Assembly (NCBI GenBank): GCA_000153445.1
Contig: CH672400.1
Location: forward strand, 134,782 to 198,781
Direction: 5' to 3'
Source of the DNA: a gamma proteobacterium HTCC2207
Lineage (GTDB): Bacteria; Pseudomonadota; Gammaproteobacteria; Pseudomonadales; Porticoccaceae
DNA: 64,000 nucleotides
Shown: one piece after another, positions 1-64,000 of the stretch
Position numbering within the stretch: position 1 is the stretch's first letter
How the letters are laid out: every line of letters starts with the position of its first letter
Program-made: the position numbers and the translations under genes
The notes under the pieces: model-generated
Seen by the model: the letters and a program-made list of their open reading frames with translations, nothing else
Databases searched by the model: none
Told to the model about the DNA's origin: nothing

Positions 1-36
1 TTTGACAGCGCAAAACCAGACATGGATATTCAATGA
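1..36 (+). CDS. 3' end of an upstream gene, probably hemA (glutamyl-tRNA reductase)
   Basis: An open frame runs in from the window edge and ends in TGA at 34-36, reading [11 protein letters not shown]. Its stop overlaps the prfA ATG (ATGA), a typical translational coupling. In gammaproteobacteria the gene immediately upstream of prfA is usually hemA, the first committed step of tetrapyrrole synthesis. Only eleven residues are visible, so the identity rests on neighbourhood alone. Confidence 0.45.
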
Positions 37-1115
37 AAGCTTCAATTCTCTCTAAGTTAGATCACCTCTCCGAACGCTATGAAGAAGTGGGCGCACTGCT
101 CAGTGATGGCGATATTATCAGTGATCAAAATCGCTTTCGCACTCTCTCTAAAGAGTATTCGGAGCTTGAACTGCTGGTAAAAACCTATGGCAGTTACAAA
201 GATGTGATGGAAAATATTGAAGAGGCCAAGCTGTTATTAAAGGACTCGGATACCGATATGCGCGATATGGCGCAGGAAGAAATGCGCAGCGGTGAAGAGC
301 GGCGTCAAGTGCTTGAGCTGGAAATTCAAAAGCTGCTGTTACCAAAAGATCCGAAAGATTCGAAAAATGTCTTTCTTGAAATTCGCGCCGGAACCGGTGG
401 TGACGAAGCGGCAATTTTTTCTGGCGACCTTTTTCGTATGTACAGTAAGTACGCTGAAACCAACCGCTGGAAGGTTGAGATTATCAGTGAAAATAGCGGC
501 GACCATGGCGGCTATAAAGAAGTTATCGCACGGATTGTCGGTCAGGGTGTTTACTCAAAACTGAAATTTGAATCCGGCGCCCATCGAGTGCAGCGAGTGC
601 CCGATACAGAATCTCAGGGTCGCGTGCACACGTCCGCCTGCACAGTTGCAATCATGGCTGAAGCCGATGAGCAGGACGCTATCGAGATCAACAAAGGCGA
701 TCTGAGAGTGGATACTTTCCGCGCCTCGGGTTCTGGTGGTCAGCACGTCAACAAAACTGACTCCGCTATCCGTCTCACTCACTTGCCCAGTGGGCTGGTG
801 GTCGAATGTCAGGATGAGCGCTCGCAGCATAAAAACCGTGCCAAAGCGATGTCGGTACTTCAGGCTCGCTTGACTGCTATGCAGGATGAAGCTGTTGCTA
901 AAGAGCAGTCTGATCAGCGCAAAAATTTAGTTGGCAGTGGCGATCGCTCTGAGCGTATTCGCACTTATAACTTTCCCCAAGGGCGAGTTACTGACCACCG
1001 TATTAACCTTACTCTCTATAAGTTGGGTGAAGTAATGGAAGGTTCTCTAGACGACGTGCTCGGCCCTCTCGTTAATGAATTCCAAGCGGAGCAGCTCGCC
1101 AGTCTGTCCGAATAA
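33..1115 (+). CDS. prfA: Peptide chain release factor 1
   Basis: RF1 recognises UAA and UAG in the ribosomal A site and triggers hydrolysis of peptidyl-tRNA. The 360-residue length is the family norm. The stop-codon recognition tripeptide PxT is at 190-192 (P-D-T), inside the conserved HRVQRVP...ESQGR block, and the catalytic GGQ loop is at 235-237. PxT rather than SPF separates it from RF2. The glutamine of GGQ is normally methylated by PrmC, whose gene follows with a one-base overlap (TAATG), so the enzyme and its modifier are made together. The start ATG overlaps the stop of the preceding gene. Confidence 0.97.
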
Positions 1116-1948
1116 TGACCATTGCCGAACTTCTTCACTCTGCTACTGGGGCCAATCAGCTTGGCGACAGCCCCCAACTTGATTGCGAGCTATTGCTCTG
1201 CTTTGTGTTGGGGGTGGCGCCCAGTTATTTGAAAACCTGGCCCGAGCGACAGGTCAGCGGGGATCATTGGGCACAGTTCGATGCGTTATTGCAGCGTCGT
1301 ATAGCCGGCGAACCCGTTGCCTATTTAATCGGTTCTCAAGGGTTTTGGAGTCTCGACCTTGAGGTCTCTCCGGCAACGCTTATCCCGCGTCCGGAAACCG
1401 AGCTGTTGGTAGAGGTAGCGTTGGATTTAGCCCTCCCCGAGCAGGCCGCGGTGCTGGATTTGGGCACCGGTACCGGCGCCATAGCTCTGGCCTTGGCCTC
1501 TGAGCGCAATGGCTGGCAAATTTGCGCCGTAGATCTGCAGCAGAGTGCGGTGGATCTGGCTGAGCGCAATCGTCAGCGCTACCAACTCAATAATGTCAGG
1601 CTGTTTGCCAGTGATTGGTTTGCGGCTATCCCAGTTCAGCGCTTTGATTTAATTGTTAGCAACCCGCCCTATATTGAAGCCAATGACCCACATCTCACTC
1701 AGGGGGATGTGCGCTTTGAGCCTGCCTCGGCGTTAGTGTCTGGCGATGATGGTTTAGATGACTTACGTTTGGTCTGTAGCCAGAGCGTCGATTATTTGGC
1801 CGATGGTGGTTGGCTGTTGTTGGAGCATGGATTTGATCAGGGTGCGGCGGTGCGTGAGTTGCTAGAACGAGCTGGCTTTACATTGGTGGAGACCCGCTCG
1901 GACCTAAATGGTTGCGAACGAATAACCCTAGGTTGCTGCCACTTTTAA
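1115..1948 (+). CDS. prmC: Peptide chain release factor N5-glutamine methyltransferase
   Basis: This SAM-dependent methyltransferase modifies the GGQ glutamine of release factors RF1 and RF2. A helical N-terminal domain (about 1-85) is followed by a Rossmann methyltransferase fold with the SAM-binding DLGTGTG at 115-121 and the catalytic NPPY at 183-186, the signature of N5-glutamine methyltransferases. At 277 residues the length is normal. The start overlaps the prfA stop by one base. The gene is followed immediately by a 14-bp tandem repeat block. Confidence 0.96.
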   Translation: MTIAELLHSATGANQLGDSPQLDCELLLCFVLGVAPSYLKTWPERQVSGDHWAQFDALLQRRIAGEPVAYLIGSQGFWSLDLEVSPATLIPRPETELLVEVALDLALPEQAAVLDLGTGTGAIALALASERNGWQICAVDLQQSAVDLAERNRQRYQLNNVRLFASDWFAAIPVQRFDLIVSNPPYIEANDPHLTQGDVRFEPASALVSGDDGLDDLRLVCSQSVDYLADGGWLLLEHGFDQGAAVRELLERAGFTLVETRSDLNGCERITLGCCHF

Positions 1949-1951
1949 GGA

Positions 1952-2019
1952 GCTATTTATAACAGGCTATTGATAACAGGCTATTTTTAACCCGCTATTT
2001 ATAACCTGCTATTTACGAC
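1952..2019. repeat. 14-bp tandem repeat, about five copies
   Basis: Copies beginning with GCTATT start at 1952, 1966, 1980, 1994 and 2008, an exact 14-base spacing, with consensus GCTATTTATAACAG and a few substitutions per copy. The array fills the space between the prmC stop and the convergent MATE gene. No hairpin or reading frame explains it. It belongs to a series of unrelated short tandem duplications next to gene ends in this window. Confidence 0.9.
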
Positions 2020-2036
2020 TCTCTGTTAATAAACTG

Positions 2037-3419
2037 CTACAAATTCTCCAGTGCCTGAATTCTTCGCCGCGAGACTATATTCCATCTAGTGATTAAACCG
2101 ATTCCGGCGCAGGATGCTCCAATAATAGTGCCTACCCAAAAACCGTAGACGCCCATTGGCTCGCCCCAAATATCCGTTAGAGCCAGAGAATAGGCGATAG
2201 GAAAGGCAATGCCCCAGAATGCCACCACCTGAATAAATAGCGGCATACGCACATCTTTGTAGCCACGCAGGGCACCACTGGCGGTCATTTGTAGAGAATC
2301 CACCGAGCCCAGTACTGCGGCAAACAAAAACAGATTGGCGGCAATTAACTGGACATTGGGGTCAGCACTAAACAGCGCCGCTAGGTCCTCACGCAGAGTA
2401 ACTTTTAATGCTGCGGTGGTGAGGCCAAGCATAAATACCATCTTGTAGCCGACTATGCAGTAACGTCGCGCCAGTCTTGGATCCCCTGCGCCTTCCGCCA
2501 TGGCGACTTTGATTGTCAGTGCTGAAGCTACACCCAGGGGAACCATAAAGGCCAGTGAATCTATATTGATTGCGATGGCATGGGCACCCACTACATCGGA
2601 ACCCAGGTGGGCGATCATCAGTGGGATAATCGCGAAAAACATAATTTCTGCGGCAATATTGAGGGCGATAGGAATGCCGAGACGCAAAATATTAACAATC
2701 GCCGCGATATTGACCTGGGCGAAATCACTGTACAGTTTTAATGCCCGCATAGTCTTAGAGCGCTGGGCATAGACCGCCATGCAAATCAGTAGAAAGGTCA
2801 TCACCAAGGCCGTGGCCCAGCCGGCTCCCGCCCCGCCCAATGCTGGGAAACCCAACTTGCCGAAGACCAGAACATAGTCGAGAACAATATTGAGTAAAAA
2901 TGCGGCACCGTTAAAAACCATAACCGGTCGGATATCCCCCATGCCCTCGAAGGTGGTTCGAAAGACAAAAAATGCTGGAAACATTAGCCCGGTAATCAAA
3001 AACGGCAGCATATAACGGCGGCCGATATCGTAGACCTCTGCGGGAATCTGCAGCTGCCCGAGAATATAAATCCCCAGAAGGATGCCGCAGTTCACGGCTA
3101 TGCCAACAGGTACAGCTAACCACAGCGCCTGCTGAAACTGGAAGCGCACCAGATGACGATTTCCCGCCCCCCAATGGTTGCCGATAATCGGGCTATTGCC
3201 GAGCATAATGCCGATAACAATTAGATTGATCACTGCCCAGATACTGCCGCCCAGCTGCACCGCAGCAAGCTCGTCGGCGCTGATTTGGCCGGCCATATAA
3301 ATATCGGTAACGGTCATGCCGACCACAGCCACCTGACCGAAGATCAGTGGTCCGGCGAGGGACCATAGCTGCTTCGCATGGCTGAGTTGTGTGGACTTAT
3401 TAATCTTGTCGGCAAGCAT
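2037..3419 (-). CDS. MATE family efflux transporter (NorM/DinF-like)
   Basis: A 460-residue, very hydrophobic protein with about twelve predicted membrane helices, the usual size and layout of MATE exporters. These expel cationic drugs or metabolites in exchange for Na+ or H+. The N-terminal GPLIFGQVAVVGMTVTDIY stretch and the conserved glycine/proline helices of both six-helix halves support the call. I chose ATG at 3419; a GTG at 3428 would add three residues and neither has a clear Shine-Dalgarno. It stands alone, convergent with prmC and divergent from the DoxX gene. Substrate cannot be inferred. Confidence 0.87.
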   Translation of the reverse strand: MLADKINKSTQLSHAKQLWSLAGPLIFGQVAVVGMTVTDIYMAGQISADELAAVQLGGSIWAVINLIVIGIMLGNSPIIGNHWGAGNRHLVRFQFQQALWLAVPVGIAVNCGILLGIYILGQLQIPAEVYDIGRRYMLPFLITGLMFPAFFVFRTTFEGMGDIRPVMVFNGAAFLLNIVLDYVLVFGKLGFPALGGAGAGWATALVMTFLLICMAVYAQRSKTMRALKLYSDFAQVNIAAIVNILRLGIPIALNIAAEIMFFAIIPLMIAHLGSDVVGAHAIAINIDSLAFMVPLGVASALTIKVAMAEGAGDPRLARRYCIVGYKMVFMLGLTTAALKVTLREDLAALFSADPNVQLIAANLFLFAAVLGSVDSLQMTASGALRGYKDVRMPLFIQVVAFWGIAFPIAYSLALTDIWGEPMGVYGFWVGTIIGASCAGIGLITRWNIVSRRRIQALENL

Positions 3420-3599
3420 TTTTGGCACAGAGTAATTTAAGCTTTCATTCTCGTTTAATGATCAGCGCAAAGCGAGAGAAAATAGGGCGCATTGGTGGAA
3501 TATCTGCTAACTGATATAGAGGTTGGAATTTTTTTGCCAAGCGGCAATCTAAACTGCCTCTGACATAGTCTGAAACAACCTTATCAAGGAGTGATAAAT

Positions 3600-4268
3600 A
3601 TGCAGCTATTGGTTGATGGGTACAAATCTTTCCTCTTAAAATTAAAATATATCGATTCGCTTGGGCCCCTAGCGCTAAGGCTTTATTTGGCGTCGATTTT
3701 TATTGGTGTCGGGCTGCATAAATTTGCCAATTGGGAGCAAATGGTGGCTTGGTTTGGCAACCCCGACTGGGGATTGGGTCTGCCAGCTCCTGCCTTGATG
3801 GTGCTGCTTGCTGCCAGTGCGGAATTGCTTGGCGGTCTGGCCCTATTAGTTGGTTTGGCGACCCGGCTGGTGGTTGTGCCTTTAATGATCACTATGCTGG
3901 TCGCGGCGGGCAGTGCCCACTGGGACAATGGTTGGTTTGCTATTGCGCCTGGAGATCCCCATACCAGTACCGCTAAAGTACTGGCTATGGTCGGTGTCCC
4001 AGCAGCCGAAAAAAGTCTTGAAAATAGCGTTGCTGTAGGGGAGCGCCTGAGTGCAGCGAAGTCGCTGCTGAAACGCCATGGCAACTATAGCTGGCTCACT
4101 GAGAAGGGCGGTTTAGTGATTCTCAACAATGGCATTGAGTTTGCCGCGACCTATTTTATTATGCTGTTGATGCTGTTGATGCTGTTGATGCTGTTGTTTA
4201 CAGGTGCTGGACGCTGGTTCAGTCTCGACTACTGGATTGCGCGGCGCACAGGTCTGGCCAATATGTAG
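3600..4268 (+). CDS. DoxX family membrane protein
   Basis: A 222-residue protein with four main hydrophobic segments. The N-terminal part (LGPLALRLYLASIFIGVGLHKF..., then AELLGGLALLVGLATR) is typical of the DoxX family, four-helix quinone-reductase-like or accessory membrane proteins of varied, mostly unproven roles. The start is ATG at 3600 because AAGGAG lies at 3586-3591 with eight bases of spacing; the GTG at 3591 is part of that ribosome binding site. About 60 residues between helices 3 and 4 are soluble and charged. The last helix carries a perfect fourfold MLL repeat. Function unknown. Confidence 0.75.
   Translation: MQLLVDGYKSFLLKLKYIDSLGPLALRLYLASIFIGVGLHKFANWEQMVAWFGNPDWGLGLPAPALMVLLAASAELLGGLALLVGLATRLVVVPLMITMLVAAGSAHWDNGWFAIAPGDPHTSTAKVLAMVGVPAAEKSLENSVAVGERLSAAKSLLKRHGNYSWLTEKGGLVILNNGIEFAATYFIMLLMLLMLLMLLFTGAGRWFSLDYWIARRTGLANM
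4161..4196 (+). repeat. Perfect 9-bp x4 coding microsatellite in the DoxX gene
   Basis: ATGCTGTTG is repeated four times without error, coding Met-Leu-Leu four times in the last membrane helix. The unit is a multiple of three, so copy-number slippage would lengthen or shorten the helix by three residues without breaking the frame. Confidence 0.95.
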
Positions 4269-4281
4269 CCCGAGAAGAGGC

Positions 4282-4320
4282 GTCGACGAGCCAGATTATT
4301 TAAGCAAACGGCTCGCCGAC
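4282..4320. other. Inverted repeat between doxX and the helicase gene
   Basis: GTCGACGAGCC at 4282-4292 pairs with GGCTCGCCGAC at 4310-4320, ten of eleven positions, across a 17-base loop. No uridine run follows, so it is a weak candidate for a rho-independent terminator of the DoxX gene. It may instead be an operator or mRNA structure ahead of rhlB. A TGCTACAAT sequence (extended -10 type) lies just after it at 4326-4334. Confidence 0.45.
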
Positions 4321-4438
4321 AATTCTGCTACAATCGCGCCTCAAATATGTGCACACAGCGTTTCAAAGAGATAGCCTTTAACGGATAGCGTGCATTGAAC
4401 CCGGTGTTTAATCACTGTCCAAATATGCGTGCCCAAAC

Positions 4439-6193
4439 TTGACTGAAACTACAACCCCAGAAAATTCTACGCCCAACAACGAAGCCAAAAAGTCATCTTC
4501 ACGAGGTCCTCGACGTCGCGGACGCGGCCGTGGTCGCAATAATAACAGCGCCCCCAAGGCCTGGAGCGCAGATCAGTTTGTTGTCGAAGTGCAAGAGGGT
4601 AAAGCCCGCTTCCACGATTTCGATCTGCCACTGCCTCTGTTGCGCGGTATCCAGACAGCTGGATTTCAATACTGCACACCTATTCAAGGTGCTTCGCTGC
4701 CTCATACCTTGCGCGGCCATGACATGGTCGGCAAGGCACAGACAGGTACGGGTAAAACGGCTGCATTCCTGGTCAGTATTATCAGTGACCTGCTCAAACA
4801 CCCTGTCGAAGACGAACGCTATATAGGTGAAGCTAGAGCGCTGATCCTGGCGCCGACCCGCGAGCTGGCGGTACAGATTGGTGAAGATGCGGAACAGCTG
4901 GTTCAGCACACAGACCTCAAGGTCCACACCTTGGTCGGTGGTATGGACTATGCCAAGCAGCTGCACAAAATTAAGCGTGCACACTGCGATATTTTAGTGG
5001 GAACGCCGGGACGACTGCTGGATTTTGCCAGCAACAAAGACGTGCATCTGGATCAGGTAGAAGTACTGGTTATTGACGAAGCAGACCGTATGCTGGATAT
5101 GGGTTTTATCCCCCAAGTCCGTCGCCTAGTTCGCGCAACACCGCCGAAAGAAGACCGTCAAACACTACTGTTCTCAGCCACCTTTACCGATGACGTTATG
5201 CGTCTATCGGAGCAGTGGACTGACAAACCAGTGAAGCTTGAGATGGAGCCGGAGCGTGTAGCTACAGATACTGTTGAGCAGAAAATATTTATCACCACCG
5301 CCAACGAAAAGTTTGCCTTGCTGCAAAATATTCTGAAAAGCGATGATGTTAAGAGTGTCATGGTATTTGCCAACCGTCGCGATATTTGTCGCACTCTCTT
5401 TGAACGCCTGAAAAAGCAAGGTTTTAAGGTGGGCTTAATTGCTGGTGATGTGCCTCAGGCACGGCGCATGAAGACACTTGAAGGATTCAAGAGTGGCGCT
5501 TTGAAAGTGATGGTTGCCACTGACGTCGCAGGTCGCGGTATTCACGTCAACGGTGTTAGCCACGTGATTAACTTTACCCTGCCAGAAGAGCCTGAAGACT
5601 ATGTGCACCGAATTGGTCGCACCGGTCGTGCGGGAGAGACGGGCATCTCCATAAGCTTTGCCTGTGAAGACGATGCTTTCTTGCTTGAGCCAATCGAGAA
5701 GCTGTTGGATATGAAACTGTCCTGCACCATGCCCGATGAAGCCTTGCTGGTCGAGTCACCCGCACCAGCTGCTAGAAAAGCGCCTGCTGCTAAAAAGGCG
5801 CCTGCTGCTAAAAAACCGCCTGTTGTTGCAGCTGCGCCAGACGCGAAAGAAACGCCTGTAGCGAATGAAGCGCCCGCAGCCGATGCAGCGCCTGCGGCCG
5901 ATGCAAAGCCAGCAGCGGTCGCTCAAGAGCCAGCGGAATTTGAGCCTTTGATTGCAGTGGAGGTTTTAGAGCCTTCAGCGGATAAAGAGCCTTCAGCGGG
6001 TAAAGAGTCCTCAGCGGAACAAGAGTCCTCAGCGGAACAAGAGTCCTCAGCGGAACAAGAGCCTTCAGCTCAAGAAGAGCCTTCAGCGGATAAAGAGCCC
6101 TCAGCGGAACAAGAGCCCTCAGCTCAAGAAGAGCCCTCGGCGGACAAAGAGCCCTCAGCCAAAGAAGGCGATATAGACGGCAACAAAGCTTAA
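4439..6193 (+). CDS. rhlB: DEAD-box ATP-dependent RNA helicase, RhlB type
   Basis: RNA-unwinding ATPase; RhlB works with RNase E in mRNA decay. All helicase motifs are visible: Q motif CTPIQ at 79-83, AQTGTGKT at 100-107, PTRELA at 139-144, DEAD at 213-216, SAT at 246-248, then [10 protein letters not shown] and [11 protein letters not shown] basic RG-rich N-tail (22-33) is RNA-binding in character. At 584 residues it is far longer than E. coli RhlB because of a C-terminal tail: an Ala/Lys/Pro-rich stretch, then eleven acidic six-residue repeats. The start must be TTG at 4439, since an in-frame TAA lies at 4409-4411. RhlB is the closest call, but other RhlE/SrmB-like assignments are not fully excluded. 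Confidence 0.88.
5969..6166 (+). repeat. 18-bp x11 tandem repeat coding the helicase tail
   Basis: Eleven consecutive 18-base units encode six-residue blocks of the type [24 protein letters not shown] and EPSAKE (residues 511-576). Units are similar at the DNA level (GAGCCTTCAGCGGATAAA type), which suggests recent expansion. The product is acidic and presumably disordered. Confidence 0.95.
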
Positions 6194-6212
6194 CAGAGCC
6201 GGCTAGCTTAAT

Positions 6213-6246
6213 TGGCACAGCGCCCTGCTGTGCCAGTCCTCTTTTT
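6213..6246 (+). terminator. Rho-independent terminator after rhlB
   Basis: TGGCACAG at 6213-6220 pairs with CTGTGCCA at 6227-6234 (7-8 bp stem), followed shortly by CTCTTTTTA. It sits 20 bases after the rhlB stop and overlaps the last bases of the convergent cysZ gene. Confidence 0.75.
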
Positions 6247-7009
6247 AAATCTCGCTGTATTCACGACACCACAGCAAGGTGCCGCCAACCACAGTGGCCG
6301 GTAGCAGTAACAAATTGACCAGCGGAATCGCTGCTGCCACCAGTGCCGACAAGCCAAAACTCAATGACAATAATCTCTGCTTCCCCGCCCGCTGTCGCAC
6401 CTGGGTAAAACTCAGCTCGTCACTGTCCCCGGGATAATCCATATATTGCAGAGCCAGAGACCAGGCCGCCCAGCTTGCTGCTATCAGTGGCGCCAAAATA
6501 TTAATTATCGGTACAAAGCTAATCATCACCGTCAGCAACGCTATGCCGAGAGTTCGTGGCAGCATATAAGCGATGATCTGCAGTTCGCGGCGAAAACTGC
6601 CCCAGGCCGTGGCTAGTAGTGCCTTAGTAGATGTGGGTGTTTTATCGGTAAGGCCGCGCTCAAGGGCAATCACCCGCTCGGCGATAATGCCGTAAAACGG
6701 AGAGCCAATCAGATTGGCAAATACTGTGAAGGTAAAGGAATAGATAACCAGCGCTAGCAGCACAAACATCAGCCAGATGATCCATGCCAGCCACTCCAGC
6801 CAATCTGGCACCGAGGCAATCAACCAGTTGAGCCAGTCGCTAACCCAAGCTGCGGCCAACCAGGTCGCTGCAGAAAACAGTATCAGATTAAGCAATGTGG
6901 GAATAATTACCAGCCAGCGAATATCTGTATGCCCGAGAAGTTTTAACCCTTCAAAGATAACTGCGGGGCTCGCTATGGGGGTGCTTAGCATTGATGGCTT
7001 TGCTGTCAT
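6245..7009 (-). CDS. cysZ: Sulfate transporter CysZ / EI24 family membrane protein
   Basis: A 254-residue inner-membrane protein with the CysZ pattern: an N-terminal GLKLLGHTDIRWLVIIPTL start, two long hydrophobic hairpins, and the YSFTFTVFANLIGSPFYGIIAE segment that is highly characteristic of the family. CysZ lets sulfate enter the cytoplasm for cysteine synthesis. It is not next to cysK here, but two serine acetyltransferase genes of the same pathway occur elsewhere in the window. Length matches E. coli CysZ (253). Convergent with rhlB. Confidence 0.9.
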   Translation of the reverse strand: MTAKPSMLSTPIASPAVIFEGLKLLGHTDIRWLVIIPTLLNLILFSAATWLAAAWVSDWLNWLIASVPDWLEWLAWIIWLMFVLLALVIYSFTFTVFANLIGSPFYGIIAERVIALERGLTDKTPTSTKALLATAWGSFRRELQIIAYMLPRTLGIALLTVMISFVPIINILAPLIAASWAAWSLALQYMDYPGDSDELSFTQVRQRAGKQRLLSLSFGLSALVAAAIPLVNLLLLPATVVGGTLLWCREYSEI

Positions 7010-7135
7010 TATTGCTCGATTCCTTGGGTCATAAACTTACTCACCAGCTCTGATGTTATAGCCATTTTTACAGATAGCAGAATAGCATCTATGCTTTATC
7101 TAATTGGATTGAATTGATATCAGGGGAGAGGATAG

Positions 7136-7873
7136 ATGAATAAAATTGGAAAAATCACCACGACAATTATTTTGTTGGTGGTTGTATTGATGATTGTTGT
7201 TCTGAGTAACTTGGATCGCGGCATCAAAACAGTAGTGGAGACTATTGGCCCTGAGTTGACTGGATCGGAGGTCACTCTAAGTTCAGTAGACCTGTCACTA
7301 ACTGATGCGAAGGGGAGTTTTTCAGGATTGCGAGTCGGTAACCCTCAGGGTTTTGCCGCAGCCGATGCGTTTAAATTGGGGTTAATTAGCTTCGCTATGG
7401 ATGCAGAGCACTTGGCGGATAACACCATAGTGATCGACTCGCTGCGAATTGTGGCGCCAGAAATTACCATGGAGAGAGCGGACGGTCGCAGCAATCTGGA
7501 TCAGATTCAGGCCAATATAGCCGACTATTTGGGTGCCGATAGCGGTCAGGAGAGTGCTGATACTGAAGGCAAAAAATTCATTATTCGCGATCTGAGAATT
7601 ACCGATGCCGTGGTGCACTATGCGATTCTTGGCGGTAAAGGTCTCGACCTAGAACTGCCCGATCTGCATCTCACTAATATAGGGGGATCTGCTGAAGGCG
7701 GTGATGGAGTCTCTGGCGCTGAGGCCGCAGCGGAAATTATCGGCGCCATTACCCGCGCGGCAGGCAAGGCCGTAAGCCAGTCAGGAGCGATTAAGGATAT
7801 GGGGAAATCGCTGGAAGATCAGATCAAGGAGAAGGCTGGCAGCCTAAAAGGGTTGTTCGGCAACAAAAATTAA
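7136..7873 (+). CDS. AsmA-like membrane-anchored protein of unknown function
   Basis: A 245-residue protein with one N-terminal membrane anchor (about 7-25) and a large extracytoplasmic part. The order GSEVTLSSVDLSLTDAKGSFSGLRVGNPQGF followed by alternating beta-type segments resembles the N-terminal domain of AsmA/TamB-type proteins, many of which act in envelope lipid transport or outer-membrane quality control. The C-terminus is Ala/Gly-rich with a charged amphipathic end. A good ribosome binding site (GGGGAGAGGA) precedes the ATG. Divergent from cysZ. The specific role is unknown. Confidence 0.6.
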   Translation: MNKIGKITTTIILLVVVLMIVVLSNLDRGIKTVVETIGPELTGSEVTLSSVDLSLTDAKGSFSGLRVGNPQGFAAADAFKLGLISFAMDAEHLADNTIVIDSLRIVAPEITMERADGRSNLDQIQANIADYLGADSGQESADTEGKKFIIRDLRITDAVVHYAILGGKGLDLELPDLHLTNIGGSAEGGDGVSGAEAAAEIIGAITRAAGKAVSQSGAIKDMGKSLEDQIKEKAGSLKGLFGNKN

Positions 7874-7901
7874 TCGCTTAGTCTCGACGGACCAGCGAAT
7901 G

Positions 7902-7935
7902 ATGCCCAGCGTTGCTATGCCCAGCGCTGCTATGC
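7902..7935. repeat. 15-bp tandem duplication over the smpB 3' end
   Basis: ATGCCCAGCGTTGCT at 7902-7916 is repeated as ATGCCCAGCGCTGCT at 7917-7931 with one mismatch, followed by ATGC of a third copy. It covers the last codon region and stop of smpB (minus strand). Confidence 0.8.
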
Positions 7936-8406
7936 AGAGTGCCGCATAATTCGCTGCTTCTGACGATCCCAGTCACGCTCTTTGTCGTCATTGCGCTTAT
8001 CGAAATCCGCCTTACCTTTGGCCAGGGCGATCTCAACTTTAATAAGATGGCTTTTCCAATACATCGCGGTGCAGACACAGGTGTGGCCCTTTTGATTGAC
8101 CCCAGCTTCAAGCTTATCTAATTCGCGGCGATTGAGCAGCAGCTTGCGCGAGCGAATCGGCTCGGTGACATAGTGAGTCGATGCGGTTGGCAGCGGCGTG
8201 ATATTGGTGCCGATCAACCAGGCCTCGCCATTCTGCAGCAATACATAGGTGTCGGTAAGATTGACCTTGCCCTCGCGCAGACTCTTCACTTCCCAGCCCA
8301 TCAGGGCAATTCCCGCCTCAAACTTTTGCTCGAGAAAATAGTTATGCTTCGCCTTCTTGTTGAGGGCGATAGTGCTGGATTGAGCTTTAGGTTTCTTTTT
8401 TGTCAT
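7930..8406 (-). CDS. smpB: SsrA (tmRNA)-binding protein
   Basis: SmpB delivers tmRNA to stalled ribosomes for trans-translation. The 158-residue sequence has the family hallmarks: [34 protein letters not shown], and the basic disordered C-terminal tail after [24 protein letters not shown], which enters the decoding site. No ssrA gene is recognisable in the neighbouring intergenic regions. The position beside ratA-rnfH matches the Pseudomonas order, but here an NSS transporter gene lies between them. The 123-base gap to that divergent gene should hold both promoters. Confidence 0.97.
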
Positions 8407-8529
8407 AACTCGCGATTATACGTCTGCTGATCTATTTATCATAACCAAATGCGCACTCAATGGTGGCTAATTAATTAGGATCACCTTGGCGATAGCGTTA
8501 CAATTCAACATCATTTTTTGGGGTAGTTT

Positions 8530-9903
8530 ATGGGCTTACAGCAAAAAGGCATGCACGGAACTTGGACTAGTCGCTGGACCTTTATTATGGCGGCCACTGG
8601 TTCGGCGGTGGGCCTTGGCAATATGTGGAAGTTTCCCTATGTTGCCGGCAGTAACGGCGGTGGCGCATTCGTCCTCGCCTATATAGCCTGTATTTTATTA
8701 ATCGGTGTTCCGGTGATGATGGCTGAAGTGGCTATAGGTCGCCGCGGTCGTCAAAGCCCCATCAATTCTATGAGAGACATAGTTGCTGAGAGTGATGCAC
8801 ATTCGGCCTGGCGCAGTATTGGCTGGCTCGGTGTTGTAGCTGGCATGCTAATTATTTCATTCTATGCGGTGATTGCTGGCTGGGCGCTGGACTATATTTT
8901 TGCCATGGCCTCGGGTGAGTTGCGTGGCGCTACAGGTGATTTGGCAGCTGGGGTTTTTGGTAATCTATTGGCCGATCCAACGCGACTGGTGTTCTGGCAG
9001 AGCTTATTTCTGATGCTCTGTGTGGGTGTAGTAGTGGGTGGTGTTAAAAAGGGCCTTGGTGTGGCGGTAGAAATTTTAATGCCGCTGCTGTTTATTATGT
9101 TGCTGATACTGCTCGGCTTTAGCTTCTTTCGTGGCAACTTTCAGGCCGGTTGGGATTTCCTCTTTACCTTTGACTTTGCCGCATTGACGGGCCGCGGAGT
9201 CTTAGAGGCAATGGGCCAGGCGTTCTTTACTCTGAGTATAGGTATGGGCGCGATCATGGCCTATGGAGCCTATATGCCGCAGAACGCCAATATAGGTAAG
9301 ACCATTTTGACCGTCGCCTTTTTCGACAGTATGACGGCGATTATTTCTGGCTTGATTATCTTCTCTATCGTCTTTGCAACCCCCGGTGTTGAACCCAGTG
9401 CCGGTCCTGGCCTGATGTTTATCAGCTTGCCGGTGGCCTTTGGCAACATGCCTGGCGGACTATTGATCGGCTCGGTGTTCTTTGTGCTGGTGACCATCGC
9501 CGCTTGGAGCTCCGCTATCTCGCTACTTGAGCCCGCTGTTGCCTGGCTGATTGAAGCCAAAAATATGAATCGAATTCAGGCCAATTCCCTGATCGCCGGT
9601 GGCACTTGGGTGCTGGGCTTGGGTAGCGTATTCTCGTTTAATATCTGGGCCGACTCGACAGTTGCTGGATTTACCTTCTTCGACTTCTTAGACTTCCTCA
9701 CCTCCAATGTGATGTTGCCCTTGTCGGGTCTTTTGATTGCCCTGTTTGTCGGCTATGTGATGAAAGATGAATTTGTCGACGATGAAATGCAGGGCACTTC
9801 GCCATGGGTGATGCAGTGCTGGCGCGCAATGCTCAGATATGTGGCGCCAGTGGCTATAGCTGCAGTCTTTGTCATGGGTATCTATGACAAGTTCTTTGCA
9901 TAA
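8530..9903 (+). CDS. Sodium-dependent transporter, neurotransmitter:sodium symporter (NSS) family
   Basis: A 457-residue, twelve-helix carrier of the LeuT/TnaT class that couples uptake of an amino acid or amine to Na+. The TM1 sequence GSAVGLGNMWKFPY, with its unwound Na+/substrate-binding glycine region, is diagnostic, followed by GGGAFVLAYI and GVPVMMAE. The ATG follows GGGGT at a suitable distance. It is inserted between smpB and ratA, which are neighbours in Pseudomonas. Substrate cannot be predicted from sequence alone. Confidence 0.93.
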   Translation: MGLQQKGMHGTWTSRWTFIMAATGSAVGLGNMWKFPYVAGSNGGGAFVLAYIACILLIGVPVMMAEVAIGRRGRQSPINSMRDIVAESDAHSAWRSIGWLGVVAGMLIISFYAVIAGWALDYIFAMASGELRGATGDLAAGVFGNLLADPTRLVFWQSLFLMLCVGVVVGGVKKGLGVAVEILMPLLFIMLLILLGFSFFRGNFQAGWDFLFTFDFAALTGRGVLEAMGQAFFTLSIGMGAIMAYGAYMPQNANIGKTILTVAFFDSMTAIISGLIIFSIVFATPGVEPSAGPGLMFISLPVAFGNMPGGLLIGSVFFVLVTIAAWSSAISLLEPAVAWLIEAKNMNRIQANSLIAGGTWVLGLGSVFSFNIWADSTVAGFTFFDFLDFLTSNVMLPLSGLLIALFVGYVMKDEFVDDEMQGTSPWVMQCWRAMLRYVAPVAIAAVFVMGIYDKFFA

Positions 9904-9925
9904 GGCTTAGTAAGGTGAAATTACT

Positions 9926-10369
9926 TTGAATAAGGTTCAGCGTTCAGCATTGGTGATGTACTCAGATCAGGCGATGTTTGATCTGGTCAACGATGTCGCC
10001 AATTATCCTGCGTTTATGGATGGCTGTCAGAGTGCTGAGGTCTTTGAACATAGCGACAAGGCCATGGTGGCGCGACTGGATTTAAAGAAGGCTGGCGTCA
10101 AAACTAGCTTTATGACGCGCAATAGTCTCAGTGCCCCGACTACCATTGAAATGAGTCTTGAGGATGGGCCGTTTAAAACGCTGCGCGGTGTATGGCAGTT
10201 TAAAGCTCTGACTCCAGAGGCCTGCAAAGTGAGCCTTGATTTGGAATTTGAATTTAACAGTATGGCGATGGGCATGGCAGCATCAAAGCTGTTCTCGAAT
10301 ATGGCAAACGATCTTGTGGATTCGCTGTGTCGCCGTGCTGATCAAGTATATGGGAAGACAGATGACTGA
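9926..10369 (+). CDS. ratA: RatA / COQ10-type START-domain protein
   Basis: A 147-residue member of the polyketide cyclase/START (COQ10) family. The N-terminus NKVQRSALVMYSDQAMFDLVNDVANYPAFMDGC matches RatA/YfjG. E. coli RatA was reported to bind 50S subunits and block 70S association; homologues also bind ubiquinone-like lipids, so the true role is unsettled. The start is TTG at 9926, supported by AAGGTGA at 9912-9918. It overlaps rnfH by eight bases, so the two are co-translated. Confidence 0.9.
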   Translation: MNKVQRSALVMYSDQAMFDLVNDVANYPAFMDGCQSAEVFEHSDKAMVARLDLKKAGVKTSFMTRNSLSAPTTIEMSLEDGPFKTLRGVWQFKALTPEACKVSLDLEFEFNSMAMGMAASKLFSNMANDLVDSLCRRADQVYGKTDD

Positions 10370-10712
10370 CAGTAATATGATTGTGGTGGAAGTGGTTTAC
10401 GGACTGCCAGAGAAACAAAAGTTGATTCAATTAAAGGTGGCTGTTGGAACCACAGCTCTGCAGGCGGTTGAGCAGTCGGGCATTGTGCAGAGCTTTCCGC
10501 AGATTGATCTGGAGACCTGCAAGATGGGTATTTTTGCCCAGGTTTTAGGCACTAAGGGCTTGGCTGAGCCCAGCGCCTACCAGCTGCAGGAACGTGATCG
10601 AGTGGAAATCTATCGACCTTTGATCGCTGACCCCAAAGAAGTGCGACGTCGCCGTGCAGAGGAAGCCAAGCTTAAGAAAGAACAGGCGGAAACTGAAGGC
10701 AAGACTGTCTAA
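10362..10712 (+). CDS. rnfH: RnfH family (RatB) ubiquitin-like protein
   Basis: A 116-residue beta-grasp protein of the RnfH/UPF0125 family. MIVVEVVYGLPEKQKLIQLKV, then FPQIDLETCKMGIFAQVLG and RDRVEIYRPLIADPKEVRRRRAE are the conserved blocks; the basic C-terminal tail is usual. The ATG at 10362 lies inside the end of ratA with an upstream GGGAAG-type binding site. Longer in-frame upstream reading would only shadow ratA. RatA and RnfH were named as a toxin-antitoxin-like pair, but RnfH has not been shown to neutralise RatA. Confidence 0.92.
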   Translation: MTDSNMIVVEVVYGLPEKQKLIQLKVAVGTTALQAVEQSGIVQSFPQIDLETCKMGIFAQVLGTKGLAEPSAYQLQERDRVEIYRPLIADPKEVRRRRAEEAKLKKEQAETEGKTV

Positions 10713-10724
10713 CAAAAAGCGTGG

Positions 10725-10752
10725 GTCGGTCTGTTTAAGTCGGTCTACTTAG
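10725..10752. repeat. 14-bp tandem duplication at the bamE stop
   Basis: GTCGGTCTGTTTAA at 10725-10738 is followed directly by GTCGGTCTACTTAG at 10739-10752 (three mismatches). The second copy contains the bamE stop codon. It lies in the gap between convergent rnfH and bamE. Confidence 0.65.
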
Positions 10753-11101
10753 GCTCGGGCTCCGCAGCAGTGCTGGGCAGGTAGTCACCGGTCATGCGCT
10801 CGAGCTTGTCGTCCTCATCAAAGAAGATTGTCACCTGTTCTTGAGTCTCTTTGCCAGATGGTGCTTTACGGCTGTAGAAATAATCCCAGCGTGCTTGGTT
10901 AAAGGTATCTGCCACCAGAGGAGTGCCGAGTACAAAGCGAACCTGAGACTTGGTCATGCCCGGAAGCAATTTATCAATCATCTCCTGATCAACAATATTA
11001 CCTTGCTGAATGGCTACTTTGTGTACCCCAGGGAATTTTATCCAGCTACAGCCACTGGCTAGAAGCGTAAAACTTATTAAGCAAATCAGAACTATTCGCA
11101 T
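10745..11101 (-). CDS. bamE: Outer membrane protein assembly factor BamE
   Basis: Small lipoprotein of the BAM complex that folds beta-barrel proteins into the outer membrane. From the ATG at 11101 the protein has 118 residues with a lipoprotein signal ending LLASGC, the lipidated cysteine at residue 18. The fold signature follows: QGNIVDQEMIDKLLPGMTKSQVRFVLGTPL and RWDYFYSR. An upstream in-frame start at 11173 would spoil the signal peptide and overlap fur, so it was rejected. Divergent from fur with a 70-base shared promoter region, an order conserved in Pseudomonas (omlA-fur). Confidence 0.95.
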   Translation of the reverse strand: MRIVLICLISFTLLASGCSWIKFPGVHKVAIQQGNIVDQEMIDKLLPGMTKSQVRFVLGTPLVADTFNQARWDYFYSRKAPSGKETQEQVTIFFDEDDKLERMTGDYLPSTAAEPEPK

Positions 11102-11171
11102 GTGTGGGGTTCCCGTTGGTTGAGCGAACGGGGATAATACCCAAACCGACCAGCATAGAGAAGGGCTAAGC

Positions 11172-11582
11172 ATGACTCTGGAAGATCAAGAACTAAAAAA
11201 AGCCGGACTCAAGGTGACATTACCGCGAGTTAAGATTCTGCAGATCCTCGAAAACTGCAGCGATCGTCATATGACAGCTGAGGATATTTACCAAGCACTG
11301 CGTGATTCTGATGGCGATGTGGGCATTGCCACAGTCTATCGCGTGCTCACCCAATTTGAGGCGGCGGGTCTGGTGGAGCGCCACAACTTTGATAACGGCC
11401 CAGCAATCTACGAGATTGATCGCGGCGAGCACCATGATCATATGGTCTGCACTGAATCCGGTAAGGTGATTGAGTTTCACGACGCCGAGATTGAAAGTCT
11501 GCAGGAGCGTATTGCTGCAGACAAAGGTTACCAGTTGGTTGGCCACAGTCTGGTGCTCTATGTAAAACCTAAGAATTCGTAA
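11172..11582 (+). CDS. fur: Ferric uptake regulator Fur
   Basis: Iron-sensing repressor; Fe2+-Fur binds Fur boxes and represses iron uptake genes. A winged helix (LKVTLPRVKILQILE... VGIATVYRVLTQFEAAGLV) is followed by the metal site HHDHMVC at 87-93 and a dimerisation domain. At 136 residues it is close to Pseudomonas Fur. The second cysteine of the E. coli CxxC pair is serine here (C93-T-E-S96), as in Pseudomonas-type Fur proteins, so the structural zinc site differs from E. coli. AAGGG precedes the ATG. Confidence 0.97.
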   Translation: MTLEDQELKKAGLKVTLPRVKILQILENCSDRHMTAEDIYQALRDSDGDVGIATVYRVLTQFEAAGLVERHNFDNGPAIYEIDRGEHHDHMVCTESGKVIEFHDAEIESLQERIAADKGYQLVGHSLVLYVKPKNS

Positions 11583-11649
11583 CCGGTTCCTTTTTACGCG
11601 GTCGCTTTGATCGCGCTTTCTGTACTGTCACAAAAGAATAATAAAAATA

Positions 11650-13038
11650 ATGACTGAAACTACCCTGCAACAAATCGAAAATTTTCTTAATGCCTGGGCT
11701 GATCTAATGTGGAGCACACCACTGGTGGTGCTTCTCGTCGGCGGAGGGCTGTTTTTTATGATTCGATCACGTATGCAGCCCTATCGCTACTTTGGCCATG
11801 CTATTGCACTGCTGCGCGGCAAGTACAGCGACCCCAATGACCCTGGGCATATTCCCCACTCACAGGCTCTGTCTACAGCGCTGTCTGGCACCATTGGTCT
11901 AGGCAATATTGCCGGTGTTGCGATCGCGATTAGTATTGGCGGCCCGGGCGCAGTGTTCTGGATGTGGGTCACAGCGATAGTCGGGGTGGCAACCAAGTTT
12001 TACACTGCATCGCTGGCAGTGATGTTCCGCGGCCATGACTCTCTCGGTGCACTGCGCGGCGGGCCCATGTACGTGATTATGGAGGGTATGGGCAAGCGCT
12101 GGTATCCCCTAGCGGCGCTATTTGCTGTGGCTTGTCTGATCGGCGCGCTACCGCTTTTTCAGGCTAACCAGTTTATTCAACTGCTGCGTGACAGTGTCGC
12201 GATCCCTGCCGGCTTGGCCTCTAACGAGCAGCATTTTGCGTTTGATTTTTTTGCCAGTCTTACCCTGGCGGTATTAGTCACCATTGTTATAGCGGGGCGG
12301 ATTGAACGCATTGGCCGCCTAACGGTACGCCTGGTGCCGACCATGGTGATTCTCTATCTGGGTATGACTTCGGTGATTCTCTACACCTATCTGGCTGATA
12401 TACCTGCGGTGCTTTGGTTGATTGTTTCCGACGCTTTTACCGGTGAAGCAGCAGCCGGTGGTTCGGTGGGTGCGGTGATTATGATTGGTGTGCGTCGCGG
12501 AGCCTTCTCCAATGAGGCGGGAATTGGCACTGAGTCGCTGGCCCATGGTGCAGCTAAGACTCAAGAGCCAATTCGCGAGGGGATTGTCGCCATGGTTGGC
12601 CCGGTGATCGATACCTTAGTGGTCTGTACCTGCACTGCGCTGATTATTCTATTGACCGGAGTCTGGCAGGCAGATTCTGGACTTGCGGGTGTGACTATGA
12701 CGGCTCGCGCTATAGAGCAGGTGTTCCCGGTGACCGGTATTTATCTGCTGTTGATTATGGTTGGCATGCTGAGCTTTAGCACCATGGTGAGTATGTGGTT
12801 CTATGGGGTTAAGTGTGCTGGATTTTTGTTCGGCGCCGAGATTGAGCATTATTACACGCCGGTTTATATCAGTTTGATTGTGGTTGGCGCAGTGGTGTCT
12901 ATGGACATAGTGAATGGCCTGATTCTGGCTGCCTATGCCACCATGGCGATTCCCACGATGATCTCAACGCTGGTGTTGGCACCCAAGGTCAATGCGGCGG
13001 CGAAGAAGTATTTCACCGAACTGCGCGCTAACAAATAG
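11650..13038 (+). CDS. Sodium:alanine symporter family (AGCS) carrier
   Basis: A 462-residue protein of the alanine or glycine:cation symporter family. The signature QALSTALSGTIGLGNIAGVAIAI and GGPGAVFWMW segment form the substrate/Na+ site, and RRGAFSNEAGIGTESLAHGAA is the second conserved block. About eleven membrane helices. It is the more divergent of the two AGCS proteins here (the other, at 55330, is 482 residues). Downstream, a 9-bp perfect hairpin separates it from convergent gpx. The exact amino acid is unknown. Confidence 0.93.
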   Translation: MTETTLQQIENFLNAWADLMWSTPLVVLLVGGGLFFMIRSRMQPYRYFGHAIALLRGKYSDPNDPGHIPHSQALSTALSGTIGLGNIAGVAIAISIGGPGAVFWMWVTAIVGVATKFYTASLAVMFRGHDSLGALRGGPMYVIMEGMGKRWYPLAALFAVACLIGALPLFQANQFIQLLRDSVAIPAGLASNEQHFAFDFFASLTLAVLVTIVIAGRIERIGRLTVRLVPTMVILYLGMTSVILYTYLADIPAVLWLIVSDAFTGEAAAGGSVGAVIMIGVRRGAFSNEAGIGTESLAHGAAKTQEPIREGIVAMVGPVIDTLVVCTCTALIILLTGVWQADSGLAGVTMTARAIEQVFPVTGIYLLLIMVGMLSFSTMVSMWFYGVKCAGFLFGAEIEHYYTPVYISLIVVGAVVSMDIVNGLILAAYATMAIPTMISTLVLAPKVNAAAKKYFTELRANK

Positions 13039-13067
13039 ACTGCTATAGAGGCTTGTAGACCGCTAAA

Positions 13068-13091
13068 GGTTGCCGTCAGACTACGGCAACC
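13068..13091. terminator. Hairpin between convergent AGCS and glutathione peroxidase genes
   Basis: GGTTGCCGT at 13068-13076 and ACGGCAACC at 13083-13091 form a perfect nine-base-pair stem with a six-base loop. On the minus strand it is followed by only TTTAGC and on the plus strand by GTTGCTT, so the uridine run is poor. Position between two convergent genes makes a shared terminator the likeliest role. Confidence 0.55.
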
Positions 13092-13113
13092 GTTGCTTGA
13101 AACCCGCTTTGGG

Positions 13114-13599
13114 TTAAAGTAGTTTTTCGATATCCGCGGCAATGTCTTTGGGCTTGCGGATGGGCGCATAGCGTTCTATCACCTGACCTTCGCGGTCGAC
13201 TAAAAATTTGGTGAAATTCCACTTAATCTTGCTGTTGAACATACCGCCGGCCTGACTTTTTAAGTGGGTGTACAGTGCGTGTTGATCTTTGCCATTGACG
13301 TCAATCTTGCCCATCACCGGAAAGCTAAGTCCAAAATTCATCTGGCAGAACTCCTGAACCTCGGCATTGGAGCCCGGCTCTTGACCACCAAACTGATTGC
13401 AGGGCAGAGCTAAGACGACGAAGTTGCGATCACTGTATTGATCATAGAGTTCCTGCAGCTGGGTATACTGAGGGGTAAATCCGCACTTGCTGGCAGTATT
13501 GACGATCAGCATCACCTTGCCACGATAGTCTTCCAGTGAAACAGGGTTGCCGCTGCTATCTGCAACAGTGAAGTCATAAATTGATTGGTCATTGCTCAT
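13114..13599 (-). CDS. Glutathione peroxidase family protein
   Basis: Thiol peroxidase of the glutathione peroxidase fold, 161 residues. The catalytic cysteine C39 lies in NTASKCGFTPQY; the conserved LPCNQFGGQEPG block supplies the catalytic glutamine, and KWNFTKFLVD the tryptophan. Cysteine replaces selenocysteine, as usual in bacteria (BtuE-type). Such enzymes often use thioredoxin rather than glutathione. It follows panB in the place where panC would normally lie, with about 50 bases between. Confidence 0.94.
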   Translation of the reverse strand: MSNDQSIYDFTVADSSGNPVSLEDYRGKVMLIVNTASKCGFTPQYTQLQELYDQYSDRNFVVLALPCNQFGGQEPGSNAEVQEFCQMNFGLSFPVMGKIDVNGKDQHALYTHLKSQAGGMFNSKIKWNFTKFLVDREGQVIERYAPIRKPKDIAADIEKLL

Positions 13600-13648
13600 G
13601 GAATTGTTTTCTCGCTATTTGTTTTTATTTTTTTAATCGAATCACAGA

Positions 13649-14440
13649 TTATTTAAAGCAGTGCTCTGGTGCGGGAAACGTTCCATCGCGCACAGCGGCA
13701 CCGTAAGCGGTGATCGCGTCCTGGATACAGGTCTGCTCTTCAAGGAAGTTCTTGGAGAAGCGCGGCAGGCGCTGTGAGATTCCCAGCATATCGTGGAGTA
13801 CCAACACCTGAGCATCTGTATCCGGTCCGGCACCAATACCAATAACCGGAATGGTCAGGGCTTCAGCGAGCTGCTTGCCCAGTGCCGAGGGCACACATTC
13901 CACTACTATCAGTTCCGCACCGGCATCCTCTAGGGCTAGGGCATCGGCAATCATCAGCTCCGCGGCCTGATCCTCTTTACCCTGAACTTTATAGCCGCCG
14001 AGTTTGTGCACCGACTGCGGTGTAAGACCCACATGACCACAGACGGGAATGCCGCGCTGACTGAGCAGGTAAACTGTATCTGCAAGCCAAGCTCCGCCTT
14101 CAAGTTTGACCATCTGCGCGCCGGCCTGCATCAGAATGGCGGCATTATCCAGCGCCTGCACCTCTGTGGCATAAGACATAAAGGGCATATCTGTCATCAG
14201 TAGCGCACGGTTGTTGCCGCGCTTAACGGCTTCGGTGTGATAAGCCATATCGTCTATGGTCACTGGCAGAGTACTGTCACGACCTTGAACCACATTGCCG
14301 AGAGAGTCGCCCACTAAAACCACTTCGATCGCGGCAGTCTCAATCAGCTTTGAGAAGGTGAAATCATAGGCCGTAATCACAGCGAATTTTTCGCCATTGG
14401 CTTTCATTGCTGCAAGATTGCTAATCGTTGTTGTTTTCAT
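13649..14440 (-). CDS. panB: 3-methyl-2-oxobutanoate hydroxymethyltransferase
   Basis: First dedicated step of pantothenate and coenzyme A synthesis: transfers a one-carbon unit from methylene-tetrahydrofolate to alpha-ketoisovalerate. Conserved blocks include VLVGDSLGNVVQGRDSTLPVT, KLEGG, GHVGLTPQSVHKLGGYKVQG and IPVIGIGAG. From the ATG at 14440 the protein has 263 residues, the family length; a TTG at 14461 would add seven. panC normally follows directly but is absent, while folK upstream is conserved although separated by a deoxynucleoside kinase gene. Confidence 0.96.
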   Translation of the reverse strand: MKTTTISNLAAMKANGEKFAVITAYDFTFSKLIETAAIEVVLVGDSLGNVVQGRDSTLPVTIDDMAYHTEAVKRGNNRALLMTDMPFMSYATEVQALDNAAILMQAGAQMVKLEGGAWLADTVYLLSQRGIPVCGHVGLTPQSVHKLGGYKVQGKEDQAAELMIADALALEDAGAELIVVECVPSALGKQLAEALTIPVIGIGAGPDTDAQVLVLHDMLGISQRLPRFSKNFLEEQTCIQDAITAYGAAVRDGTFPAPEHCFK

Positions 14441-14491
14441 AGTTGTCTTTTTTCGCCTCAATAGCGTCTCGATGGCGAGATTATAGCGGTT

Positions 14492-15178
14492 TTACTGCAG
14501 AGGGTGAGGGTTGTAGTAATGTCGCCCAGAACTAATTTGCAGCATGTACTCCACCAGATTTTGATAGTCGCGCTCACTTTTCGCCAAGTTTATGGCTTCT
14601 GTGTTGACGATTAGCAGAGGCGTGTCGTCGTAGTAATAGAAAAATTGTGTGTAGGCGTCATTCAGTTGCTGCAGGTAGCTGAGCTCTATAGAGCGTTCGC
14701 TGGGTGCACCGCGCAGCTGAACTCGATCCAAGAGTGTCTCAGTGGGAGCCTGCAGATAGACCACTAGATCGGGCTTTGGCAGGTCGCTAATAATATTGTC
14801 ATAGACCGTCTGGTAGAGTCGGTACTCGTCGTCATCCAAGGTTATCTTGGCAAACAGCGGATCTTTTTCAATTAAAAAGTCGGCGATTCGAACCTGCTGG
14901 AAAATATCTCCCTGGCGCAACTCCTGCAGTTTGCGCATGCGCTGAAACAGAAAAAACAGCTGGGTGGGCAGGGCATTGCTGCGACGGTCTTGATAAAAGC
15001 GTTCGAGAAAGGGATTCTCCTGGGCATCTTCAAGCAGTATTTCATAGTTAAATGAGTGGGCGAGACGCTTTGCTAGCGTTGTCTTGCCAATACCAATTGG
15101 CCCTTCTATAGCAATATATTGTGGGATTGTGGCTGTAGCCAGATCGAGATTAAATTCGCTGAGAATTGTTTGTTCCAC
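14492..15178 (-). CDS. Deoxynucleoside kinase family protein
   Basis: A 228-residue P-loop kinase of the deoxyadenosine/deoxyguanosine kinase family, which phosphorylates deoxynucleosides for salvage. The P-loop GPIGIGKT lies at 26-33, DAQENPFLERFY and the LFFLFQRMRKL segment are family-typical, and the LID sequence RVQLRGAPSE is visible. Start is GTG at 15178 with GGAGA five bases upstream. It lies between folK and panB, which are adjacent in E. coli and Pseudomonas, so it is an insertion into the folate/pantothenate cluster. Substrate preference cannot be told from sequence. Confidence 0.88.
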   Translation of the reverse strand: MEQTILSEFNLDLATATIPQYIAIEGPIGIGKTTLAKRLAHSFNYEILLEDAQENPFLERFYQDRRSNALPTQLFFLFQRMRKLQELRQGDIFQQVRIADFLIEKDPLFAKITLDDDEYRLYQTVYDNIISDLPKPDLVVYLQAPTETLLDRVQLRGAPSERSIELSYLQQLNDAYTQFFYYYDDTPLLIVNTEAINLAKSERDYQNLVEYMLQISSGRHYYNPHPLQ

Positions 15179-15228
15179 ATTGTTCTCCGAAATTCAGCGC
15201 GCAGGCTATGGACGACTTTGTCGGCTGT

Positions 15229-15717
15229 TTACGCTTCGCCGAATGGACTTTTGACAATACCTTGCTGAGAGCAGTTTGCCAATAGTTGAGCCACAGTTTC
15301 GCCATTGGAAAGTCTGAGCTGAGCATTGATATCCGCCAGGGGAACTAGAACAAACGCGCGCTCGCCTATGCGCGGATGGGGGATTGTTAGGCGCTCGCTA
15401 TCGAGCTGCAGATTGTCGTAAAACAAAATGTCTAGATCTAGAGTTCGGGGACCCCAGTGAATACTGCGGACGCGGTTTTGTTGTTGTTCTATCGCTTGCA
15501 GCGCATCGAGTAGTTCCAGTGGAGGCAGTTGAGTACTGAGCTGTGCTGCGGCATTGATAAAGTCTGGCTGCTGAGGACCAATTGGTGGCGTCTGATAGCG
15601 ACTTGATACCCTGATCAGCTGAATGTCAGGGTGTTGCGCAATGGCCTTAAGGGCGCTATCTAGCTGGCTGTGCGGGCTGTCCAGGTTACTGCCCAAGGCA
15701 ATATAGACATCGGCCAT
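15229..15717 (-). CDS. folK: 2-amino-4-hydroxy-6-hydroxymethyldihydropteridine pyrophosphokinase
   Basis: HPPK transfers pyrophosphate from ATP to the pterin precursor in folate synthesis. The 162-residue protein shows YIALGSNLDSP at the N-terminus, FINAAAQL, and the signature WGPRTLDLDILFYD, followed by the HPRIGERAFVLVPL end block. The ATG overlaps the pcnB stop (TAATG), so the two are translationally coupled as in other gammaproteobacteria. Confidence 0.97.
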   Translation of the reverse strand: MADVYIALGSNLDSPHSQLDSALKAIAQHPDIQLIRVSSRYQTPPIGPQQPDFINAAAQLSTQLPPLELLDALQAIEQQQNRVRSIHWGPRTLDLDILFYDNLQLDSERLTIPHPRIGERAFVLVPLADINAQLRLSNGETVAQLLANCSQQGIVKSPFGEA

Positions 15718-17078
15718 TACTGCGCTGGATCCGCTTTAGGTTTGGGGCTATTGCGTCTGCGCCGGCGTTTTTTCGGGCTGCGGTCAGTAGCCATAACATC
15801 GTCCGCCATAGTCTGACGGCTTTCGGGGTTAGCGTCCTGATAGGTCGTCCACCAGGCACCGAGACCGTCGAGATTTTCCCCAGCCTGCTCCCGGAGCAAG
15901 ACAAAATCATAGGCTGCTCTAAAGCGTGGGTGCTCGACCAAACGCTGGGCACGATTGCCTCCGCGACGTCGCAGGTGCAACTGTAAGTCCCATATTTCAC
16001 GCATTGGAATGCTAAAGCGCTTGGGAATTGCAGTGACGGGAATCTGGTTGAGAATAATTTCTCCCGCCGCTTTGCTCAGAGCATAGGGTGATGAGTTACC
16101 ATTCTTCTCAAAATTACTGGCGAGTCTCTGCACCGCTGGCCACAACAGAGCGGCATAAATAAAGGCTGGGGTAACACGCTGAGAAGCCCGGATACGTTTG
16201 TCTGTATTGATCAGTGCCTGAGATACCAGTTTCATGGGTATACCCTGACGATCATTGAGCATAGGCCCTAGCTGAGGAACTATATAATCGAACAGGCGGT
16301 GCTCAACCAATATCTTAAAGGTGTCTAGACCCTGGCCGCTCATAAACAATTTCAGTGTTTCATCAAACAGACGCGGTGGCGAGACCTGCTGCAGATCAGC
16401 GGCGCGGTGCTTCATTGGATTTGCAGTGGCAGGTTCTATATTAAAACCGAGCTTGGCGGCAAAGCGCGCGACCCGCAACAGGCGCACTGGATCTTCGCGA
16501 AAGCGAGTTTCAGGATCGCCGATAATACGGATTATTTTGGCATCTACATCGTCAATACCATTGGTAAAGTCGTGGATGCTGTTGGTGCTGGGATCGTAAT
16601 AGAGCGCATTTACAGTGAGATCGCGGCGTGAGGCATCCTCTTCCACCGTGCCAAAGACATTGTCTCTTGTAAGCATGCCCGAATCAGTTTGCTGGCGACG
16701 GTTTTTGCTGGTCGACTGACTGCTGTTAGACCTAAACGTGGTGACCTCGATAATCTCGCGGCTAAACTGGACATGGACGATTTGAAAACGCCTGCCAATG
16801 ATTCGCGAGCGGCGAAACAGTTCTTTGACTTCCCAGGGTTTGGCGCTAGTGGCGACATCAAAGTCTTTGGGTTTTAAACCGATAAGTAGATCGCGCACAC
16901 AGCCGCCGACTACATAGGCTTCAAATCCGGCCTTTTGTAAGACATCGACTACCTTAAAGGCATCGCGATTGATCATATCCGGCGAAAGGCAATGCTGGCC
17001 GTCGCCAAAAACTAGCGGGCCGGAGGCGCTTTTTGAGGATTTATCTCGTTGGAAAAACTGACTTATGCGTTTCAGCAT
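15717..17078 (-). CDS. pcnB: Poly(A) polymerase I
   Basis: Adds poly(A) tails to RNA 3' ends, marking them for decay. The nucleotidyltransferase head has GGCVRD at 58-63 and the catalytic DFDVATSA with Asp 72 and 74, then EIIEVTTFR, RRDLTVNALYYD and EDPVRLLRVARFAAKLGF, which separate poly(A) polymerase/CCA enzymes from others. The long C-terminal domain and basic end (SPKKRRRRRNSPK) identify PcnB rather than Cca. Length 453. Its leader on the minus strand contains a single AATAACAA about 20 bases before the ATG. Confidence 0.95.
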   Translation of the reverse strand: MLKRISQFFQRDKSSKSASGPLVFGDGQHCLSPDMINRDAFKVVDVLQKAGFEAYVVGGCVRDLLIGLKPKDFDVATSAKPWEVKELFRRSRIIGRRFQIVHVQFSREIIEVTTFRSNSSQSTSKNRRQQTDSGMLTRDNVFGTVEEDASRRDLTVNALYYDPSTNSIHDFTNGIDDVDAKIIRIIGDPETRFREDPVRLLRVARFAAKLGFNIEPATANPMKHRAADLQQVSPPRLFDETLKLFMSGQGLDTFKILVEHRLFDYIVPQLGPMLNDRQGIPMKLVSQALINTDKRIRASQRVTPAFIYAALLWPAVQRLASNFEKNGNSSPYALSKAAGEIILNQIPVTAIPKRFSIPMREIWDLQLHLRRRGGNRAQRLVEHPRFRAAYDFVLLREQAGENLDGLGAWWTTYQDANPESRQTMADDVMATDRSPKKRRRRRNSPKPKADPAQ

Positions 17079-17167
17079 TAAGTGATTGCCGATTAGGTTG
17101 TTATTAGAGCTGTGAGTTTAACAGAGGAAACAACTCGACGGGAGACTAAAGCGGCCTTTGATGGCAG

Positions 17168-18466
17168 TTAGTCGCTGAGCGACTCATCGCCTTTTTTGCG
17201 GCTGATACCCAGTTTATTGCGTCTTTCCCAGAGGCTCTTGCGGCTGATGCCGAGTTTCTTGGCGAGATCGGTTTCGCTCATATTCTCTTGGTTTTCAAGC
17301 ACGAAGCGGGTGAAGTAATCTTCCAGTGACAGACCTGCGGGAGCGTCGTAATCTTGGGTGATACGCTGGTCAATTGAACCAGCACTAAGATGCCTTGTTA
17401 CTTGCGTTGGGCTTGGAGTTATTTCGCCAAGGCCGATAAGCTCAGCATCGATTGGCTCCCCTGGAGAGGCCAAAATTACCGCCTGCTGCAGGGTGTTTTT
17501 TAGCTGCCGCAGATTGCCTGGCCAATGATAGTCGATCAGTGCCTGAGCGGCGTCTTCAGTTAATCCCGAGCTGACATCATCAAAGTGTGTGAGGATTTCC
17601 TGGATAATAACCGAGATGTCGGCGCTTCGTTGGCGCATTGTCGGCATGGCTATGCTGACAACATCAATTTCATAGTAGAGATCTTTGCGGAACAAATTAG
17701 CTTTACAGAGCTTTTCTAAGTCCTGATCTGATGAACAGATAAAGCGACATTGACTGTTCTGCATTGCTCTCAGGAGTAACGGCTGCAGAGAGGCCTCTAA
17801 TTCAGCGATATTATTGAGAAACACAGTGGTGCTCGAGCTGCTAACATCGAGCTGACTGGCAAACTCAGCTTCTTTGAGCCCGGCACAGTTGATGTTGATA
17901 AAGCGTTGCCGAGTGGATTTTTTGCCGTTGTGGATAGCCAGTGCCAGAGCAGATTTACCACTGCCGGTTTCGCCTTGGATCAGGATTGGTAAGTCGGAAG
18001 CTGCGACCTTGGGGATTACTCGGGTGATCTTCTTAATGGCCTCACTGGACCCCAGTAGTGCTATATCTCCCAATGTTTTCGCGGCTACAGCTCGGTGTCT
18101 CGATGCGCTGAGAATGCGTCTAACTGAGAGCAACATCTCGTCGTGATCAAAGGGTTTGGATATATAGTCGACAGCACCCTGGCGCATAGTATCGACCGCT
18201 GAGCGCAGGCTGGCGTAGCTGGTCATAATCAGGACTGGCACTGGATCGACCATTTTAATTAGATCAGTACCCAGCTGCCCGGGAAGGCGCAGATCACTGA
18301 TAATCAGAGCGAATTGTTTGAAATCAACGTTTTCACTTGCGGCTTTGATGCTAACCACATCACTGACATCGTAGTCATGGCGCTCGAGCAATTTACGCAG
18401 GGATACACGGATGATCTCTTCGTCTTCGACGATCAGAATTTTATCTCTGTGGGGCGCATTGCTCAT
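17168..18466 (-). CDS. cbrB: CbrB-like NtrC-family response regulator with degenerate AAA+ domain
   Basis: Response regulator partner of the CbrA kinase. The receiver domain (1-120) is intact: acidic E14/D15, phosphoacceptor D58, T82, K104. A Walker A GETGSGKS lies at 165-172. After N193-C194 only about 18 residues lead to TTVFLNNIAE, so the whole GAFTGA loop is missing, and the Walker B acidic pair is Asn218-Asn219. The second arginine of the FREDLYYRL motif is Glu (FRKDLYYEI). The sensor II WPGNLRQLKN and a Fis-type helix-turn-helix (388-425) remain. It therefore should not activate sigma-54 promoters. Assignment to CbrB rests on its place between cbrA and pcnB, as in Pseudomonas. Confidence 0.85.
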   Translation of the reverse strand: MSNAPHRDKILIVEDEEIIRVSLRKLLERHDYDVSDVVSIKAASENVDFKQFALIISDLRLPGQLGTDLIKMVDPVPVLIMTSYASLRSAVDTMRQGAVDYISKPFDHDEMLLSVRRILSASRHRAVAAKTLGDIALLGSSEAIKKITRVIPKVAASDLPILIQGETGSGKSALALAIHNGKKSTRQRFININCAGLKEAEFASQLDVSSSSTTVFLNNIAELEASLQPLLLRAMQNSQCRFICSSDQDLEKLCKANLFRKDLYYEIDVVSIAMPTMRQRSADISVIIQEILTHFDDVSSGLTEDAAQALIDYHWPGNLRQLKNTLQQAVILASPGEPIDAELIGLGEITPSPTQVTRHLSAGSIDQRITQDYDAPAGLSLEDYFTRFVLENQENMSETDLAKKLGISRKSLWERRNKLGISRKKGDESLSD

Positions 18467-18552
18467 AGATCTTTTGCGTGGTCTCGGGACTGAGCCATAT
18501 TGTTACCTTGAAGCTCTGCTGACACAAGTAACTTAATGGCTCTGAGTCCGGT

Positions 18553-21411
18553 TTAATGTTTATTTAGGTCGAACAGTAACTCTGCCGTGGTGCCGCGGTC
18601 ACTGTTGTTAGCTGGGCTTGATAGGCTCACTTCACCGCGAAGATTTTTAACTAGATTGAACACCATCCAGAGGCCCAAGCCAGTGCCCTGGCCAGGTTCT
18701 TTAGAGGTGATAAAGGGTTCGAATAGCTGATCTTTGATGGGCTCGGCTATACCGCTGCCCTGGTCGCTGATCATAATCCGCAGCTGCGGCCCATCAGGTT
18801 GGCAGCTGATTTCGATAGGGCTGTCGTCCGTGGTAGCGTCTCGGGCATTGCCCAGTAGGTTGAGGAAAATTTGCACCAGTTGGCGGTGATCGCTAACAAT
18901 TTCTATATCGGCGTCGACTAGGCAGACAAACTGCTCTCTCTGCTGGTCTTTGGTGAGGCTAAGTATTTGTATGGCCTCTTCTGCGGCAGCCAGCACCGAG
19001 ACTGGCTGCAGTTGATCATGGTAGGTTTGCTCGCCGCGCGAGAAATTAATCAACGATTGCACAATCACATTGATACGGTCAGTTTGCGAGAGAATGAGCT
19101 CCGCAGAGGTTTCAATTTCTGCGACTTCAGTTTCATGCTGTAAATTCTGTGCGATGCAGGCGATTCCGGTCACCGGGTTGCCGATTTCATGGGCTACCCC
19201 TGCCGCCAGTCGACCCACCGAGGCCAAACGTTCATTATTGATATAGTTTTGACGCAATAATACTGACTTGGTCTGGTCTTCCACCAGAAGAATTAAATCG
19301 TCGTCAGGGCTCATGGCGCTGGATTTCTGCAGGCCAAACCATTGAGTTTTACCTGCTACTTCGAGTTCTAAACTGTCCTTGCTGGATTCGTCTTCCTGTA
19401 AAAAGACACTGATCGCAGCGCGCCAAGGCTCAGGCAGATCGCTAATCAGGCTGCCGGCCACCATTTCGCTATCGATACCGGTGTAGCGGGTCATGGAACT
19501 ATTCCACTTGATAATCTCACCGCCCTGTCCCACGGCAATAATGCCAATTGGCAGATTGTCGAGAATTTCCCGGTGGTGCATACGCAGCTTATTTAACTCG
19601 CTGGCAATACCGGTGAGGCGATCTCCCTCGATGGCGAGTACAGACTCAATCAGATAGATATCATCGGGCTCTGGACGCATGGGTGTCTCCAGAGGCAATG
19701 TTTGTTCCATCATTTTGTAGGCCGCCAGCACGCCGAAGTTTAGGGTCAGCGATGAGTAGAGACTGTCGCGCAGTTTGCGTAGCGCTGCGGGTCGGGTTTC
19801 ACTGAGTTCAAAGTCGAGTTTATGCAGTGCTCGGTTAATCTCTACATCGGCTTCATTGCCGAGCAACCTGCGCAGACTGAACAGCATCTGCTCAACGGAA
19901 TGGTGGCTCAGCTGCACGCGTGCAGGGATATAGATATTGTCGACCATGCACAGTCGGGCAAAGGATTGCTGTTCTCTGTCCATGGGGCTGAGTATGGAAA
20001 AAACCGCACAGAGAAAGATATTTACCATCAGTGCTTCAAAGGCCCAGGTCTGCCAGTTTTCCATGCCAAAGATAAGTACTTTGTCGGTCCCCGGCAGCTG
20101 CCAGCTCCAATCGCCAAATAGCATCGGCAGGGCCAGTGCCACCAGCCATAGGGATACGCCGCCGATTAATCCGGCAATCACACCATTGCGGTTAATTTTT
20201 GGCAGATAGATTGAGGCCAGCATGCCCGGTGTTAAATGGGCCAGTCCGGCAAATCCAACGAGATAGAGATCGGTGATACTGCGGGCTTTGACTATATGGT
20301 TGAGCAGCGCGCCGGCGATAATCAGCCCGGCTGAAACTGCCAGAAGGCGCAGATTTATCCAGCGGCTCAAATGAGGCTGTTGATGAAGCGCTTTGGTCGG
20401 CAAAATAAAACTATTGAGTACCATCTTAGCCAGCATGGTCGACAGGTTGCACAGCAGTGCAATGGACACCAGTACGATACTGGCTGCCCCTAGTCCTGCT
20501 GCGATGGGATGTTGGACAAGAGCGGGAATGGCGAATAGATAGTCTTGCAGTGGCGATGAGGATTGCACGGCAATACCAGACCACAGCAGTGGGAAGATGG
20601 TGATGCTTGCGAGCAGCATCAGCAGTGGATAACCCCAGGCACTGACGCCAACCTGATCATCAGAAATATGCTCGGAGATAACAATGCTAAAGTTGATCGG
20701 CAATGCAAAACTGGCGGCGAGAAAAATAACAAATAGGCTGTAGGAGGAATCCATACGCTGCACTATTAATCGCTGACCGCTGCTGACAACCCATTGGTTC
20801 ATTTCACCGATGCTGCCAAAAATGGATTCAACCGAGATCAGGGCTGAGGTTGCCAGTGCCAAAAGCAGTAAAAAACCTGCTGCGGCCATTACCCAGCGCA
20901 GGCTGCGGGCCATCCCCTGCTTAATGGCACTCCAGTTAATCAACATAATAACTGCGACAACAGTTAGCCTAAACAGCCATTTATCGCCTTCGAAGAGAAA
21001 GTCGTGAACTGATGAGAGCGCCAGAAATTGAGCGAGAAACAGTGGCATGGTGACAATAATCAGGCTGCTACAGGCAATCACTGCAATCGCTCTACCGCGA
21101 AAACGGAACGTCAGAAAATCTACTAGGGAGGCAAAGCGGATAATCTCATTAAGCCTGCGGATCGGATAAAAAATTAGCGGTGAAAAGAGAAATACCATGG
21201 TGAAGGCAAATAGCGCTAACACCACACTAAAGCCATAGCGACCGGCCATCTCTATAGTCCCAGTGGCCAGCAGTGCACCAGTGCCGGCAAATAACGCCAA
21301 TACCAAAATCAGGCTCTGGCTGCGTGCACCGCCATAGGCTGCAAGCAAGTAAGCGCCCAGAGTGCTGGCTAGCAGGAAGCCAATTGCGATAAGGGCTATA
21401 TCAAGACTCAT
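18553..21411 (-). CDS. cbrA: CbrA-like sensor histidine kinase with sodium/solute symporter domain
   Basis: A 952-residue fusion of a solute:sodium symporter-like domain (about twelve to thirteen helices, residues 1-480), a linker, a PAS domain (about 605-710), and a kinase core. The phosphorylated histidine is H741 in AGVAHEIGNPVTG; the ATPase part shows LNLLGNARDA, DQGSGI and GTGLGLWMV. In Pseudomonas CbrA with CbrB sets carbon/nitrogen use and transports histidine. I chose ATG at 21411, which has AGGA upstream; the start at 21453 lies inside the preceding small gene. That gene (cbrX) overlaps it by eleven bases. Downstream cbrB follows after 86 bases. Confidence 0.92.
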   Translation of the reverse strand: MSLDIALIAIGFLLASTLGAYLLAAYGGARSQSLILVLALFAGTGALLATGTIEMAGRYGFSVVLALFAFTMVFLFSPLIFYPIRRLNEIIRFASLVDFLTFRFRGRAIAVIACSSLIIVTMPLFLAQFLALSSVHDFLFEGDKWLFRLTVVAVIMLINWSAIKQGMARSLRWVMAAAGFLLLLALATSALISVESIFGSIGEMNQWVVSSGQRLIVQRMDSSYSLFVIFLAASFALPINFSIVISEHISDDQVGVSAWGYPLLMLLASITIFPLLWSGIAVQSSSPLQDYLFAIPALVQHPIAAGLGAASIVLVSIALLCNLSTMLAKMVLNSFILPTKALHQQPHLSRWINLRLLAVSAGLIIAGALLNHIVKARSITDLYLVGFAGLAHLTPGMLASIYLPKINRNGVIAGLIGGVSLWLVALALPMLFGDWSWQLPGTDKVLIFGMENWQTWAFEALMVNIFLCAVFSILSPMDREQQSFARLCMVDNIYIPARVQLSHHSVEQMLFSLRRLLGNEADVEINRALHKLDFELSETRPAALRKLRDSLYSSLTLNFGVLAAYKMMEQTLPLETPMRPEPDDIYLIESVLAIEGDRLTGIASELNKLRMHHREILDNLPIGIIAVGQGGEIIKWNSSMTRYTGIDSEMVAGSLISDLPEPWRAAISVFLQEDESSKDSLELEVAGKTQWFGLQKSSAMSPDDDLILLVEDQTKSVLLRQNYINNERLASVGRLAAGVAHEIGNPVTGIACIAQNLQHETEVAEIETSAELILSQTDRINVIVQSLINFSRGEQTYHDQLQPVSVLAAAEEAIQILSLTKDQQREQFVCLVDADIEIVSDHRQLVQIFLNLLGNARDATTDDSPIEISCQPDGPQLRIMISDQGSGIAEPIKDQLFEPFITSKEPGQGTGLGLWMVFNLVKNLRGEVSLSSPANNSDRGTTAELLFDLNKH

Positions 21412-21577
21412 TTGATTTCCTGTGGCGCTGGAGTATGTATGCCGCAAATACAATCAGTGCCCAGACCACAAAAGGTCTAAACCAGCTGCCATGAGATTCA
21501 ACAGACCATCGCGATGCTAAGGGCACTGCGACACTGCTGAGAAAAATTAAAACCGCGACTAATCGGTAGTTAAGCAT
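21401..21577 (-). CDS. cbrX: Small membrane protein upstream of cbrA, CbrX-like
   Basis: Reading the minus strand from ATG at 21575-21577 gives a 58-codon frame ending in TGA at 21401-21403, eleven bases inside cbrA. It has two hydrophobic segments (about 5-21 and 35-49), a basic middle around R23-W24 and R34, and a basic end QRHRKSNES. Position, size and overlap match cbrX of the Pseudomonas cbrXAB operon; sequence identity could not be checked. The overlap implies that its translation influences cbrA translation. A weak GAG precedes the ATG. Confidence 0.7.
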   Translation of the reverse strand: MLNYRLVAVLIFLSSVAVPLASRWSVESHGSWFRPFVVWALIVFAAYILQRHRKSNES

Positions 21578-21668
21578 TTACGCGCTCATTATTAGGAGAT
21601 AAAGATATATTCACCGCGATGGTATGCAAGCTTGCCTGGCAAAGCAAACTGGGGCTTCTGTGAGAGGA

Positions 21669-22580
21669 TTAAACCGAGTTTGGTGCAGGGATTTCGGCGC
21701 AGTTAGGAATTTTCGCCAGAGACCAGTTGCTGATCGCCCAGCTTAGAATGGTTGCGCTGTTTTCACTTCGGAGTTCAACTGGGGGTGCCTGTTGCAGCCA
21801 CTCGAGAGCCAACCAGAGATTGCTGGATTCCTCTCCGGGTATCAGAGCCGGTGCGTGATTTTGCTTGCTCAGCTTTTGCCCTTCGCCATTGACCGCCAGC
21901 GGCAGGTGGCCGTATTGCATAGCTGCAGTCTGCTCAGCACTGGCACCTAAACAGCCCTGTAAATAAAGCTGTCTAGGCGTGGAATCGAGTAGGTCTGAGC
22001 CGCGAATAATATGGCTGATATGTTGAAACTGATCGTCCACAGCGACTGCAAGTTGATAGGAGAATAATCGATCGCGCCGCCGGATAATAAAGTCGCCAAC
22101 TTCGCTGCAGAGATTTTGTGGGTAGGCGCCGACAATTAAATCTTCAAAGGTGATTGTTGAATCCCTTTCAGTTTCAGGCAATCTGAGGCGAATCGCAGAG
22201 TCGGACCCCACCTGATGCTGGCGGCAATGACCGTCGTAAATACCACCGAGCGCGGCCACTCTCTGACGGTTACAGTTGCAGCTGTAACTCAAACCGTCCC
22301 TGTGCAGTTGCGCCAATGCCGCGTTATAGGCATCACTGCGTTGACTTTGATAGAGCAGATCGCCATCCCAGAACAAGCCATGAGATTCCAGTTGTTTGAG
22401 GATGGTGTTAGTGGCGCCGGGTATTTCTCGAGGGGGGTCTATATCTTCGATTCTAACCAGCCATTGGCCTTGATGATGACGCGCATCGAGAAAACTGGCG
22501 AGAGCACAGACTAGAGAACCAAAATGAAGAGGCCCGGTGGGTGAGGGTGCAAAGCGGCCAATATAGGCTGAGGGGTTCAT
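21669..22580 (-). CDS. gluQ: Glutamyl-Q tRNA(Asp) synthetase
   Basis: Truncated glutamyl-tRNA synthetase paralogue that attaches glutamate to queuosine 34 of tRNA-Asp. It has the class I start GRFAPSPTGPLHFGSL (HIGH-like), a zinc site YSCNCNRQRV...GGIYDGHC, and KLSKQNHAPAL as the KMSKS-type motif. It lacks the anticodon-binding domain; 303 residues is the normal size for GluQRS. Its place between dksA and the cbr genes is conserved in Pseudomonas, and dksA-gluQ co-transcription is common. Confidence 0.95.
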   Translation of the reverse strand: MNPSAYIGRFAPSPTGPLHFGSLVCALASFLDARHHQGQWLVRIEDIDPPREIPGATNTILKQLESHGLFWDGDLLYQSQRSDAYNAALAQLHRDGLSYSCNCNRQRVAALGGIYDGHCRQHQVGSDSAIRLRLPETERDSTITFEDLIVGAYPQNLCSEVGDFIIRRRDRLFSYQLAVAVDDQFQHISHIIRGSDLLDSTPRQLYLQGCLGASAEQTAAMQYGHLPLAVNGEGQKLSKQNHAPALIPGEESSNLWLALEWLQQAPPVELRSENSATILSWAISNWSLAKIPNCAEIPAPNSV

Positions 22581-22670
22581 CGTTTGACCAGAGGCAGTTG
22601 GCTGACTATTGGCTGGACACTATATAGTAACCCGATAGCGCAATCAGTCAGCAACTGAGTCGACGGCTAT

Positions 22671-23132
22671 TTAGCCGCCGGTGATCTGTCTTTCTTTGAT
22701 TTCATCGAGTGTTTTACAGTCAACACAGAGGTCGGCTGTTGGGCGCGCTTCGAGTCGGCGAATGCCTATGTCGACACCGCACTGGTCACAGAAGCCGTAG
22801 TCATCTTCTTCGACGCGCACTAGCGTCTTGTCAATTTTCTTGATTAGCTTGCGCTCGCGGTCGCGAGTACGCAGCTCAAGGCTGAATTCTTCTTCTTGAG
22901 TGGCGCGGTCGGCAGGGTCTGGAAAATTCGCTGCTTCGTCTTTCATATGCATCACAGTGCGGTCGACTTCTTCCATCAACTCACGACGCCATGCCTTGAG
23001 GATCTCTTTGAAGTGCTCACGCTGCTTTTCGTTCATGTACTCTTCATTTTTCTTCTCTACATAAGGAGAGAGACCATGAAGAGTTGCCGATCCAGCTGAA
23101 TCTGCCTTAGCTTTAGTTTTTGCTGTTGCCAT
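22671..23132 (-). CDS. dksA: RNA polymerase-binding transcription factor DksA
   Basis: Binds the RNA polymerase secondary channel and, with ppGpp, controls rRNA and amino-acid promoters. The coiled-coil tip DPADRA is present (FPDPADRATQEEEF), and the four-cysteine zinc finger reads CDQCG...CVDCK. The 153-residue length fits. An alanine/lysine-rich N-terminal extension precedes LHGLSPYVEKKNEEYMNEKQREHF. First gene of the minus-strand run dksA-gluQ-cbrXAB-pcnB. Divergent from sfsA across a 271-base gap in which I recognise no gene or clear promoter. Confidence 0.97.
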   Translation of the reverse strand: MATAKTKAKADSAGSATLHGLSPYVEKKNEEYMNEKQREHFKEILKAWRRELMEEVDRTVMHMKDEAANFPDPADRATQEEEFSLELRTRDRERKLIKKIDKTLVRVEEDDYGFCDQCGVDIGIRRLEARPTADLCVDCKTLDEIKERQITGG

Positions 23133-23403
23133 CTCTAACGTCCACGGTTAAATTTCAGACCCTAAAATACAGGACGTGCGTTTATAGAGATTTTGAGCCA
23201 ATTTTTCAAGTGAAATTTACCTTTGGCTGCCATAAAACTCTTTTTATCTGCATCTGGGGTCAATTAAGCGCCACATTGGTGCGCATGGACTGTAATGAGC
23301 CATATCCATGGCAAACTTTACAGGGACTATAATTTTTTAATACCTTCTATTCATAACATAAACCATTAACATTGCCACTTTAAGACGGAAAAATAATCAT
23401 TCC

Positions 23404-24147
23404 ATGGATATAACTCCCAAGCTCCTCTCCGGTACTTTTATTAAGCGCTATAAACGTTTTTTTACCGATATTTATACTGCAGATGGCCATGTGATTACGC
23501 TGCACTGCCCGAATACTGGATCAATGAAAAATTGTCAGGTGGAGGGCTCTCCCTGCTGGTACTCCCTGTCGAATAATCCCAAGCGCAAGTTGGCTGGGAC
23601 TCTTGAGGTTGTCACCACTAGTTTTGGCAATTTGGCAGGGGTGAATACTGGTCGGCCCAATCATCTGGTGCGAGAAGCGATCGAAAATGGCCTTATTCCA
23701 GAGCTGCGTGGTTACGCTAGTCTGCGCACAGAGGTGCGCTACGGTGAGGAGAAGAGCCGCATCGACCTATTGCTTGAGGATGGAGAGGATGGAAAGGGTG
23801 ATGGCAGCGAGTCTGGAACTCAAAGGGCACAGTGCTACGTGGAAGTTAAAAACGTTACTCTAGATTGCGGTGATGGCCACGCGCAGTTCCCCGATTCAGT
23901 GACCACCCGTGGCAGCAAACATCTGCGTGAGCTGATGGCTATGGTGGCTGAAGGGCATCGGGCGGTGCTATTTTTCTGTGTTCAATTGAACGGAGTCACC
24001 GAGGTCTCTGTTGCGGGTCATATAGACCCGGTTTATGCCGAGACGTTAACCGCGGCGATTGCCGCTGGGGTTGAAGTAATTGTTTGGCAGGCGGATATGA
24101 CCCATGGCTGCATTAGTTTGCAGCGGCCGTTGCAGTTAGCGCTCTAG
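23404..24147 (+). CDS. sfsA: SfsA family protein (sugar fermentation stimulation)
   Basis: A 247-residue SfsA with FIKRYKRFFTDI, LHCPNTGSMKNC, RIDLLLEDG and CYVEVKNVTL, FPDSVTTRGSKHL; these residues make a nuclease-like (PD-(D/E)XK) core. It was first described as affecting maltose metabolism in E. coli; real activity is unproven. A short acidic Gly/Ser insertion (about residues 127-140) accounts for the extra length over E. coli SfsA (234). sfsA and dksA are neighbours in E. coli as well, but here they diverge. Its stop overlaps the end of the convergent Rieske gene. Confidence 0.95.
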   Translation: MDITPKLLSGTFIKRYKRFFTDIYTADGHVITLHCPNTGSMKNCQVEGSPCWYSLSNNPKRKLAGTLEVVTTSFGNLAGVNTGRPNHLVREAIENGLIPELRGYASLRTEVRYGEEKSRIDLLLEDGEDGKGDGSESGTQRAQCYVEVKNVTLDCGDGHAQFPDSVTTRGSKHLRELMAMVAEGHRAVLFFCVQLNGVTEVSVAGHIDPVYAETLTAAIAAGVEVIVWQADMTHGCISLQRPLQLAL

Positions 24148-24551
24148 TCAAGATCTCGCAGCGCCGCTTCGCGGAGGTTAATCAACCGGGCAGGTAGAGG
24201 CTGATCAGCGGCGATAAAATATTGATCACCATCCTGTTTCAGAGATATGGGCGTTAGGCGGTCGCCGGCACAGGGTCCGCCAATGCACTCGCCACTATCA
24301 ATTTGAAACAGCGCGCCATGGGCCGAGCACTGCAGCAGTGCGCCATCCAGATCAAGGAACTTCCCTGGCATCCAATTCAGCGGAATACCCATATGAGGGC
24401 AGCTATTCCAGTAGGCATGGAGTTGATTGTCCTGACGAATAGCAAACAGCTTACGTTCGTCAATCTCTAGTTCAATGCTCTGTAACTCTTCGAGATCGCT
24501 GAGTTGGCAGAGAAAGTAATCTCGTTCAACTGACTGTTGATTATTGTCCAA
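24144..24551 (-). CDS. Rieske [2Fe-2S] domain protein
   Basis: A 135-residue soluble protein with one Rieske centre: CPHMG supplies Cys and His, and CSAHGALF the second pair, 20 residues apart. It resembles small Rieske ferredoxins that feed electrons to oxygenases or reductases, not the bc1 subunit (which lies at 40870). The start is TTG at 24551, since no ATG occurs before the cluster; it overlaps the htpX stop. Partner and role are unknown. Confidence 0.87.
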
Positions 24552-25434
24552 AGCGCAGCGCCTCGATTCGTTCTTCCAATGGTGGGTGAGTCATAAACAG
24601 TCTCGAGGGTCGCTTTTTCCAGCCGGAAGAGATTCCAAAGGCGGTCATAGTGTCTGGCATCTGATTTTCAACCTGAGCTGCGCTCTCTTGCTGGAGTCTT
24701 TGCAAGGCTTTGATCATGGCTCCGCGTCCGGCCAGTGAGGCACCTGCCGCATCGGCATAGAATTCTCGGCGTCGAGAAAACCACATCACAATAGTAGAGG
24801 CCAAGATGCCGAGGAAAATCTCTGCAACTATAGTAGTAATCCAATAGCCCAATCCCAGACCTCGCTGATTTTTCAACACCACGCGATCGACAAAGAAACC
24901 AATCAAACGGGCGAAGAACATAACAAAGGTATTGACCACGCCCTGAACCAGACTCAGGGTGATCATATCGCCATTGGCCACATGGCCGATTTCATGGGCC
25001 AGAACAGCCCGCGCCTCGTCTCGGTCAAAGCGCGCCAGTAGCCCGGCGCTGACAGCTACCAGAGCCTTGTTTCGATTCCAGCCCGTGGCAAAGGCATTGG
25101 ACTGCTGCGCGGGGAAAATTCCCACCTCTGGCATACCTATATCCGCTTTCTTGGCGAGCTCGGCCACGGTAGTAACCAACCAGCGCTCCTGCTCATTGGC
25201 CGGTTGCTGAATAATTTTTGTCTTGGTCGTCATCTTGGCCATAAATTTCGACAGCAGCAGTGAGACAAAAGAGCCAATAAAGCCAAACACCGCGCAGAAT
25301 ATAAGTAGAGACGTTAGATTGAGGTCGACGCCATTGTCCGCGAGTATGCTATTGACCCCGAGCAGGCTCAGGGAAATGCTGGCAACAATAATAATTGCCA
25401 GGTTGGTCAGTAAAAACAAACCTATCCTTAACAC
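24541..25434 (-). CDS. htpX: Membrane zinc metalloprotease HtpX
   Basis: Inner-membrane M48 protease that degrades damaged membrane proteins along with FtsH. HEIGH with the zinc ligands is at 147-151, flanked by N-terminal hydrophobic segments ([21 protein letters not shown] and a second helix) and the [13 protein letters not shown] block carrying the third ligand. Length 297 matches E. coli (293). The start is GTG at 25434 with AGAGG seven bases upstream. Usually Cpx/heat-shock controlled, but no such site is recognised here. Confidence 0.96.
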
Positions 25435-25535
25435 GTGAATACCTCTTTAGAAAATTTTATATAGTTGATGATCGAGCTTGTTATGACTGTATATCTGAGG
25501 TCAAAGACCCAGAATTCAATGATGCCGAGTATCTT

Positions 25536-26303
25536 ATGTCAAAGTCTCTTAACAATGTACTGTCTCGAAGCGTAAATGCTCCTTTACTTATGGGTTGTAG
25601 CGCGGGTATAAACACTGCCATGCAGGATCATCTTAAAATAGAGTCACAGCGCCTTACCGGCTGCACCCAGAGCCATTTAGTGGATTGGTCTGGCGCGCTG
25701 GTGCACGGTGCAGTGGTTGAACCACTAAATAGTCTCTGCCAGCAAGCCGCCCAGAACGGTTTTGATCTGCGCCTGTGCAGTAGCTTCCGCAGCTTTGATC
25801 GACAGTTAATTATCTGGAACCATAAACTCAGTGGTCTACGTCCGGTCTTCGATGACAGTGGCGCGCGCCTGGATTTAACTCAGCTTAGCGAATGGCAGCA
25901 GATTCAGGCTGTGATGCGCTGGTCGGCCTTGCCTGGAGCGTCTCGCCATCACTGGGGAACGGATTTTGATATCTATGATGCCGCTGCAGTGGATGCCGAT
26001 TATCAAATTCAGCTGGTACCAGAAGAGGTTGAGGGCAGTGGTGTATTCGCGCCATTCCACGATTGGCTCGATAGCTCCGTGTTAGCGTCGGCTGATTTTT
26101 ATCGGCCCTATGCCCAGGATTTGGGGGGTATTGCCCCGGAGCGCTGGCATATTAGTTATAGGCCGGTAGCAGAAAATTATGCTGCCCAGTTAACCGTTGA
26201 GGTCCTCGCCGAGCGGCTCGCCAGCGCAGATCTGGTTTATAAAGAGACAGTACTAGCTCGTCTAGATGAGCTTTTTCAGCGGTATATTAGTGTTAAAAAT
26301 TAA
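25536..26303 (+). CDS. M15 (VanY-like) D-alanyl-D-alanine carboxypeptidase family protein
   Basis: Predicted zinc peptidase of the VanY type that trims peptidoglycan stem peptides. The zinc-binding pattern is visible as SRHHWGTDFDIY (His, Asp) and ERWHISY (second His), with SSFRSFDRQ upstream. The start is uncertain: ATG at 25536 gives 255 residues, while ATG at 25590 and 25620 are also possible and the conserved domain only begins after 25620. There is no convincing signal peptide from any of these starts, which is odd for a wall enzyme. It precedes cysE by 39 bases in the same direction. Confidence 0.82.
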   Translation: MSKSLNNVLSRSVNAPLLMGCSAGINTAMQDHLKIESQRLTGCTQSHLVDWSGALVHGAVVEPLNSLCQQAAQNGFDLRLCSSFRSFDRQLIIWNHKLSGLRPVFDDSGARLDLTQLSEWQQIQAVMRWSALPGASRHHWGTDFDIYDAAAVDADYQIQLVPEEVEGSGVFAPFHDWLDSSVLASADFYRPYAQDLGGIAPERWHISYRPVAENYAAQLTVEVLAERLASADLVYKETVLARLDELFQRYISVKN

Positions 26304-26342
26304 GAGTGAAAGCGTCACGTTAATCGATAGGAAAGACAATAG

Positions 26343-27131
26343 ATGATCGCCAATGACCCTCTGTGGGACATAATCTGCAGCGAAGCACGCCTCACGGCCT
26401 CTCAAGAGCCCTTGATGAGCGGTTTTTTTGATGCCGCCATTTTGAGTCATCAGAGTTTGGCTCAGGCGCTGTGCTTTAATCTGTCCCAGCAGTTACACAG
26501 CTCGGTGATGTCCGCAGCCGCCATCTCTGAGGTTTTGGCTGAGGCCATGGACAGTGATGACGCAATCTGTGATGCCGCGCGCACTGATATCCGTGCCTGT
26601 TTCGATCGTGACCCAGCCTGCGACAACCATTTTATGCCTATACTTTACTTCAAGGGGTTTCAGGCATTGCAGTTATATAGGGTGGCTCACTGGTTGTGGC
26701 TTCAGGAGCGCAACCATTTGGCGCTCTGTCTACAGAGCCAGATATCCGAAGTATTCGCTGTTGATATTCATCCGGGTGCCAAGATTGGCAGTGGCATTAT
26801 GATTGACCACGCCAGTGGGTTAGTTATAGGTGAAACCGCTATTGTCGGTAACGATGTATCTATTTTGCACTCTGTGACTCTAGGCGGCAGTGGCTGCATT
26901 AAAGGTAGCCGCCATCCAACCATTGGCAATGGCGTGATGATTTCCGCTGGTGCCAAGATCCTTGGCAATGTGTTGATTGGCGATGGCGTAAAAATTGGTG
27001 CCGGTAGTTTGGTGCTTGAGTCGGTGCCGGCCCATGTCACGGTGGCTGGCGTGCCCGCCAAGATTGTCGGCACACCCAGAGAGGCGTCGCCTGCGCTGGA
27101 GATGGATCAGTATCTCAGTGATAGCTCCTAA
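26343..27131 (+). CDS. cysE: Serine O-acetyltransferase (first copy)
   Basis: Makes O-acetylserine, the precursor of cysteine. N-terminal helical domain (1-135) and a left-handed beta-helix of hexapeptide repeats. The catalytic pair lies in DIHPG (D141, H143) and IDHASG (D155, H156), followed by VIGETA, TLGGSG and the cofactor loop GAKILGN. Length 262. AGGAAAG precedes the ATG. A second, diverged copy lies at 36142-36984; this one differs in the N-terminal half and has a different C-terminal tail, the region that governs cysteine feedback and CysK binding. Confidence 0.94.
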   Translation: MIANDPLWDIICSEARLTASQEPLMSGFFDAAILSHQSLAQALCFNLSQQLHSSVMSAAAISEVLAEAMDSDDAICDAARTDIRACFDRDPACDNHFMPILYFKGFQALQLYRVAHWLWLQERNHLALCLQSQISEVFAVDIHPGAKIGSGIMIDHASGLVIGETAIVGNDVSILHSVTLGGSGCIKGSRHPTIGNGVMISAGAKILGNVLIGDGVKIGAGSLVLESVPAHVTVAGVPAKIVGTPREASPALEMDQYLSDSS

Positions 27132-27162
27132 GGCAAGCTCCTAAGGCAAGCTCCTAAGGCAA
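27124..27162. repeat. 13-bp x3 tandem repeat over the cysE stop
   Basis: GCTCCTAAGGCAA is repeated exactly three times from 27124, 27137 and 27150. The first copy contains the cysE stop codon TAA, and each further copy repeats it, though not in the same frame. The sequence continues with GCTAGGA. Confidence 0.93.
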
Positions 27163-27216
27163 GCTAGGACTAAAAGTACGTTAGTTGCACTCCCAATAGA
27201 GCCAGGAGGTTAAATA

Positions 27217-27708
27217 ATGATCGACAAGGATTTGTCCAAAAGTCAGGCTGAGAAAAGTGCCGTAGCCGATCTCTTTGATGTGGTGTTTCGCGGTGAGATT
27301 ACCGAGGGCAGCAGTCTAGAAAAGGTTAAACAGCGGGTTGCGGAAAGTTTTAACCTAGACTCCAGCGCTGCTGAACAGCTATTTTCAGGAACTCCCGTTC
27401 GACTTAAGCGCGGCGTTGATATGATTACCGCTGAGCGCATTCTCAAGCGGCTGAGTGATGCCGGTGCAGTCGCGATCATAGTCCCCAATTCAACAGAGCC
27501 TGAGTCTGCTCAGCAAAACCCATTATCCCTAGCGCCCCTGGGCAGTGATGTTACGGATAGCGCTGAAAAGGGAGGGGCCCAGGCAGTATTTTCTGCTTCG
27601 CTGGATCACCTCAGTCTCGAGCCTGTTGGAACCAGTATGGTTAAAGAGACTGAAATACCGTCGACTAAAACTCCCAATCTTGATACCTCAAAATTCTCAC
27701 TAGAGTAG
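27217..27708 (+). CDS. Uncharacterised small protein
   Basis: A 163-residue soluble protein with a very strong ribosome binding site (AGGAGG). Residues 17-90 form a compact alpha/beta-looking domain (FDVVFRGEITEGSSLEKVKQ, LFSGTPVRLKRGVD, AERILKRLSDAGAVAIIV). I have seen this pattern as an N-terminal module of other gammaproteobacterial proteins, where it has no named function. The C-terminal half is Ser/Thr/Pro-rich and probably disordered. It follows cysE and meets the YtjB-like gene head-to-tail end. Function unknown. Confidence 0.65.
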   Translation: MIDKDLSKSQAEKSAVADLFDVVFRGEITEGSSLEKVKQRVAESFNLDSSAAEQLFSGTPVRLKRGVDMITAERILKRLSDAGAVAIIVPNSTEPESAQQNPLSLAPLGSDVTDSAEKGGAQAVFSASLDHLSLEPVGTSMVKETEIPSTKTPNLDTSKFSLE

Positions 27709-27720
27709 TCTAAAGAACCC

Positions 27721-28920
27721 TTAGAGACAGATCGTGGCCAAATGTTGGATCTGTTTTTCGAGTAGCATTTGGCGCCCCTCAGGAAAACCCTGCAAGACAA
27801 AACAATTCTCTTTAAAGGGCAGAAAGCGAGCAATCGACGATAGCTGCTCAATATCAAACTCTGCCGATTGCACAGCAATTGCGCCTTTATCAAGATCATC
27901 GGCCAGGCTTGCGGTAGCGCTCTTCAGTTTGTCGAGGCCCTCGTGGTGGCGGAACAATGGTGCAGAGGGGATGTTGTCGCTGCAAAGTGCCCAGCAGATA
28001 TCTAAATCAATACCCAGTTCTTCCGAGAGCCGCTCGAGTACCTGTTGCAGAGAGTAGATCGCCATCAGGCATATCAGCAGGTGCTGTTTCGACACTTGAG
28101 TCGAGCGAATATAAAAGTTGATGCTGCCGCTGCCACCTTCAATACGCTGGCCGGCGTAGAGTTCTAAGGTTCGCAATGTGCAGTAGTCAATTTTTTCAAA
28201 TAGCTGGGTCAGATTCTGACGGTTGAGTTGACTCTCGAGACGGTGTCGATTTTTGATTGTCGCGGTAATCAGTGAGCAGTAATAACCAGTATCCGATAGC
28301 CCTTCATCACTGCTTTTCGATAGCAGTGGCTGCAGGCGCAGTTCTAATGAGGCCATTTCATCATCTAGACTCTCAGAGCTGCCGGGCAGGCGATTGGTGA
28401 GCATTCGCAGGCGTCGGGAAAGTTGCTCTGCAAAGCGGAAGCAACCATAGCTGCTAAGCAGGGTGAAAACTGCCCACAGCATTAACCAGTTGCTGACCAC
28501 CTGACTATGACGCTGTTGGATCGCTCGACTGTCGATGCTGATCAGGACTTTGCCGGCCTGAGTTTCCTGAAGTGCAATATTGCGACTGAAACTGATGGGG
28601 ATGGACGTCTCTGGTGCCGGTTTTTTACTCTGAGCTATCAGCTGGCCGCCGATATCATAGACGCTGGCATCGAGGATGATTCGGTCTTCGGCAACATTCT
28701 GCAGAGCCACCTGAATACTGATGCTGTCGCCATTAAACAGGGGGCCGCGAACCAGTTCGACCAGTTGATTAATGGTCAGATCGCCTTTTTCTTGCAGCGT
28801 TTCTTGGCTTAACTGGCTGGCGTAACTGGAAAGAAGCGCCCAGCCAAACAGGCCGAAAATCAGGCAGGCGGACAGTACCAGCGCGGGTAGTTTTTTAGCC
28901 AGAGAGTATTGGCGATGCAT
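27721..28920 (-). CDS. YtjB (Smp)-like membrane protein with extra C-terminal domain
   Basis: A 399-residue protein with two membrane helices (about 11-32 and 140-160) flanking a periplasmic domain whose RIILDASVYDIGGQLIAQSKK and GKVLISIDSRAI match E. coli YtjB, the product next to serB. E. coli YtjB is only about 214 residues; here about 230 more cytoplasmic residues follow, with hydrophobic beta/alpha character (HLLICLMAIYSLQQVLERL). Their layout faintly recalls a degenerate nucleotide-cyclase fold, which is only a guess. Divergent from serB, as in E. coli and Pseudomonas. AAGGA precedes the ATG. Confidence 0.7.
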   Translation of the reverse strand: MHRQYSLAKKLPALVLSACLIFGLFGWALLSSYASQLSQETLQEKGDLTINQLVELVRGPLFNGDSISIQVALQNVAEDRIILDASVYDIGGQLIAQSKKPAPETSIPISFSRNIALQETQAGKVLISIDSRAIQQRHSQVVSNWLMLWAVFTLLSSYGCFRFAEQLSRRLRMLTNRLPGSSESLDDEMASLELRLQPLLSKSSDEGLSDTGYYCSLITATIKNRHRLESQLNRQNLTQLFEKIDYCTLRTLELYAGQRIEGGSGSINFYIRSTQVSKQHLLICLMAIYSLQQVLERLSEELGIDLDICWALCSDNIPSAPLFRHHEGLDKLKSATASLADDLDKGAIAVQSAEFDIEQLSSIARFLPFKENCFVLQGFPEGRQMLLEKQIQHLATICL

Positions 28921-29028
28921 CCCGAAGTCCTTGAAGAGTGCCTGATTGAAATTTAATTGCTGCGCATTCTATCCTATTGCTCAGGCTTTTATATAATAGC
29001 GCCCTTAAAATAACTATGGCCACAATCT

Positions 29029-30249
29029 GTGAAAGAACTATTTCTGATAAATGTGTGGGGGCAAGACAAGCCAGGTGTCACGCGAGTTGTTACTGAGGTG
29101 TTGTCGACCTTCGAGGTCACCGTGCTAGATATAGGTCAGGCGGTGATTCACGATCAGCTCAATCTGGGCATTCTCGCCGCAGTGCCAGCCGGCAAAGATT
29201 CTGAGGCTCTAGTCAAAGCTGTGCAGCGCGGTCTGCTGGCTTTAGAAATACAGGTGATGTTCTCGCCAATCACTGAACAGCGCTATCAAAGCTGGGTCGC
29301 TCAGCAGGGTAAGGCGCGCTATATAGTGACATTGTTGGCCCGAAAAATTGAGCCTCAGCATTTGGCTGCTGTAGCCACAGTAACCAGTGAATATGACCTC
29401 AATATTGACAAGATTGTGCGCCTCTCAGGGCGGATGGAGCTGGATGAAAGTGAGGATTTGGGACGTGCCTGTGTGGAATTCTCCGTGCGGGGTGAGCCCA
29501 AGGATGCAGTGCAGTTTAAGAGTGCGCTACTGGAGCTGGCCAGTCATTTCGATATTGATATTGCCTATCAAGAAGATAATATTTTCCGTCGCAATCGCCG
29601 TCTAGTGGTATTCGATATGGATTCCACGCTGATCGATGCCGAGGTGATCGATGAATTGGCCCATGAGGCAGGTGTTGGCGATCAGGTCGCCGCCATTACC
29701 GAAGCGGCAATGCAGGGGGAGATCGATTTTAAATCCAGCTTTACTCAGCGCATGGCATTGCTCAAGGGGTTGGATGCCAGTGTTCTGCAATCTGTGGCCG
29801 AGCGACTGCGCTTAAATGAAGGCGCTGAACATCTTATCTCGACGCTGAAAAAACTCGGTTTTAAAACCGCCATTGTCTCTGGTGGTTTTACCTTTTTTGG
29901 TGAGTATCTTCAGCAGCGTCTGGGCGTGGACTATGTCTATGCCAATCAGCTGGATATAGACGATGGGCAGGTTACAGGAAGGGTTACGGGAGAAATTATT
30001 GACGGGCAGCGCAAGGCCGAGTTATTGCGTGAAATCGCCGAGCGCGAAGGTCTCATGCTACAGCAGGTGATTGCTGTGGGGGACGGAGCCAATGACTTGC
30101 CCATGCTCAGCATTGCGGGTCTCGGTATTGCTTTTCGCGCCAAGCCCTTAGTCAAGGCCTCCGCGAAGCAATCGATTTCCAATCTGGGCTTAGATGGCAT
30201 TCTCTACCTGCTTGGCTACAGTGATAAAGATACGCTTATTCTCGATTGA
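29029..30249 (+). CDS. serB: Phosphoserine phosphatase SerB with double ACT-type N-terminus
   Basis: Last step of serine synthesis. Two ACT-like regulatory domains (about 1-90 and 95-180) precede a HAD phosphatase: catalytic VFDMDSTLIDAE, the IVSGGFTFF threonine/serine motif, and VGDGANDLPML. Length 406 equals the two-ACT Pseudomonas form, longer than E. coli SerB. Start is GTG at 29029; no in-frame ATG is closer. A TATAAT lies at 28992-28997, though without a good -35. Neighbours (ytjB-like divergent, fimX-like convergent) follow the P. aeruginosa order. Confidence 0.96.
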   Translation: MKELFLINVWGQDKPGVTRVVTEVLSTFEVTVLDIGQAVIHDQLNLGILAAVPAGKDSEALVKAVQRGLLALEIQVMFSPITEQRYQSWVAQQGKARYIVTLLARKIEPQHLAAVATVTSEYDLNIDKIVRLSGRMELDESEDLGRACVEFSVRGEPKDAVQFKSALLELASHFDIDIAYQEDNIFRRNRRLVVFDMDSTLIDAEVIDELAHEAGVGDQVAAITEAAMQGEIDFKSSFTQRMALLKGLDASVLQSVAERLRLNEGAEHLISTLKKLGFKTAIVSGGFTFFGEYLQQRLGVDYVYANQLDIDDGQVTGRVTGEIIDGQRKAELLREIAEREGLMLQQVIAVGDGANDLPMLSIAGLGIAFRAKPLVKASAKQSISNLGLDGILYLLGYSDKDTLILD

Positions 30250-30289
30250 GGCCTGCAACGAGGCGCGGCTAGAGCGAAGCCGGTCAATA

Positions 30290-32428
30290 TCAGGGCCCCT
30301 CTGAGAAATCATAGTCCATGGTAAATGATGGCTTGTTGATATAGTGGCCCTGAATATATTGCACACCCTGCTGCCAGAGTATGGGAATAATGGTCGCCGT
30401 CTCTACAAAGGGCACGATCACATCGACCCCAGTTCCGGCCATGCCGGCGATAATCTCCTGGAATTCTTCTTTCCCTTTGGCGGCCTTTTGTTGAGTGGCT
30501 TTTTCATTGGCAGCTTTGTCATGAGCAGCTTTGCCTTGACCTGCACCGGCCAGTTTCTCAACAATCAGGCGGTCGACTTTAACAAAGTCAGCCTTGATTC
30601 GTTCCAGGGTTTTAAGTGGGTTGATAGCGAGTCCGAAGTTGCTGATGCCTACCTGCCCCTGAGCTTTTTTCATCTCCTCACAGAGTGCCGCAGCTTGGTT
30701 GAGATAGCGTACGGCATCGTTTTCGCGGAACTGAAAAATTAATGCGTTGGCAGGCAACTTTGAATCACTCAAGGCTTTTTGAAGCCAGGGCAAAAAATCA
30801 CTGCCGGCAAATGATTGGGCGCTGATATTAATAAACAGCTGGGTTTCAGGATTGGTCTTCAGCTTCTCGGTTAGAGCGTCGAGCGCCTGGCCTATTACCC
30901 AGCGATCCACTTCTGCGGCAATCTCGGATTTAAATAGGTTAGTAATAAAGTCCTCGGGTATTTCGCTGGCTGGAATATCTTTTTTAACACCCAAAATTAC
31001 TTCGTAGTATTCTTTGCCGCTGCCACCATCTATCAGCGCGACTATGGGTTGATAGCGAATCGAGAAAGCACCTTTACTGAGCAGGTTTTTAGCGGTGATA
31101 ACCACTGCCTCAGCTTTTGAGATATCGTCGGAGTGAATATCTGGAATATAGAATTTGGCGCCATTGCCGAGACTATTCTCTTCACGTAACTGCGCTATAG
31201 CTTCTTCACTGCGCTCGAGACCGCGCTCAACCGAGGGCACATTTTCATTCAGGCCGGTGACACCGATTGAGGTGGTCAGCGAGAAGGTTTCATTGTCTAT
31301 ATCAAACACCTGCTGGCCGATCTGCTGGCAGATGTTCTCCGCCAGTTCCACCACCTTTTCTTCCGCTGTATCCGGAAGCACTATGACAAAACAGTTTTCT
31401 GAGATCCTGCCGCAGTCGAGATTGTGGTCAAACAGCTGAACAATAAACATTACCAGTGAGTGGGCAATCTTTTCGGCTTTGGCTATGCCCAAGTCTTCCT
31501 TCAGCTGGGTAAATCGATCTGCTTGGATATTCAGTAACATGCAATCTTGACCACTTTGCACTGAGCGACTGATTCCTCGACTAATCAGTTCATAGACCAG
31601 ATGCGGTTGAATGGCACTGTATTCGGTGGTTTTCTGCTGCTCGCTATGATCGATGTTGGCATCAAACAGTTTGTCCTTATTAATCGTAAACTGCAGTGCT
31701 GGTTCAGCGTCGTATTGAATCTGGTGAATCTCCAGAAACGCATCACTCTCCTTGCCATCTGCGTCGACGGTTTTGATTACAGCTTCAAAAGGCATCAGTT
31801 CATCGGCGCTATCCAGAGGTACCATATAGGCCTTAAGCTTCTCTCGATCCCTGGCGCCTATATTGTCTATAACCGGCATGCAGAGCATTTCCTCCACATC
31901 ACTAAAGCCGAAAATACTGGCGCAGGCATCATTGCCATAGACATAGGCGCCCTCTTTGACGATCGCGATGGGAAGGCGTGAAATATTCATCAGATGCTGG
32001 GCGCGCTTTTCAGCGACAGATAGTTTGCGCTCCCATTCCCGCGATTGGCGGCGCTCATACACGCCGCGTAACGAACGCTGGACAACCTTAATTAAATGCT
32101 GATCTTGATCTTCCACCACAACATCAACCGCACCAAGACGCAGACCTTCGATAACCTTTTCAGGGTTATATTCTTGATTGATTAAGATAACCGGTAGATC
32201 CCTCTCGGCCCGGCGAATACGCTGGAAAATATTTTGCGTCGGAATCCTGCTGTAATCTTGGGCGGCAAGTAATAGGTCCCAGTTGCGCATGGAGATGGTT
32301 TTTTGCAGCTGTTCTTCATCGGTTGCCAGTTTAGCTTCGACGACGAAATCGGCGCTGCGCAAAATACTGATAAAACGATTGGCTTCGTCGTTTGATTTAT
32401 CGACGATTAAAATGTGCAGATGGTTCAT
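30290..32428 (-). CDS. fimX: FimX-like degenerate REC-PAS-GGDEF-EAL protein
   Basis: A 712-residue c-di-GMP receptor candidate. Domains: receiver-like (1-120) lacking the phosphoacceptor Asp (A55-A56 in its place), PAS (about 143-250), GGDEF (about 280-430) whose active motif is replaced by CGRISENCF at 339-347, and EAL (about 437-705). The EAL signature is E476-V-I-L and the DDFG motif is S-N-F-G (596-599), so catalysis is unlikely, as in P. aeruginosa FimX, which binds c-di-GMP and controls type IV pilus assembly. An Ala/Lys-rich insertion (628-655) splits the EAL domain. Location next to serB matches fimX of P. aeruginosa. Confidence 0.85.
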   Translation of the reverse strand: MNHLHILIVDKSNDEANRFISILRSADFVVEAKLATDEEQLQKTISMRNWDLLLAAQDYSRIPTQNIFQRIRRAERDLPVILINQEYNPEKVIEGLRLGAVDVVVEDQDQHLIKVVQRSLRGVYERRQSREWERKLSVAEKRAQHLMNISRLPIAIVKEGAYVYGNDACASIFGFSDVEEMLCMPVIDNIGARDREKLKAYMVPLDSADELMPFEAVIKTVDADGKESDAFLEIHQIQYDAEPALQFTINKDKLFDANIDHSEQQKTTEYSAIQPHLVYELISRGISRSVQSGQDCMLLNIQADRFTQLKEDLGIAKAEKIAHSLVMFIVQLFDHNLDCGRISENCFVIVLPDTAEEKVVELAENICQQIGQQVFDIDNETFSLTTSIGVTGLNENVPSVERGLERSEEAIAQLREENSLGNGAKFYIPDIHSDDISKAEAVVITAKNLLSKGAFSIRYQPIVALIDGGSGKEYYEVILGVKKDIPASEIPEDFITNLFKSEIAAEVDRWVIGQALDALTEKLKTNPETQLFINISAQSFAGSDFLPWLQKALSDSKLPANALIFQFRENDAVRYLNQAAALCEEMKKAQGQVGISNFGLAINPLKTLERIKADFVKVDRLIVEKLAGAGQGKAAHDKAANEKATQQKAAKGKEEFQEIIAGMAGTGVDVIVPFVETATIIPILWQQGVQYIQGHYINKPSFTMDYDFSEGP

Positions 32429-32463
32429 CTGAACGCATAAAGTTATTTCTTCCTTGGGGTTTT

Positions 32464-32526
32464 AATAAGCTCTTAATAAAAAACCTTAATAAAAAGCTCT
32501 TAATAAAAAAGCGCCTAATAAAAAAA
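32464..32526. repeat. A-rich direct repeats upstream of the fimX-like gene
   Basis: CTTAATAAAAA-type elements begin at 32472, 32485, 32499 and 32515, that is with spacings of 13, 14 and 16 bases, separated by GC-containing links (AGCT, AGCGC). The array lies between the start of fimX and the remains of the PilZ-type gene, in what should be the fimX leader or promoter. Confidence 0.7.
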
Positions 32527-32537
32527 TGTTTAAAAAA

Positions 32538-34191
32538 TCAGCAAAAGACTATTTTAAAGTGCGATAAATGTTCTGTGGTTTCCAATTCCTCCTCGATAAT
32601 GGCGGAGCTCTGTTGCAGTGGGGTTAGCACAAAGATTTTAGCGTTTTTAGTGTAGCGTAGCAGCGGGCATAACAATGTGACGCCTTCGCTGAGATCTCGT
32701 TTTTGTGACAGCAATATAGCCTGCATAAATTGGTATTCAGAGTTAGGGCCTCGGGGCTTGATGCGAATAGCGGCTGGGCCGCAGTGGCGAGCGGGAAACT
32801 GTACTCCGCAGATGCTGTAAAGGGCGGGGGAGATGTTTTTTCAGCGCACAATTCCTGCCATCCATTTGTTCGCTTCTCGGGTGCGATCAGCTCTCCTGGT
32901 TGCAGCTGTGCTTTTTTATCATTTAACTCGATGCAGGCACCATTGAGGCTGACATCTTTACGCAGTGCTTGAATCACTTTTAGACGACTATTTTTAGTCC
33001 CTATTGGCATGTAGATAACTGGGTCATCCGGATGGCTGTCGAGGTTTTCAAATGCTGTGCCCCAAACATCATCTATTCGTTTGATGCTGGATCCCTGGTT
33101 ATTTTTGTTGGCGGCTGTTGCCCGCAGAGGCGCAGAAAATTATCGAAACTATCGGTTTTTGATAGCATGCACAGGGTTGCTGTGAAGCCCTGTGTTACCG
33201 AGAGTTGCGCCTGATCCTTGATGTGTGTCTCACGGCGCTTAAGCTTTTCTCCCCACTGTTTGATCAGGTCGCCTATAACTCGGCGCGAGGCCCGGTCGGA
33301 AAATAAGCGGTCTGAATTGTCGCGAATAATGTCTTTTAAAAAAGCCACCAAATGAGAGGTGTCGAGAATAATATGTCCTTGATGGTTGTCACCCTTATGC
33401 GCGTAGACAGTCCCGTGATTTGTCGATGGGTCTACTGCAAAAAGCCCCTGCGCATTGCCTCTGTGGAGCTCGGCGAGAGAGGACCAAAATTCCAGTTCAC
33501 TGTAGACAAAGCGCAGCTCGTAATTGGAAACGTGATGGGGTCTGGTGCTGCTAAAAAGCAGGAGTTTTATATAGACTTTTTTGATTGAACTGTTGATACC
33601 CAGATTGTCAGGCATATTTTTACTTGCAACCCCAAGCTGCTCAGCGAGCAAGCAGAGGGCGTGCAATTCGCGCCAATAAAAGCTTGGCTGTTGTAGGTAA
33701 TGACTAAAGCTGTTGAGTTGAATTCTTGCCAGCAGGTGACAGGCGGCAAGGATGCACTAAGCTAAATGGCCGCCTTTGCTGGTTTGCTTTGGATTTGCTG
33801 GGAGCTCGCCCCCAAGCTGGTAGATAACCAGTTTATAGCCCTCAAAAAGACGTCGGACCAGTGATTGACCCAGGGATATAGCCTTGGCTGTAGACTGGTT
33901 TAGTGGGTTCTGTAAGAGACCTTCGGTGGATCTAATAATCGCTGGGTTTAGGCTGTCGAGAATAGCCATTTTTATCTCTGGCGGGTTATTTGATCCTATT
34001 GCCGATGGCAGAATCCGATAGAGTTCCATGGCGTTGTTGGCATAGTTGGTCGCCGACAGATTGTTGATAAACTGTTCAGCTGAGGCTTTGCTCCGTATTC
34101 GCTGATTGATATCTGCTGCTAGGTTGTCTGCGATAGAAGGTTTTAGAATACTCAGCAGGGCTGCAATATTATGGTTTGAAGCAGGGCTCAT
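32538..34191 (-). pseudogene. Disrupted PilZ-domain protein gene
   Basis: One ancestral gene of about 550 codons can be followed across three frames. From ATG at 34191 it reads 144 residues to TAG at 33757-33759, then continues in the same frame (LARIQLNSFSHYLQQ, SFYWRELHALCLLAEQLG, LLFSSTRPHH) to about 33105. There the frame shifts, next to a run of five A (T on the plus strand, 33102-33106), into GSSIKRIDDVWGTAFENLD and the PilZ signature RKDVSLNGACIEL with GELIA. A second shift near 32877-32886 leads to REANKWMAGIVR, then TGA at 32841-32843 where the family has Trp, and on to the stop at 32538. Two shifts and two nonsense codons mean it is inactive, unless the assembly is faulty. Confidence 0.82.
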
Positions 34192-34415
34192 AAAGGTTAG
34201 CCTGAAAAACGTTGAGGTTGGATTTTCAAAAAGAGGCTCTATTTATCCTTTGATATGCCCCTAAGTGTAGTCAACTTTTTCTACTAGCTCGGCAATTCAA
34301 TGACAGTCAAATTTAAGTCAGGCAATAATTTTCCCAGCGGTGCCACAAACTCCTCAACTGAAGCGGAAGTTCGGGTATCATATCGGCCTTTTTAGATAAT
34401 CGAGAACCCAAGCCA

Positions 34416-34988
34416 ATGTCAAACTACTCTACCAATGAATTTCGCTCCGGACTAAAGGTCATGCTCGATGGAGACCCCTGTTCAATCTTGGATAATGAGC
34501 TGGTAAAGCCAGGCAAAGGCCAGGCATTTAATCGCGTTAAATTGCGCAACCTGAAGACGGGTCGGGTATTGGAAAAGACGTTTAAATCCGGTGAGCAACT
34601 AGAGGCGGCTGACGTTATGGATACTGATATGCAGTATCTCTATAACGATGGCGACTTTTGGTGCTTTATGGAGCCCGATACTTTTGAGCAACATCAGGCC
34701 ACCGAGAATGCAGTAGGCGATGCGCTGATGTGGTTGAGTGAGCAGGATACCTGTGTGGTGACTCTGTTTAATGGCGTTCCTCTGTCGGTGACACCACCGA
34801 ATCATGTAGAGCTGGAGATTGTTGAAACCGATCCGGGTCTGCGCGGTGATACGGCTCAGGGTGGCAGTAAGCCTGCTAAGCTGGTCACTGGTGCCGTGGT
34901 AAAAGTACCGCTGTTTCTGGATCAAGGTGAGATTATCCGTGTCGATACTCGCACCGGTGAATATCAGGGCCGCGTCAGCGCCAAATAA
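34416..34988 (+). CDS. efp: Elongation factor P
   Basis: Relieves ribosome stalling at proline runs. The 190-residue protein has the three-domain EF-P layout. The tip residue is Lys34 in VKPGKGQAF, which is the site for beta-lysylation by EpmA, whose gene follows. Pseudomonas EF-P has arginine at this position (EarP system), so this organism uses the E. coli-type lysine modification. The first step enzyme EpmB is not in the window. No gene lies in the 224 bases upstream. Confidence 0.97.
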
Positions 34989-35016
34989 GGTCTTGAGTCA
35001 GCCCTTGGGTTTGAAG

Positions 35017-35057
35017 TGAAAGGCTTGCAGTGGAAGGCTTGTAATGGAAGGCTCAAA
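35017..35057. repeat. 14-bp tandem repeat, about three copies, before epmA
   Basis: TGAAAGGCTTGCAG (35017), TGGAAGGCTTGTAA (35031) and TGGAAGGCTCAAA (35045) follow one another, ending at the epmA start codon. Each copy carries GGAAGG, so the array also supplies the ribosome binding site of epmA. Confidence 0.8.
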
Positions 35058-36013
35058 TGGAACACATAAATCAATGGCAACCCGGCACCAGCATGGCGAT
35101 TCTGCGTCAGCGCAGCCGGGTGCTCTCTGAGCTTCGGAACTTTTTCCAGCAACGCCAGGTAATCGAAGTGGATGTGCCGCTGCTGTCTAGGGCAACAGTC
35201 ACCGATCAAAATATTGACAGTATCCAGGCGCACAATGCAGAGACTGACGCCTACCTTCAGACCTCTCCCGAATATTTTATGAAACGCCTGCTGGCCTCTG
35301 GCAGCGGTGATATCTATAGCCTTGGCAAAGCCTTTCGCGAAGCTGAGAGCGGCCGTCGCCACAACCCTGAATTTACCCTGCTGGAATGGTATCGCTGTGG
35401 TTGGGATGAGCATCAGCTGATGGATGAAGTGGCGGAGCTTATTGCTGTCCTATTACCAGGGATAGCCGTGCGACGCTGTAGTTATGCCGACGTGTTTATC
35501 CAGCACTTGCAGGTTGACCCCCATCTTGTGGATCTAGCGGATCTGCAAAGTCTGGCTGTTGCTACCAGTTCAGAGGCCTGGGCCGAAGAGACTCGTGCCA
35601 ACTGTCTTGATCTATTATTTTCTGTTCTTATCGAGCCGCAACTAGAGGATGGCCTGGTGCTGGTCTATGACTATCCTGCCTGTCAGGCAGCCTTAGCTAA
35701 ATGTGCTGAGGACAGTCAGGGACGTCAGATAAGCCGACGTTTTGAGGGTTTTTTAAACCGTGTTGAGCTGGCCAATGGCTACTGTGAATTGACTGACGCT
35801 GCGGAGCAGGCCGATCGTTTTGCCGAGGATCAGCGTCAGCGCAGGCTGTCGGACAAGGCTGCTGTGACTGCGGATCAACGATTGCTCGCCGCCATGGAGT
35901 CCGGGCTTCCGGAATGCGCTGGTGTGGCGCTGGGTGTGGATCGATTGTTGATGCAACTGCAGGGCGCCGACTCAATTGATCAGGTGATGCCTTTTAGCTG
36001 GGATCGCTGTTAA
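35057..36013 (+). CDS. epmA: EF-P--(R)-beta-lysine ligase (GenX/PoxA)
   Basis: Truncated class II lysyl-tRNA synthetase paralogue that attaches beta-lysine to Lys34 of EF-P. It lacks the N-terminal anticodon-binding domain; 318 residues is normal. Motif 2 (SPEYFMKRLLASGSGDIYSLGKAFREAE, then HNPEFTLLEWYRCG) and motif 3 (PECAGVALGVDRLLM) are visible. It directly follows its substrate gene efp, 68 bases apart. The ribosome binding site is GGAAGG within the 14-bp repeat. Immediately after the stop comes a 19-bp tandem array. Confidence 0.96.
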   Translation: MEHINQWQPGTSMAILRQRSRVLSELRNFFQQRQVIEVDVPLLSRATVTDQNIDSIQAHNAETDAYLQTSPEYFMKRLLASGSGDIYSLGKAFREAESGRRHNPEFTLLEWYRCGWDEHQLMDEVAELIAVLLPGIAVRRCSYADVFIQHLQVDPHLVDLADLQSLAVATSSEAWAEETRANCLDLLFSVLIEPQLEDGLVLVYDYPACQAALAKCAEDSQGRQISRRFEGFLNRVELANGYCELTDAAEQADRFAEDQRQRRLSDKAAVTADQRLLAAMESGLPECAGVALGVDRLLMQLQGADSIDQVMPFSWDRC

Positions 36014-36016
36014 TGT

Positions 36017-36124
36017 CGCTCAGGGCTGTCAATACCGCTCAGGGCTGTCAATACCGCTCAGGGCTGTCAATACCGCTCAGGGCTGTCAATACCGCTCAGG
36101 GCTGTCAATACCGCTCAGGGCTGT
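36017..36124. repeat. 19-bp perfect tandem repeat, 5.7 copies
   Basis: CGCTCAGGGCTGTCAATAC is repeated without mismatch from 36017, 36036, 36055, 36074 and 36093, with a partial sixth copy to 36124. It begins four bases after the epmA stop and fills most of the gap to the convergent cysE copy. Units abut directly, with no spacers. A reading frame of 80 codons passes through the array but only reflects the repeat. Confidence 0.97.
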
Positions 36125-36141
36125 TACCCAAGTTTAAATCC

Positions 36142-36984
36142 TTAGTCGCACTTAAAGTAATGATCCATAGCCTGCGAGGGCTCGTCACAGCGCGTATCAC
36201 CGACCACTGCTGCTGGCACGCCGGCGACCACTGCATGAGCTGGTACGGCTTTTAAGACGACGCTGGATGCAGCGACCATGGCGCCTTCACCCACTTCAAT
36301 ATTGCCGAGTATTTTTGCCCCGGGACCAAGCAGCACGCCTTTGCGAATTTTTGGGTGACGATCTCCTGAGACTTTGCCGGTGCCGCCAAGGGTCACCGAC
36401 TGCATAATCGATACACAGTCCTCGATCACTGCGGTTTCACCGATTACTAGGCCGGTGGCGTGATCGATTAAAATGCCGCTGCCAATAACGGCTGCGGGAT
36501 GAATATCGACAGCAAAGATCAGCGAAATCCGGTATTGCACCAATAGGGCTAAAGATTGACGCTCTTGATTCCAGAGTTGGTGAGCCACGCGATACGCTTG
36601 CAGCGCAAGAAACCCCTTAAAATAGAGGAATGGCGTTAAATACAATGTGCATGCCGAGTCTCGATCAACGGTAGCGGCAATATCCGCGGCCACGGCATCA
36701 ATGATATCTGTTGTCGAAAATGCGCTATCCATTAGTGTTCGCAGCATGGGTTCTGGCACTTCATCGCTGGCGAGTTTGCTGGCCAGATAGTAGCTTAGCG
36801 CGTTGCCGAGACTGCTGTGGCTGATAACTGTCGCGTTAAAGAAGTTTGCCAGTGCGGGTTCGTCAGTCGCTGCAGATTGCGCTTCGCGGCGTATTTGCTG
36901 CCAGACGCCGTCAGGCCCTTTAATTGCGGGCTCTTTTGAAGGGGGTGTCATAGATGCTGTGATCGGTTTATTCATAGACACCAT
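36142..36984 (-). CDS. cysE: Serine O-acetyltransferase (second copy)
   Basis: A second, diverged CysE of 280 residues. The catalytic DIHP and IDHATG sites, VIGETA, TLGGTG and GAKILGN are all intact, so it should be active. It differs from the first copy (26343) by an N-terminal extension (MVSMNKPITASM...) and a longer C-terminal tail ending MDHYFKCD. It begins six bases after the comF stop, in an apparent zapG-comF-cysE run. The pair may be isoforms with different feedback by cysteine. Confidence 0.93.
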   Translation of the reverse strand: MVSMNKPITASMTPPSKEPAIKGPDGVWQQIRREAQSAATDEPALANFFNATVISHSSLGNALSYYLASKLASDEVPEPMLRTLMDSAFSTTDIIDAVAADIAATVDRDSACTLYLTPFLYFKGFLALQAYRVAHQLWNQERQSLALLVQYRISLIFAVDIHPAAVIGSGILIDHATGLVIGETAVIEDCVSIMQSVTLGGTGKVSGDRHPKIRKGVLLGPGAKILGNIEVGEGAMVAASSVVLKAVPAHAVVAGVPAAVVGDTRCDEPSQAMDHYFKCD

Positions 36985-36990
36985 TCTGAG

Positions 36991-37815
36991 TCACCCCGTC
37001 GGATTATTCCAGCTTGTTCTCGCAATACTCCATATATCCACCTGCGCGGCACCCGCTCGCAGTAGGGCCTTGGCAGCACTGTTTGCTGTGGCTCCGGTGG
37101 TTACCACGTCGTCCACAATAGCCACAGATAATCCTTTGAGATCTTTGGCTTCTGCAATAAACGCATTCTTAATGCTGGTCCGACGTTTTTTGGCGCTGAG
37201 TAGGTGCTGATCTTGCCCCTTGAGGATTCGCCTGCAGATATCACTGCGAATCTCTAGCGTTACTTTGTGCTCGCGACGAAGATCAGCTGCAAGTAGATTG
37301 CTGATGATATGGCTTTGGTTAAATCCCCGTTTAGTCATTTTCAGCCAGTGGAGTGGGAGTGGGATAATCGTCTGTGGGCAGGGGAGTTGAGCCTGCTGGT
37401 AGGTTGCTGCTATGTGCTGAGCAAGGATGGCACATAGCTGCTTTATCTCTGTTGTGTAGGGATTGCCTTTGAGTCGCAGAATAATATTATCCACTGGTGC
37501 CTGATAGTGAAACGCCGAGATACAGCGTCTATAGGAGGGGGGGTTCTGTTGACAGTTGCCGCATAGGGCGTTTTTGGGAAGGGCCACGGCGCACCATTGG
37601 CATTGAGTGGTAAGGCGCGGTAGTTCGGCAACACAGTGATAACAAAGGGTGCCAGCAGGAGGTTGCAGCGGCGCGAGGCAAAAACTGCAACTGCTGGGTA
37701 ATAGTCTGTGGCTAAGCTGTTTGAAAAGACTGTCGGTAGCTCGACTGAGCAATGGTAGCACCGCAAACCTCCTTGCTTGCATTGCCTTCAGTAGGCGCTT
37801 AATAAGCCGCGCCAT
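36991..37815 (-). CDS. comF: ComF family phosphoribosyltransferase-like protein
   Basis: A 274-residue ComF-type protein needed in other bacteria for natural DNA uptake. An N-terminal double zinc ribbon is visible (CSFC...CYHC, CQWC...CGNC), followed by a type I phosphoribosyltransferase domain with the PRPP loop VAIVDDVVTTGATANSAAK. The end of the protein (WSIARTSW) is family-typical. It lies between zapG and cysE on the minus strand with gaps of 11 and 6 bases, so they are probably co-transcribed. No other competence gene is nearby. Confidence 0.92.
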   Translation of the reverse strand: MARLIKRLLKAMQARRFAVLPLLSRATDSLFKQLSHRLLPSSCSFCLAPLQPPAGTLCYHCVAELPRLTTQCQWCAVALPKNALCGNCQQNPPSYRRCISAFHYQAPVDNIILRLKGNPYTTEIKQLCAILAQHIAATYQQAQLPCPQTIIPLPLHWLKMTKRGFNQSHIISNLLAADLRREHKVTLEIRSDICRRILKGQDQHLLSAKKRRTSIKNAFIAEAKDLKGLSVAIVDDVVTTGATANSAAKALLRAGAAQVDIWSIARTSWNNPTG

Positions 37816-37826
37816 TGAGGGTCTAT

Positions 37827-38423
37827 TTAGGCGACGCTCTGAGTGGGATCCTTTTCGTCTCCATCTATATTGTCGAGAAAATCTGGAGATGCATCATTTT
37901 CTGCGTTGCCCTCTACTCTGTTCCCGGCTCTGCTCTGTGTTATGTTCTCTGTTTTGCTCTCTGTTAAGTTCTCTGCTTTGTTCTGCTCTGCCTCAGTGAG
38001 ACCATAGTTCTCACTCAGAATACCGCCGGGAACGCTGGGTGCGTAGTCTCGCGGAACTTCGACATCGCTTAGTTCTATCAGTGGGTTGCCATTGGAATCG
38101 AGCAGACCAAAATCACTGCCGCCCGATTTGAGTATTTGGCGCGCTACATCTGGGCTGGCTAGGCGCATGGCTTTCGAGGCGAGGTGCTCGTGGATCTGCC
38201 TATAGCTCTGGGCAATATTGCTGGTTAGATGCGAGGCGGTGATGAAATGCTCGGTAACCTCTTGCTGGTAGCGTTTGAGTTCTTTTTCGCTGGCGGCAAG
38301 TTTCTGTTCGAGGTTGCGCACTGATTTGTCGCCGCTATCTACCTTTTTTGAAAACAGGTGGCCGACGGCAGCTCCGATCAGAAAAAATACTGCTGCAATC
38401 AAAATTACGCTCAAAGTTGTCAA
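37827..38423 (-). CDS. zapG: ZapG (YhcB/DUF1043) inner-membrane protein
   Basis: Cell-envelope and division-associated protein with one N-terminal helix (about 6-24, then HLFSKK) and a cytoplasmic coiled coil; the core EKELKRYQQEVTEHFITASHLTSNIAQSYRQIHEHLA is the YhcB hallmark. At 198 residues it is longer than E. coli YhcB (132) because of an Asn/Glu-rich tail built from loose eight-residue repeats (NKAENLTE, SKTENITQ). Divergent from zapE, the usual arrangement. Confidence 0.9.
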   Translation of the reverse strand: MTTLSVILIAAVFFLIGAAVGHLFSKKVDSGDKSVRNLEQKLAASEKELKRYQQEVTEHFITASHLTSNIAQSYRQIHEHLASKAMRLASPDVARQILKSGGSDFGLLDSNGNPLIELSDVEVPRDYAPSVPGGILSENYGLTEAEQNKAENLTESKTENITQSRAGNRVEGNAENDASPDFLDNIDGDEKDPTQSVA

Positions 38424-38630
38424 TGTGATCTCCCATACTTAATTTGTTACATGCCTTTAGTGTCGCCAATGGTGGTGGTTGAAGCAATGCTTTATTGGCT
38501 AAAGAGGCAACTAATTTTCCTTTTACGCAGCCTCGATGATCGCTGTCGGCTATATAGCCGCATTTATCGGTTGTCTTGCCGCGTCGTGCTGGTTAAAGTC
38601 TCGCTTTAAGCCACGATCCTACCATATTCA

Positions 38631-39728
38631 ATGTTGACCCCAAAGCAACGCTATCAAAATGATCTAGCTCGAGAGAGCTTTGTTGAGGACGCAGCTCAGG
38701 CTCAGGCGGTTGAGAAGCTTGATCAGCTGTGTAGCCGATTAATCAAGCGTAATCAGCGTAAAAAGGCGGGTCTGCTGTCGAAAATACTGCGTCCTGCGCT
38801 GACCCCGGAGAAGGGGCTCTATTTTTGGGGAGGTGTGGGCCGAGGTAAAACCTATCTAATGGATAGCTTTTACGAGAGTCTGCCTTTCGAGCGTAAGATG
38901 AGAATTCACTTTCATCGCTTTATGCGTCGCGTGCATCAGGACTTGGAGCGTCTAAAAGGCCAGGCCAATCCTCTGGAGTTGGTTGCGGACTCTTTAGCCA
39001 AAGAGACTCAAGTGGTCTGCTTTGATGAGTTCTTTGTCAGTGATATCACTGATGCAATGATTTTGGCTCGGCTATTAGAGGGGCTCTTTGAGCGCGGCGT
39101 TACGCTGGTTGCTACATCTAACATAGTTCCAGATCTACTCTACCGTGAAGGCTTGCAGCGACAGCGTTTTTTGCCGGCCATTGACTTGCTTAATCTGCAC
39201 TGTGAGGTAGTCAATGTGGATGGCGGCCAGGACTATCGTCTGCGGGCGTTAGAGCAGGCTGAACTCTATTACTCGCCCTTAGGTGATTTGGCTGATCAGG
39301 CCATAGGGGCAACCTTTAATAGCTTGGTCGCAGTTGAGGGTGAGATTAAATCAGGGGTGGATCTGGATATAGAGGGTCGATTGATTCCTTCAATCAAGGT
39401 TGCCGAGGATATAGTCTGGTTTGATTTCGCGGCAATTTGCGAAGGTCCGCGCAGTCAAAATGATTATATTGAGCTGGCGAGAGAATTTCATTCGGTGATG
39501 ATCAGCGGGGTACCAATCTTTACGCCCGCCAATAATGATGCCGCGCGACGCTTTATTAATCTGGTTGATGAGTTCTATGATCGCAGCGTAAAGTTGGCTG
39601 TAACCGCCGCCGCGCCTCTCTATGAGCTTTATAGTGGTGGCCGTTTGGGGTTCGAATTTCAGCGTACAGAGAGTCGATTGTTAGAAATGCAGAGCCACGA
39701 GTATTTGGCTCGGCCGCACCGCCCTTAA
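38631..39728 (+). CDS. zapE: Cell division protein ZapE (AFG1-like ATPase)
   Basis: AAA+ ATPase that acts on the Z ring in E. coli. Walker A GGVGRGKTYLMD, Walker B VVCFDEFFVSDITDA, and the LFERGVTLVATSNIVPDLLYREGLQR sensor region identify the family. Length 365 fits. The ATG is weakly preceded by any ribosome binding site; 207 bases separate it from divergent zapG. It lies upstream of rplM-rpsI, another conserved neighbourhood in Pseudomonas. Confidence 0.95.
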   Translation: MLTPKQRYQNDLARESFVEDAAQAQAVEKLDQLCSRLIKRNQRKKAGLLSKILRPALTPEKGLYFWGGVGRGKTYLMDSFYESLPFERKMRIHFHRFMRRVHQDLERLKGQANPLELVADSLAKETQVVCFDEFFVSDITDAMILARLLEGLFERGVTLVATSNIVPDLLYREGLQRQRFLPAIDLLNLHCEVVNVDGGQDYRLRALEQAELYYSPLGDLADQAIGATFNSLVAVEGEIKSGVDLDIEGRLIPSIKVAEDIVWFDFAAICEGPRSQNDYIELAREFHSVMISGVPIFTPANNDAARRFINLVDEFYDRSVKLAVTAAAPLYELYSGGRLGFEFQRTESRLLEMQSHEYLARPHRP

Positions 39729-39776
39729 AGGGCCCAATAAAAAACTTACATTTTGATTGCATCGCCTCTTGTAATA

Positions 39777-39811
39777 GGTGCGGGTGATCATTACAATTCG
39801 CACCCTTTTTT
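39777..39811 (+). terminator. Hairpin plus T6 before rplM (zapE terminator or L13 leader element)
   Basis: GGTGCG at 39777-39782 pairs with CGCACC at 39799-39804 across a 16-base loop, followed by C and six T at 39806-39811. It lies 49 bases after zapE and 29 before rplM. It could simply end zapE transcription. If the rplM promoter lies upstream, it could act as an attenuator; E. coli L13 represses its own mRNA. Confidence 0.55.
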
Positions 39812-39839
39812 GGGATCCCCCAAAGCCAGGCAGGAATAG

Positions 39840-40268
39840 ATGAAAACATATAGCGCAAAAATAGAAACAGTAGAACGTGATTGGTTTATCGTAGACGCCG
39901 AGGGTAAAACTCTGGGTCGTTTGGCAGTGGAAATTGCAACTCGCCTGCGCGGTAAGCACAAACCAGAATATACTCCCCACGTAGATACCGGCGATTACAT
40001 CGTTGTTGTTAACGCGGAGAAAATTGGTGTGACTGGCAACAAGGCCACACAGAAAACTTATTACTCTCACACCGGTTATCCCGGTGGTCTGAAGGATATT
40101 ACTTTTGACAAGTTGATTGAGAAAGCGCCTGAGCGTGTTATCCAGTCTGCCGTTAAAGGTATGTTGCCCCGCGGACCACTTGGTCGGGAAATGTTTAGAA
40201 AGCTTAAGGTCTACGTTGGCAGTGCACATCCGCATGCCGCGCAACAGCCTCAAGCTCTAGAACTTTAA
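39840..40268 (+). CDS. rplM: 50S ribosomal protein L13
   Basis: Early-assembly protein of the large subunit. The 142-residue sequence has [48 protein letters not shown]-type blocks with [22 protein letters not shown] and the [13 protein letters not shown] end. AGGA precedes the ATG. It forms an operon with rpsI, 15 bases downstream. Confidence 0.99.
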
Positions 40269-40283
40269 CGGACAGCGATTATC

Positions 40284-40676
40284 ATGGCAGACACTCAATT
40301 TTACGGCACTGGCCGTCGCAAGACGTCAGCAGCTCGCGTTTTCCTGACTGCAGGAAGCGGCAATATTTCTATTAATGATCGTTCGATCGATGTGTATTTC
40401 GGTCGTGAAGTGGCGCGAATGATTGTTCGCCAGCCATTTGAGATTGTTGATATGGTCAACAAGTTTGATATGAAGATCACTGTCAATGGCGGTGGTAACT
40501 TTGGTCAGGCTGGTGCAATCCGTCACGGTATTGCTCGCGCCTTGCTTCAGTATGATGAAAATCTTCGTTCGCCATTGCGCAAAGCTGGGTTCTTGACCCG
40601 TGATGCGAGACAGGTTGAGCGTAAGAAAGTTGGACTGCACAAGGCACGTAAGCGTCCTCAGTTCTCCAAGCGTTAA
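40284..40676 (+). CDS. rpsI: 30S ribosomal protein S9
   Basis: Small-subunit protein whose basic C-terminal tail reaches the P-site tRNA; the tail here ends [11 protein letters not shown] with the usual terminal arginine. [16 protein letters not shown] and [15 protein letters not shown] are conserved blocks. Length 130 as in E. coli. A strong terminator follows. Confidence 0.99.
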
Positions 40677-40695
40677 GTTCAGCGCTAGAAAGATT

Positions 40696-40724
40696 AGCCC
40701 GACTCATCAGTCGGGCTTTTTTTT
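40696..40724 (+). terminator. Strong rho-independent terminator after rpsI
   Basis: AGCCCGACT at 40696-40704 and AGTCGGGCT at 40709-40717 form a perfect nine-base-pair stem with a four-base loop, followed by a run of eight T. It ends the rplM-rpsI operon. Confidence 0.97.
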
Positions 40725-40769
40725 GCCTTAAAAAACAGTGAGTTAACCTTAATCTACCTATCCCCCTTG

Positions 40770-40798
40770 TTGCGTATAAGTCAGTGTTCCGTTAGAAT
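40770..40798 (+). promoter_or_regulatory. Sigma-70-type promoter for the petA operon
   Basis: TTGCGT at 40770-40775 and TAGAAT at 40793-40798 with a 17-base spacer, matching the -35/-10 pattern, 72 bases before the petA ATG and after the rpsI terminator. This is a sequence match only. Confidence 0.55.
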
Positions 40799-40869
40799 GC
40801 GGGGCCATTTTTAATTGCATGCGAATCCGCGTGTTTTAACATCCAATTTTGCTGTTTAGGGAGAACGTC

Positions 40870-41475
40870 ATGACCAATGACGGAGTCAACCATAGTCGTC
40901 GCCGATTCTTACTTGGTGCTACCTCAGTTGTAGGTGGTGCAGGTGTTGTAGGTGCGGCTGTACCATTCGTTTCATCCTGGCAACCCAGTGCCAAAGCTAA
41001 GGCTGCTGGCGCTCCGGTTAAAGTTAATATCTCTAAACTCGAAGTCGGCGGTCGCCTGGTTGTCGAGTGGCGCGGTAAGCCAGTTTATATAGTACGTCGC
41101 ACACCAGAGTCTCTGGCAGCGATCAATGATATTGATAACAGCATTTTACGCGATGCAGACTCAGTAGCGGCGTCGCAGCCTAGCTATGTGAGTGGCTCAG
41201 CCCGAACTCAGGCTGGTCGTGAAGAGTATTTGATCTTGGTCGGTCTCTGTACGCACCTGGGGTGCGCACCAATGTACCGTCCAGATGTAGGAGCAGTTGA
41301 TTTGGGCGGTGACTCTTGGTTGGGTGGTTTCTTCTGCCCTTGCCACGGCTCAAAGTTTGATCTCTCAGGACGAGTTTTTGCTGGCGTTCCGGCGCCAACC
41401 AATTTGGAAGTTCCGCCTCACTCCTATGAGACGGACGACATAGTTATTATCGGAATTGATGCGGAGATTGCGTAA
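40870..41475 (+). CDS. petA: Ubiquinol-cytochrome c reductase iron-sulfur (Rieske) subunit
   Basis: Rieske subunit of the bc1 complex, passing electrons from ubiquinol to cytochrome c1. A twin-arginine signal (HSRRRFLLGAT) and one anchor helix come first; the cluster ligands lie in CTHLGC and CPCHGSKFDLSG. From the ATG at 40870, which has AGGGAGA upstream, the protein has 201 residues; starting at 40849 would move the twin-arginine inward. Its TAA overlaps the next ATG (TAATG). Confidence 0.97.
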   Translation: MTNDGVNHSRRRFLLGATSVVGGAGVVGAAVPFVSSWQPSAKAKAAGAPVKVNISKLEVGGRLVVEWRGKPVYIVRRTPESLAAINDIDNSILRDADSVAASQPSYVSGSARTQAGREEYLILVGLCTHLGCAPMYRPDVGAVDLGGDSWLGGFFCPCHGSKFDLSGRVFAGVPAPTNLEVPPHSYETDDIVIIGIDAEIA

Positions 41476-43511
41476 TGAGTAAAGGAACATCTTTTGCTGA
41501 GTGGTTAGATTCGCGTATGCCTACACTCAAGCGCGAGTGGAATCGGCATATGGCCGAATACTATGCGCCGAAGAATTTTAACTTTTGGTACTACTTCGGC
41601 GTACTGTCGATGGTGGTTCTGGTTATTCAGCTGGTAACCGGCATTTGGTTGCTGATGAGCTACCAGGGTTCTGCTGAACAGGCCTTTGCCTCTGTAGAAT
41701 ATATTATGCGTGATGTGGATATGGGTTGGATTATCCGCTATGCCCACTCCACCGGTGCCTCGGCATTCTTCGTTGTGGTCTACATGCACATGTATCGCGG
41801 CTTGATCTATGGCTCTTATAAAGCGCCTCGCGAGTTGGTGTGGATCTTCGGCATGACTATCTATGTGGCACTGATGGCTGAGGCATTCCTCGGTTATGTA
41901 TTGCCATGGGGTCAGATGTCCTACTGGGGCGCACAGGTGATTATTTCTCTGTTTGGCGCTATTCCAGTGGTGGGTGAAGATGTTGTGCAGTGGATTCGTG
42001 GTGACTATCTGATTTCGGGGATTACTCTAAATCGATTTATGTCTCTGCACGTTGTGGCCATGCCAATCATTCTGATTGCACTGGTGGTCATGCATATCAT
42101 TGCATTGCACGATGTGGGCTCTAACAATCCCGATGGCGTTAGCATCAAGAAGTACAAAGATGAGAAGGGCAACCCGATTGACGGCATTCCATTCTATCCC
42201 TACTTTGTTATTCACGATCTGGTTCCCATTGTGGTGTTCCTGTTCGTGTTCTGCGCGATCCTGTTCTTTATGCCAGAGATGGGCGGTTACTTCTTAGAGT
42301 ACGCCAACTTTGAGATCGCTAACTCCTTGAAGACGCCAGAGCATATTGCGCCGGTTTGGTATTTCACACCTTACTACTCAATGCTTCGTGCAGTGCCCGA
42401 TAAGCTCGGTGGCTTTATCACTATGGCTGCTGCTATCGCGATTCTGTTCGTACTGCCTTGGTTGGATCGCAGTCCAGTGCGCTCTATGCGCTACAAAGGT
42501 AACTTTAGCCGTGGTGCGATTCTGGTGTTTGCTGCGTCCTTTATCCTGCTGGGATATCTGGGTGTTAAAGCGCCAACTGAAGCGCGTACGCTACTGGCTC
42601 AGATATGTACTGTGCTGTACTTCTCTTACTTTATCGGTATCTACTTCTGGACCCGTATAGAGACGACTAGGCCAGAGCCCGATCGCATCACTATGGATGG
42701 TGGAATTGGTATTTGGAAAACCCTGGGCGGCGTCTTGATTGTTGCACTGTTGGTTGTGTTGCCGATTAAAGCTGTAGGCGCCGAGAGTGGCAAGTCATGT
42801 GGAACCATTGATTGTGATGCATTTGAGGCTGATCTTCGCGATCATGCCTCTATGCAGAATGGTGCCCAACTTGCTGTCAACTACTGCATGGGTTGTCACT
42901 CATTCAAGTACTCGCGCTGGGAGCGTGTGGCCAATGATATCGGTATCCCCAATCAGTTGATGCTCGACAATATGGTTTTCTCCGGTCAAAAAATCGGTGA
43001 GCTGATGAAAATCGCCATGACTGAAGATGGCGCTAAAGAGTGGTTTGGTGCAGTGCCGCCGGATTTGACTCTGGTTGCTCGCTCACGTTCGCCAGAGTGG
43101 CTCTACACATACCTGCGCAATTTCTACGCAGACCCAAGCAGACCTTTAGGCGTCAACAATAAAGTATTTAAAGACGTGGGCATGCCCCATGTGTTGCTCG
43201 ATCTGCAGGGTTTACCTGAATGTGCTCCAGGACCTGTAGTGACGGCCAATGGTGGTATTAAGCGTGATCTGTTAACCGGCGAAGATATCCTTGATGATCC
43301 CTGCGGTCGTTTTGATATCAATACTGCAGGCAGTATGACTGCAGAAGAATTTGATGTGGCTATGTATGACTTGGTCAACTTTATGACCTATATTGCAGAG
43401 CCTATGGCAGAAGAGCGTAAGCATATTGGCCGTCTGGTACTTTTATTCCTGCTGCTACTGCTGGTGTTTGTTATGCTGCTCAACCGGGAATACTGGAAAG
43501 GTATTCACTAA
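41475..43511 (+). CDS. Fused cytochrome b / cytochrome c1 of the bc1 complex
   Basis: A single 678-residue frame holds both subunits. Residues 1-410 are cytochrome b with haem-ligand histidines in IIRYAHSTGASAFF and SLHVVAMP, the PWGQMSYWGA segment and the PEHIAPVWYF quinol-site sequence. Residues about 415-436 form a signal-peptide-like helix ending AVGA. Then comes cytochrome c1 with haem motif C471-M-G-C-H475, the PPDLTLVARSRS block and a C-terminal anchor ending LLNREYWKGIH. In Pseudomonas these are separate petB and petC genes. Fused fbcH genes occur in Bradyrhizobium, where the product is cleaved; the internal signal suggests the same here. Confidence 0.95.
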   Translation: MSKGTSFAEWLDSRMPTLKREWNRHMAEYYAPKNFNFWYYFGVLSMVVLVIQLVTGIWLLMSYQGSAEQAFASVEYIMRDVDMGWIIRYAHSTGASAFFVVVYMHMYRGLIYGSYKAPRELVWIFGMTIYVALMAEAFLGYVLPWGQMSYWGAQVIISLFGAIPVVGEDVVQWIRGDYLISGITLNRFMSLHVVAMPIILIALVVMHIIALHDVGSNNPDGVSIKKYKDEKGNPIDGIPFYPYFVIHDLVPIVVFLFVFCAILFFMPEMGGYFLEYANFEIANSLKTPEHIAPVWYFTPYYSMLRAVPDKLGGFITMAAAIAILFVLPWLDRSPVRSMRYKGNFSRGAILVFAASFILLGYLGVKAPTEARTLLAQICTVLYFSYFIGIYFWTRIETTRPEPDRITMDGGIGIWKTLGGVLIVALLVVLPIKAVGAESGKSCGTIDCDAFEADLRDHASMQNGAQLAVNYCMGCHSFKYSRWERVANDIGIPNQLMLDNMVFSGQKIGELMKIAMTEDGAKEWFGAVPPDLTLVARSRSPEWLYTYLRNFYADPSRPLGVNNKVFKDVGMPHVLLDLQGLPECAPGPVVTANGGIKRDLLTGEDILDDPCGRFDINTAGSMTAEEFDVAMYDLVNFMTYIAEPMAEERKHIGRLVLLFLLLLLVFVMLLNREYWKGIH

Positions 43512-43530
43512 GAGCGCTAAAGAGTTCGAC

Positions 43531-43582
43531 AGCCCTTAGCTGAGGCTAGATTAATTTAGAAAATCTAGACCATCTAAGGGCT
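43531..43582. other. Nested inverted repeat between petBC and sspA
   Basis: AGCCCTTAG (43531-43539) pairs with CTAAGGGCT (43574-43582), and inside it CTAGATT (43546-43552) pairs with AATCTAG (43562-43568). The two stems are separated by six- and five-base internal loops. No uridine run follows, so it is either a weak terminator or a folded RNA element ahead of sspA. Confidence 0.7.
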
Positions 43583-43680
43583 ATAGTATTACTCAGGACA
43601 GACCATATAAAGGCATGGATTGTCTATTTGGAGTAGCGATAAGCTACTTCCTAATTTGTTTAAAAAATTGAGAGGTTGCT

Positions 43681-44301
43681 GTGCGACGATCGTCGATGAC
43701 ATTATTTTCCGACCCCACATGCCAGTACAGCCATCGTGTGCGTATTGTATTAGCCGAAAAAGGCGTCACTGTTGATATTGAAGATATCGATCCAGGTGCG
43801 GTTACTGAAGAGATTCTTGAAGCCAACCCCTATGGCACACTGCCGACTCTAGTAGACCGTGATCTTGCGCTCTATGAGTCCAAAGTGGTTATGGAATATC
43901 TCGATGAGCGCTTCCCACATCCTCCACTGCTGCCAGTTTATCCTGTTGCTCGTGCTCAGAGCCGGCTCTGGGTGCACCGTATCGAAAAAGACTGGTGTTC
44001 ACTGATTACCCATATACTGCACAATCCGGAAAGCAAGAAGGCCGAAGAATCACGTAAAGAACTGCGTGAGTCATTGATCACTATTGCTAGCATCTTTACC
44101 GATATGCCTTATTTTATGAGCGAAGAGTTTACCTTGGTGGATTGCTGCTTGGCGCCTATTTTGTGGCGTCTACCTGAGTTTGGTATCGAGCTGCCAGTAA
44201 ACCGTCAGGTAAAACCATTGCATGACTATATGGAGCGGTTATTTGAGCGTCCCTCTTTCCAAGAGAGTTTGACTGATCTTGAGTTAGAGATTCGTCAATA
44301 A
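43681..44301 (+). CDS. sspA: Stringent starvation protein A
   Basis: RNA polymerase-associated protein with a glutathione S-transferase fold that affects stress and virulence gene expression. The N-terminal thioredoxin-like half ([42 protein letters not shown]) and the helical half match SspA. The start is GTG at 43681 because GAGAGG lies five bases upstream; an in-frame ATG at 43696 has none. It precedes sspB by one base, and the placement after the bc1 genes is conserved in Pseudomonas. Confidence 0.95.
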
Positions 44302-44302
44302 A

Positions 44303-44746
44303 ATGAAAATGCGGTCCAACCGACCCTACCTGCTGCGCGCCTTCTTCGACTGGATAGTGGACAACGATTGCACACCTTACATTGTGGTCGATGCTCATCA
44401 TCCAGGGGTGGAAGTTCCCCAGAGCTATGTGACCGATGGCCAGATCGTTCTGAATGTGGCGCCGCGGGCCGTTTCGAACTTTATTCTCGATCTTGAGATT
44501 CTTGCTTTTTCCACCCGTTTTGGTGGCATGCCAATTGATATTCAAGTGCCTGTGACTGCCGTTGTCGGTATATACAGTCAGGAGAATGGTCAGGGTATGG
44601 TTTTTGAGCACGAAGCCTCTGATGATCTGCCGCCGACACCGCCAAGCGGGCCGAAAGCGGTTAAAAAATCCTCAACTAAACCATCTGCTTCACTGAGCGA
44701 CAAGGCTCCAAAAAAGATTAAACCGTCGCTAAGGGTTATTAAATAG
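44303..44746 (+). CDS. sspB: ClpXP protease specificity-enhancing factor
   Basis: Adaptor that carries ssrA-tagged peptides to ClpXP. The conserved RPYLLRAFFDWIVDNDCTPYIVVDA start and FSTRFGGMP block are visible. A lysine- and proline-rich linker leads to the short end APKKIKPSLRVIK, which is the ClpX-docking XB peptide (LRVIK). It begins one base after the sspA stop. It works in the same pathway as SmpB, whose gene is also in the window. Confidence 0.96.
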   Translation: MKMRSNRPYLLRAFFDWIVDNDCTPYIVVDAHHPGVEVPQSYVTDGQIVLNVAPRAVSNFILDLEILAFSTRFGGMPIDIQVPVTAVVGIYSQENGQGMVFEHEASDDLPPTPPSGPKAVKKSSTKPSASLSDKAPKKIKPSLRVIK

Positions 44747-44768
44747 CAGCTACAGTCGGAGTATCCGT

Positions 44769-45947
44769 ATGTCTAAGCCAATCGCTATTCTTTCAGCCTC
44801 ACGCACGCCAATGGGCGGTATGTTGGGTTCACTATCTTCAGTTTCCGCCGCCGATCTGGGTGCCGCAGCAATTAGTGCGGCAGTGCAAAAGTCCACCTTA
44901 GGTGTAGACCAGATCGACGAAGTGCTGATGGGTTGCGTCCTCTCGGCTGGTGTAGGTCAGGCACCTGCGCGTCAGGCAGCATTATCTGCTGGGCTCACTC
45001 AAGGAACGCCCTGCACCACAATCAATAAAGTCTGTGGCTCGGCCATGAAAGCGGTAATGATGGGCTGCAATGCACTGCGTGCGGGACAGGCAACCACTGT
45101 TGTAGCCGGCGGTATGGAAAGCATGAGCCGAGCACCCTATTTGATCCCCCAGGGACGTCAGGGTTACAGATTTGGTCATGCGCAGATGCTAGATCATATG
45201 CAATACGACGGTCTGCAAGACGCCTATCAAGGCGTTGCTATGGGCCTGTTCGCTGAAAAATGTGCTGACAAATACAGTTTTAGTCGCGAGCATCAGGACG
45301 CCTATGCTATCGAGTCACTGCGTCGCGCCAACACTGCGATCGACAACGGTTGGTTTGATCAGGAAATTGCGCCAGTCACTATCTCTTCACGACGCGGTGA
45401 TGTGGTTGTAGATACAGATGAGCAGCCGGGCAATGCTAAGCCAGAGAAAATTCCGCAGTTAAGACCGGCTTTTGACAAAAATGGCACGGTTACCGCTGCC
45501 AATGCCAGCTCTATCTCCGACGGTGCCGCGGCCCTGACATTGATGATGGCTGACGAAGCTGAAGCGCGAGGCTTAAAGCCCATTGCCCTTATTCACGGCT
45601 TTGACCAAAGCGCCCATGAACCAGAGTGGTTTACTACAGCACCTGTTTCAGCGATTAACAAGACATTAGAACGCGTTGGTTGGACAGTGGACGATGTGGA
45701 TCTTTGGGAGGTTAACGAAGCGTTTGCGGTAGTTGCCATGGCGGCTATGCACGAGTTGAAAATACCCCACGAGAAACTCAATGTTCATGGCGGGGCTTGC
45801 GCTCTTGGACATCCAATTGGCACCAGTGGCGCTAGAATTATCGTTACCCTTATTCACGCCCTGCAACAGCACGGTGGCCGCAAAGGCATTGCTAGTCTCT
45901 GTATCGGCGGCGGCGAAGGCACTGCAATGGCTATTGAACTAGTCTAG
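44769..45947 (+). CDS. Acetyl-CoA C-acetyltransferase (thiolase II)
   Basis: Condenses two acetyl-CoA, or cleaves acetoacetyl-CoA. The 392-residue protein has the acylated Cys89 in TTINKVCGSAMKAVM, the NVHGGACALGHPIG histidine block, and the catalytic second cysteine in SLCIGGGEG. Length and the AtoB/PhaA-type sequence favour a biosynthetic enzyme. It follows sspB closely, but no polyhydroxybutyrate or acetoacetate gene is present, so the pathway is open. Confidence 0.93.
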   Translation: MSKPIAILSASRTPMGGMLGSLSSVSAADLGAAAISAAVQKSTLGVDQIDEVLMGCVLSAGVGQAPARQAALSAGLTQGTPCTTINKVCGSAMKAVMMGCNALRAGQATTVVAGGMESMSRAPYLIPQGRQGYRFGHAQMLDHMQYDGLQDAYQGVAMGLFAEKCADKYSFSREHQDAYAIESLRRANTAIDNGWFDQEIAPVTISSRRGDVVVDTDEQPGNAKPEKIPQLRPAFDKNGTVTAANASSISDGAAALTLMMADEAEARGLKPIALIHGFDQSAHEPEWFTTAPVSAINKTLERVGWTVDDVDLWEVNEAFAVVAMAAMHELKIPHEKLNVHGGACALGHPIGTSGARIIVTLIHALQQHGGRKGIASLCIGGGEGTAMAIELV

Positions 45948-45976
45948 AACTCTCGTTTAAAAGGCCAGTCTATAGC

Positions 45977-46543
45977 CTAGTCTACGTATTCAAAGACTTT
46001 GACAACACTGCGAACGCCGCTGGTTTGACTGGCGATCGCAGTGGCTTTCTCACCATTGATGCGTCTGACTCTACCCATTAAGTAAACCACGCTATCTTCA
46101 GCGGTCACTTCAATATTGGACGACTTAATCTCTTTGTCAAAGGTTAGCTTGGTGGCGACCTTGGCACTGATTAATGAGTCGTTGGTGCGAGCTACAATCG
46201 ACGAGTTGCCGCGTACTTGCAGTTCATTGTGAACCTGTCTTTGCCCAGTGTAGGCACGTGCTGTATCTCCAGCTAGAACTCTCAGCTCTTTAGTCGGCAC
46301 TTCACCGGTCAACAGCACAATGGAATTGTAGACATGGACATTAACATGGGCTTTCTTAAGTGCTGGATCGGCTTTCTTAATATTGACGCCGATAAAGGTG
46401 TCCATTTTTAAGTCGTTGATATCCGAACCAATGGGCGTCGACGTTAGATCCGGGTTGATTGGCTCTTTGACAACAGTGTTAACCACAGAGGTACAGCTGG
46501 ATAGAAGACCTACCAGTGTTAAAGCTAAGATTCCGTTACGCAT
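45977..46543 (-). CDS. dolP: Outer-membrane lipoprotein with two BON domains (DolP/YraP)
   Basis: Supports outer-membrane integrity and BAM function in E. coli. A lipoprotein signal ends LLSSC with Cys17. Two BON domains follow (about 48-110 and 122-188); VHVYNSIVLLTGEVPT and VTAEDSVVYLMGRVRR are the typical beta segments. Length 188 matches YraP (191). Its ATG touches the stop of the preceding SIS gene, completing the lpoA-yraN-diaA-dolP order. Confidence 0.93.
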   Translation of the reverse strand: MRNGILALTLVGLLSSCTSVVNTVVKEPINPDLTSTPIGSDINDLKMDTFIGVNIKKADPALKKAHVNVHVYNSIVLLTGEVPTKELRVLAGDTARAYTGQRQVHNELQVRGNSSIVARTNDSLISAKVATKLTFDKEIKSSNIEVTAEDSVVYLMGRVRRINGEKATAIASQTSGVRSVVKVFEYVD

Positions 46544-47116
46544 TTATTCACCTCCAAAAATATGACTGTCTATCAGTGCGCAGAGGCACTGAACAATTTG
46601 TACTTGCGATTGAATAATCAGCGGCGACGGTGCGCTGCCGATATTGATATGGACGTCATTGTAACTCACCAGATTAATCAGCAAATCATCATTTGCCGTA
46701 GAAATTAGCACGATCGACATGCCTCTATCCAGCGCTGTATTCAATGCCCCGAGCAATAAATTGCTATTGTCCCCACCGCTCAGCAGCACCAATATATCGC
46801 CACTTGCCGCCTGAGTTTTCAATGCTTGATTATAGCGTTCGGCAGCGCCACTCTGTTGAGCGATCTGGTTTAAATTGAGTGATGGAAAGCCAGGGCGGTC
46901 AATTTCATAACCCTGAGATAGATAATCGGTGAGAAGTTGCGCGACTAGGCTACTGGAATGTTCGCCGCAGGTAAAAACACGGTTTCCCGCCAGCAGAGCC
47001 GAAGCAATTTTTTCTGCGGCACTACCAATGGACTCGGCGCAGGTTTCCCCGGTCGCCATGGTTGCCTCAATCATGCTCTGAAACTGACTAAAAACCTTTT
47101 GATCTACTGCGTCCAA
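46544..47116 (-). CDS. diaA: SIS-domain protein, DiaA / phosphoheptose isomerase-like
   Basis: A 190-residue SIS protein. In this conserved cluster the E. coli orthologue is DiaA, which binds DnaA and promotes timely replication start. VFTCGEHSSSLVAQLLTDYL and DILVLLSGGDNSNLLLGALNTA are the SIS sugar-phosphate loops. GmhA is the nearest alternative; cluster position favours DiaA. Start TTG at 47116 with AAAGG close upstream; an ATG at 47074 would cut the N-terminal helix. Confidence 0.83.
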   Translation of the reverse strand: MDAVDQKVFSQFQSMIEATMATGETCAESIGSAAEKIASALLAGNRVFTCGEHSSSLVAQLLTDYLSQGYEIDRPGFPSLNLNQIAQQSGAAERYNQALKTQAASGDILVLLSGGDNSNLLLGALNTALDRGMSIVLISTANDDLLINLVSYNDVHINIGSAPSPLIIQSQVQIVQCLCALIDSHIFGGE

Positions 47117-47143
47117 TGACCTTTATTCCTATTTAAACTAGCA

Positions 47144-47545
47144 CTACTGAAGAATATTTTGTATCCAATTGATGCTATACATGCCTGACGATTGCCTATG
47201 AGGCTTGGCGGGGCTTATAGCTACAGCATCAAAGCGGCCACTGACTCTTTCAGTAAGGCCTTCACGCTGCATATAAGCCTGAGCTGCGGAACTTAAGCGC
47301 TGACATTTTTGCGCTGTAATAGACTCCTCAGCGGTGCCAAAGTTCAGATTGCTACGAAAGCGAACTTCGACAAATACCAAAACCGCATTATCCCGCATAA
47401 TCAGATCAATTTCGCCCCTGCGGGTGCGAAAGTTTTTTACCACCAACTCCAGGCCTTTAGCCTGCAAAAAATCCAGCGCCAACTGCTCAGCTTCGGCACC
47501 GCTCAATCGCTCTTTTTTGTTGTTTGGGAATATCCCTGTCCCCAT
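47144..47545 (-). CDS. yraN: YraN / UPF0102 endonuclease-like protein
   Basis: A 133-residue protein with a PD-(D/E)XK nuclease-type core: GAEAEQLALDFL, FRTRRGEIDLIMRD (Glu, Asp) and VFVEVRFRS (Glu-x-Lys/Arg). The biochemical role is not established. It sits between diaA and lpoA as in E. coli. A 15-bp tandem array starts ten bases upstream of its start codon. Confidence 0.93.
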   Translation of the reverse strand: MGTGIFPNNKKERLSGAEAEQLALDFLQAKGLELVVKNFRTRRGEIDLIMRDNAVLVFVEVRFRSNLNFGTAEESITAQKCQRLSSAAQAYMQREGLTERVSGRFDAVAISPAKPHRQSSGMYSINWIQNILQ

Positions 47546-47554
47546 AATACTTTT

Positions 47555-47629
47555 CCTGAAAAGATGGCTCCTAAAAAGATAGCGCCTGAAAAGATAGCGC
47601 CTGAAAAGTTAGCGCCTAAAAGGGTGGTC
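47555..47629. repeat. 15-bp x5 tandem repeat between lpoA and yraN
   Basis: Five consecutive 15-base units of the type CCTGAAAAGATAGCG start at 47555, 47570, 47585, 47600 and 47615; the middle ones are nearly identical and the outer ones degenerate. The array occupies the whole gap between the lpoA stop (47631) and the yraN start (47545) on the minus strand. Confidence 0.92.
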
Positions 47630-47630
47630 T

Positions 47631-49496
47631 CTAGGGTTGCGTTGGCACCACCCGGCCCTTTTCAAAGACCGCCCATTTTTCTGTTCGCTTTATACTTCCC
47701 TCTGACAGTCGCAGCATGCCTGTTGCGCCGAATACAGGCAGCGCATCGGGTCTGGCGAGTTCCTCGAGTAGGGCATGCAGTAAAAAGGCATCGTATCCGA
47801 GGGCATAGAGTTGACGATAGGCGGTGGGTAGACGCAGATCTGGCTTCAGTGGCCGAGGCATATGGCCTTCCAGAGTCCAGGGCATAGCACTAAATTTGAT
47901 GCCACTGAGATCGCGGTTGAGTTCGATCTGTTGAGTTCCGCTGTATATGTGCGAAGTAGCATAGACAGGAACATCACCGGCATAGAGAAAATCCAAGGCC
48001 GGTTTTATCTGGCGTACTTTTTCCGAATAACCGAGAACTATTACTAGGTCTATATCCTGCCGCCGCCTCGGGATAGAGCTAAGACTGCGGTTTACTGAAC
48101 GTCTAAGCGCCAGACTGCGTTGCTCACTGAGGTCAATTTCCAGTGGTCTCTGCAGTAGCCGCGTAAAATCATTGACACTATTGGGGTAGGATATTGCGTC
48201 AATCACTGCACCCCCCTTGGTCGTCCAGTAATCAATAAAATGCTCTCGAGCGCGGAGGCCCCAGCCGTTCTCCGGGGCAATCAGCAACACATTTCTCTGT
48301 CCTTGAATCCAAGCTTGATCTGCAAGTTGACTGATTTCATCCAGTGCAGAGAGACCAAATTGCAGTAAGTTCTCAGTAACAGTTAACTGATCTTCGTCTA
48401 GCCGATTGAGGGTCAGGGTAGGGACCTGTAAACGCGGGCTAGCTGCGAGTTCTTCCACTTGAGACTGGCGCATAGGACCAATGACCATATCCGCGCCGCG
48501 CTCAATCGCATTGTTGTAGACCTCAGCTACAGGCTGAGACGATGTGTCATAGATAGCTATTTTTGGCAGGCTAGCGCTCTGAGCTAGATTGTCATAATAG
48601 GCGCTGATAAAACCATTCAACACAGTAGTGCTGGGGGTTTCATATTGCCCCTGCATTGGCAGCAGCAGAGCAATATTCTTCGGTGCCATGGCACCACGGA
48701 ATCGGCCCTTTAGTGTGGCAGGTGGATTTTTGGCAGCTGGATGTTCCCGCCAGCTCTGCTTCCATACCGCGAAGAAATTCTTTTGTGCATTGGGGTCGGC
48801 CTGGCGGTAGCGCATGGCTGCGGCCAGTTCCAGCCAGCCAGCCAGCACACTGCGGTCGGTGAGGTCGGTTTGCTGCAGCTGACTAAATGGTAGTTCATTG
48901 AGCTGCAGCCAAAGTTGATCATGCACGGCGGAGATCTGTCGCTGGTCGCTCATTTTTCGCGGATTGTAGAGTTTGCTCAACTGAATATTATTTTCGATAC
49001 TGGCTTTTATATGGCCGCCAGCATAGTTAAGTGCGCCTTCAAGGGTCAGAATACGGCGCTGGAAATTTAGCCCTAGGCTCTGTCGCAACGCCACAAAGCG
49101 GATTTCGGTGAGCCTTGCTTTGCCACTGATCAGTTGCAATCCCGCGAGGTCTAGTTCGAGCCCGAGCAAACTGTACTCGACAAAAAACATATCGTTCAAT
49201 TGATCGGTAACAATAAGCTGCAGCGTGGTTCTACTCTGTTCGAGATCACCGCCTTGGGCAAATAGAATAGCAATATCCAGTAACAGATTGTCTCTGCCCT
49301 CAGTATCAGTCGATTGTAATCGCGCCAGAGCCACTTCGGCCTGGCTAACTAGAGACTGATTAATTTCGATATTTTCAGAGTCCAGAGTCACCCGAGCAAT
49401 TGGGTCTGAATTTTGCGTTGTAGTTGGCGCACAGCCCCCGATAAAGGCTAAGATGGCCAGCGCATAAATCATCGAGAGAAAAAATCGTTTAGTCAT
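47631..49496 (-). CDS. lpoA: Penicillin-binding protein activator LpoA (LppC)
   Basis: Outer-membrane lipoprotein that activates PBP1a. The signal peptide ends FIGGC with Cys22. An N-terminal TPR-like part (about 45-260) is followed by a periplasmic-binding-protein-like domain (NIALLLPMQGQYETPSTTVLNGFISAYYD... onward). Length 621 is normal. Its ATG at 49494-49496 overlaps the start of divergent rsmI, so its promoter must lie inside rsmI. It heads the lpoA-yraN-diaA-dolP operon. Confidence 0.94.
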   Translation of the reverse strand: MTKRFFLSMIYALAILAFIGGCAPTTTQNSDPIARVTLDSENIEINQSLVSQAEVALARLQSTDTEGRDNLLLDIAILFAQGGDLEQSRTTLQLIVTDQLNDMFFVEYSLLGLELDLAGLQLISGKARLTEIRFVALRQSLGLNFQRRILTLEGALNYAGGHIKASIENNIQLSKLYNPRKMSDQRQISAVHDQLWLQLNELPFSQLQQTDLTDRSVLAGWLELAAAMRYRQADPNAQKNFFAVWKQSWREHPAAKNPPATLKGRFRGAMAPKNIALLLPMQGQYETPSTTVLNGFISAYYDNLAQSASLPKIAIYDTSSQPVAEVYNNAIERGADMVIGPMRQSQVEELAASPRLQVPTLTLNRLDEDQLTVTENLLQFGLSALDEISQLADQAWIQGQRNVLLIAPENGWGLRAREHFIDYWTTKGGAVIDAISYPNSVNDFTRLLQRPLEIDLSEQRSLALRRSVNRSLSSIPRRRQDIDLVIVLGYSEKVRQIKPALDFLYAGDVPVYATSHIYSGTQQIELNRDLSGIKFSAMPWTLEGHMPRPLKPDLRLPTAYRQLYALGYDAFLLHALLEELARPDALPVFGATGMLRLSEGSIKRTEKWAVFEKGRVVPTQP

Positions 49497-50340
49497 GAAC
49501 TCAAATCAATCCGGTACGTTGTATGTAGTTGCCACACCCATAGGCAATCTGGGTGATATGGTACCCCGAGCAGTCGAGATCCTTCAAACAGTGAAGGCCA
49601 TTGCCTGTGAGGATACCCGTCACAGTAAAAAATTGCTGGATCATTTTCGCATCGATACACCATTGATGGCTTATCACGACCACAGCGACAAAAAGAGCAG
49701 CCATAAGATTCTAACGCAGCTCAGTGCCGGCAATGATATAGCCTTAATTTCCGATGCCGGAACACCGCTGATTTCCGATCCTGGGTATCGCTTGGTACTT
49801 GCGGCGCGGCAGCAGGGAATTAATGTTATTCCCGTTCCCGGTGCCTGCGCGGCCATTGCTGCCCTGAGCGTAGCAGGTTTGCCCACTGACCGATTTAGAT
49901 TTGTCGGTTTTTTGCCGGCCAAGAGCACACAGCGCAAAAAAGTCCTGCAGGAGCTCGCGGCAGTGCCGGAGACCGTGGTGTTTTATGAAGCACCCCACCG
50001 TATTTTGGACACTCTCAAAGACAGTGTTGAAGTATTTGGTGCTGAACACAGTGGTTTTATCGCTCGCGAGTTGAGCAAAACCTTTGAGACCTATCTCCAT
50101 GGCACGCTGGCTGAATTAGTCAGCATAGTTGAAGCTGATAGCAATCAGCAGCGCGGTGAAATCGTCCTGGTATTAGCCGGCCGAGAAGAGACCGAGAGCA
50201 CCGTAACAGTCGACGGTGAGCGAGTCCTGCGCCTCTTGTTAGCTGAATTACCAACCGCTAAGGCGGCGGCACTGACTGCCAAAATTACCGGCGGTGACAA
50301 AAAGCAGTTCTATCAAATGGCGCTGGCACTGAAAGATTAA
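49495..50340 (+). CDS. rsmI: 16S rRNA (cytidine 1402-2'-O)-methyltransferase
   Basis: Methylates C1402 of 16S rRNA in the P site. YVVATPIGNLGDMVPRAVEIL, EDTRHSKKLL, SDAGTPLISDPG and VPGACAAIAALSVAGLPTDRF are the conserved blocks of this tetrapyrrole-methylase-like family. Length 281. The ATG overlaps that of divergent lpoA, and no ribosome binding site is evident, which suggests a leaderless-like or weak start. Confidence 0.96.
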   Translation: MNSNQSGTLYVVATPIGNLGDMVPRAVEILQTVKAIACEDTRHSKKLLDHFRIDTPLMAYHDHSDKKSSHKILTQLSAGNDIALISDAGTPLISDPGYRLVLAARQQGINVIPVPGACAAIAALSVAGLPTDRFRFVGFLPAKSTQRKKVLQELAAVPETVVFYEAPHRILDTLKDSVEVFGAEHSGFIARELSKTFETYLHGTLAELVSIVEADSNQQRGEIVLVLAGREETESTVTVDGERVLRLLLAELPTAKAAALTAKITGGDKKQFYQMALALKD

Positions 50341-50358
50341 TCTGGGCATTTAGCGATT

Positions 50359-50388
50359 AAAAAGGGCTAGCTCATTCGAACTAGCCCT
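50359..50388 (-). terminator. Rho-independent terminator after maeB
   Basis: On the minus strand AGGGCTAG and CTAGCCCT (50381-50388 and 50363-50370) form an eight-base-pair stem with a ten-base loop, running into five T. It lies 30 bases past the maeB stop and 19 past the convergent rsmI stop. Confidence 0.8.
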
Positions 50389-50417
50389 CCGTAGTACCAT
50401 TTTATGTCTTTAGGTAA

Positions 50418-52688
50418 TTACTTGCTGTGCTGAATATCGGCGACAGTGAGTGCGGTCATATTGAAGATACCCCGCGAAGATACCGACGGAATCACAATAT
50501 GCGCCGGCTTGCTAAAGCCATTGATAAAGGGCCCGATCAATAACGCATCGGTTAGCGAGCGAATCAATCCCATGGCAATATTCGCAGCATCCAAATTAGG
50601 CATAACCAATACATTGGCGCGGCCCTCTAGGGTCGATTTTGAGTATATGGTTTTGCGCAATTTCGGATTCAGAGCACTGAGTACATGCATCTCACCGTCT
50701 ATTTCCAACTCGGGATGAGCGTCTCGCAACAGCTCGCTGGCTCTGCGCATTTTCCGTGCCGAGGCCGTATTGGCAGTACCAAAATTTGAGTGGGATAGCA
50801 GGGCCACCTTGGGCTCAATACCAAAGCGCTTAACGAGATCTATACTGGCTTCAGTAATCTGCACCAGCTCTTCGGCAGTGGGATCCACATTCATTGCTGT
50901 ATCAGCCAAGAATAACGGGCCATCTGGCATCAGCAATACTGCAGCAGATGAAACCAACTGCTCTTTATGGGCAGGGCCGAGTAGATGCATGATTTCACGC
51001 AGGTGAAAATCAAAGCGACCCACCTTGCCGCAAATAAGGCCATCGGCTTCGCCGCGGGCAACCATAACGGCGGCTATGGCAGTTTGATCGTCGCGCATTA
51101 TCTTGCGCGCAGCATCCACAGAGACACCGTGACGACCCACGCTCTGGTGATAGAAGGCCGCGTACTGTTCGTGTCGATCATTATTGCTGGGGTCAAATAT
51201 TTCCACGTCTTTGTCCAGATCGATACGCAAACCTAGGCGGTCAATTTTTTGTTCCATACCCGCGCGGCGGCCAACCAGAATCGGTGTGGCAATCTGCTCG
51301 TCCAATACTGCTTGCACCGCCAGCAGCACATCGTCGTTTTCCCCTTCGGCGTAGACAATACGCGCCGGCGCTTTTTTCGCCATTTCAATAATCGGCTGCA
51401 TAAACAACCCAGCCTGATTAACAAACTCATTGAGCGTCTGACGATAGGCTTCTAAGTCTTCGATGGGGCGTGTAGCGACACCGCTTTCCATCGCCGCTTT
51501 AACCACGGCCATGGGCACCACTTCAATCAGGCGTGGATCAAAGGCTTTGGGAATAAGATATTCAGGGCCAAATTTAAGTGCTTCATCGGCGTAGGCCGCA
51601 GCGACTACATCAGAGGTTTCCATAGTGGCCAGATCGGCAATGGCTCGCACCGCTGCCATTTTCATCTCTTCATTAATGGTCGATGCGCCGCAGTCCAGTG
51701 CACCGCGGAAAATAAACGGGAAGCAGAGAACATTGTTCACCTGATTGGGATAGTCAGAGCGACCAGTGGCCAAAATCGCGTCGGGGCGAGCGGCCATAGC
51801 GTCTTCTGGCATGATCTCTGGAATGGGATTCGACATGGCGAGAATAATTGGCTTTTCGCCCATCTTTTTCAGTAATTCGCCATTTAATACGCCGGGGCCT
51901 GAGAGCCCCATAAACAGATCAGCGCCTTCGATAGCATCGTCGATCGTGCGATCGCTAGTCTCTACTGCGTAATCTTCTTTCCAGGGATTCATACCCTCTT
52001 TACGGCCGGCATAGATAACACCAGTGCGGTCGATCATGCGCACATTTTTCTTTTGTAGACCCATGCTTACCAGCAGGTCGACGCAGGCGATACTGGCAGC
52101 GCCCGCACCTGAGACCACAAGCTTAACGTCTTCGAACTTCTTCTCGACTATACGCAGGCCGTTATAGATAGCGGCGGCGGCAACAATGGCGGTGCCGTGT
52201 TGATCGTCGTGAAATACCGGAATCTTCATGCGCTCGCGAAGTTTTTTCTCAACCATAAAACACTCGGGCGCCTTGATATCTTCAAGGTTGATGCCACCAA
52301 AGGTTGGTTCTAGGGCAGCGATAATATCGACCAGCTTATCCACATCTGTTTCGTCTACTTCAATATCGAAGACATCGATATTGGCAAACTTCTTAAACAG
52401 AACTGCCTTACCTTCCATTACCGGCTTCGAGGCCAGTGGGCCAATATTACCCAGACCTAGCACAGCAGTACCGTTGGTAATAACCGCGACCAGATTGCCT
52501 CGTGATGTAACCGAGGCGACTTCGGTGGGATTCTCGACAATCAATTCGCAGGCGTGTGCCACACCAGGAGAATAAGCTAGGGATAAATCACGCTTATTGG
52601 CCAGAGGTTTGGTCGGGCGAATCTCTAATTTACCCGGTGTTGGATGGGTGTGATATTTAAGTGCGGCTTCTTTAAATGAGTCGGTCAT
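50418..52688 (-). CDS. maeB: NADP-dependent malic enzyme with phosphotransacetylase-like domain
   Basis: Converts malate to pyruvate with CO2 release. The malic enzyme domain (about 1-430) shows [24 protein letters not shown] and the [13 protein letters not shown] dinucleotide fold. The second half (about 435-756) is a phosphotransacetylase-like regulatory domain, with SHSNFGT and the [14 protein letters not shown]-type end. From ATG at 52688 it has 756 residues, like E. coli MaeB (759); an upstream start at 52748 would add 20 unconserved residues. AGGA lies eleven bases upstream. Confidence 0.95.
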
Positions 52689-52824
52689 CTGTTCGAATTT
52701 CCTGTTACGGTATGAGAGTGCAATGGATAAGATTTGGTTGGTATACACTTGTATTTACAGTAATAAAACTAGTGGTATAGACTAATCCTGTAAGCTGATC
52801 CACTTATCTTTCACACAGTTTAAC

Positions 52825-52862
52825 GCGGCCTCGATATAAATAGCTACGAGCCTCGAGGCCGC
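52825..52862. promoter_or_regulatory. Perfect 10-bp inverted repeat at the protease start
   Basis: GCGGCCTCGA at 52825-52834 is the exact complement of TCGAGGCCGC at 52853-52862, across an 18-base loop that contains TATAAAT. The right arm includes GAGG, the likely ribosome binding site of the TTG start at 52865. It may be an operator over the promoter or an RNA hairpin that masks translation initiation. Confidence 0.65.
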
Positions 52863-52864
52863 AC

Positions 52865-54274
52865 TTGAAATACTTGGGATCTATTGAAAGAATACCTCTG
52901 TATAACAACAGGAATTTCATATTGAGCGTCGCTAAAAATACCCTTCATGGCCAGTTCGGTCGATTGACAGCTCTGCTCATCACTTCTTTACTCATAGTGT
53001 TTTTACTCTGCAGACCGACCCCAGGTTTCGGCCAAGGCAATAGCGCCCGCACGTTGTTCGCCGATAACAAAGCCGGCATCCTGCAAATTAGAATTATTGA
53101 TATTACCTCCGGTAGCAAAAGCGCTATTGGGTCGGGCTTTGTGGTCAACGACAACGGCCTGATTGCGACCAATTACCATGTGGTGCAAATGGCTGCCAGC
53201 AAGCCTGAGCAATATCGCATTGAATATCTCAGCGCCAGTGGTGCGGCTGGGAGCCTAAATCTGGTTGATGTGGATGTGGTCAATGATCTGGCCCTAGTTA
53301 AGATCACTAGCCAGACTAGCAGTCAGACGAGTAGCGAAATTGCCGCGGTACTGCCCTTTGCGGCAGCTGAGCCAGCTATAGGTGTGCCAGTCTATGCCCT
53401 GGGTAACCCACTGGATTTGGGTTTAACCGTGGTGCCTGGAACCTATAATGGCATCAATCAAACGAGCTATCATCCGCGAGTGCACTTTACCGGTTCACTT
53501 AATTCGGGAATGAGTGGCGGACCCACTCTCAACCAAGCTGGCGAAGTTGTGGGCATCAATGTCTCCACTGCAGGCAATCAGGTTAGTTTTTTAGTGCCGG
53601 TTGCCGCTTTGCAGCAGCTGGTTGCCGAGCAGCAGCTGCGTGGCCAGAGCGTGGATAATATGGCGCTGCGAATTGGCCAACAGTTGCTTGCCGATCAGGA
53701 GAAAAAATTTGCTCAGCTGCTGAGTCTCGACTGGCCGACCATTGCTCTGGGTGAGGCCTCTGTGGTCAATGAGTTGTCGCCCTTTTTCAGATGTTGGGGC
53801 GGGTCCAATAGCAGTTCCGACAAGGAGCAGTTACTCAATGCCGATCGCACCTGTCGCAGTGAGGATAATATTTATCTCAATGAGAAATTTAATAGTGGTG
53901 TGATTGAACATCAGTTCTTTTGGCTGGAGACAGACAAGCTTAATGCCCCGCAGTTTTACACCTACTACAGTCGGCTATTCGATGACTTTGCTCCGGGCAA
54001 CAAGGCTCGTGAAAAAGATGTGGGTGACTACCAGTGCGATACCCAGTTTGTCGCGGTGAACAATGCCGGGGCAAAGCCTCAGCGCAAGACTAAGGCCGTG
54101 TTTTGTGCCCGGGCTTACAAAGACTATCCACAGCTCTACGATGTGTTGTTTTTACAGGGCACTGTGGATGATTCCCGCGCTGCTTTTATCAGTCACTTTA
54201 CCCTAGCTGGCGTGAGTCGCGATAACGCTAAAGCCTATGCGCGCAAGTTTATGGAGGTGGCGCAATGGCGGTAA
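52865..54274 (+). CDS. Trypsin-like (S1C) serine protease with extra C-terminal domain
   Basis: A 469-residue protein with an N-terminal hydrophobic segment (about 32-52, signal or anchor) and a trypsin-like domain. The triad is His105 (ATNYHVV), Asp141 (NDLALVKI) and Ser217 (GMSGGP), so it should be active outside the cytoplasm. No PDZ domain is seen, unlike DegP. Residues 300-469 are an unrecognised domain with several cysteines (RCWGG, RTCRS, YQCDTQ, VFCARAY). Start TTG at 52865 with GAGG before it; no ATG is available. The FHA membrane gene overlaps its end by ten bases. Confidence 0.82.
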   Translation: MKYLGSIERIPLYNNRNFILSVAKNTLHGQFGRLTALLITSLLIVFLLCRPTPGFGQGNSARTLFADNKAGILQIRIIDITSGSKSAIGSGFVVNDNGLIATNYHVVQMAASKPEQYRIEYLSASGAAGSLNLVDVDVVNDLALVKITSQTSSQTSSEIAAVLPFAAAEPAIGVPVYALGNPLDLGLTVVPGTYNGINQTSYHPRVHFTGSLNSGMSGGPTLNQAGEVVGINVSTAGNQVSFLVPVAALQQLVAEQQLRGQSVDNMALRIGQQLLADQEKKFAQLLSLDWPTIALGEASVVNELSPFFRCWGGSNSSSDKEQLLNADRTCRSEDNIYLNEKFNSGVIEHQFFWLETDKLNAPQFYTYYSRLFDDFAPGNKAREKDVGDYQCDTQFVAVNNAGAKPQRKTKAVFCARAYKDYPQLYDVLFLQGTVDDSRAAFISHFTLAGVSRDNAKAYARKFMEVAQWR

Positions 54275-55245
54275 TTATTGAACTGCTCGGCTGGGGCGGT
54301 AAGCGTCAACGCTATTTTAGGGTTGAAACCAGCTCGGTTACTATTGGCCGTGGCTATGAAAATGATGTGGTTCTCGATGACGCACATATTTCACCAAATC
54401 ATCTGCGTCTAGATGCTGCTAGCGGAGGTTGGCAGCTGACTGATTTACAGAGCCTTAATGGTGTTGAGATTGTTAAAAATCCGAGCTCGCCTAGCGCTCA
54501 GATATTACGCTCCGACTCACCCATTTTGATCGGTGAGGGGGCTGAGATAAAAGTTGGCCGCACCAGACTGCGCATTCTGTCGGACAATCATCCAGTGGAT
54601 GCCGCAAAAGTGCTGCATCATCTAGAACAGGATGCCGGTAAGTTAAATCGATTATCTATCTGGCTGCCGCTGTTTCTGATTAGTCTGGGGGTGGAAATTG
54701 CCGCTCTCTATTCCAGCAGTTTTATTGAGTGGCAGTGGAAAAATGTCTTCTCGACGATTCTTAGCACTCAGGCATTACTGTTGTTCCTGGCCCTATTCTG
54801 GGGAACTATGGGTCGTTTCCTGCGCGGCGAGAGTCAGTTCTTAAGTCATTACTGTTTAATTTTGCTCGCTGGTCTGGTCTATTCCCTGGCAGATTTACTA
54901 ATCGGAATGCTGGGATATAACGCCGGTACTGAGATGGTTATACTGATTCTGTCACCCTTAAATGCGCTGTTAATTTTGGCGTTTTTACTCTCAGCTAACT
55001 TTGCTCTGGCGACAAATATGATGCCCCGCCAGCGTTGGATTTCGTCCCTAGGCTTTGTAATGTTGATCATTGTTGTTAGTATCAGCGCCCAGTTAAAAGG
55101 CTGGGGCGAATTTTCTCCCTACCCGGATTATTTCTCTGGTCTTGAGGTTCCTGCGCTGCAGTTTGCCAGTGCAGAACCTGCAGATGATTTTATTGCCAAT
55201 TTTGACATGATTTTTACAGAGGCTGATCGTCTAGCAATCGATTAG
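54265..55245 (+). CDS. FHA-domain membrane protein
   Basis: A 326-residue protein. Residues 20-95 are a forkhead-associated domain, which binds phosphothreonine peptides: VTIGRGYENDVVLDD, HISPNHLRLD, LQSLNGVEI. About six membrane helices follow (from 130 on) with a short tail. The gene starts ten bases before the stop of the secreted-type protease gene, so the two proteins probably act together at the inner membrane. No Ser/Thr kinase is visible in the window. Role unknown. Confidence 0.8.
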   Translation: MAVIIELLGWGGKRQRYFRVETSSVTIGRGYENDVVLDDAHISPNHLRLDAASGGWQLTDLQSLNGVEIVKNPSSPSAQILRSDSPILIGEGAEIKVGRTRLRILSDNHPVDAAKVLHHLEQDAGKLNRLSIWLPLFLISLGVEIAALYSSSFIEWQWKNVFSTILSTQALLLFLALFWGTMGRFLRGESQFLSHYCLILLAGLVYSLADLLIGMLGYNAGTEMVILILSPLNALLILAFLLSANFALATNMMPRQRWISSLGFVMLIIVVSISAQLKGWGEFSPYPDYFSGLEVPALQFASAEPADDFIANFDMIFTEADRLAID

Positions 55246-55257
55246 AAATCGATTAGA
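55236..55257. repeat. 11-bp tandem duplication over the FHA gene stop
   Basis: AATCGATTAGA is present twice in direct succession, 55236-55246 and 55247-55257. The stop codon TAG is in the first copy. Confidence 0.85.
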
Positions 55258-55329
55258 AAGGCAGTGACTGAACACGAAATAGAAAAATAAACGCCGTGAT
55301 TAAATGGCAAAAAATAATAGGGAGTGATC

Positions 55330-56778
55330 TTGGAAGCATTTGTTAACTATCTTAACGGCATTATCTGGAGTTCAGCACTGATCTATCTGTGCCTTGGTAC
55401 CGGGCTCTACTTTTCACTGCGCACGCGCTTTCTACAAGTTCGCCACTTTGGTCATATGTTAAAAATTATGCGCGAAGGGAAGAGCTCCGAGGCAGGAGTA
55501 TCCTCTTTTCAGGCACTGACTATGTCGCTCTCCGGACGGGTGGGTACAGGTAATATTGCTGGTGTCGCAACCGCCATCGCCATCGGAGGCCCAGGTGCCG
55601 TTTTTTGGATGTGGACCGTTGCCTTTCTCGGCGCATCCACCGCCTATATTGAAGCCACTCTGGCTCAGATTTATAAAGAGTTAGATGACAATGGCAGCTA
55701 CCGCGGCGGTCCAGCCTACTATATTGAAAAAGCCATGGGTCAAAAATGGTATGCCTGGACTTTTGCCGTGGCGACTATTATTGCCATGGGTTTCTGTCTG
55801 CCGGGTATTCAGGCCAACAGCATTGTTGCTGCCATGAACAATGCCTGGGAAATCCCGGCGTTGGGGACTGCTTCGGTGCTGGCTATTGGCCTGGCGCTGA
55901 TTGTTATCGGTGGCGTTAAGCGCATCGCCCATTTTGCTCAGGTGGTGGTACCGCTGATGGCGGCTGGGTATATCCTTATTGCCTTCACCGTGGTGTTTCT
56001 CAATATCGACATGGTACCCACAGTCACTAAATTAATTATCAATAGCGCCTTTGGCCTAGATGCGGGTTACGGTGCCATTATTGGTATGGCAGTGGCCTGG
56101 GGTGTTAAGCGCGGCGTTTACTCCAATGAAGCGGGACAGGGCAGTGGCCCTCATCCAGCGGCTGCGGCCGAAGTTTCCCATCCCGCCAAACAGGGTTTGG
56201 TACAGGCCTTTTCGGTTTATGTGGACACGCTGCTAATTTGTTCAGCCACCGCCTTTATGATTCTGTTAACTGGCCTCTACAATGTGGAAGGGGCTGATGG
56301 CACGTTCCTCTATCAGGGTCTGCCCGGTGTCGACGTTGGCCCAGCCTATGTCCAAGCTGCATTTGATACAGTGTTGCCTGGTTTTGGCAGCAGTGTGCTG
56401 GCAATTGCGCTGTTGTTTTTTGCCTTCACCACAATTGTTGCCTACTACTACATTGCTGAAACCAATGTGATGTTTATTAACCGTAAAGTGCATCGTCCTT
56501 GGTTGGCAAATCTGCTTAAAGTGTTGGTGCTGACATCGGTTATGTACGGTGGTCTGAAGAGCGCCGATCTGGCTTGGGCACTGGGTGATGTGGGCGTAGG
56601 TCTTATGGCCTGGTTGAATATAGTCGCGATCCTTATCTTGCAGCGTCCCGCTCTGGTGGCGCTCAAAGATTACGAGCAGCAGTTGGATGCTGGTGTAGAT
56701 CCGCAGTTTGATCCCCAGAATTTAGGGATTGAAAAGGCCGATTTCTGGGTGGATAGAAAGAACGCTCAGAGCCAGTAG
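55330..56778 (+). CDS. Sodium:alanine symporter family (AGCS) carrier, second copy
   Basis: A 482-residue AGCS carrier closer to the E. coli/Bacillus AlsT type than the copy at 11650. FQALTMSLSGRVGTGNIAGVATAI with GGPGAVFWMW, and KRGVYSNEAGQGSGPHPAAAAE, are the family signatures. I chose TTG at 55330: AGGGAG at 55319-55324 is its ribosome binding site and contains the GTG at 55324, which would otherwise add two residues. Takes up alanine, glycine or another neutral amino acid with Na+. Convergent with rnt, three bases apart. Confidence 0.92.
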   Translation: MEAFVNYLNGIIWSSALIYLCLGTGLYFSLRTRFLQVRHFGHMLKIMREGKSSEAGVSSFQALTMSLSGRVGTGNIAGVATAIAIGGPGAVFWMWTVAFLGASTAYIEATLAQIYKELDDNGSYRGGPAYYIEKAMGQKWYAWTFAVATIIAMGFCLPGIQANSIVAAMNNAWEIPALGTASVLAIGLALIVIGGVKRIAHFAQVVVPLMAAGYILIAFTVVFLNIDMVPTVTKLIINSAFGLDAGYGAIIGMAVAWGVKRGVYSNEAGQGSGPHPAAAAEVSHPAKQGLVQAFSVYVDTLLICSATAFMILLTGLYNVEGADGTFLYQGLPGVDVGPAYVQAAFDTVLPGFGSSVLAIALLFFAFTTIVAYYYIAETNVMFINRKVHRPWLANLLKVLVLTSVMYGGLKSADLAWALGDVGVGLMAWLNIVAILILQRPALVALKDYEQQLDAGVDPQFDPQNLGIEKADFWVDRKNAQSQ

Positions 56779-56781
56779 GCG

Positions 56782-57447
56782 CTATTCAGTCTCAGTTGGC
56801 CAACCGCCAAGATCTTTCCAGCGATTGACAATGCCGCAGAATAGTTCTGCGGTTTTCACTGCGTCATAGAGCGCGCTGTGAGCACTTCGATTATCAAAAT
56901 CCATCTTCGCCGCCTGACAGGCTTTGGCCAAGACAGTTTGGCCATAGGCTAGACCGGCGAGGGTGGAGGTATCAAAGCAAGAAAAGGGGTGAAAGGGATT
57001 GCGCTTAATCTGATTTCGATTCACCGCCGCATTGACAAAACCAAGATCAAAATGGGCGTTATGCGCCACCATCACTGAACGTGTGCAGCCGGTAGCGCTG
57101 ATCTCATGACGTATAGGTCGAAAGATATCCCGCAGTGCTTCGCCTTCTTCCTCGGGCATACGCTCTGGATCATAGATATCAATTCCGGTAAATTCCAGCG
57201 CCGCTTTTTCAACTACCGCGCCAGGAAAGGGGTCGATATTTTTGCTGTGTGTCTCTTTGATTTGGATATTGCCCTGAGCATCCATTTCCAGAATGACTGC
57301 GGCAATTTCCAGCATGGCATCGGTACGAGAGTTAAAACCACCGGTTTCAACATCCACTACAACGGGCAAAAAACCACGAAATCGCTCGGCGATATTATTC
57401 GTGTACTCTTCACTACCAGACTCATTGGTGATCGGCGACATATCCAT
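56782..57447 (-). CDS. rnt: Ribonuclease T
   Basis: 3'-5' exoribonuclease of the DEDD family that trims tRNA and other stable RNAs. VVVDVETGGFN holds the first acidic pair, SVMVAHNAHFDLGFV the third and RSAHSALYDAVKTAEL the final His/Asp pair. I chose ATG at 57447, which overlaps the pyrC stop (TAATG), giving 221 residues; a TTG at 57465 would extend it. The E. coli protein has 215. Co-translation with pyrC is likely. Confidence 0.95.
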   Translation of the reverse strand: MDMSPITNESGSEEYTNNIAERFRGFLPVVVDVETGGFNSRTDAMLEIAAVILEMDAQGNIQIKETHSKNIDPFPGAVVEKAALEFTGIDIYDPERMPEEEGEALRDIFRPIRHEISATGCTRSVMVAHNAHFDLGFVNAAVNRNQIKRNPFHPFSCFDTSTLAGLAYGQTVLAKACQAAKMDFDNRSAHSALYDAVKTAELFCGIVNRWKDLGGWPTETE

Positions 57448-58481
57448 TAGTGGTCCATTTTCCAATTCAGAGTAGTACCAGCGCCGAGAGGAACCAGTTG
57501 CGAATCATCAAACGGAATCGTTGCGGGCAGCTGCCAGGGTTGGCGTGATAGGGTAATGCTCGAAGTGTTTCTCGGCAGTCCATAAAAGTCTGCACCGTAC
57601 TTGCTGGCAAAGCCCTCGAGCTTATCCAGTGCGCCGGCTTCTTCAAAGGCCTGAGCATAGAGTTCGATTGCTGCATGGTGGCTAAAGCAGCCAGCACAAC
57701 CACAGGCACTCTCTTTTTTGTTCTTGGCATGGGGCGCAGAATCAGTGCCTAAAAAGAACTTCGGGCTGCCACTAGTCGCAGCCTTGATCAGCGCATGCTG
57801 ATGCAGGTCACGTTTTAAAATCGGCAGGCAGAACAGGTGCGGCCTAATACCGCCAACCAGCATATGATTGCGGTTGTAGAGCAGATGCTGAGGGGTAATG
57901 GTGGCGGCAACATTGTCACCGGCTGCAGCGACAAAATCTGCTGCTTCACGGGTTGTAATATGTTCAAAGACAATTTTTAATTTTGGGTAGTGCTGAACCA
58001 GACCGCGCAGGTGACGCTCGATAAACACTGCTTCGCGATCAAAAATATCAATCTCGTTGGCGGTGACTTCGCCGTGCAGCTGCAGCACCATACCCACTTC
58101 CTGCATGGTGGCAAGGACCTTCTGGATATTGTTGAGGTTGGTAACACCTGAATCGGAATTGGTTGTCGCTCCCGCTGGATAATACTTGCAGCCATGGATA
58201 AACCCACATTCCTTAGCAGCGCGGATTTCATCGGCAGTGGTGTTGTCGGTGAGATAGAGAACCATTAATGGCTCCCAGGTCGAGCCCGCGGGACGCTGTG
58301 CCAGAATGCGTTCGCGGTATGCACCGACTTGCGCCACAGTAGTTGCCGGAGGCACTAGGTTAGGCATAATAATACCGCGACCAAAGCCTCTTGCGGCTGC
58401 AGGTACGGTTGAAGTCAGTACGCTGTTATCACGCAGGTGAAGATGCCAATCATCAGGTTGTATAAGAGTAATTGAGTCCAT
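57447..58481 (-). CDS. pyrC: Dihydroorotase
   Basis: Third step of pyrimidine synthesis, carbamoyl-aspartate to dihydroorotate. Class II dihydroorotase of 344 residues: DDWHLHLRD zinc ligands, [13 protein letters not shown] with the carboxylated lysine, [19 protein letters not shown], and [12 protein letters not shown]. It precedes rnt with overlapping start and stop, as in several gammaproteobacteria. Divergent from the formyltransferase gene across 94 bases. Confidence 0.97.
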
Positions 58482-58575
58482 TAATGCCGTATCCGCTGTT
58501 GTCGGTGAATGCTACCGGAAACGGTGGTGTCATGACAGGTTTTGTGGAAAGGTATGCGTAAAAATTGAGTAACTA

Positions 58576-59337
58576 ATGAAGATAACACTACTCTGTAACC
58601 GCGATTTGCCAAGCCATGTTGCTCTGGGCCATCTCGTTAAAGGATTGGCTGAGCACAGTCTATCCATTTTTATATCTGAAAAAGTCGGTGCCGATAAGGT
58701 TTTGCCAGAGCCACTAATGGAACTTGCTGCCTTTGAACGGCAGCTACTGATGGATGGTCGCCCAAGTTTTGAGCAGCTAGCTGAAAGGGCCGGCTGTTCG
58801 CTGCAGGGATTTGTCGATCTGGATAATAAGGTTAATACCCCTGAGGGTATTGCCAGAATTGCTGCCACTGAACCGGAGCTTATTATATCAGTGCGCTTTG
58901 GCTTGATTATCCGCGAAGCGGTTATTGCTCTTCCCAATCAGGGTATTATCAATCTGCACTCAGGACTGTTGCCGAATTACCGTGGCGTGATGGCGACCTT
59001 TAGAGCAATGCAAAATAATGACACCGAGATCGCCTCGACCCTGCACTATATTCGAGACTGCGGCATTGATAATGGCGATATTATTTCTATCTCGGCAATT
59101 CCTTTAAATCCACAGCAATCTTACCTGCTCAATGTGATCAATCTCTATGCTGGGGGCTGCCAGCAGATCATCAGCGCCGTAAGTAACCTCTGCGCAGGCA
59201 AGGGTCTTGTTGCCTACCCCCAAGAGCAAGTCTCAACCTACTACAGCTTCCCCAGCCAGGCCGAGCTCGACGCTTTTGCCGCCGCGGGTGGACGGCTCTT
59301 CGATCAGGCCGAGATTACTGCGCTTAAGCAATACTAA
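58576..59337 (+). CDS. Formyltransferase family protein
   Basis: A 253-residue protein of the formyltransferase fold, which moves a formyl group from 10-formyltetrahydrofolate. The catalytic region is seen: IINLHSGLLPNYRGVMATF (Asn126, His128) and YIRDCGIDNGDII (Asp165). It is shorter than Met-tRNA formyltransferase (about 315) and lacks its C-terminal domain, so an amino-sugar or small-molecule formyltransferase is as likely. Stands between pyrC and argG, with no sugar genes nearby. Substrate unknown. Confidence 0.75.
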   Translation: MKITLLCNRDLPSHVALGHLVKGLAEHSLSIFISEKVGADKVLPEPLMELAAFERQLLMDGRPSFEQLAERAGCSLQGFVDLDNKVNTPEGIARIAATEPELIISVRFGLIIREAVIALPNQGIINLHSGLLPNYRGVMATFRAMQNNDTEIASTLHYIRDCGIDNGDIISISAIPLNPQQSYLLNVINLYAGGCQQIISAVSNLCAGKGLVAYPQEQVSTYYSFPSQAELDAFAAAGGRLFDQAEITALKQY

Positions 59338-59396
59338 AAGGTCTAGTCTTAGGGTAAAATCGCCGCCTCGTCACCTCAAGCAAAGGATTACGTCAC

Positions 59397-60614
59397 GTGT
59401 CATCAGTTAATAAAGTTGTTTTAGCCTACTCCGGTGGATTAGATACCTCGGTTATCGTCAAATGGTTGCAGGAAGAATATAACTGCGAAGTCGTTACCTT
59501 CACTGCCGATATCGGCCAGGGTGAAGAAGTCGAACCCGCTCGCGCCAAGGCTGAAGCTTTGGGCGTAAAAGAAATTTATATTGATGATCTACGCGAAGAA
59601 TATGCTCGCGATTTTGTCTTCCCCATGTTCCGTGCCAACACAATTTATGAGGGCGAGTATCTGCTCGGCACCTCTATTGCCCGTCCGTTGATTGCCAAGA
59701 GACTGATCGAAATTGCCAATGAAACTGGCGCCGACACCATATCCCATGGCGCTACTGGCAAGGGCAATGATCAGGTGCGTTTTGAACTGGGTGCCTATGC
59801 GCTAAAGCCAGGCATTAAAGTGATTGCCCCGTGGCGAGAGTGGGATCTGAATTCCCGCGACAAGCTAATGGAATACTGTGAAAAGCACAGCATTCCGGTT
59901 GAGATGAAGCGTGGCAAAAAATCCCCCTTCTCCATGGACGCGAACTTGCTGCACATCTCCTACGAGGGTGGCAACTTGGAAGACCCTTGGTCCGAAGCTG
60001 AAGACGATATGTGGCGTTGGACGGTTGCTCCAGAGCAGGCCCCCGATGAAGCTTGTTATATGAATATCAGCTATGAGAAGGGCGATATAGTTGCTATTGA
60101 TGGCGAAGCCATGTCTCCGGCCACGGTTATTGAATACTTAAATAAGGTTGCCGGCGCTCACGGTGTTGGCCGTCTAGATATAGTTGAGAACCGCTATGTG
60201 GGTATGAAGTCACGCGGCTGTTACGAGACACCAGCAGGCACTGTGATGATGAAGGCGCACCGCGCTATCGAATCCATCACCCTTGATCGCGAAGTGGCGC
60301 ATATGAAAGATGAGTTGATGCCGCGCTACGCCAAGTTAATTTATAACGGTTACTGGTGGGCACCTGAGCGTCTGATGTTGCAAACCGCTATAGATCAAAG
60401 TCAGGATGTTGTTAACGGTGATGTGCGCATTAAGCTCTACAAAGGCAGTGTGAGTGTTGTTGGCCGCAAGTCAGATGACAGTCTGTTCGATGCCAATATA
60501 GCCACCTTTGACGATGATGGCGGTGCCTATAACCAAGCCGACGCTGAAGGCTTTATTAAGCTTAATGCACTGCGTTTGCGTATTGCTGCTAATAAGGGTC
60601 GCGATATTCTGTAA
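59397..60614 (+). CDS. argG: Argininosuccinate synthase
   Basis: Joins citrulline and aspartate with ATP in arginine synthesis. [16 protein letters not shown] is the ATP-binding PP-loop; [17 protein letters not shown] and the [13 protein letters not shown] block are family-typical. Length 405. Start GTG at 59397 with AAGGA ten bases upstream. It lies 59 bases after the formyltransferase gene in the same direction and ends at a strong terminator. Confidence 0.98.
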
Positions 60615-60682
60615 CGCTCTGCTAGCAGCTAACTAGAGCGGCTATTTAGAGCTGGTATCTAGGCTTTCGATAGCACCAAACT

Positions 60683-60721
60683 AAAAATCTCTGCCACCTC
60701 CTAGGGTGTCAGAGATTTTTT
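60683..60721. terminator. Bidirectional terminator between argG and mscS
   Basis: AAAAATCTCTG near 60683 pairs with CAGAGATTTTT near 60720, with CACC/GGTG inside, giving a long stem with one mismatch. A T run follows on the plus strand and an A run precedes, so it can act for both convergent genes. Confidence 0.9.
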
Positions 60722-60768
60722 GCTTATGCGCTGGCGTTTTACTGTCTAGTTAATTGCAAAGCTAACAA

Positions 60769-61620
60769 TCAACTGCGCATATGCACATCCATTTGCGGGA
60801 ACGGAATTTCAATTTCAGCGGTTCTTAAATTATTGTAAATCGCGGTTAAGTACTGTGACTTCACCCATCCAGGACGCTTCACCCACTCGCCCTGAGCCCA
60901 GATAGTCAGAATACATTCAATCCCGGACGCGCCCAGTTCGGTGACCAGCACATCGGGCATAATATTTTCGCGCTTTAACGTGATAGGCACTTCCTCCGCT
61001 GCCTTCAAGCCTGCTTCACGAACCTGTTCCAGATCACTGCCATAGGCCACACTAAAGCTGATCGAAAAGCGGCGGATGTCATCGTTCAACGTCCAGTTAT
61101 TCACCTGACTGCTAATAAAATCCGCATTGGGCACGATGATATCGGCATTATCTAATGTGCGTAGTAAGGTACTGCGAATATTAATTTCCCGGACTTCCCC
61201 CAGCAGACCATCCGCCAGTTCGACAAAATCGCCAATGCGCAGAGACTTCTCAAACAGAATAATAATGCCGCAGACAAAGTTGTTAACAATCGACTGCAAG
61301 CCAAAGCCTATGCCTACACCCAGTGCACCGGCTACCAACATTAGGTTGTTAAAGCTGACACCCAGAGCGGATAGGGCGAGAATCAAACCGACACCATAGA
61401 CAATGTATTTCAGCACCCGCTGGATAATATAAACGTTCTGGTCGTGAGCACCGCTGCGCTTAGCGGCCGCCGCAGAGGCTTTGGATAATCCGCGTTGCAC
61501 AATTGCACTAACAACTAAAATACCTATTGCTGAGGCGACGCCAGCAATGCGCAATGTATAGTCGCCCAAGACCAGAAGCGGCATCGACAACCAGGTTTGT
61601 AATTGTTCTATCACAGCCAT
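60769..61620 (-). CDS. Small-conductance mechanosensitive channel (MscS family)
   Basis: Releases solutes on osmotic downshock. A 283-residue protein with three helices; the pore helix TM3 is LMLVAGALGVGIGFGLQSIVNNFVCG with its Gly/Ala packing pattern. The beta domain follows with LRIGDFVEL and GEVREINIRSTLLRT and NADFISSQVNNWT. Length matches E. coli MscS (286). The start overlaps the end of corA by ten bases, so the two ion proteins are co-translated. Confidence 0.95.
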   Translation of the reverse strand: MAVIEQLQTWLSMPLLVLGDYTLRIAGVASAIGILVVSAIVQRGLSKASAAAAKRSGAHDQNVYIIQRVLKYIVYGVGLILALSALGVSFNNLMLVAGALGVGIGFGLQSIVNNFVCGIIILFEKSLRIGDFVELADGLLGEVREINIRSTLLRTLDNADIIVPNADFISSQVNNWTLNDDIRRFSISFSVAYGSDLEQVREAGLKAAEEVPITLKRENIMPDVLVTELGASGIECILTIWAQGEWVKRPGWVKSQYLTAIYNNLRTAEIEIPFPQMDVHMRS

Positions 61621-62573
61621 TTATTCCTTTTAAAAATTGCCACCAGTGAGGTCGCGATGATGGCCATAAAACCGACCAGAAAAAAGTAGCCATTGGGGTG
61701 GTGTAGCTCGGGTATATTGTCAAAATTCATCCCGTAGAGGCCAGCCAAAAATCCCAGAGGTACAAAAATCGCCGTGACCACAGTTAAGATGCGCATAGTC
61801 TCATTAAGGTTGTGCGATGTGAGAGAGATATGCCCGTCAATTAAGTCGCCAGCCAAATCATAATAGAGCGCCGACAGCGAGTTTAGTCGCTCAAACTTCT
61901 CATAGACATCTGTCACTGAGTGAATGGCATCAATGTCGTCGCCATGCTCCTGCTTAAGGTGCGTCAGCAATTCTAAATAGACTCGGTCATGGTAGCTGTG
62001 CAGACGTTTTAGTTTGCGCAGCCAGGTTTTACAGCTGATCAGGTCGCGCAATACGCTATCTCCCTGAGTTGACAGCAGAGTGTCTTCATACTCGGAGAGC
62101 GCCGGCTCAAAATCTAACAACAGGTCGAGATAGGCCAAGCCCATAGAGTTGGTAATTGAGGCAAATAAAACCATTGGCCCTCGGGCCATCAGCCCTGATA
62201 GTTTAGCGCTGTCGAGCCAGCTACTAATCGCGGGTGAGGGGTTTTCGTGGCGAGTAATTAAAAAGTTATTGCCAATAAAACCGGCCACCTGAAGTGTATC
62301 GAATGCGAGACCCTCATGGTCAGCAACAAGCTCACGTAATAACACAAATGACTGATCAGTAAAGTGCTCGATCTTGGGCGGGTGACGTGCACGGCGTGCA
62401 TCCAAAATAGTCAGTGGGTGGCATTTAAACTGATCGAAGATAAGTTGTTCAGAAGCCGCCGACTCCTGCTCAATATCAATCCACAGCATGCAGTTATCCG
62501 CCAATGGCAGCTGTATAAGCTCCGTACCACCGCATGTATAGGTTGTACCATCGTATAGGCATATATTAATCAT
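61611..62573 (-). CDS. CorA-family divalent cation transporter
   Basis: A 320-residue CorA-like protein: large cytoplasmic N-terminal part and two C-terminal helices with the selectivity signature YGMN (FLAGLYGMNFDNIPE) and a basic end FKRNKWL. Could carry Mg2+, Co2+ or Zn2+ (ZntB-type); the loop after GMN is not decisive. Overlaps mscS by ten bases. The 226 bases upstream contain no recognised gene. Confidence 0.9.
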   Translation of the reverse strand: MINICLYDGTTYTCGGTELIQLPLADNCMLWIDIEQESAASEQLIFDQFKCHPLTILDARRARHPPKIEHFTDQSFVLLRELVADHEGLAFDTLQVAGFIGNNFLITRHENPSPAISSWLDSAKLSGLMARGPMVLFASITNSMGLAYLDLLLDFEPALSEYEDTLLSTQGDSVLRDLISCKTWLRKLKRLHSYHDRVYLELLTHLKQEHGDDIDAIHSVTDVYEKFERLNSLSALYYDLAGDLIDGHISLTSHNLNETMRILTVVTAIFVPLGFLAGLYGMNFDNIPELHHPNGYFFLVGFMAIIATSLVAIFKRNKWL

Positions 62574-62799
62574 TGCGCAACCCTGTACCTAAGTTGCCAT
62601 AAGTATATGGCAGGATAGGGGAAATATAATAGATTAACGTTACTCACTTAGATCCCTAGTTCCAGTCTTCTGAATCCTCAGTTTTCGACTACGCTAATAT
62701 TAACAGACTCGCTTATCGCGATATTGATAGCATGTAATGGATATTACGTAATTAAGAGCCGGTAATAAAGAGCGCTTGCTTGAACCTCAAGGACTGACT

Positions 62800-63768
62800 A
62801 TGGATTTTCAGGACTACTACAAAATACTCTCGGTCGCTCCTGACGCCGATAGCAAAACCATTAAAACTGCCTATCGCAAATTGGCTAGAAAATACCACCC
62901 AGATGTTAGCGAGCACCATGAGGCCGAAGAAAAATTCAAACAGATCGCCGAAGCCTATGAGGTGTTGAAAGACCCGAAAAAGCGGGCTCAATACGATGAG
63001 TTGCGCGAGCATGGCGGGCAGGGATATCGACAGGAACAGACGCAGGGCACTTCAGGACAGCACTATTCCCAATCATCCTCTGATCATGGCGACTTCTCAG
63101 ACTTTTTCTCGTCGATTTTTGGTGGCGCTTATCAGCCAGAGGAGGGAGCTGGGGCTCATGGGTTTTCGCAGCAGGGTTTCTCTAGTCAAAGAGCGGCCAG
63201 AAAAGGTCAAGACATCGAAACTGATATGCCGATCTTTCTTGAAGACACCTTGGCCACCAGCTCGAAACCCATCTCCTATAGCTTGCCTCATCGTGATGCT
63301 CAGGGGCAGGTTAGCCAGGTCAATAAAACTCTCAATGTAAAAATCCCCGCTGGCGTAGCCGAGGGCGAGCGCATTCGTCTCAAAGGCCAAGGCGGTCAGG
63401 GTCTAGGTGATGCCCCCTCGGGAGACCTCTATCTGCGTATTCGTCTGGTACCGCACCCACTGTTCGATGTCGAGGCCCACAACCTGATTCTTACCGTACC
63501 CCTTGCACCTTGGGAAGCCGCGCTTGGCACCAGCCTTGAAGCCCCAACCCTATCAGGCAAGATCAAAATCACCATCCCCGCCAATAGCCAAAGTGGCCAG
63601 CGTTTGAGAATCAAAGGCAAAGGCCTGGTGCGCAAACAGGGTCATGGCGACCTCTACGCAGTGTTAAAAGTGGTGATGCCCGGCTCAGTGTCAGAGGAGA
63701 GCAAGCAGCACTGGCAGCAACTGGCAGATGCTGCCGCTTTTGATCCGCGAATGGAATGGAGACAATAA
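62800..63768 (+). CDS. cbpA: DnaJ-like co-chaperone, curved DNA-binding protein CbpA
   Basis: J-domain (1-65) with HPD at 33-35, a Gly/Gln/Ser-rich linker, and the two C-terminal beta domains of class B J-proteins (KTLNVKIPAGVAEGERIRLKGQG, GDLYLRIRL). No zinc ribbon, so not DnaJ itself. It works with DnaK and binds curved DNA in stationary phase in E. coli. I chose ATG at 62800, with AAGGA seven bases before, giving 322 residues; the start at 62776 is upstream of that site. cbpM follows after two bases. Confidence 0.93.
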   Translation: MDFQDYYKILSVAPDADSKTIKTAYRKLARKYHPDVSEHHEAEEKFKQIAEAYEVLKDPKKRAQYDELREHGGQGYRQEQTQGTSGQHYSQSSSDHGDFSDFFSSIFGGAYQPEEGAGAHGFSQQGFSSQRAARKGQDIETDMPIFLEDTLATSSKPISYSLPHRDAQGQVSQVNKTLNVKIPAGVAEGERIRLKGQGGQGLGDAPSGDLYLRIRLVPHPLFDVEAHNLILTVPLAPWEAALGTSLEAPTLSGKIKITIPANSQSGQRLRIKGKGLVRKQGHGDLYAVLKVVMPGSVSEESKQHWQQLADAAAFDPRMEWRQ

Positions 63769-63770
63769 AT

Positions 63771-64000
63771 ATGGACCTCAGCGCGCAATACTTCAGCCTC
63801 GAAGAGATATGTTATGCCACTCAGAACCCTTCCCAGACCATTATTGAAATCGTCAATCAGGGCATAGTCGAACCCGAAGGGGCTGGCCCCGAAACCTGGT
63901 TGTTCAATACTCAAATGATCAGCGTGACAAAACGAGCTTGTCGCCTGCACCGAGATCTGGAAATTGACTGGTCGGGCATTGCCCTGGCCATCAGTTTGAT
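63771..64000 (+). CDS. cbpM: Chaperone modulator CbpM, partial (runs off the window)
   Basis: From ATG at 63771 the frame stays open to the window end (76 codons). It has the MerR-like helix-turn-helix beginning of CbpM (YFSLEEICYATQNPSQTIIEIVNQGIVEPEG, then WLFNTQMISVTKRACRLHRDL). CbpM binds the J-domain of CbpA and blocks its activity. It lies two bases after cbpA, the standard arrangement. Confidence 0.9.
   Translation, partial: MDLSAQYFSLEEICYATQNPSQTIIEIVNQGIVEPEGAGPETWLFNTQMISVTKRACRLHRDLEIDWSGIALAISL

Follow-up and report, generated by a model that had tools for sequence, protein, structure and literature searches.

A CbrB without its sigma-54 contact loops in SAR92-type Porticoccaceae, and the possible transfer of its circuit to sigma-70

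In Pseudomonas, crcZ lies directly 3' of cbrB and is activated by CbrB together with sigma-54. We analyzed a 64,000-nucleotide stretch of the genome of the gamma proteobacterium HTCC2207 (the window), in which a cbrB gene sits beside cbrA and pcnB yet encodes a protein that had been predicted, from its sequence, to have lost the machinery for sigma-54 activation. The locus raises the question of what such a CbrB still does, and of what has happened to the promoter on which it acted. The original prediction was that the CbrAB system had been rewired, either to work at sigma-70 promoters or to repress.

The cbrB locus and the lesion in the AAA+ domain

In the list of open reading frames, cbrB is a frame of 432 aa on the minus strand (17168–18466), with a receiver at aa 9–117, an AAA+ remnant without the loops L1 and L2 at aa 137–345, and a Fis-type helix-turn-helix (HTH) at aa 383–432. 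Pfam recognizes the receiver, Sigma54_activat (whose best stretch stops at profile position 70), the AAA lid, and, with weak matches, the HTH. Upstream lie the sensor kinase gene cbrA (18553–21411, minus; 952 aa from an ATG at 21411, with PAS, HisKA, and HATPase_c domains; an alternative longer start is a TTG at 21453) and a small ORF of 58 aa that overlaps the cbrA start (21401–21577, minus) and is called cbrX-like from its position. Downstream are pcnB (15717–17078, minus), a neighbor conserved in relatives, and then folK and panB.

The gene adjoins cbrA in the order gluQ-cbrX-cbrA-cbrB-pcnB and carries the single CbrB-type HTH match in the whole window genome (G000; 2.63 Mb in 6 contigs, 98.6% complete); by both marks it is the CbrB orthologue, and no second, intact CbrB was found of which it could be a decaying copy. 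All the genes of the predicted cbrXAB-pcnB-folK-panB context are in place, but the match to that context is not exact: A third mark of CbrB, a crcZ gene 3' of cbrB, is missing. The gap between cbrB and pcnB is only 89 bp (17079–17167, minus), and the CrcZ-like sRNA gene and promoter that relatives have here, with pcnB as the downstream flank, were not found in the window. The CbrB of MOLA455 is 88% identical to that of the window.

Aligned with intact CbrB, the window protein has two clean deletions. The single loss of about 30 residues first proposed was thus roughly right in total, but it divides into about 18 residues before Walker B and 13 after it. The first deletion, between NCAGL and Walker B, includes GAFTGA (L1) and falls at the codons around residues 204–209 (17840–17857, minus), where the aligned region measures 18–22 residues in loopless proteins versus 37 in intact ones. 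The second (L2) falls after Walker B and before sensor I, at codons 239–240 (17747–17752, minus). From PspF and NtrC, we take the two deleted stretches to be the loops L1 and L2 that touch sigma-54 and promoter DNA.

We tabulated these residues in 37 loopless and 15 intact CbrB proteins from the family Porticoccaceae, leaving out G051 (L094), which lies at a contig edge, and G004 (L157), because its receiver and GAFTGA are in a different frame from the remaining AAA+ domain. The L1 region has 37 residues in every intact protein and 18–22 in every loopless one; the L2 region has 21 residues in 15/15 intact proteins versus eight or nine in 36 of the 37 loopless proteins and 16 in one. The Walker-B Glu is present in 15/15 and 0/37, respectively, and the Arg of the second arginine finger in 15/15 and 4/37; the window CbrB has Asn-Asn and Glu at these places, as had been read from its sequence at the outset. 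The Walker-A Lys is retained in 31 of the 37 loopless proteins, the receiver Asp in 37/37 (13/15 among the intact), and the HTH Arg is invariant in all 37, in line with the receiver and HTH that the original prediction had described. Two intact rows of the alignment have Ala at the phosphorylation site. Neither L141 (G074) nor L144 (G073), two loci with a GAFTGA-bearing CbrB, gave a match to the usual LRLPG motif of the receiver.

The window CbrB therefore has neither the GAFTGA loop (L1) nor the Walker-B acid pair that mark sigma-54 enhancer-binding proteins. Its AAA+ fold is another matter: The AlphaFold model (mean pLDDT 80, pTM 0.54) has the AAA core strands and lid helices, and its Foldseek neighbors include NtrX, NtrC1, LuxO, VpsR, FleQ, and PspF, so that in the model the core seems to be kept.

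Distribution, descent, and selection

Among 112 Porticoccaceae genomes, 63 have a match to the CbrB HTH, and all 63 loci were taken. Sixteen of these cbrB genes keep the machinery (14 with GAFTGA, G005 with GSFTGA, and G004 with GAFTGA and a frame break), 38 are loopless, and nine are without the AAA+ domain, encoding proteins of 182–191 residues that retain receiver and HTH. In the window's genus 41 cbrB genes were found, and every one is without GAFTGA; close relatives thus give no sign of the assembly deletion that had been considered at first.

In an order-wide sample, 348 of 390 genomes have a CbrB HTH match. Among the matches listed, the sole frame shorter than 443 codons outside Porticoccaceae is one of 77 codons (G270), although frame length alone is no proof of GAFTGA; GAFTGA or GAFSGA is present in 71/71 named loci examined outside the clade. 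Sigma-54 itself has not been lost, since rpoN was found in 107 of the 112 Porticoccaceae genomes.

A PcnB tree, made by a quick method and without G028, G031, and G054, has one clade (SH-aLRT 97) that holds all 35 placeable loopless rows, eight of the nine AAA-less rows, and seven of 12 rows from genomes without detected CbrAB. The loss is in this sense clade-wide, and the gathering of the loopless rows in a single clade is compatible with the loops having been lost once, in an ancestor, which would have been followed by complete loss of the AAA+ domain at three places within the clade. For genus g14, in which every cbrB gene is AAA-less, direct loss of the domain could be an alternative route. 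The ninth AAA-less CbrB, that of G096, sits among intact relatives.

Purifying selection is visible across the whole gene: cbrB dN/dS is ∼0.06–0.15 where dS is unsaturated (28 pairs from eight genomes, drawn from the window clade and its closest relatives), and nine further loopless pairs give 0.09–0.27 (G051, L094, at a contig edge, left out). Of the three domains, AAA+ shows the lowest conservation in 14/14 loopless pairs versus 2/13 intact pairs; between G000 and G013, for example, identity is 51% in AAA+, 80% in the receiver, and 84% in the HTH. By these comparisons loopless cbrB is a gene in use, whose AAA+ motor appears to be held less tightly.

The fast divergence of the AAA+ remnant, together with the complete absence of the domain from nine genes, is what a decaying pseudogene or an assembly artifact might produce. 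This we consider extremely improbable, as loopless genes occur in 38 genomes with long open frames and dN/dS well below 1, and their receiver Asp and HTH Arg are invariant (37/37). Occurrence in 38 genomes, together with purifying selection on the gene, means that the lesion is neither chance nor an assembly slip.

The sRNA beside pcnB, its promoter, and the palindrome

Rfam finds CrcZ between cbrB and pcnB in the three Pseudomonas loci scanned (L029, L046, and L054). In Porticoccaceae a unit of about 140 nt that resembles an RNA gene occupies the cbrB-pcnB gap. Its parts are AANAANAA repeats rich in A, GGATGGATTGC, and a terminator hairpin in which some of the changes are compensatory. None of the 112 genomes exceeds the gathering cut-off of Rfam CrcZ (RF01675), and 17 match at E up to 1. 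Since the Rfam score is not reached, we name this sRNA CrcZ-like from its place, its AANAANAA repeats, its promoter, and its terminator. Our own model of it (R1) matches 83 of the 112 genomes, including genomes without CbrAB; the 24 loci from which R1 was built are all among those matched, where it matches by construction. On 21 named loci outside Porticoccaceae it gives one weak match, so its reach is short.

The CrcZ-like sRNA persists beside pcnB in 12 genomes without detected CbrAB (L194–L205). Reading these loci, we found pcnB in 12/12 and gluQ directly upstream in 11/12; in G108 the locus begins at a contig edge. We also note that genus g11 (G087, G088, G089, G091, G092, and G093) has two tandem R1 matches ∼270–330 bp apart, recalling the CrcZ/CrcY pair; these genomes do not appear in the list of CbrB HTH matches.

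The promoter in the gap differs with the state of the protein. A sigma-54 −24/−12 promoter (TGGCAC-N5-TGC type) is present in 16/16 intact Porticoccaceae loci, and 63 of 71 other named intact loci have one in the first 500 bp 3' of cbrB, versus 1/36 loopless and 1/9 AAA-less loci. When the named regions are shuffled, one occurs in 4.4%. (The 36 loopless loci leave out G031 and G054, which have no pcnB on the locus; 27 of them have the sRNA and nine do not.) The lone loopless match, in G015, is absent from its relatives and lies upstream of a sigma-70-like pair that is common to them. G096 (C20, L156, genus g12) encodes an AAA-less CbrB of 189 aa, and the adjoining sRNA still has its subsites and a good promoter of sigma-54 type. 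It is a true exception: Either the AAA+ loss is very recent or another activator is in charge.

That G096 retains this promoter, that the window genome has one rpoN and four other full-length Sigma54_activat matches, and that the AAA+ core seems, in the model, to be kept could all be taken to mean that loopless CbrB is still a sigma-54 activator, through unusual contacts or in mixed oligomers with another sigma-54 activator. We judge this very unlikely, because the protein has lost its catalytic acids along with both contact loops, nine relatives manage without any AAA+ domain, and the sigma-54 promoter of the classical target has vanished. A CbrB that acts without sigma-54 remains the preferred reading.

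Loopless genomes have TTGaag-N16-TAGAAT-like pairs at the former promoter spot, similarly far from the RNA. These putative sigma-70 promoters, picked by pattern and by eye, are −35/−10-like pairs at a fixed distance from a palindrome (see below); as single matches they are mostly no better than shuffles, so the evidence for them is their shared position and their conservation.

TGTTAC and GTAACA are subsites of CbrB that were probed by mutation in P. putida (PMC6296734). In intact loci these subsites are spaced apart. In 14 of the 27 loopless genomes with the sRNA, a compact palindrome, TGTTWC-N5-GTAACA, lies 5' of it (counted at up to two mismatches to TGTTAC-N5-GTAACA; ∼1% in shuffles). Four of 16 intact loci have one as well, and it is absent at crcZ from 13/27 loopless and 9/9 AAA-less genomes; the palindrome thus does not accompany the change everywhere, nor is it confined to it. 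Among the 12 CbrAB-less genomes it is absent at the sRNA in 11 (in one of the 12, G108, only 47 bases could be searched), and G084 has a two-mismatch match. Two genomes of 1.4 Mb, G029 (L147) and G034 (L158), have a loopless CbrB-like gene, no cbrA match, and a perfect palindrome 5' of the sRNA; their four CbrAB-less sisters have none.

The distance from the palindrome center to the −35 could be measured in 12 of the 14 crcZ sites, the other two being without a pair by the pattern used. It is 53.5 or 54.5 in eight loopless genomes, and the others, 44.5 (G027) and 64.5–66.5 (G050, G066, and G067), are off by about one helical turn. A helical-phase test, devised post hoc with the data already seen, gives R = 0.89 and P ∼ 0.009 on six distinct distances. 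Class-I activators such as CRP work at helically phased distances.

The window subclade, the proposed circuit, and known systems

In the window genome and eight sisters, R1 finds no sRNA (stricter filters), nor does it match in the window with filters off. The cbrB-pcnB gap in these nine genomes is at most about 167 bp, and CbrA and CbrB are retained. In G004 and G005 the gap resembles an sRNA locus although R1 gives no match there, which limits the call of absence in the window subclade; a diverged or moved sRNA is possible. Weak Rfam CrcZ matches in G035, G043, G051, and G052, considered as a relocated sRNA, were dropped, as the DNA there looks coding by eye. A search for Crc in the window genome found no candidate: The sole PF03372 protein (L206) looks by eye like exonuclease III, which we take it to be. 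The Hfq-Crc branch may therefore have been lost there together with the sRNA.

Palindromes of the form TGTTWC-N4-6-GWAACA number one to three per genome versus zero to nine for the reversed control (15 genomes), so that only place and conservation count. In the same vein, TGTTAC-N8-20-GTAACA has no site in the window genome (the backward control has one), and N5 palindromes at up to two mismatches number eight within the window versus 5.8 expected, giving no signal. One site stands out by its place. The 17-mer TGTTACATTAGGTAACA is present in 10/10 window-group genomes (the nine and G027), with one base different in G033. Read in context, a 17-bp site lies between folA and an operon beginning with DUF3450 in 11 of 15 genomes searched, namely, nine of the ten window-group genomes and G057 and G032, which have other central bases. 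Three of the 15 (G022, G034, and G056) have no such site, G022 and G056 being only 74%–75% complete.

In the window genome the operon after the site comprises DUF3450, MotA/ExbB, ExbB, ExbD, TonB, and TPR genes, and the site is the sole N5 site of its pattern in that genome, where ∼0.16 exact sites would be expected by our own arithmetic (12 fixed bases, 2.63 Mb). Across 11 genomes its 17 columns have a conservation of 0.963, just below the block preceding the start codon (0.968). Its center lies 54.5 bp (eight genomes) or 55.5 bp (two) from the −35 in the ten of 11 genomes measured, and the 54.5-bp spacing is the one found at crcZ in relatives. Out of ten N4-6 loci checked, three are this TonB site, five (L223, L227, L228, L230, and L231) are inside long reading frames, and two (L226 and L229) are outside them. 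By position and conservation, the DUF3450(TtpB)-TtpC-ExbB-ExbD-TonB-TPR operon is our best candidate for a CbrB target in the window subclade.

We also found a promoter-like element 5' of cbrB itself, CTTGTGTC...GGTAACAATA (18498–18528, minus), with a GGTAACA half-site at 18501–18507. The element is present in 13 among 31 loci listed (G000, G012, G013, G027, G028, G033, G035, G036, G039, G043, G052, G058, and G059), and with its GTAACA half-site it is conserved across the window clade. A half-site so placed and so conserved suggests that cbrB may be autoregulated through it.

NtrC and FleQ sometimes occupy sigma-70 promoters without activating them. CbrB might likewise be a repressor or autorepressor only, in keeping with the half-site in its own promoter-like element and with three P. 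putida CbrB targets that are repressed and thought to be sigma-54-independent (PMC6296734). The full palindromes point the other way: At both crcZ and the TonB operon they sit ∼54.5 bp 5' of the −35, with helical phase kept, the place of an activator, which argues against a blocking repressor. We therefore think it unlikely that CbrB only represses, and of the two modes originally suggested for the rewired system, the repressor is the less favored.

A further possibility is that another regulator reads the palindrome, CbrB having no role at crcZ in many lineages and being kept for other targets or another function. The missing crcZ palindrome in 13/27 loopless and 9/9 AAA-less genomes would agree with this, as would palindrome counts per genome no higher than those of the reversed control. 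Yet the hexamers of the palindrome are CbrB subsites, the HTH and receiver are the conserved parts of loopless CbrB, and the palindrome is missing from 11 of 12 CbrAB-less genomes, among them four sisters of the perfect-site genomes G029 and G034. On this balance a different reader seems quite unlikely, and we infer that CbrB binds the palindrome.

Taken as a whole, the best explanation, in which we have fair confidence, is that CbrAB here is sigma-54-independent and probably a class-I sigma-70 activator. The change to sigma-70 that the original prediction foresaw is supported by the clade-wide loss, the purifying selection, the vanished sigma-54 promoter, and the palindrome ∼54.5 bp upstream of a sigma-70-like −35. 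In the ancestor of SAR92-type Porticoccaceae (genera g1, g8, and probably g14), CbrB would have lost both sigma-54 loops and the Walker-B acids, leaving a DNA-binding response regulator that makes no use of sigma-54. As its receiver and the kinase are intact, it would be phosphorylated by CbrA; probably as a dimer, it would bind TGTTWC-N5-GTAACA ∼54.5 bp upstream of the −35 (approximately −90 from the start site) and recruit sigma-70 RNA polymerase in class-I fashion, without ATP hydrolysis. The ancestral target, the CrcZ-like sRNA, would have exchanged its sigma-54 promoter for one of putative sigma-70 type. In several lineages the AAA+ domain would then have been removed wholly, giving receiver-HTH proteins of 182–191 aa; these lineages indicate that the remnant is dispensable, and where it persists it may be a dimerization spacer. 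In the window subclade the sRNA gene would have been deleted, leaving the TonB operon as candidate target, whose control would amount to energizing outer-membrane nutrient uptake under carbon shortage.

The full scenario asks for more, and our confidence in it is evenly divided: that a whole sigma-54 circuit passed to sigma-70 in one lineage, the activator losing both loops and then its AAA+ motor while the target promoter changed and the half-sites were kept, and that the window subclade later dropped its CrcZ-type sRNA and let CbrAB drive TonB uptake directly. If true, this would be a natural series of intermediates between an enhancer-binding protein and a simple receiver-HTH regulator, and an uncommon look at a regulator that changed along with its target; the DNA that is controlled appears, as far as sequence can tell, to have been rewired to match. 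It would also put TonB-driven uptake in coastal SAR92-type bacteria under a proposed switch that responds to carbon limitation. One family still holds the intact, the loopless, and the motor-less versions of a single orthologous regulator, with differing promoter states of the target, and from them the succession of events can be worked out and put to the test.

A 2022 review confines CbrAB and CrcZ to Pseudomonadaceae (PMC8871633); we find CbrAB and a CrcZ-like RNA well outside that family. With the CbrB of the Pseudomonas CbrAB-CrcZ system, the window type shares the cbrA-cbrB-pcnB order, the three domains, a very similar HTH, and the TGTTAC/GTAACA subsites. It differs in being without L1/GAFTGA, L2, and the Walker-B acids, in the replacement of the sRNA's sigma-54 promoter, and in the window subclade, where no sRNA was found; the loopless clade often has the compact N5 palindrome, whereas Pseudomonas has three subsites 20–25 bp apart.

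The candidate target operon has the gene order TtpB-TtpC-ExbB-ExbD-TonB-TtpD of TonB2, described in Vibrio (PMC6957404). The Vibrio TonB2 system has a putative Fur box where the window operon has a CbrB-type palindrome. In Teredinibacter, two tonB genes are reported to have a role in cellulose use, and for none is regulation by iron clear (PMC10734418).

The AAA-less CbrB proteins share an architecture (receiver and Fis-type HTH) and a similar size (182–191 aa) with the ActR/PrrA/RegA family, which they presumably resemble without belonging to it. The four of nine scanned with the family model NF033791 score 52–64 bits against a cut-off of 250, in the receiver part only, and so are not members; judged by these scores, the likeness is one of convergent architecture.

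The window CbrB, homologous to enhancer-binding proteins and without a functional GAFTGA, is in this respect like regulators of the TyrR/HupR type. Rhodobacter NtrC is another protein of enhancer-binding type that has left sigma-54. To our knowledge, what is known of the conversion of a sigma-54- and ATP-dependent regulator to sigma-70 comes from single end points (TyrR and HupR, for example), and in the open-access literature we searched we found no account of a loopless CbrB, nor of an activator and its promoter switching sigma factor together. One review describes TyrR, DhaR, and HupR as sigma-70-dependent relatives of enhancer-binding proteins, with GAFTGA damaged or absent, and VpsR as a probable further relative that left sigma-54 (PMC3162934). 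Those are single proteins compared with one another; for CbrB, orthologues with and without the loops can be set side by side, the target promoter differing in step, and some members add the complete loss of the AAA+ domain. GAFTGA-less relatives working with sigma-70 are thus already known singly, and what CbrB adds is an unusually complete evolutionary series in one orthologue.
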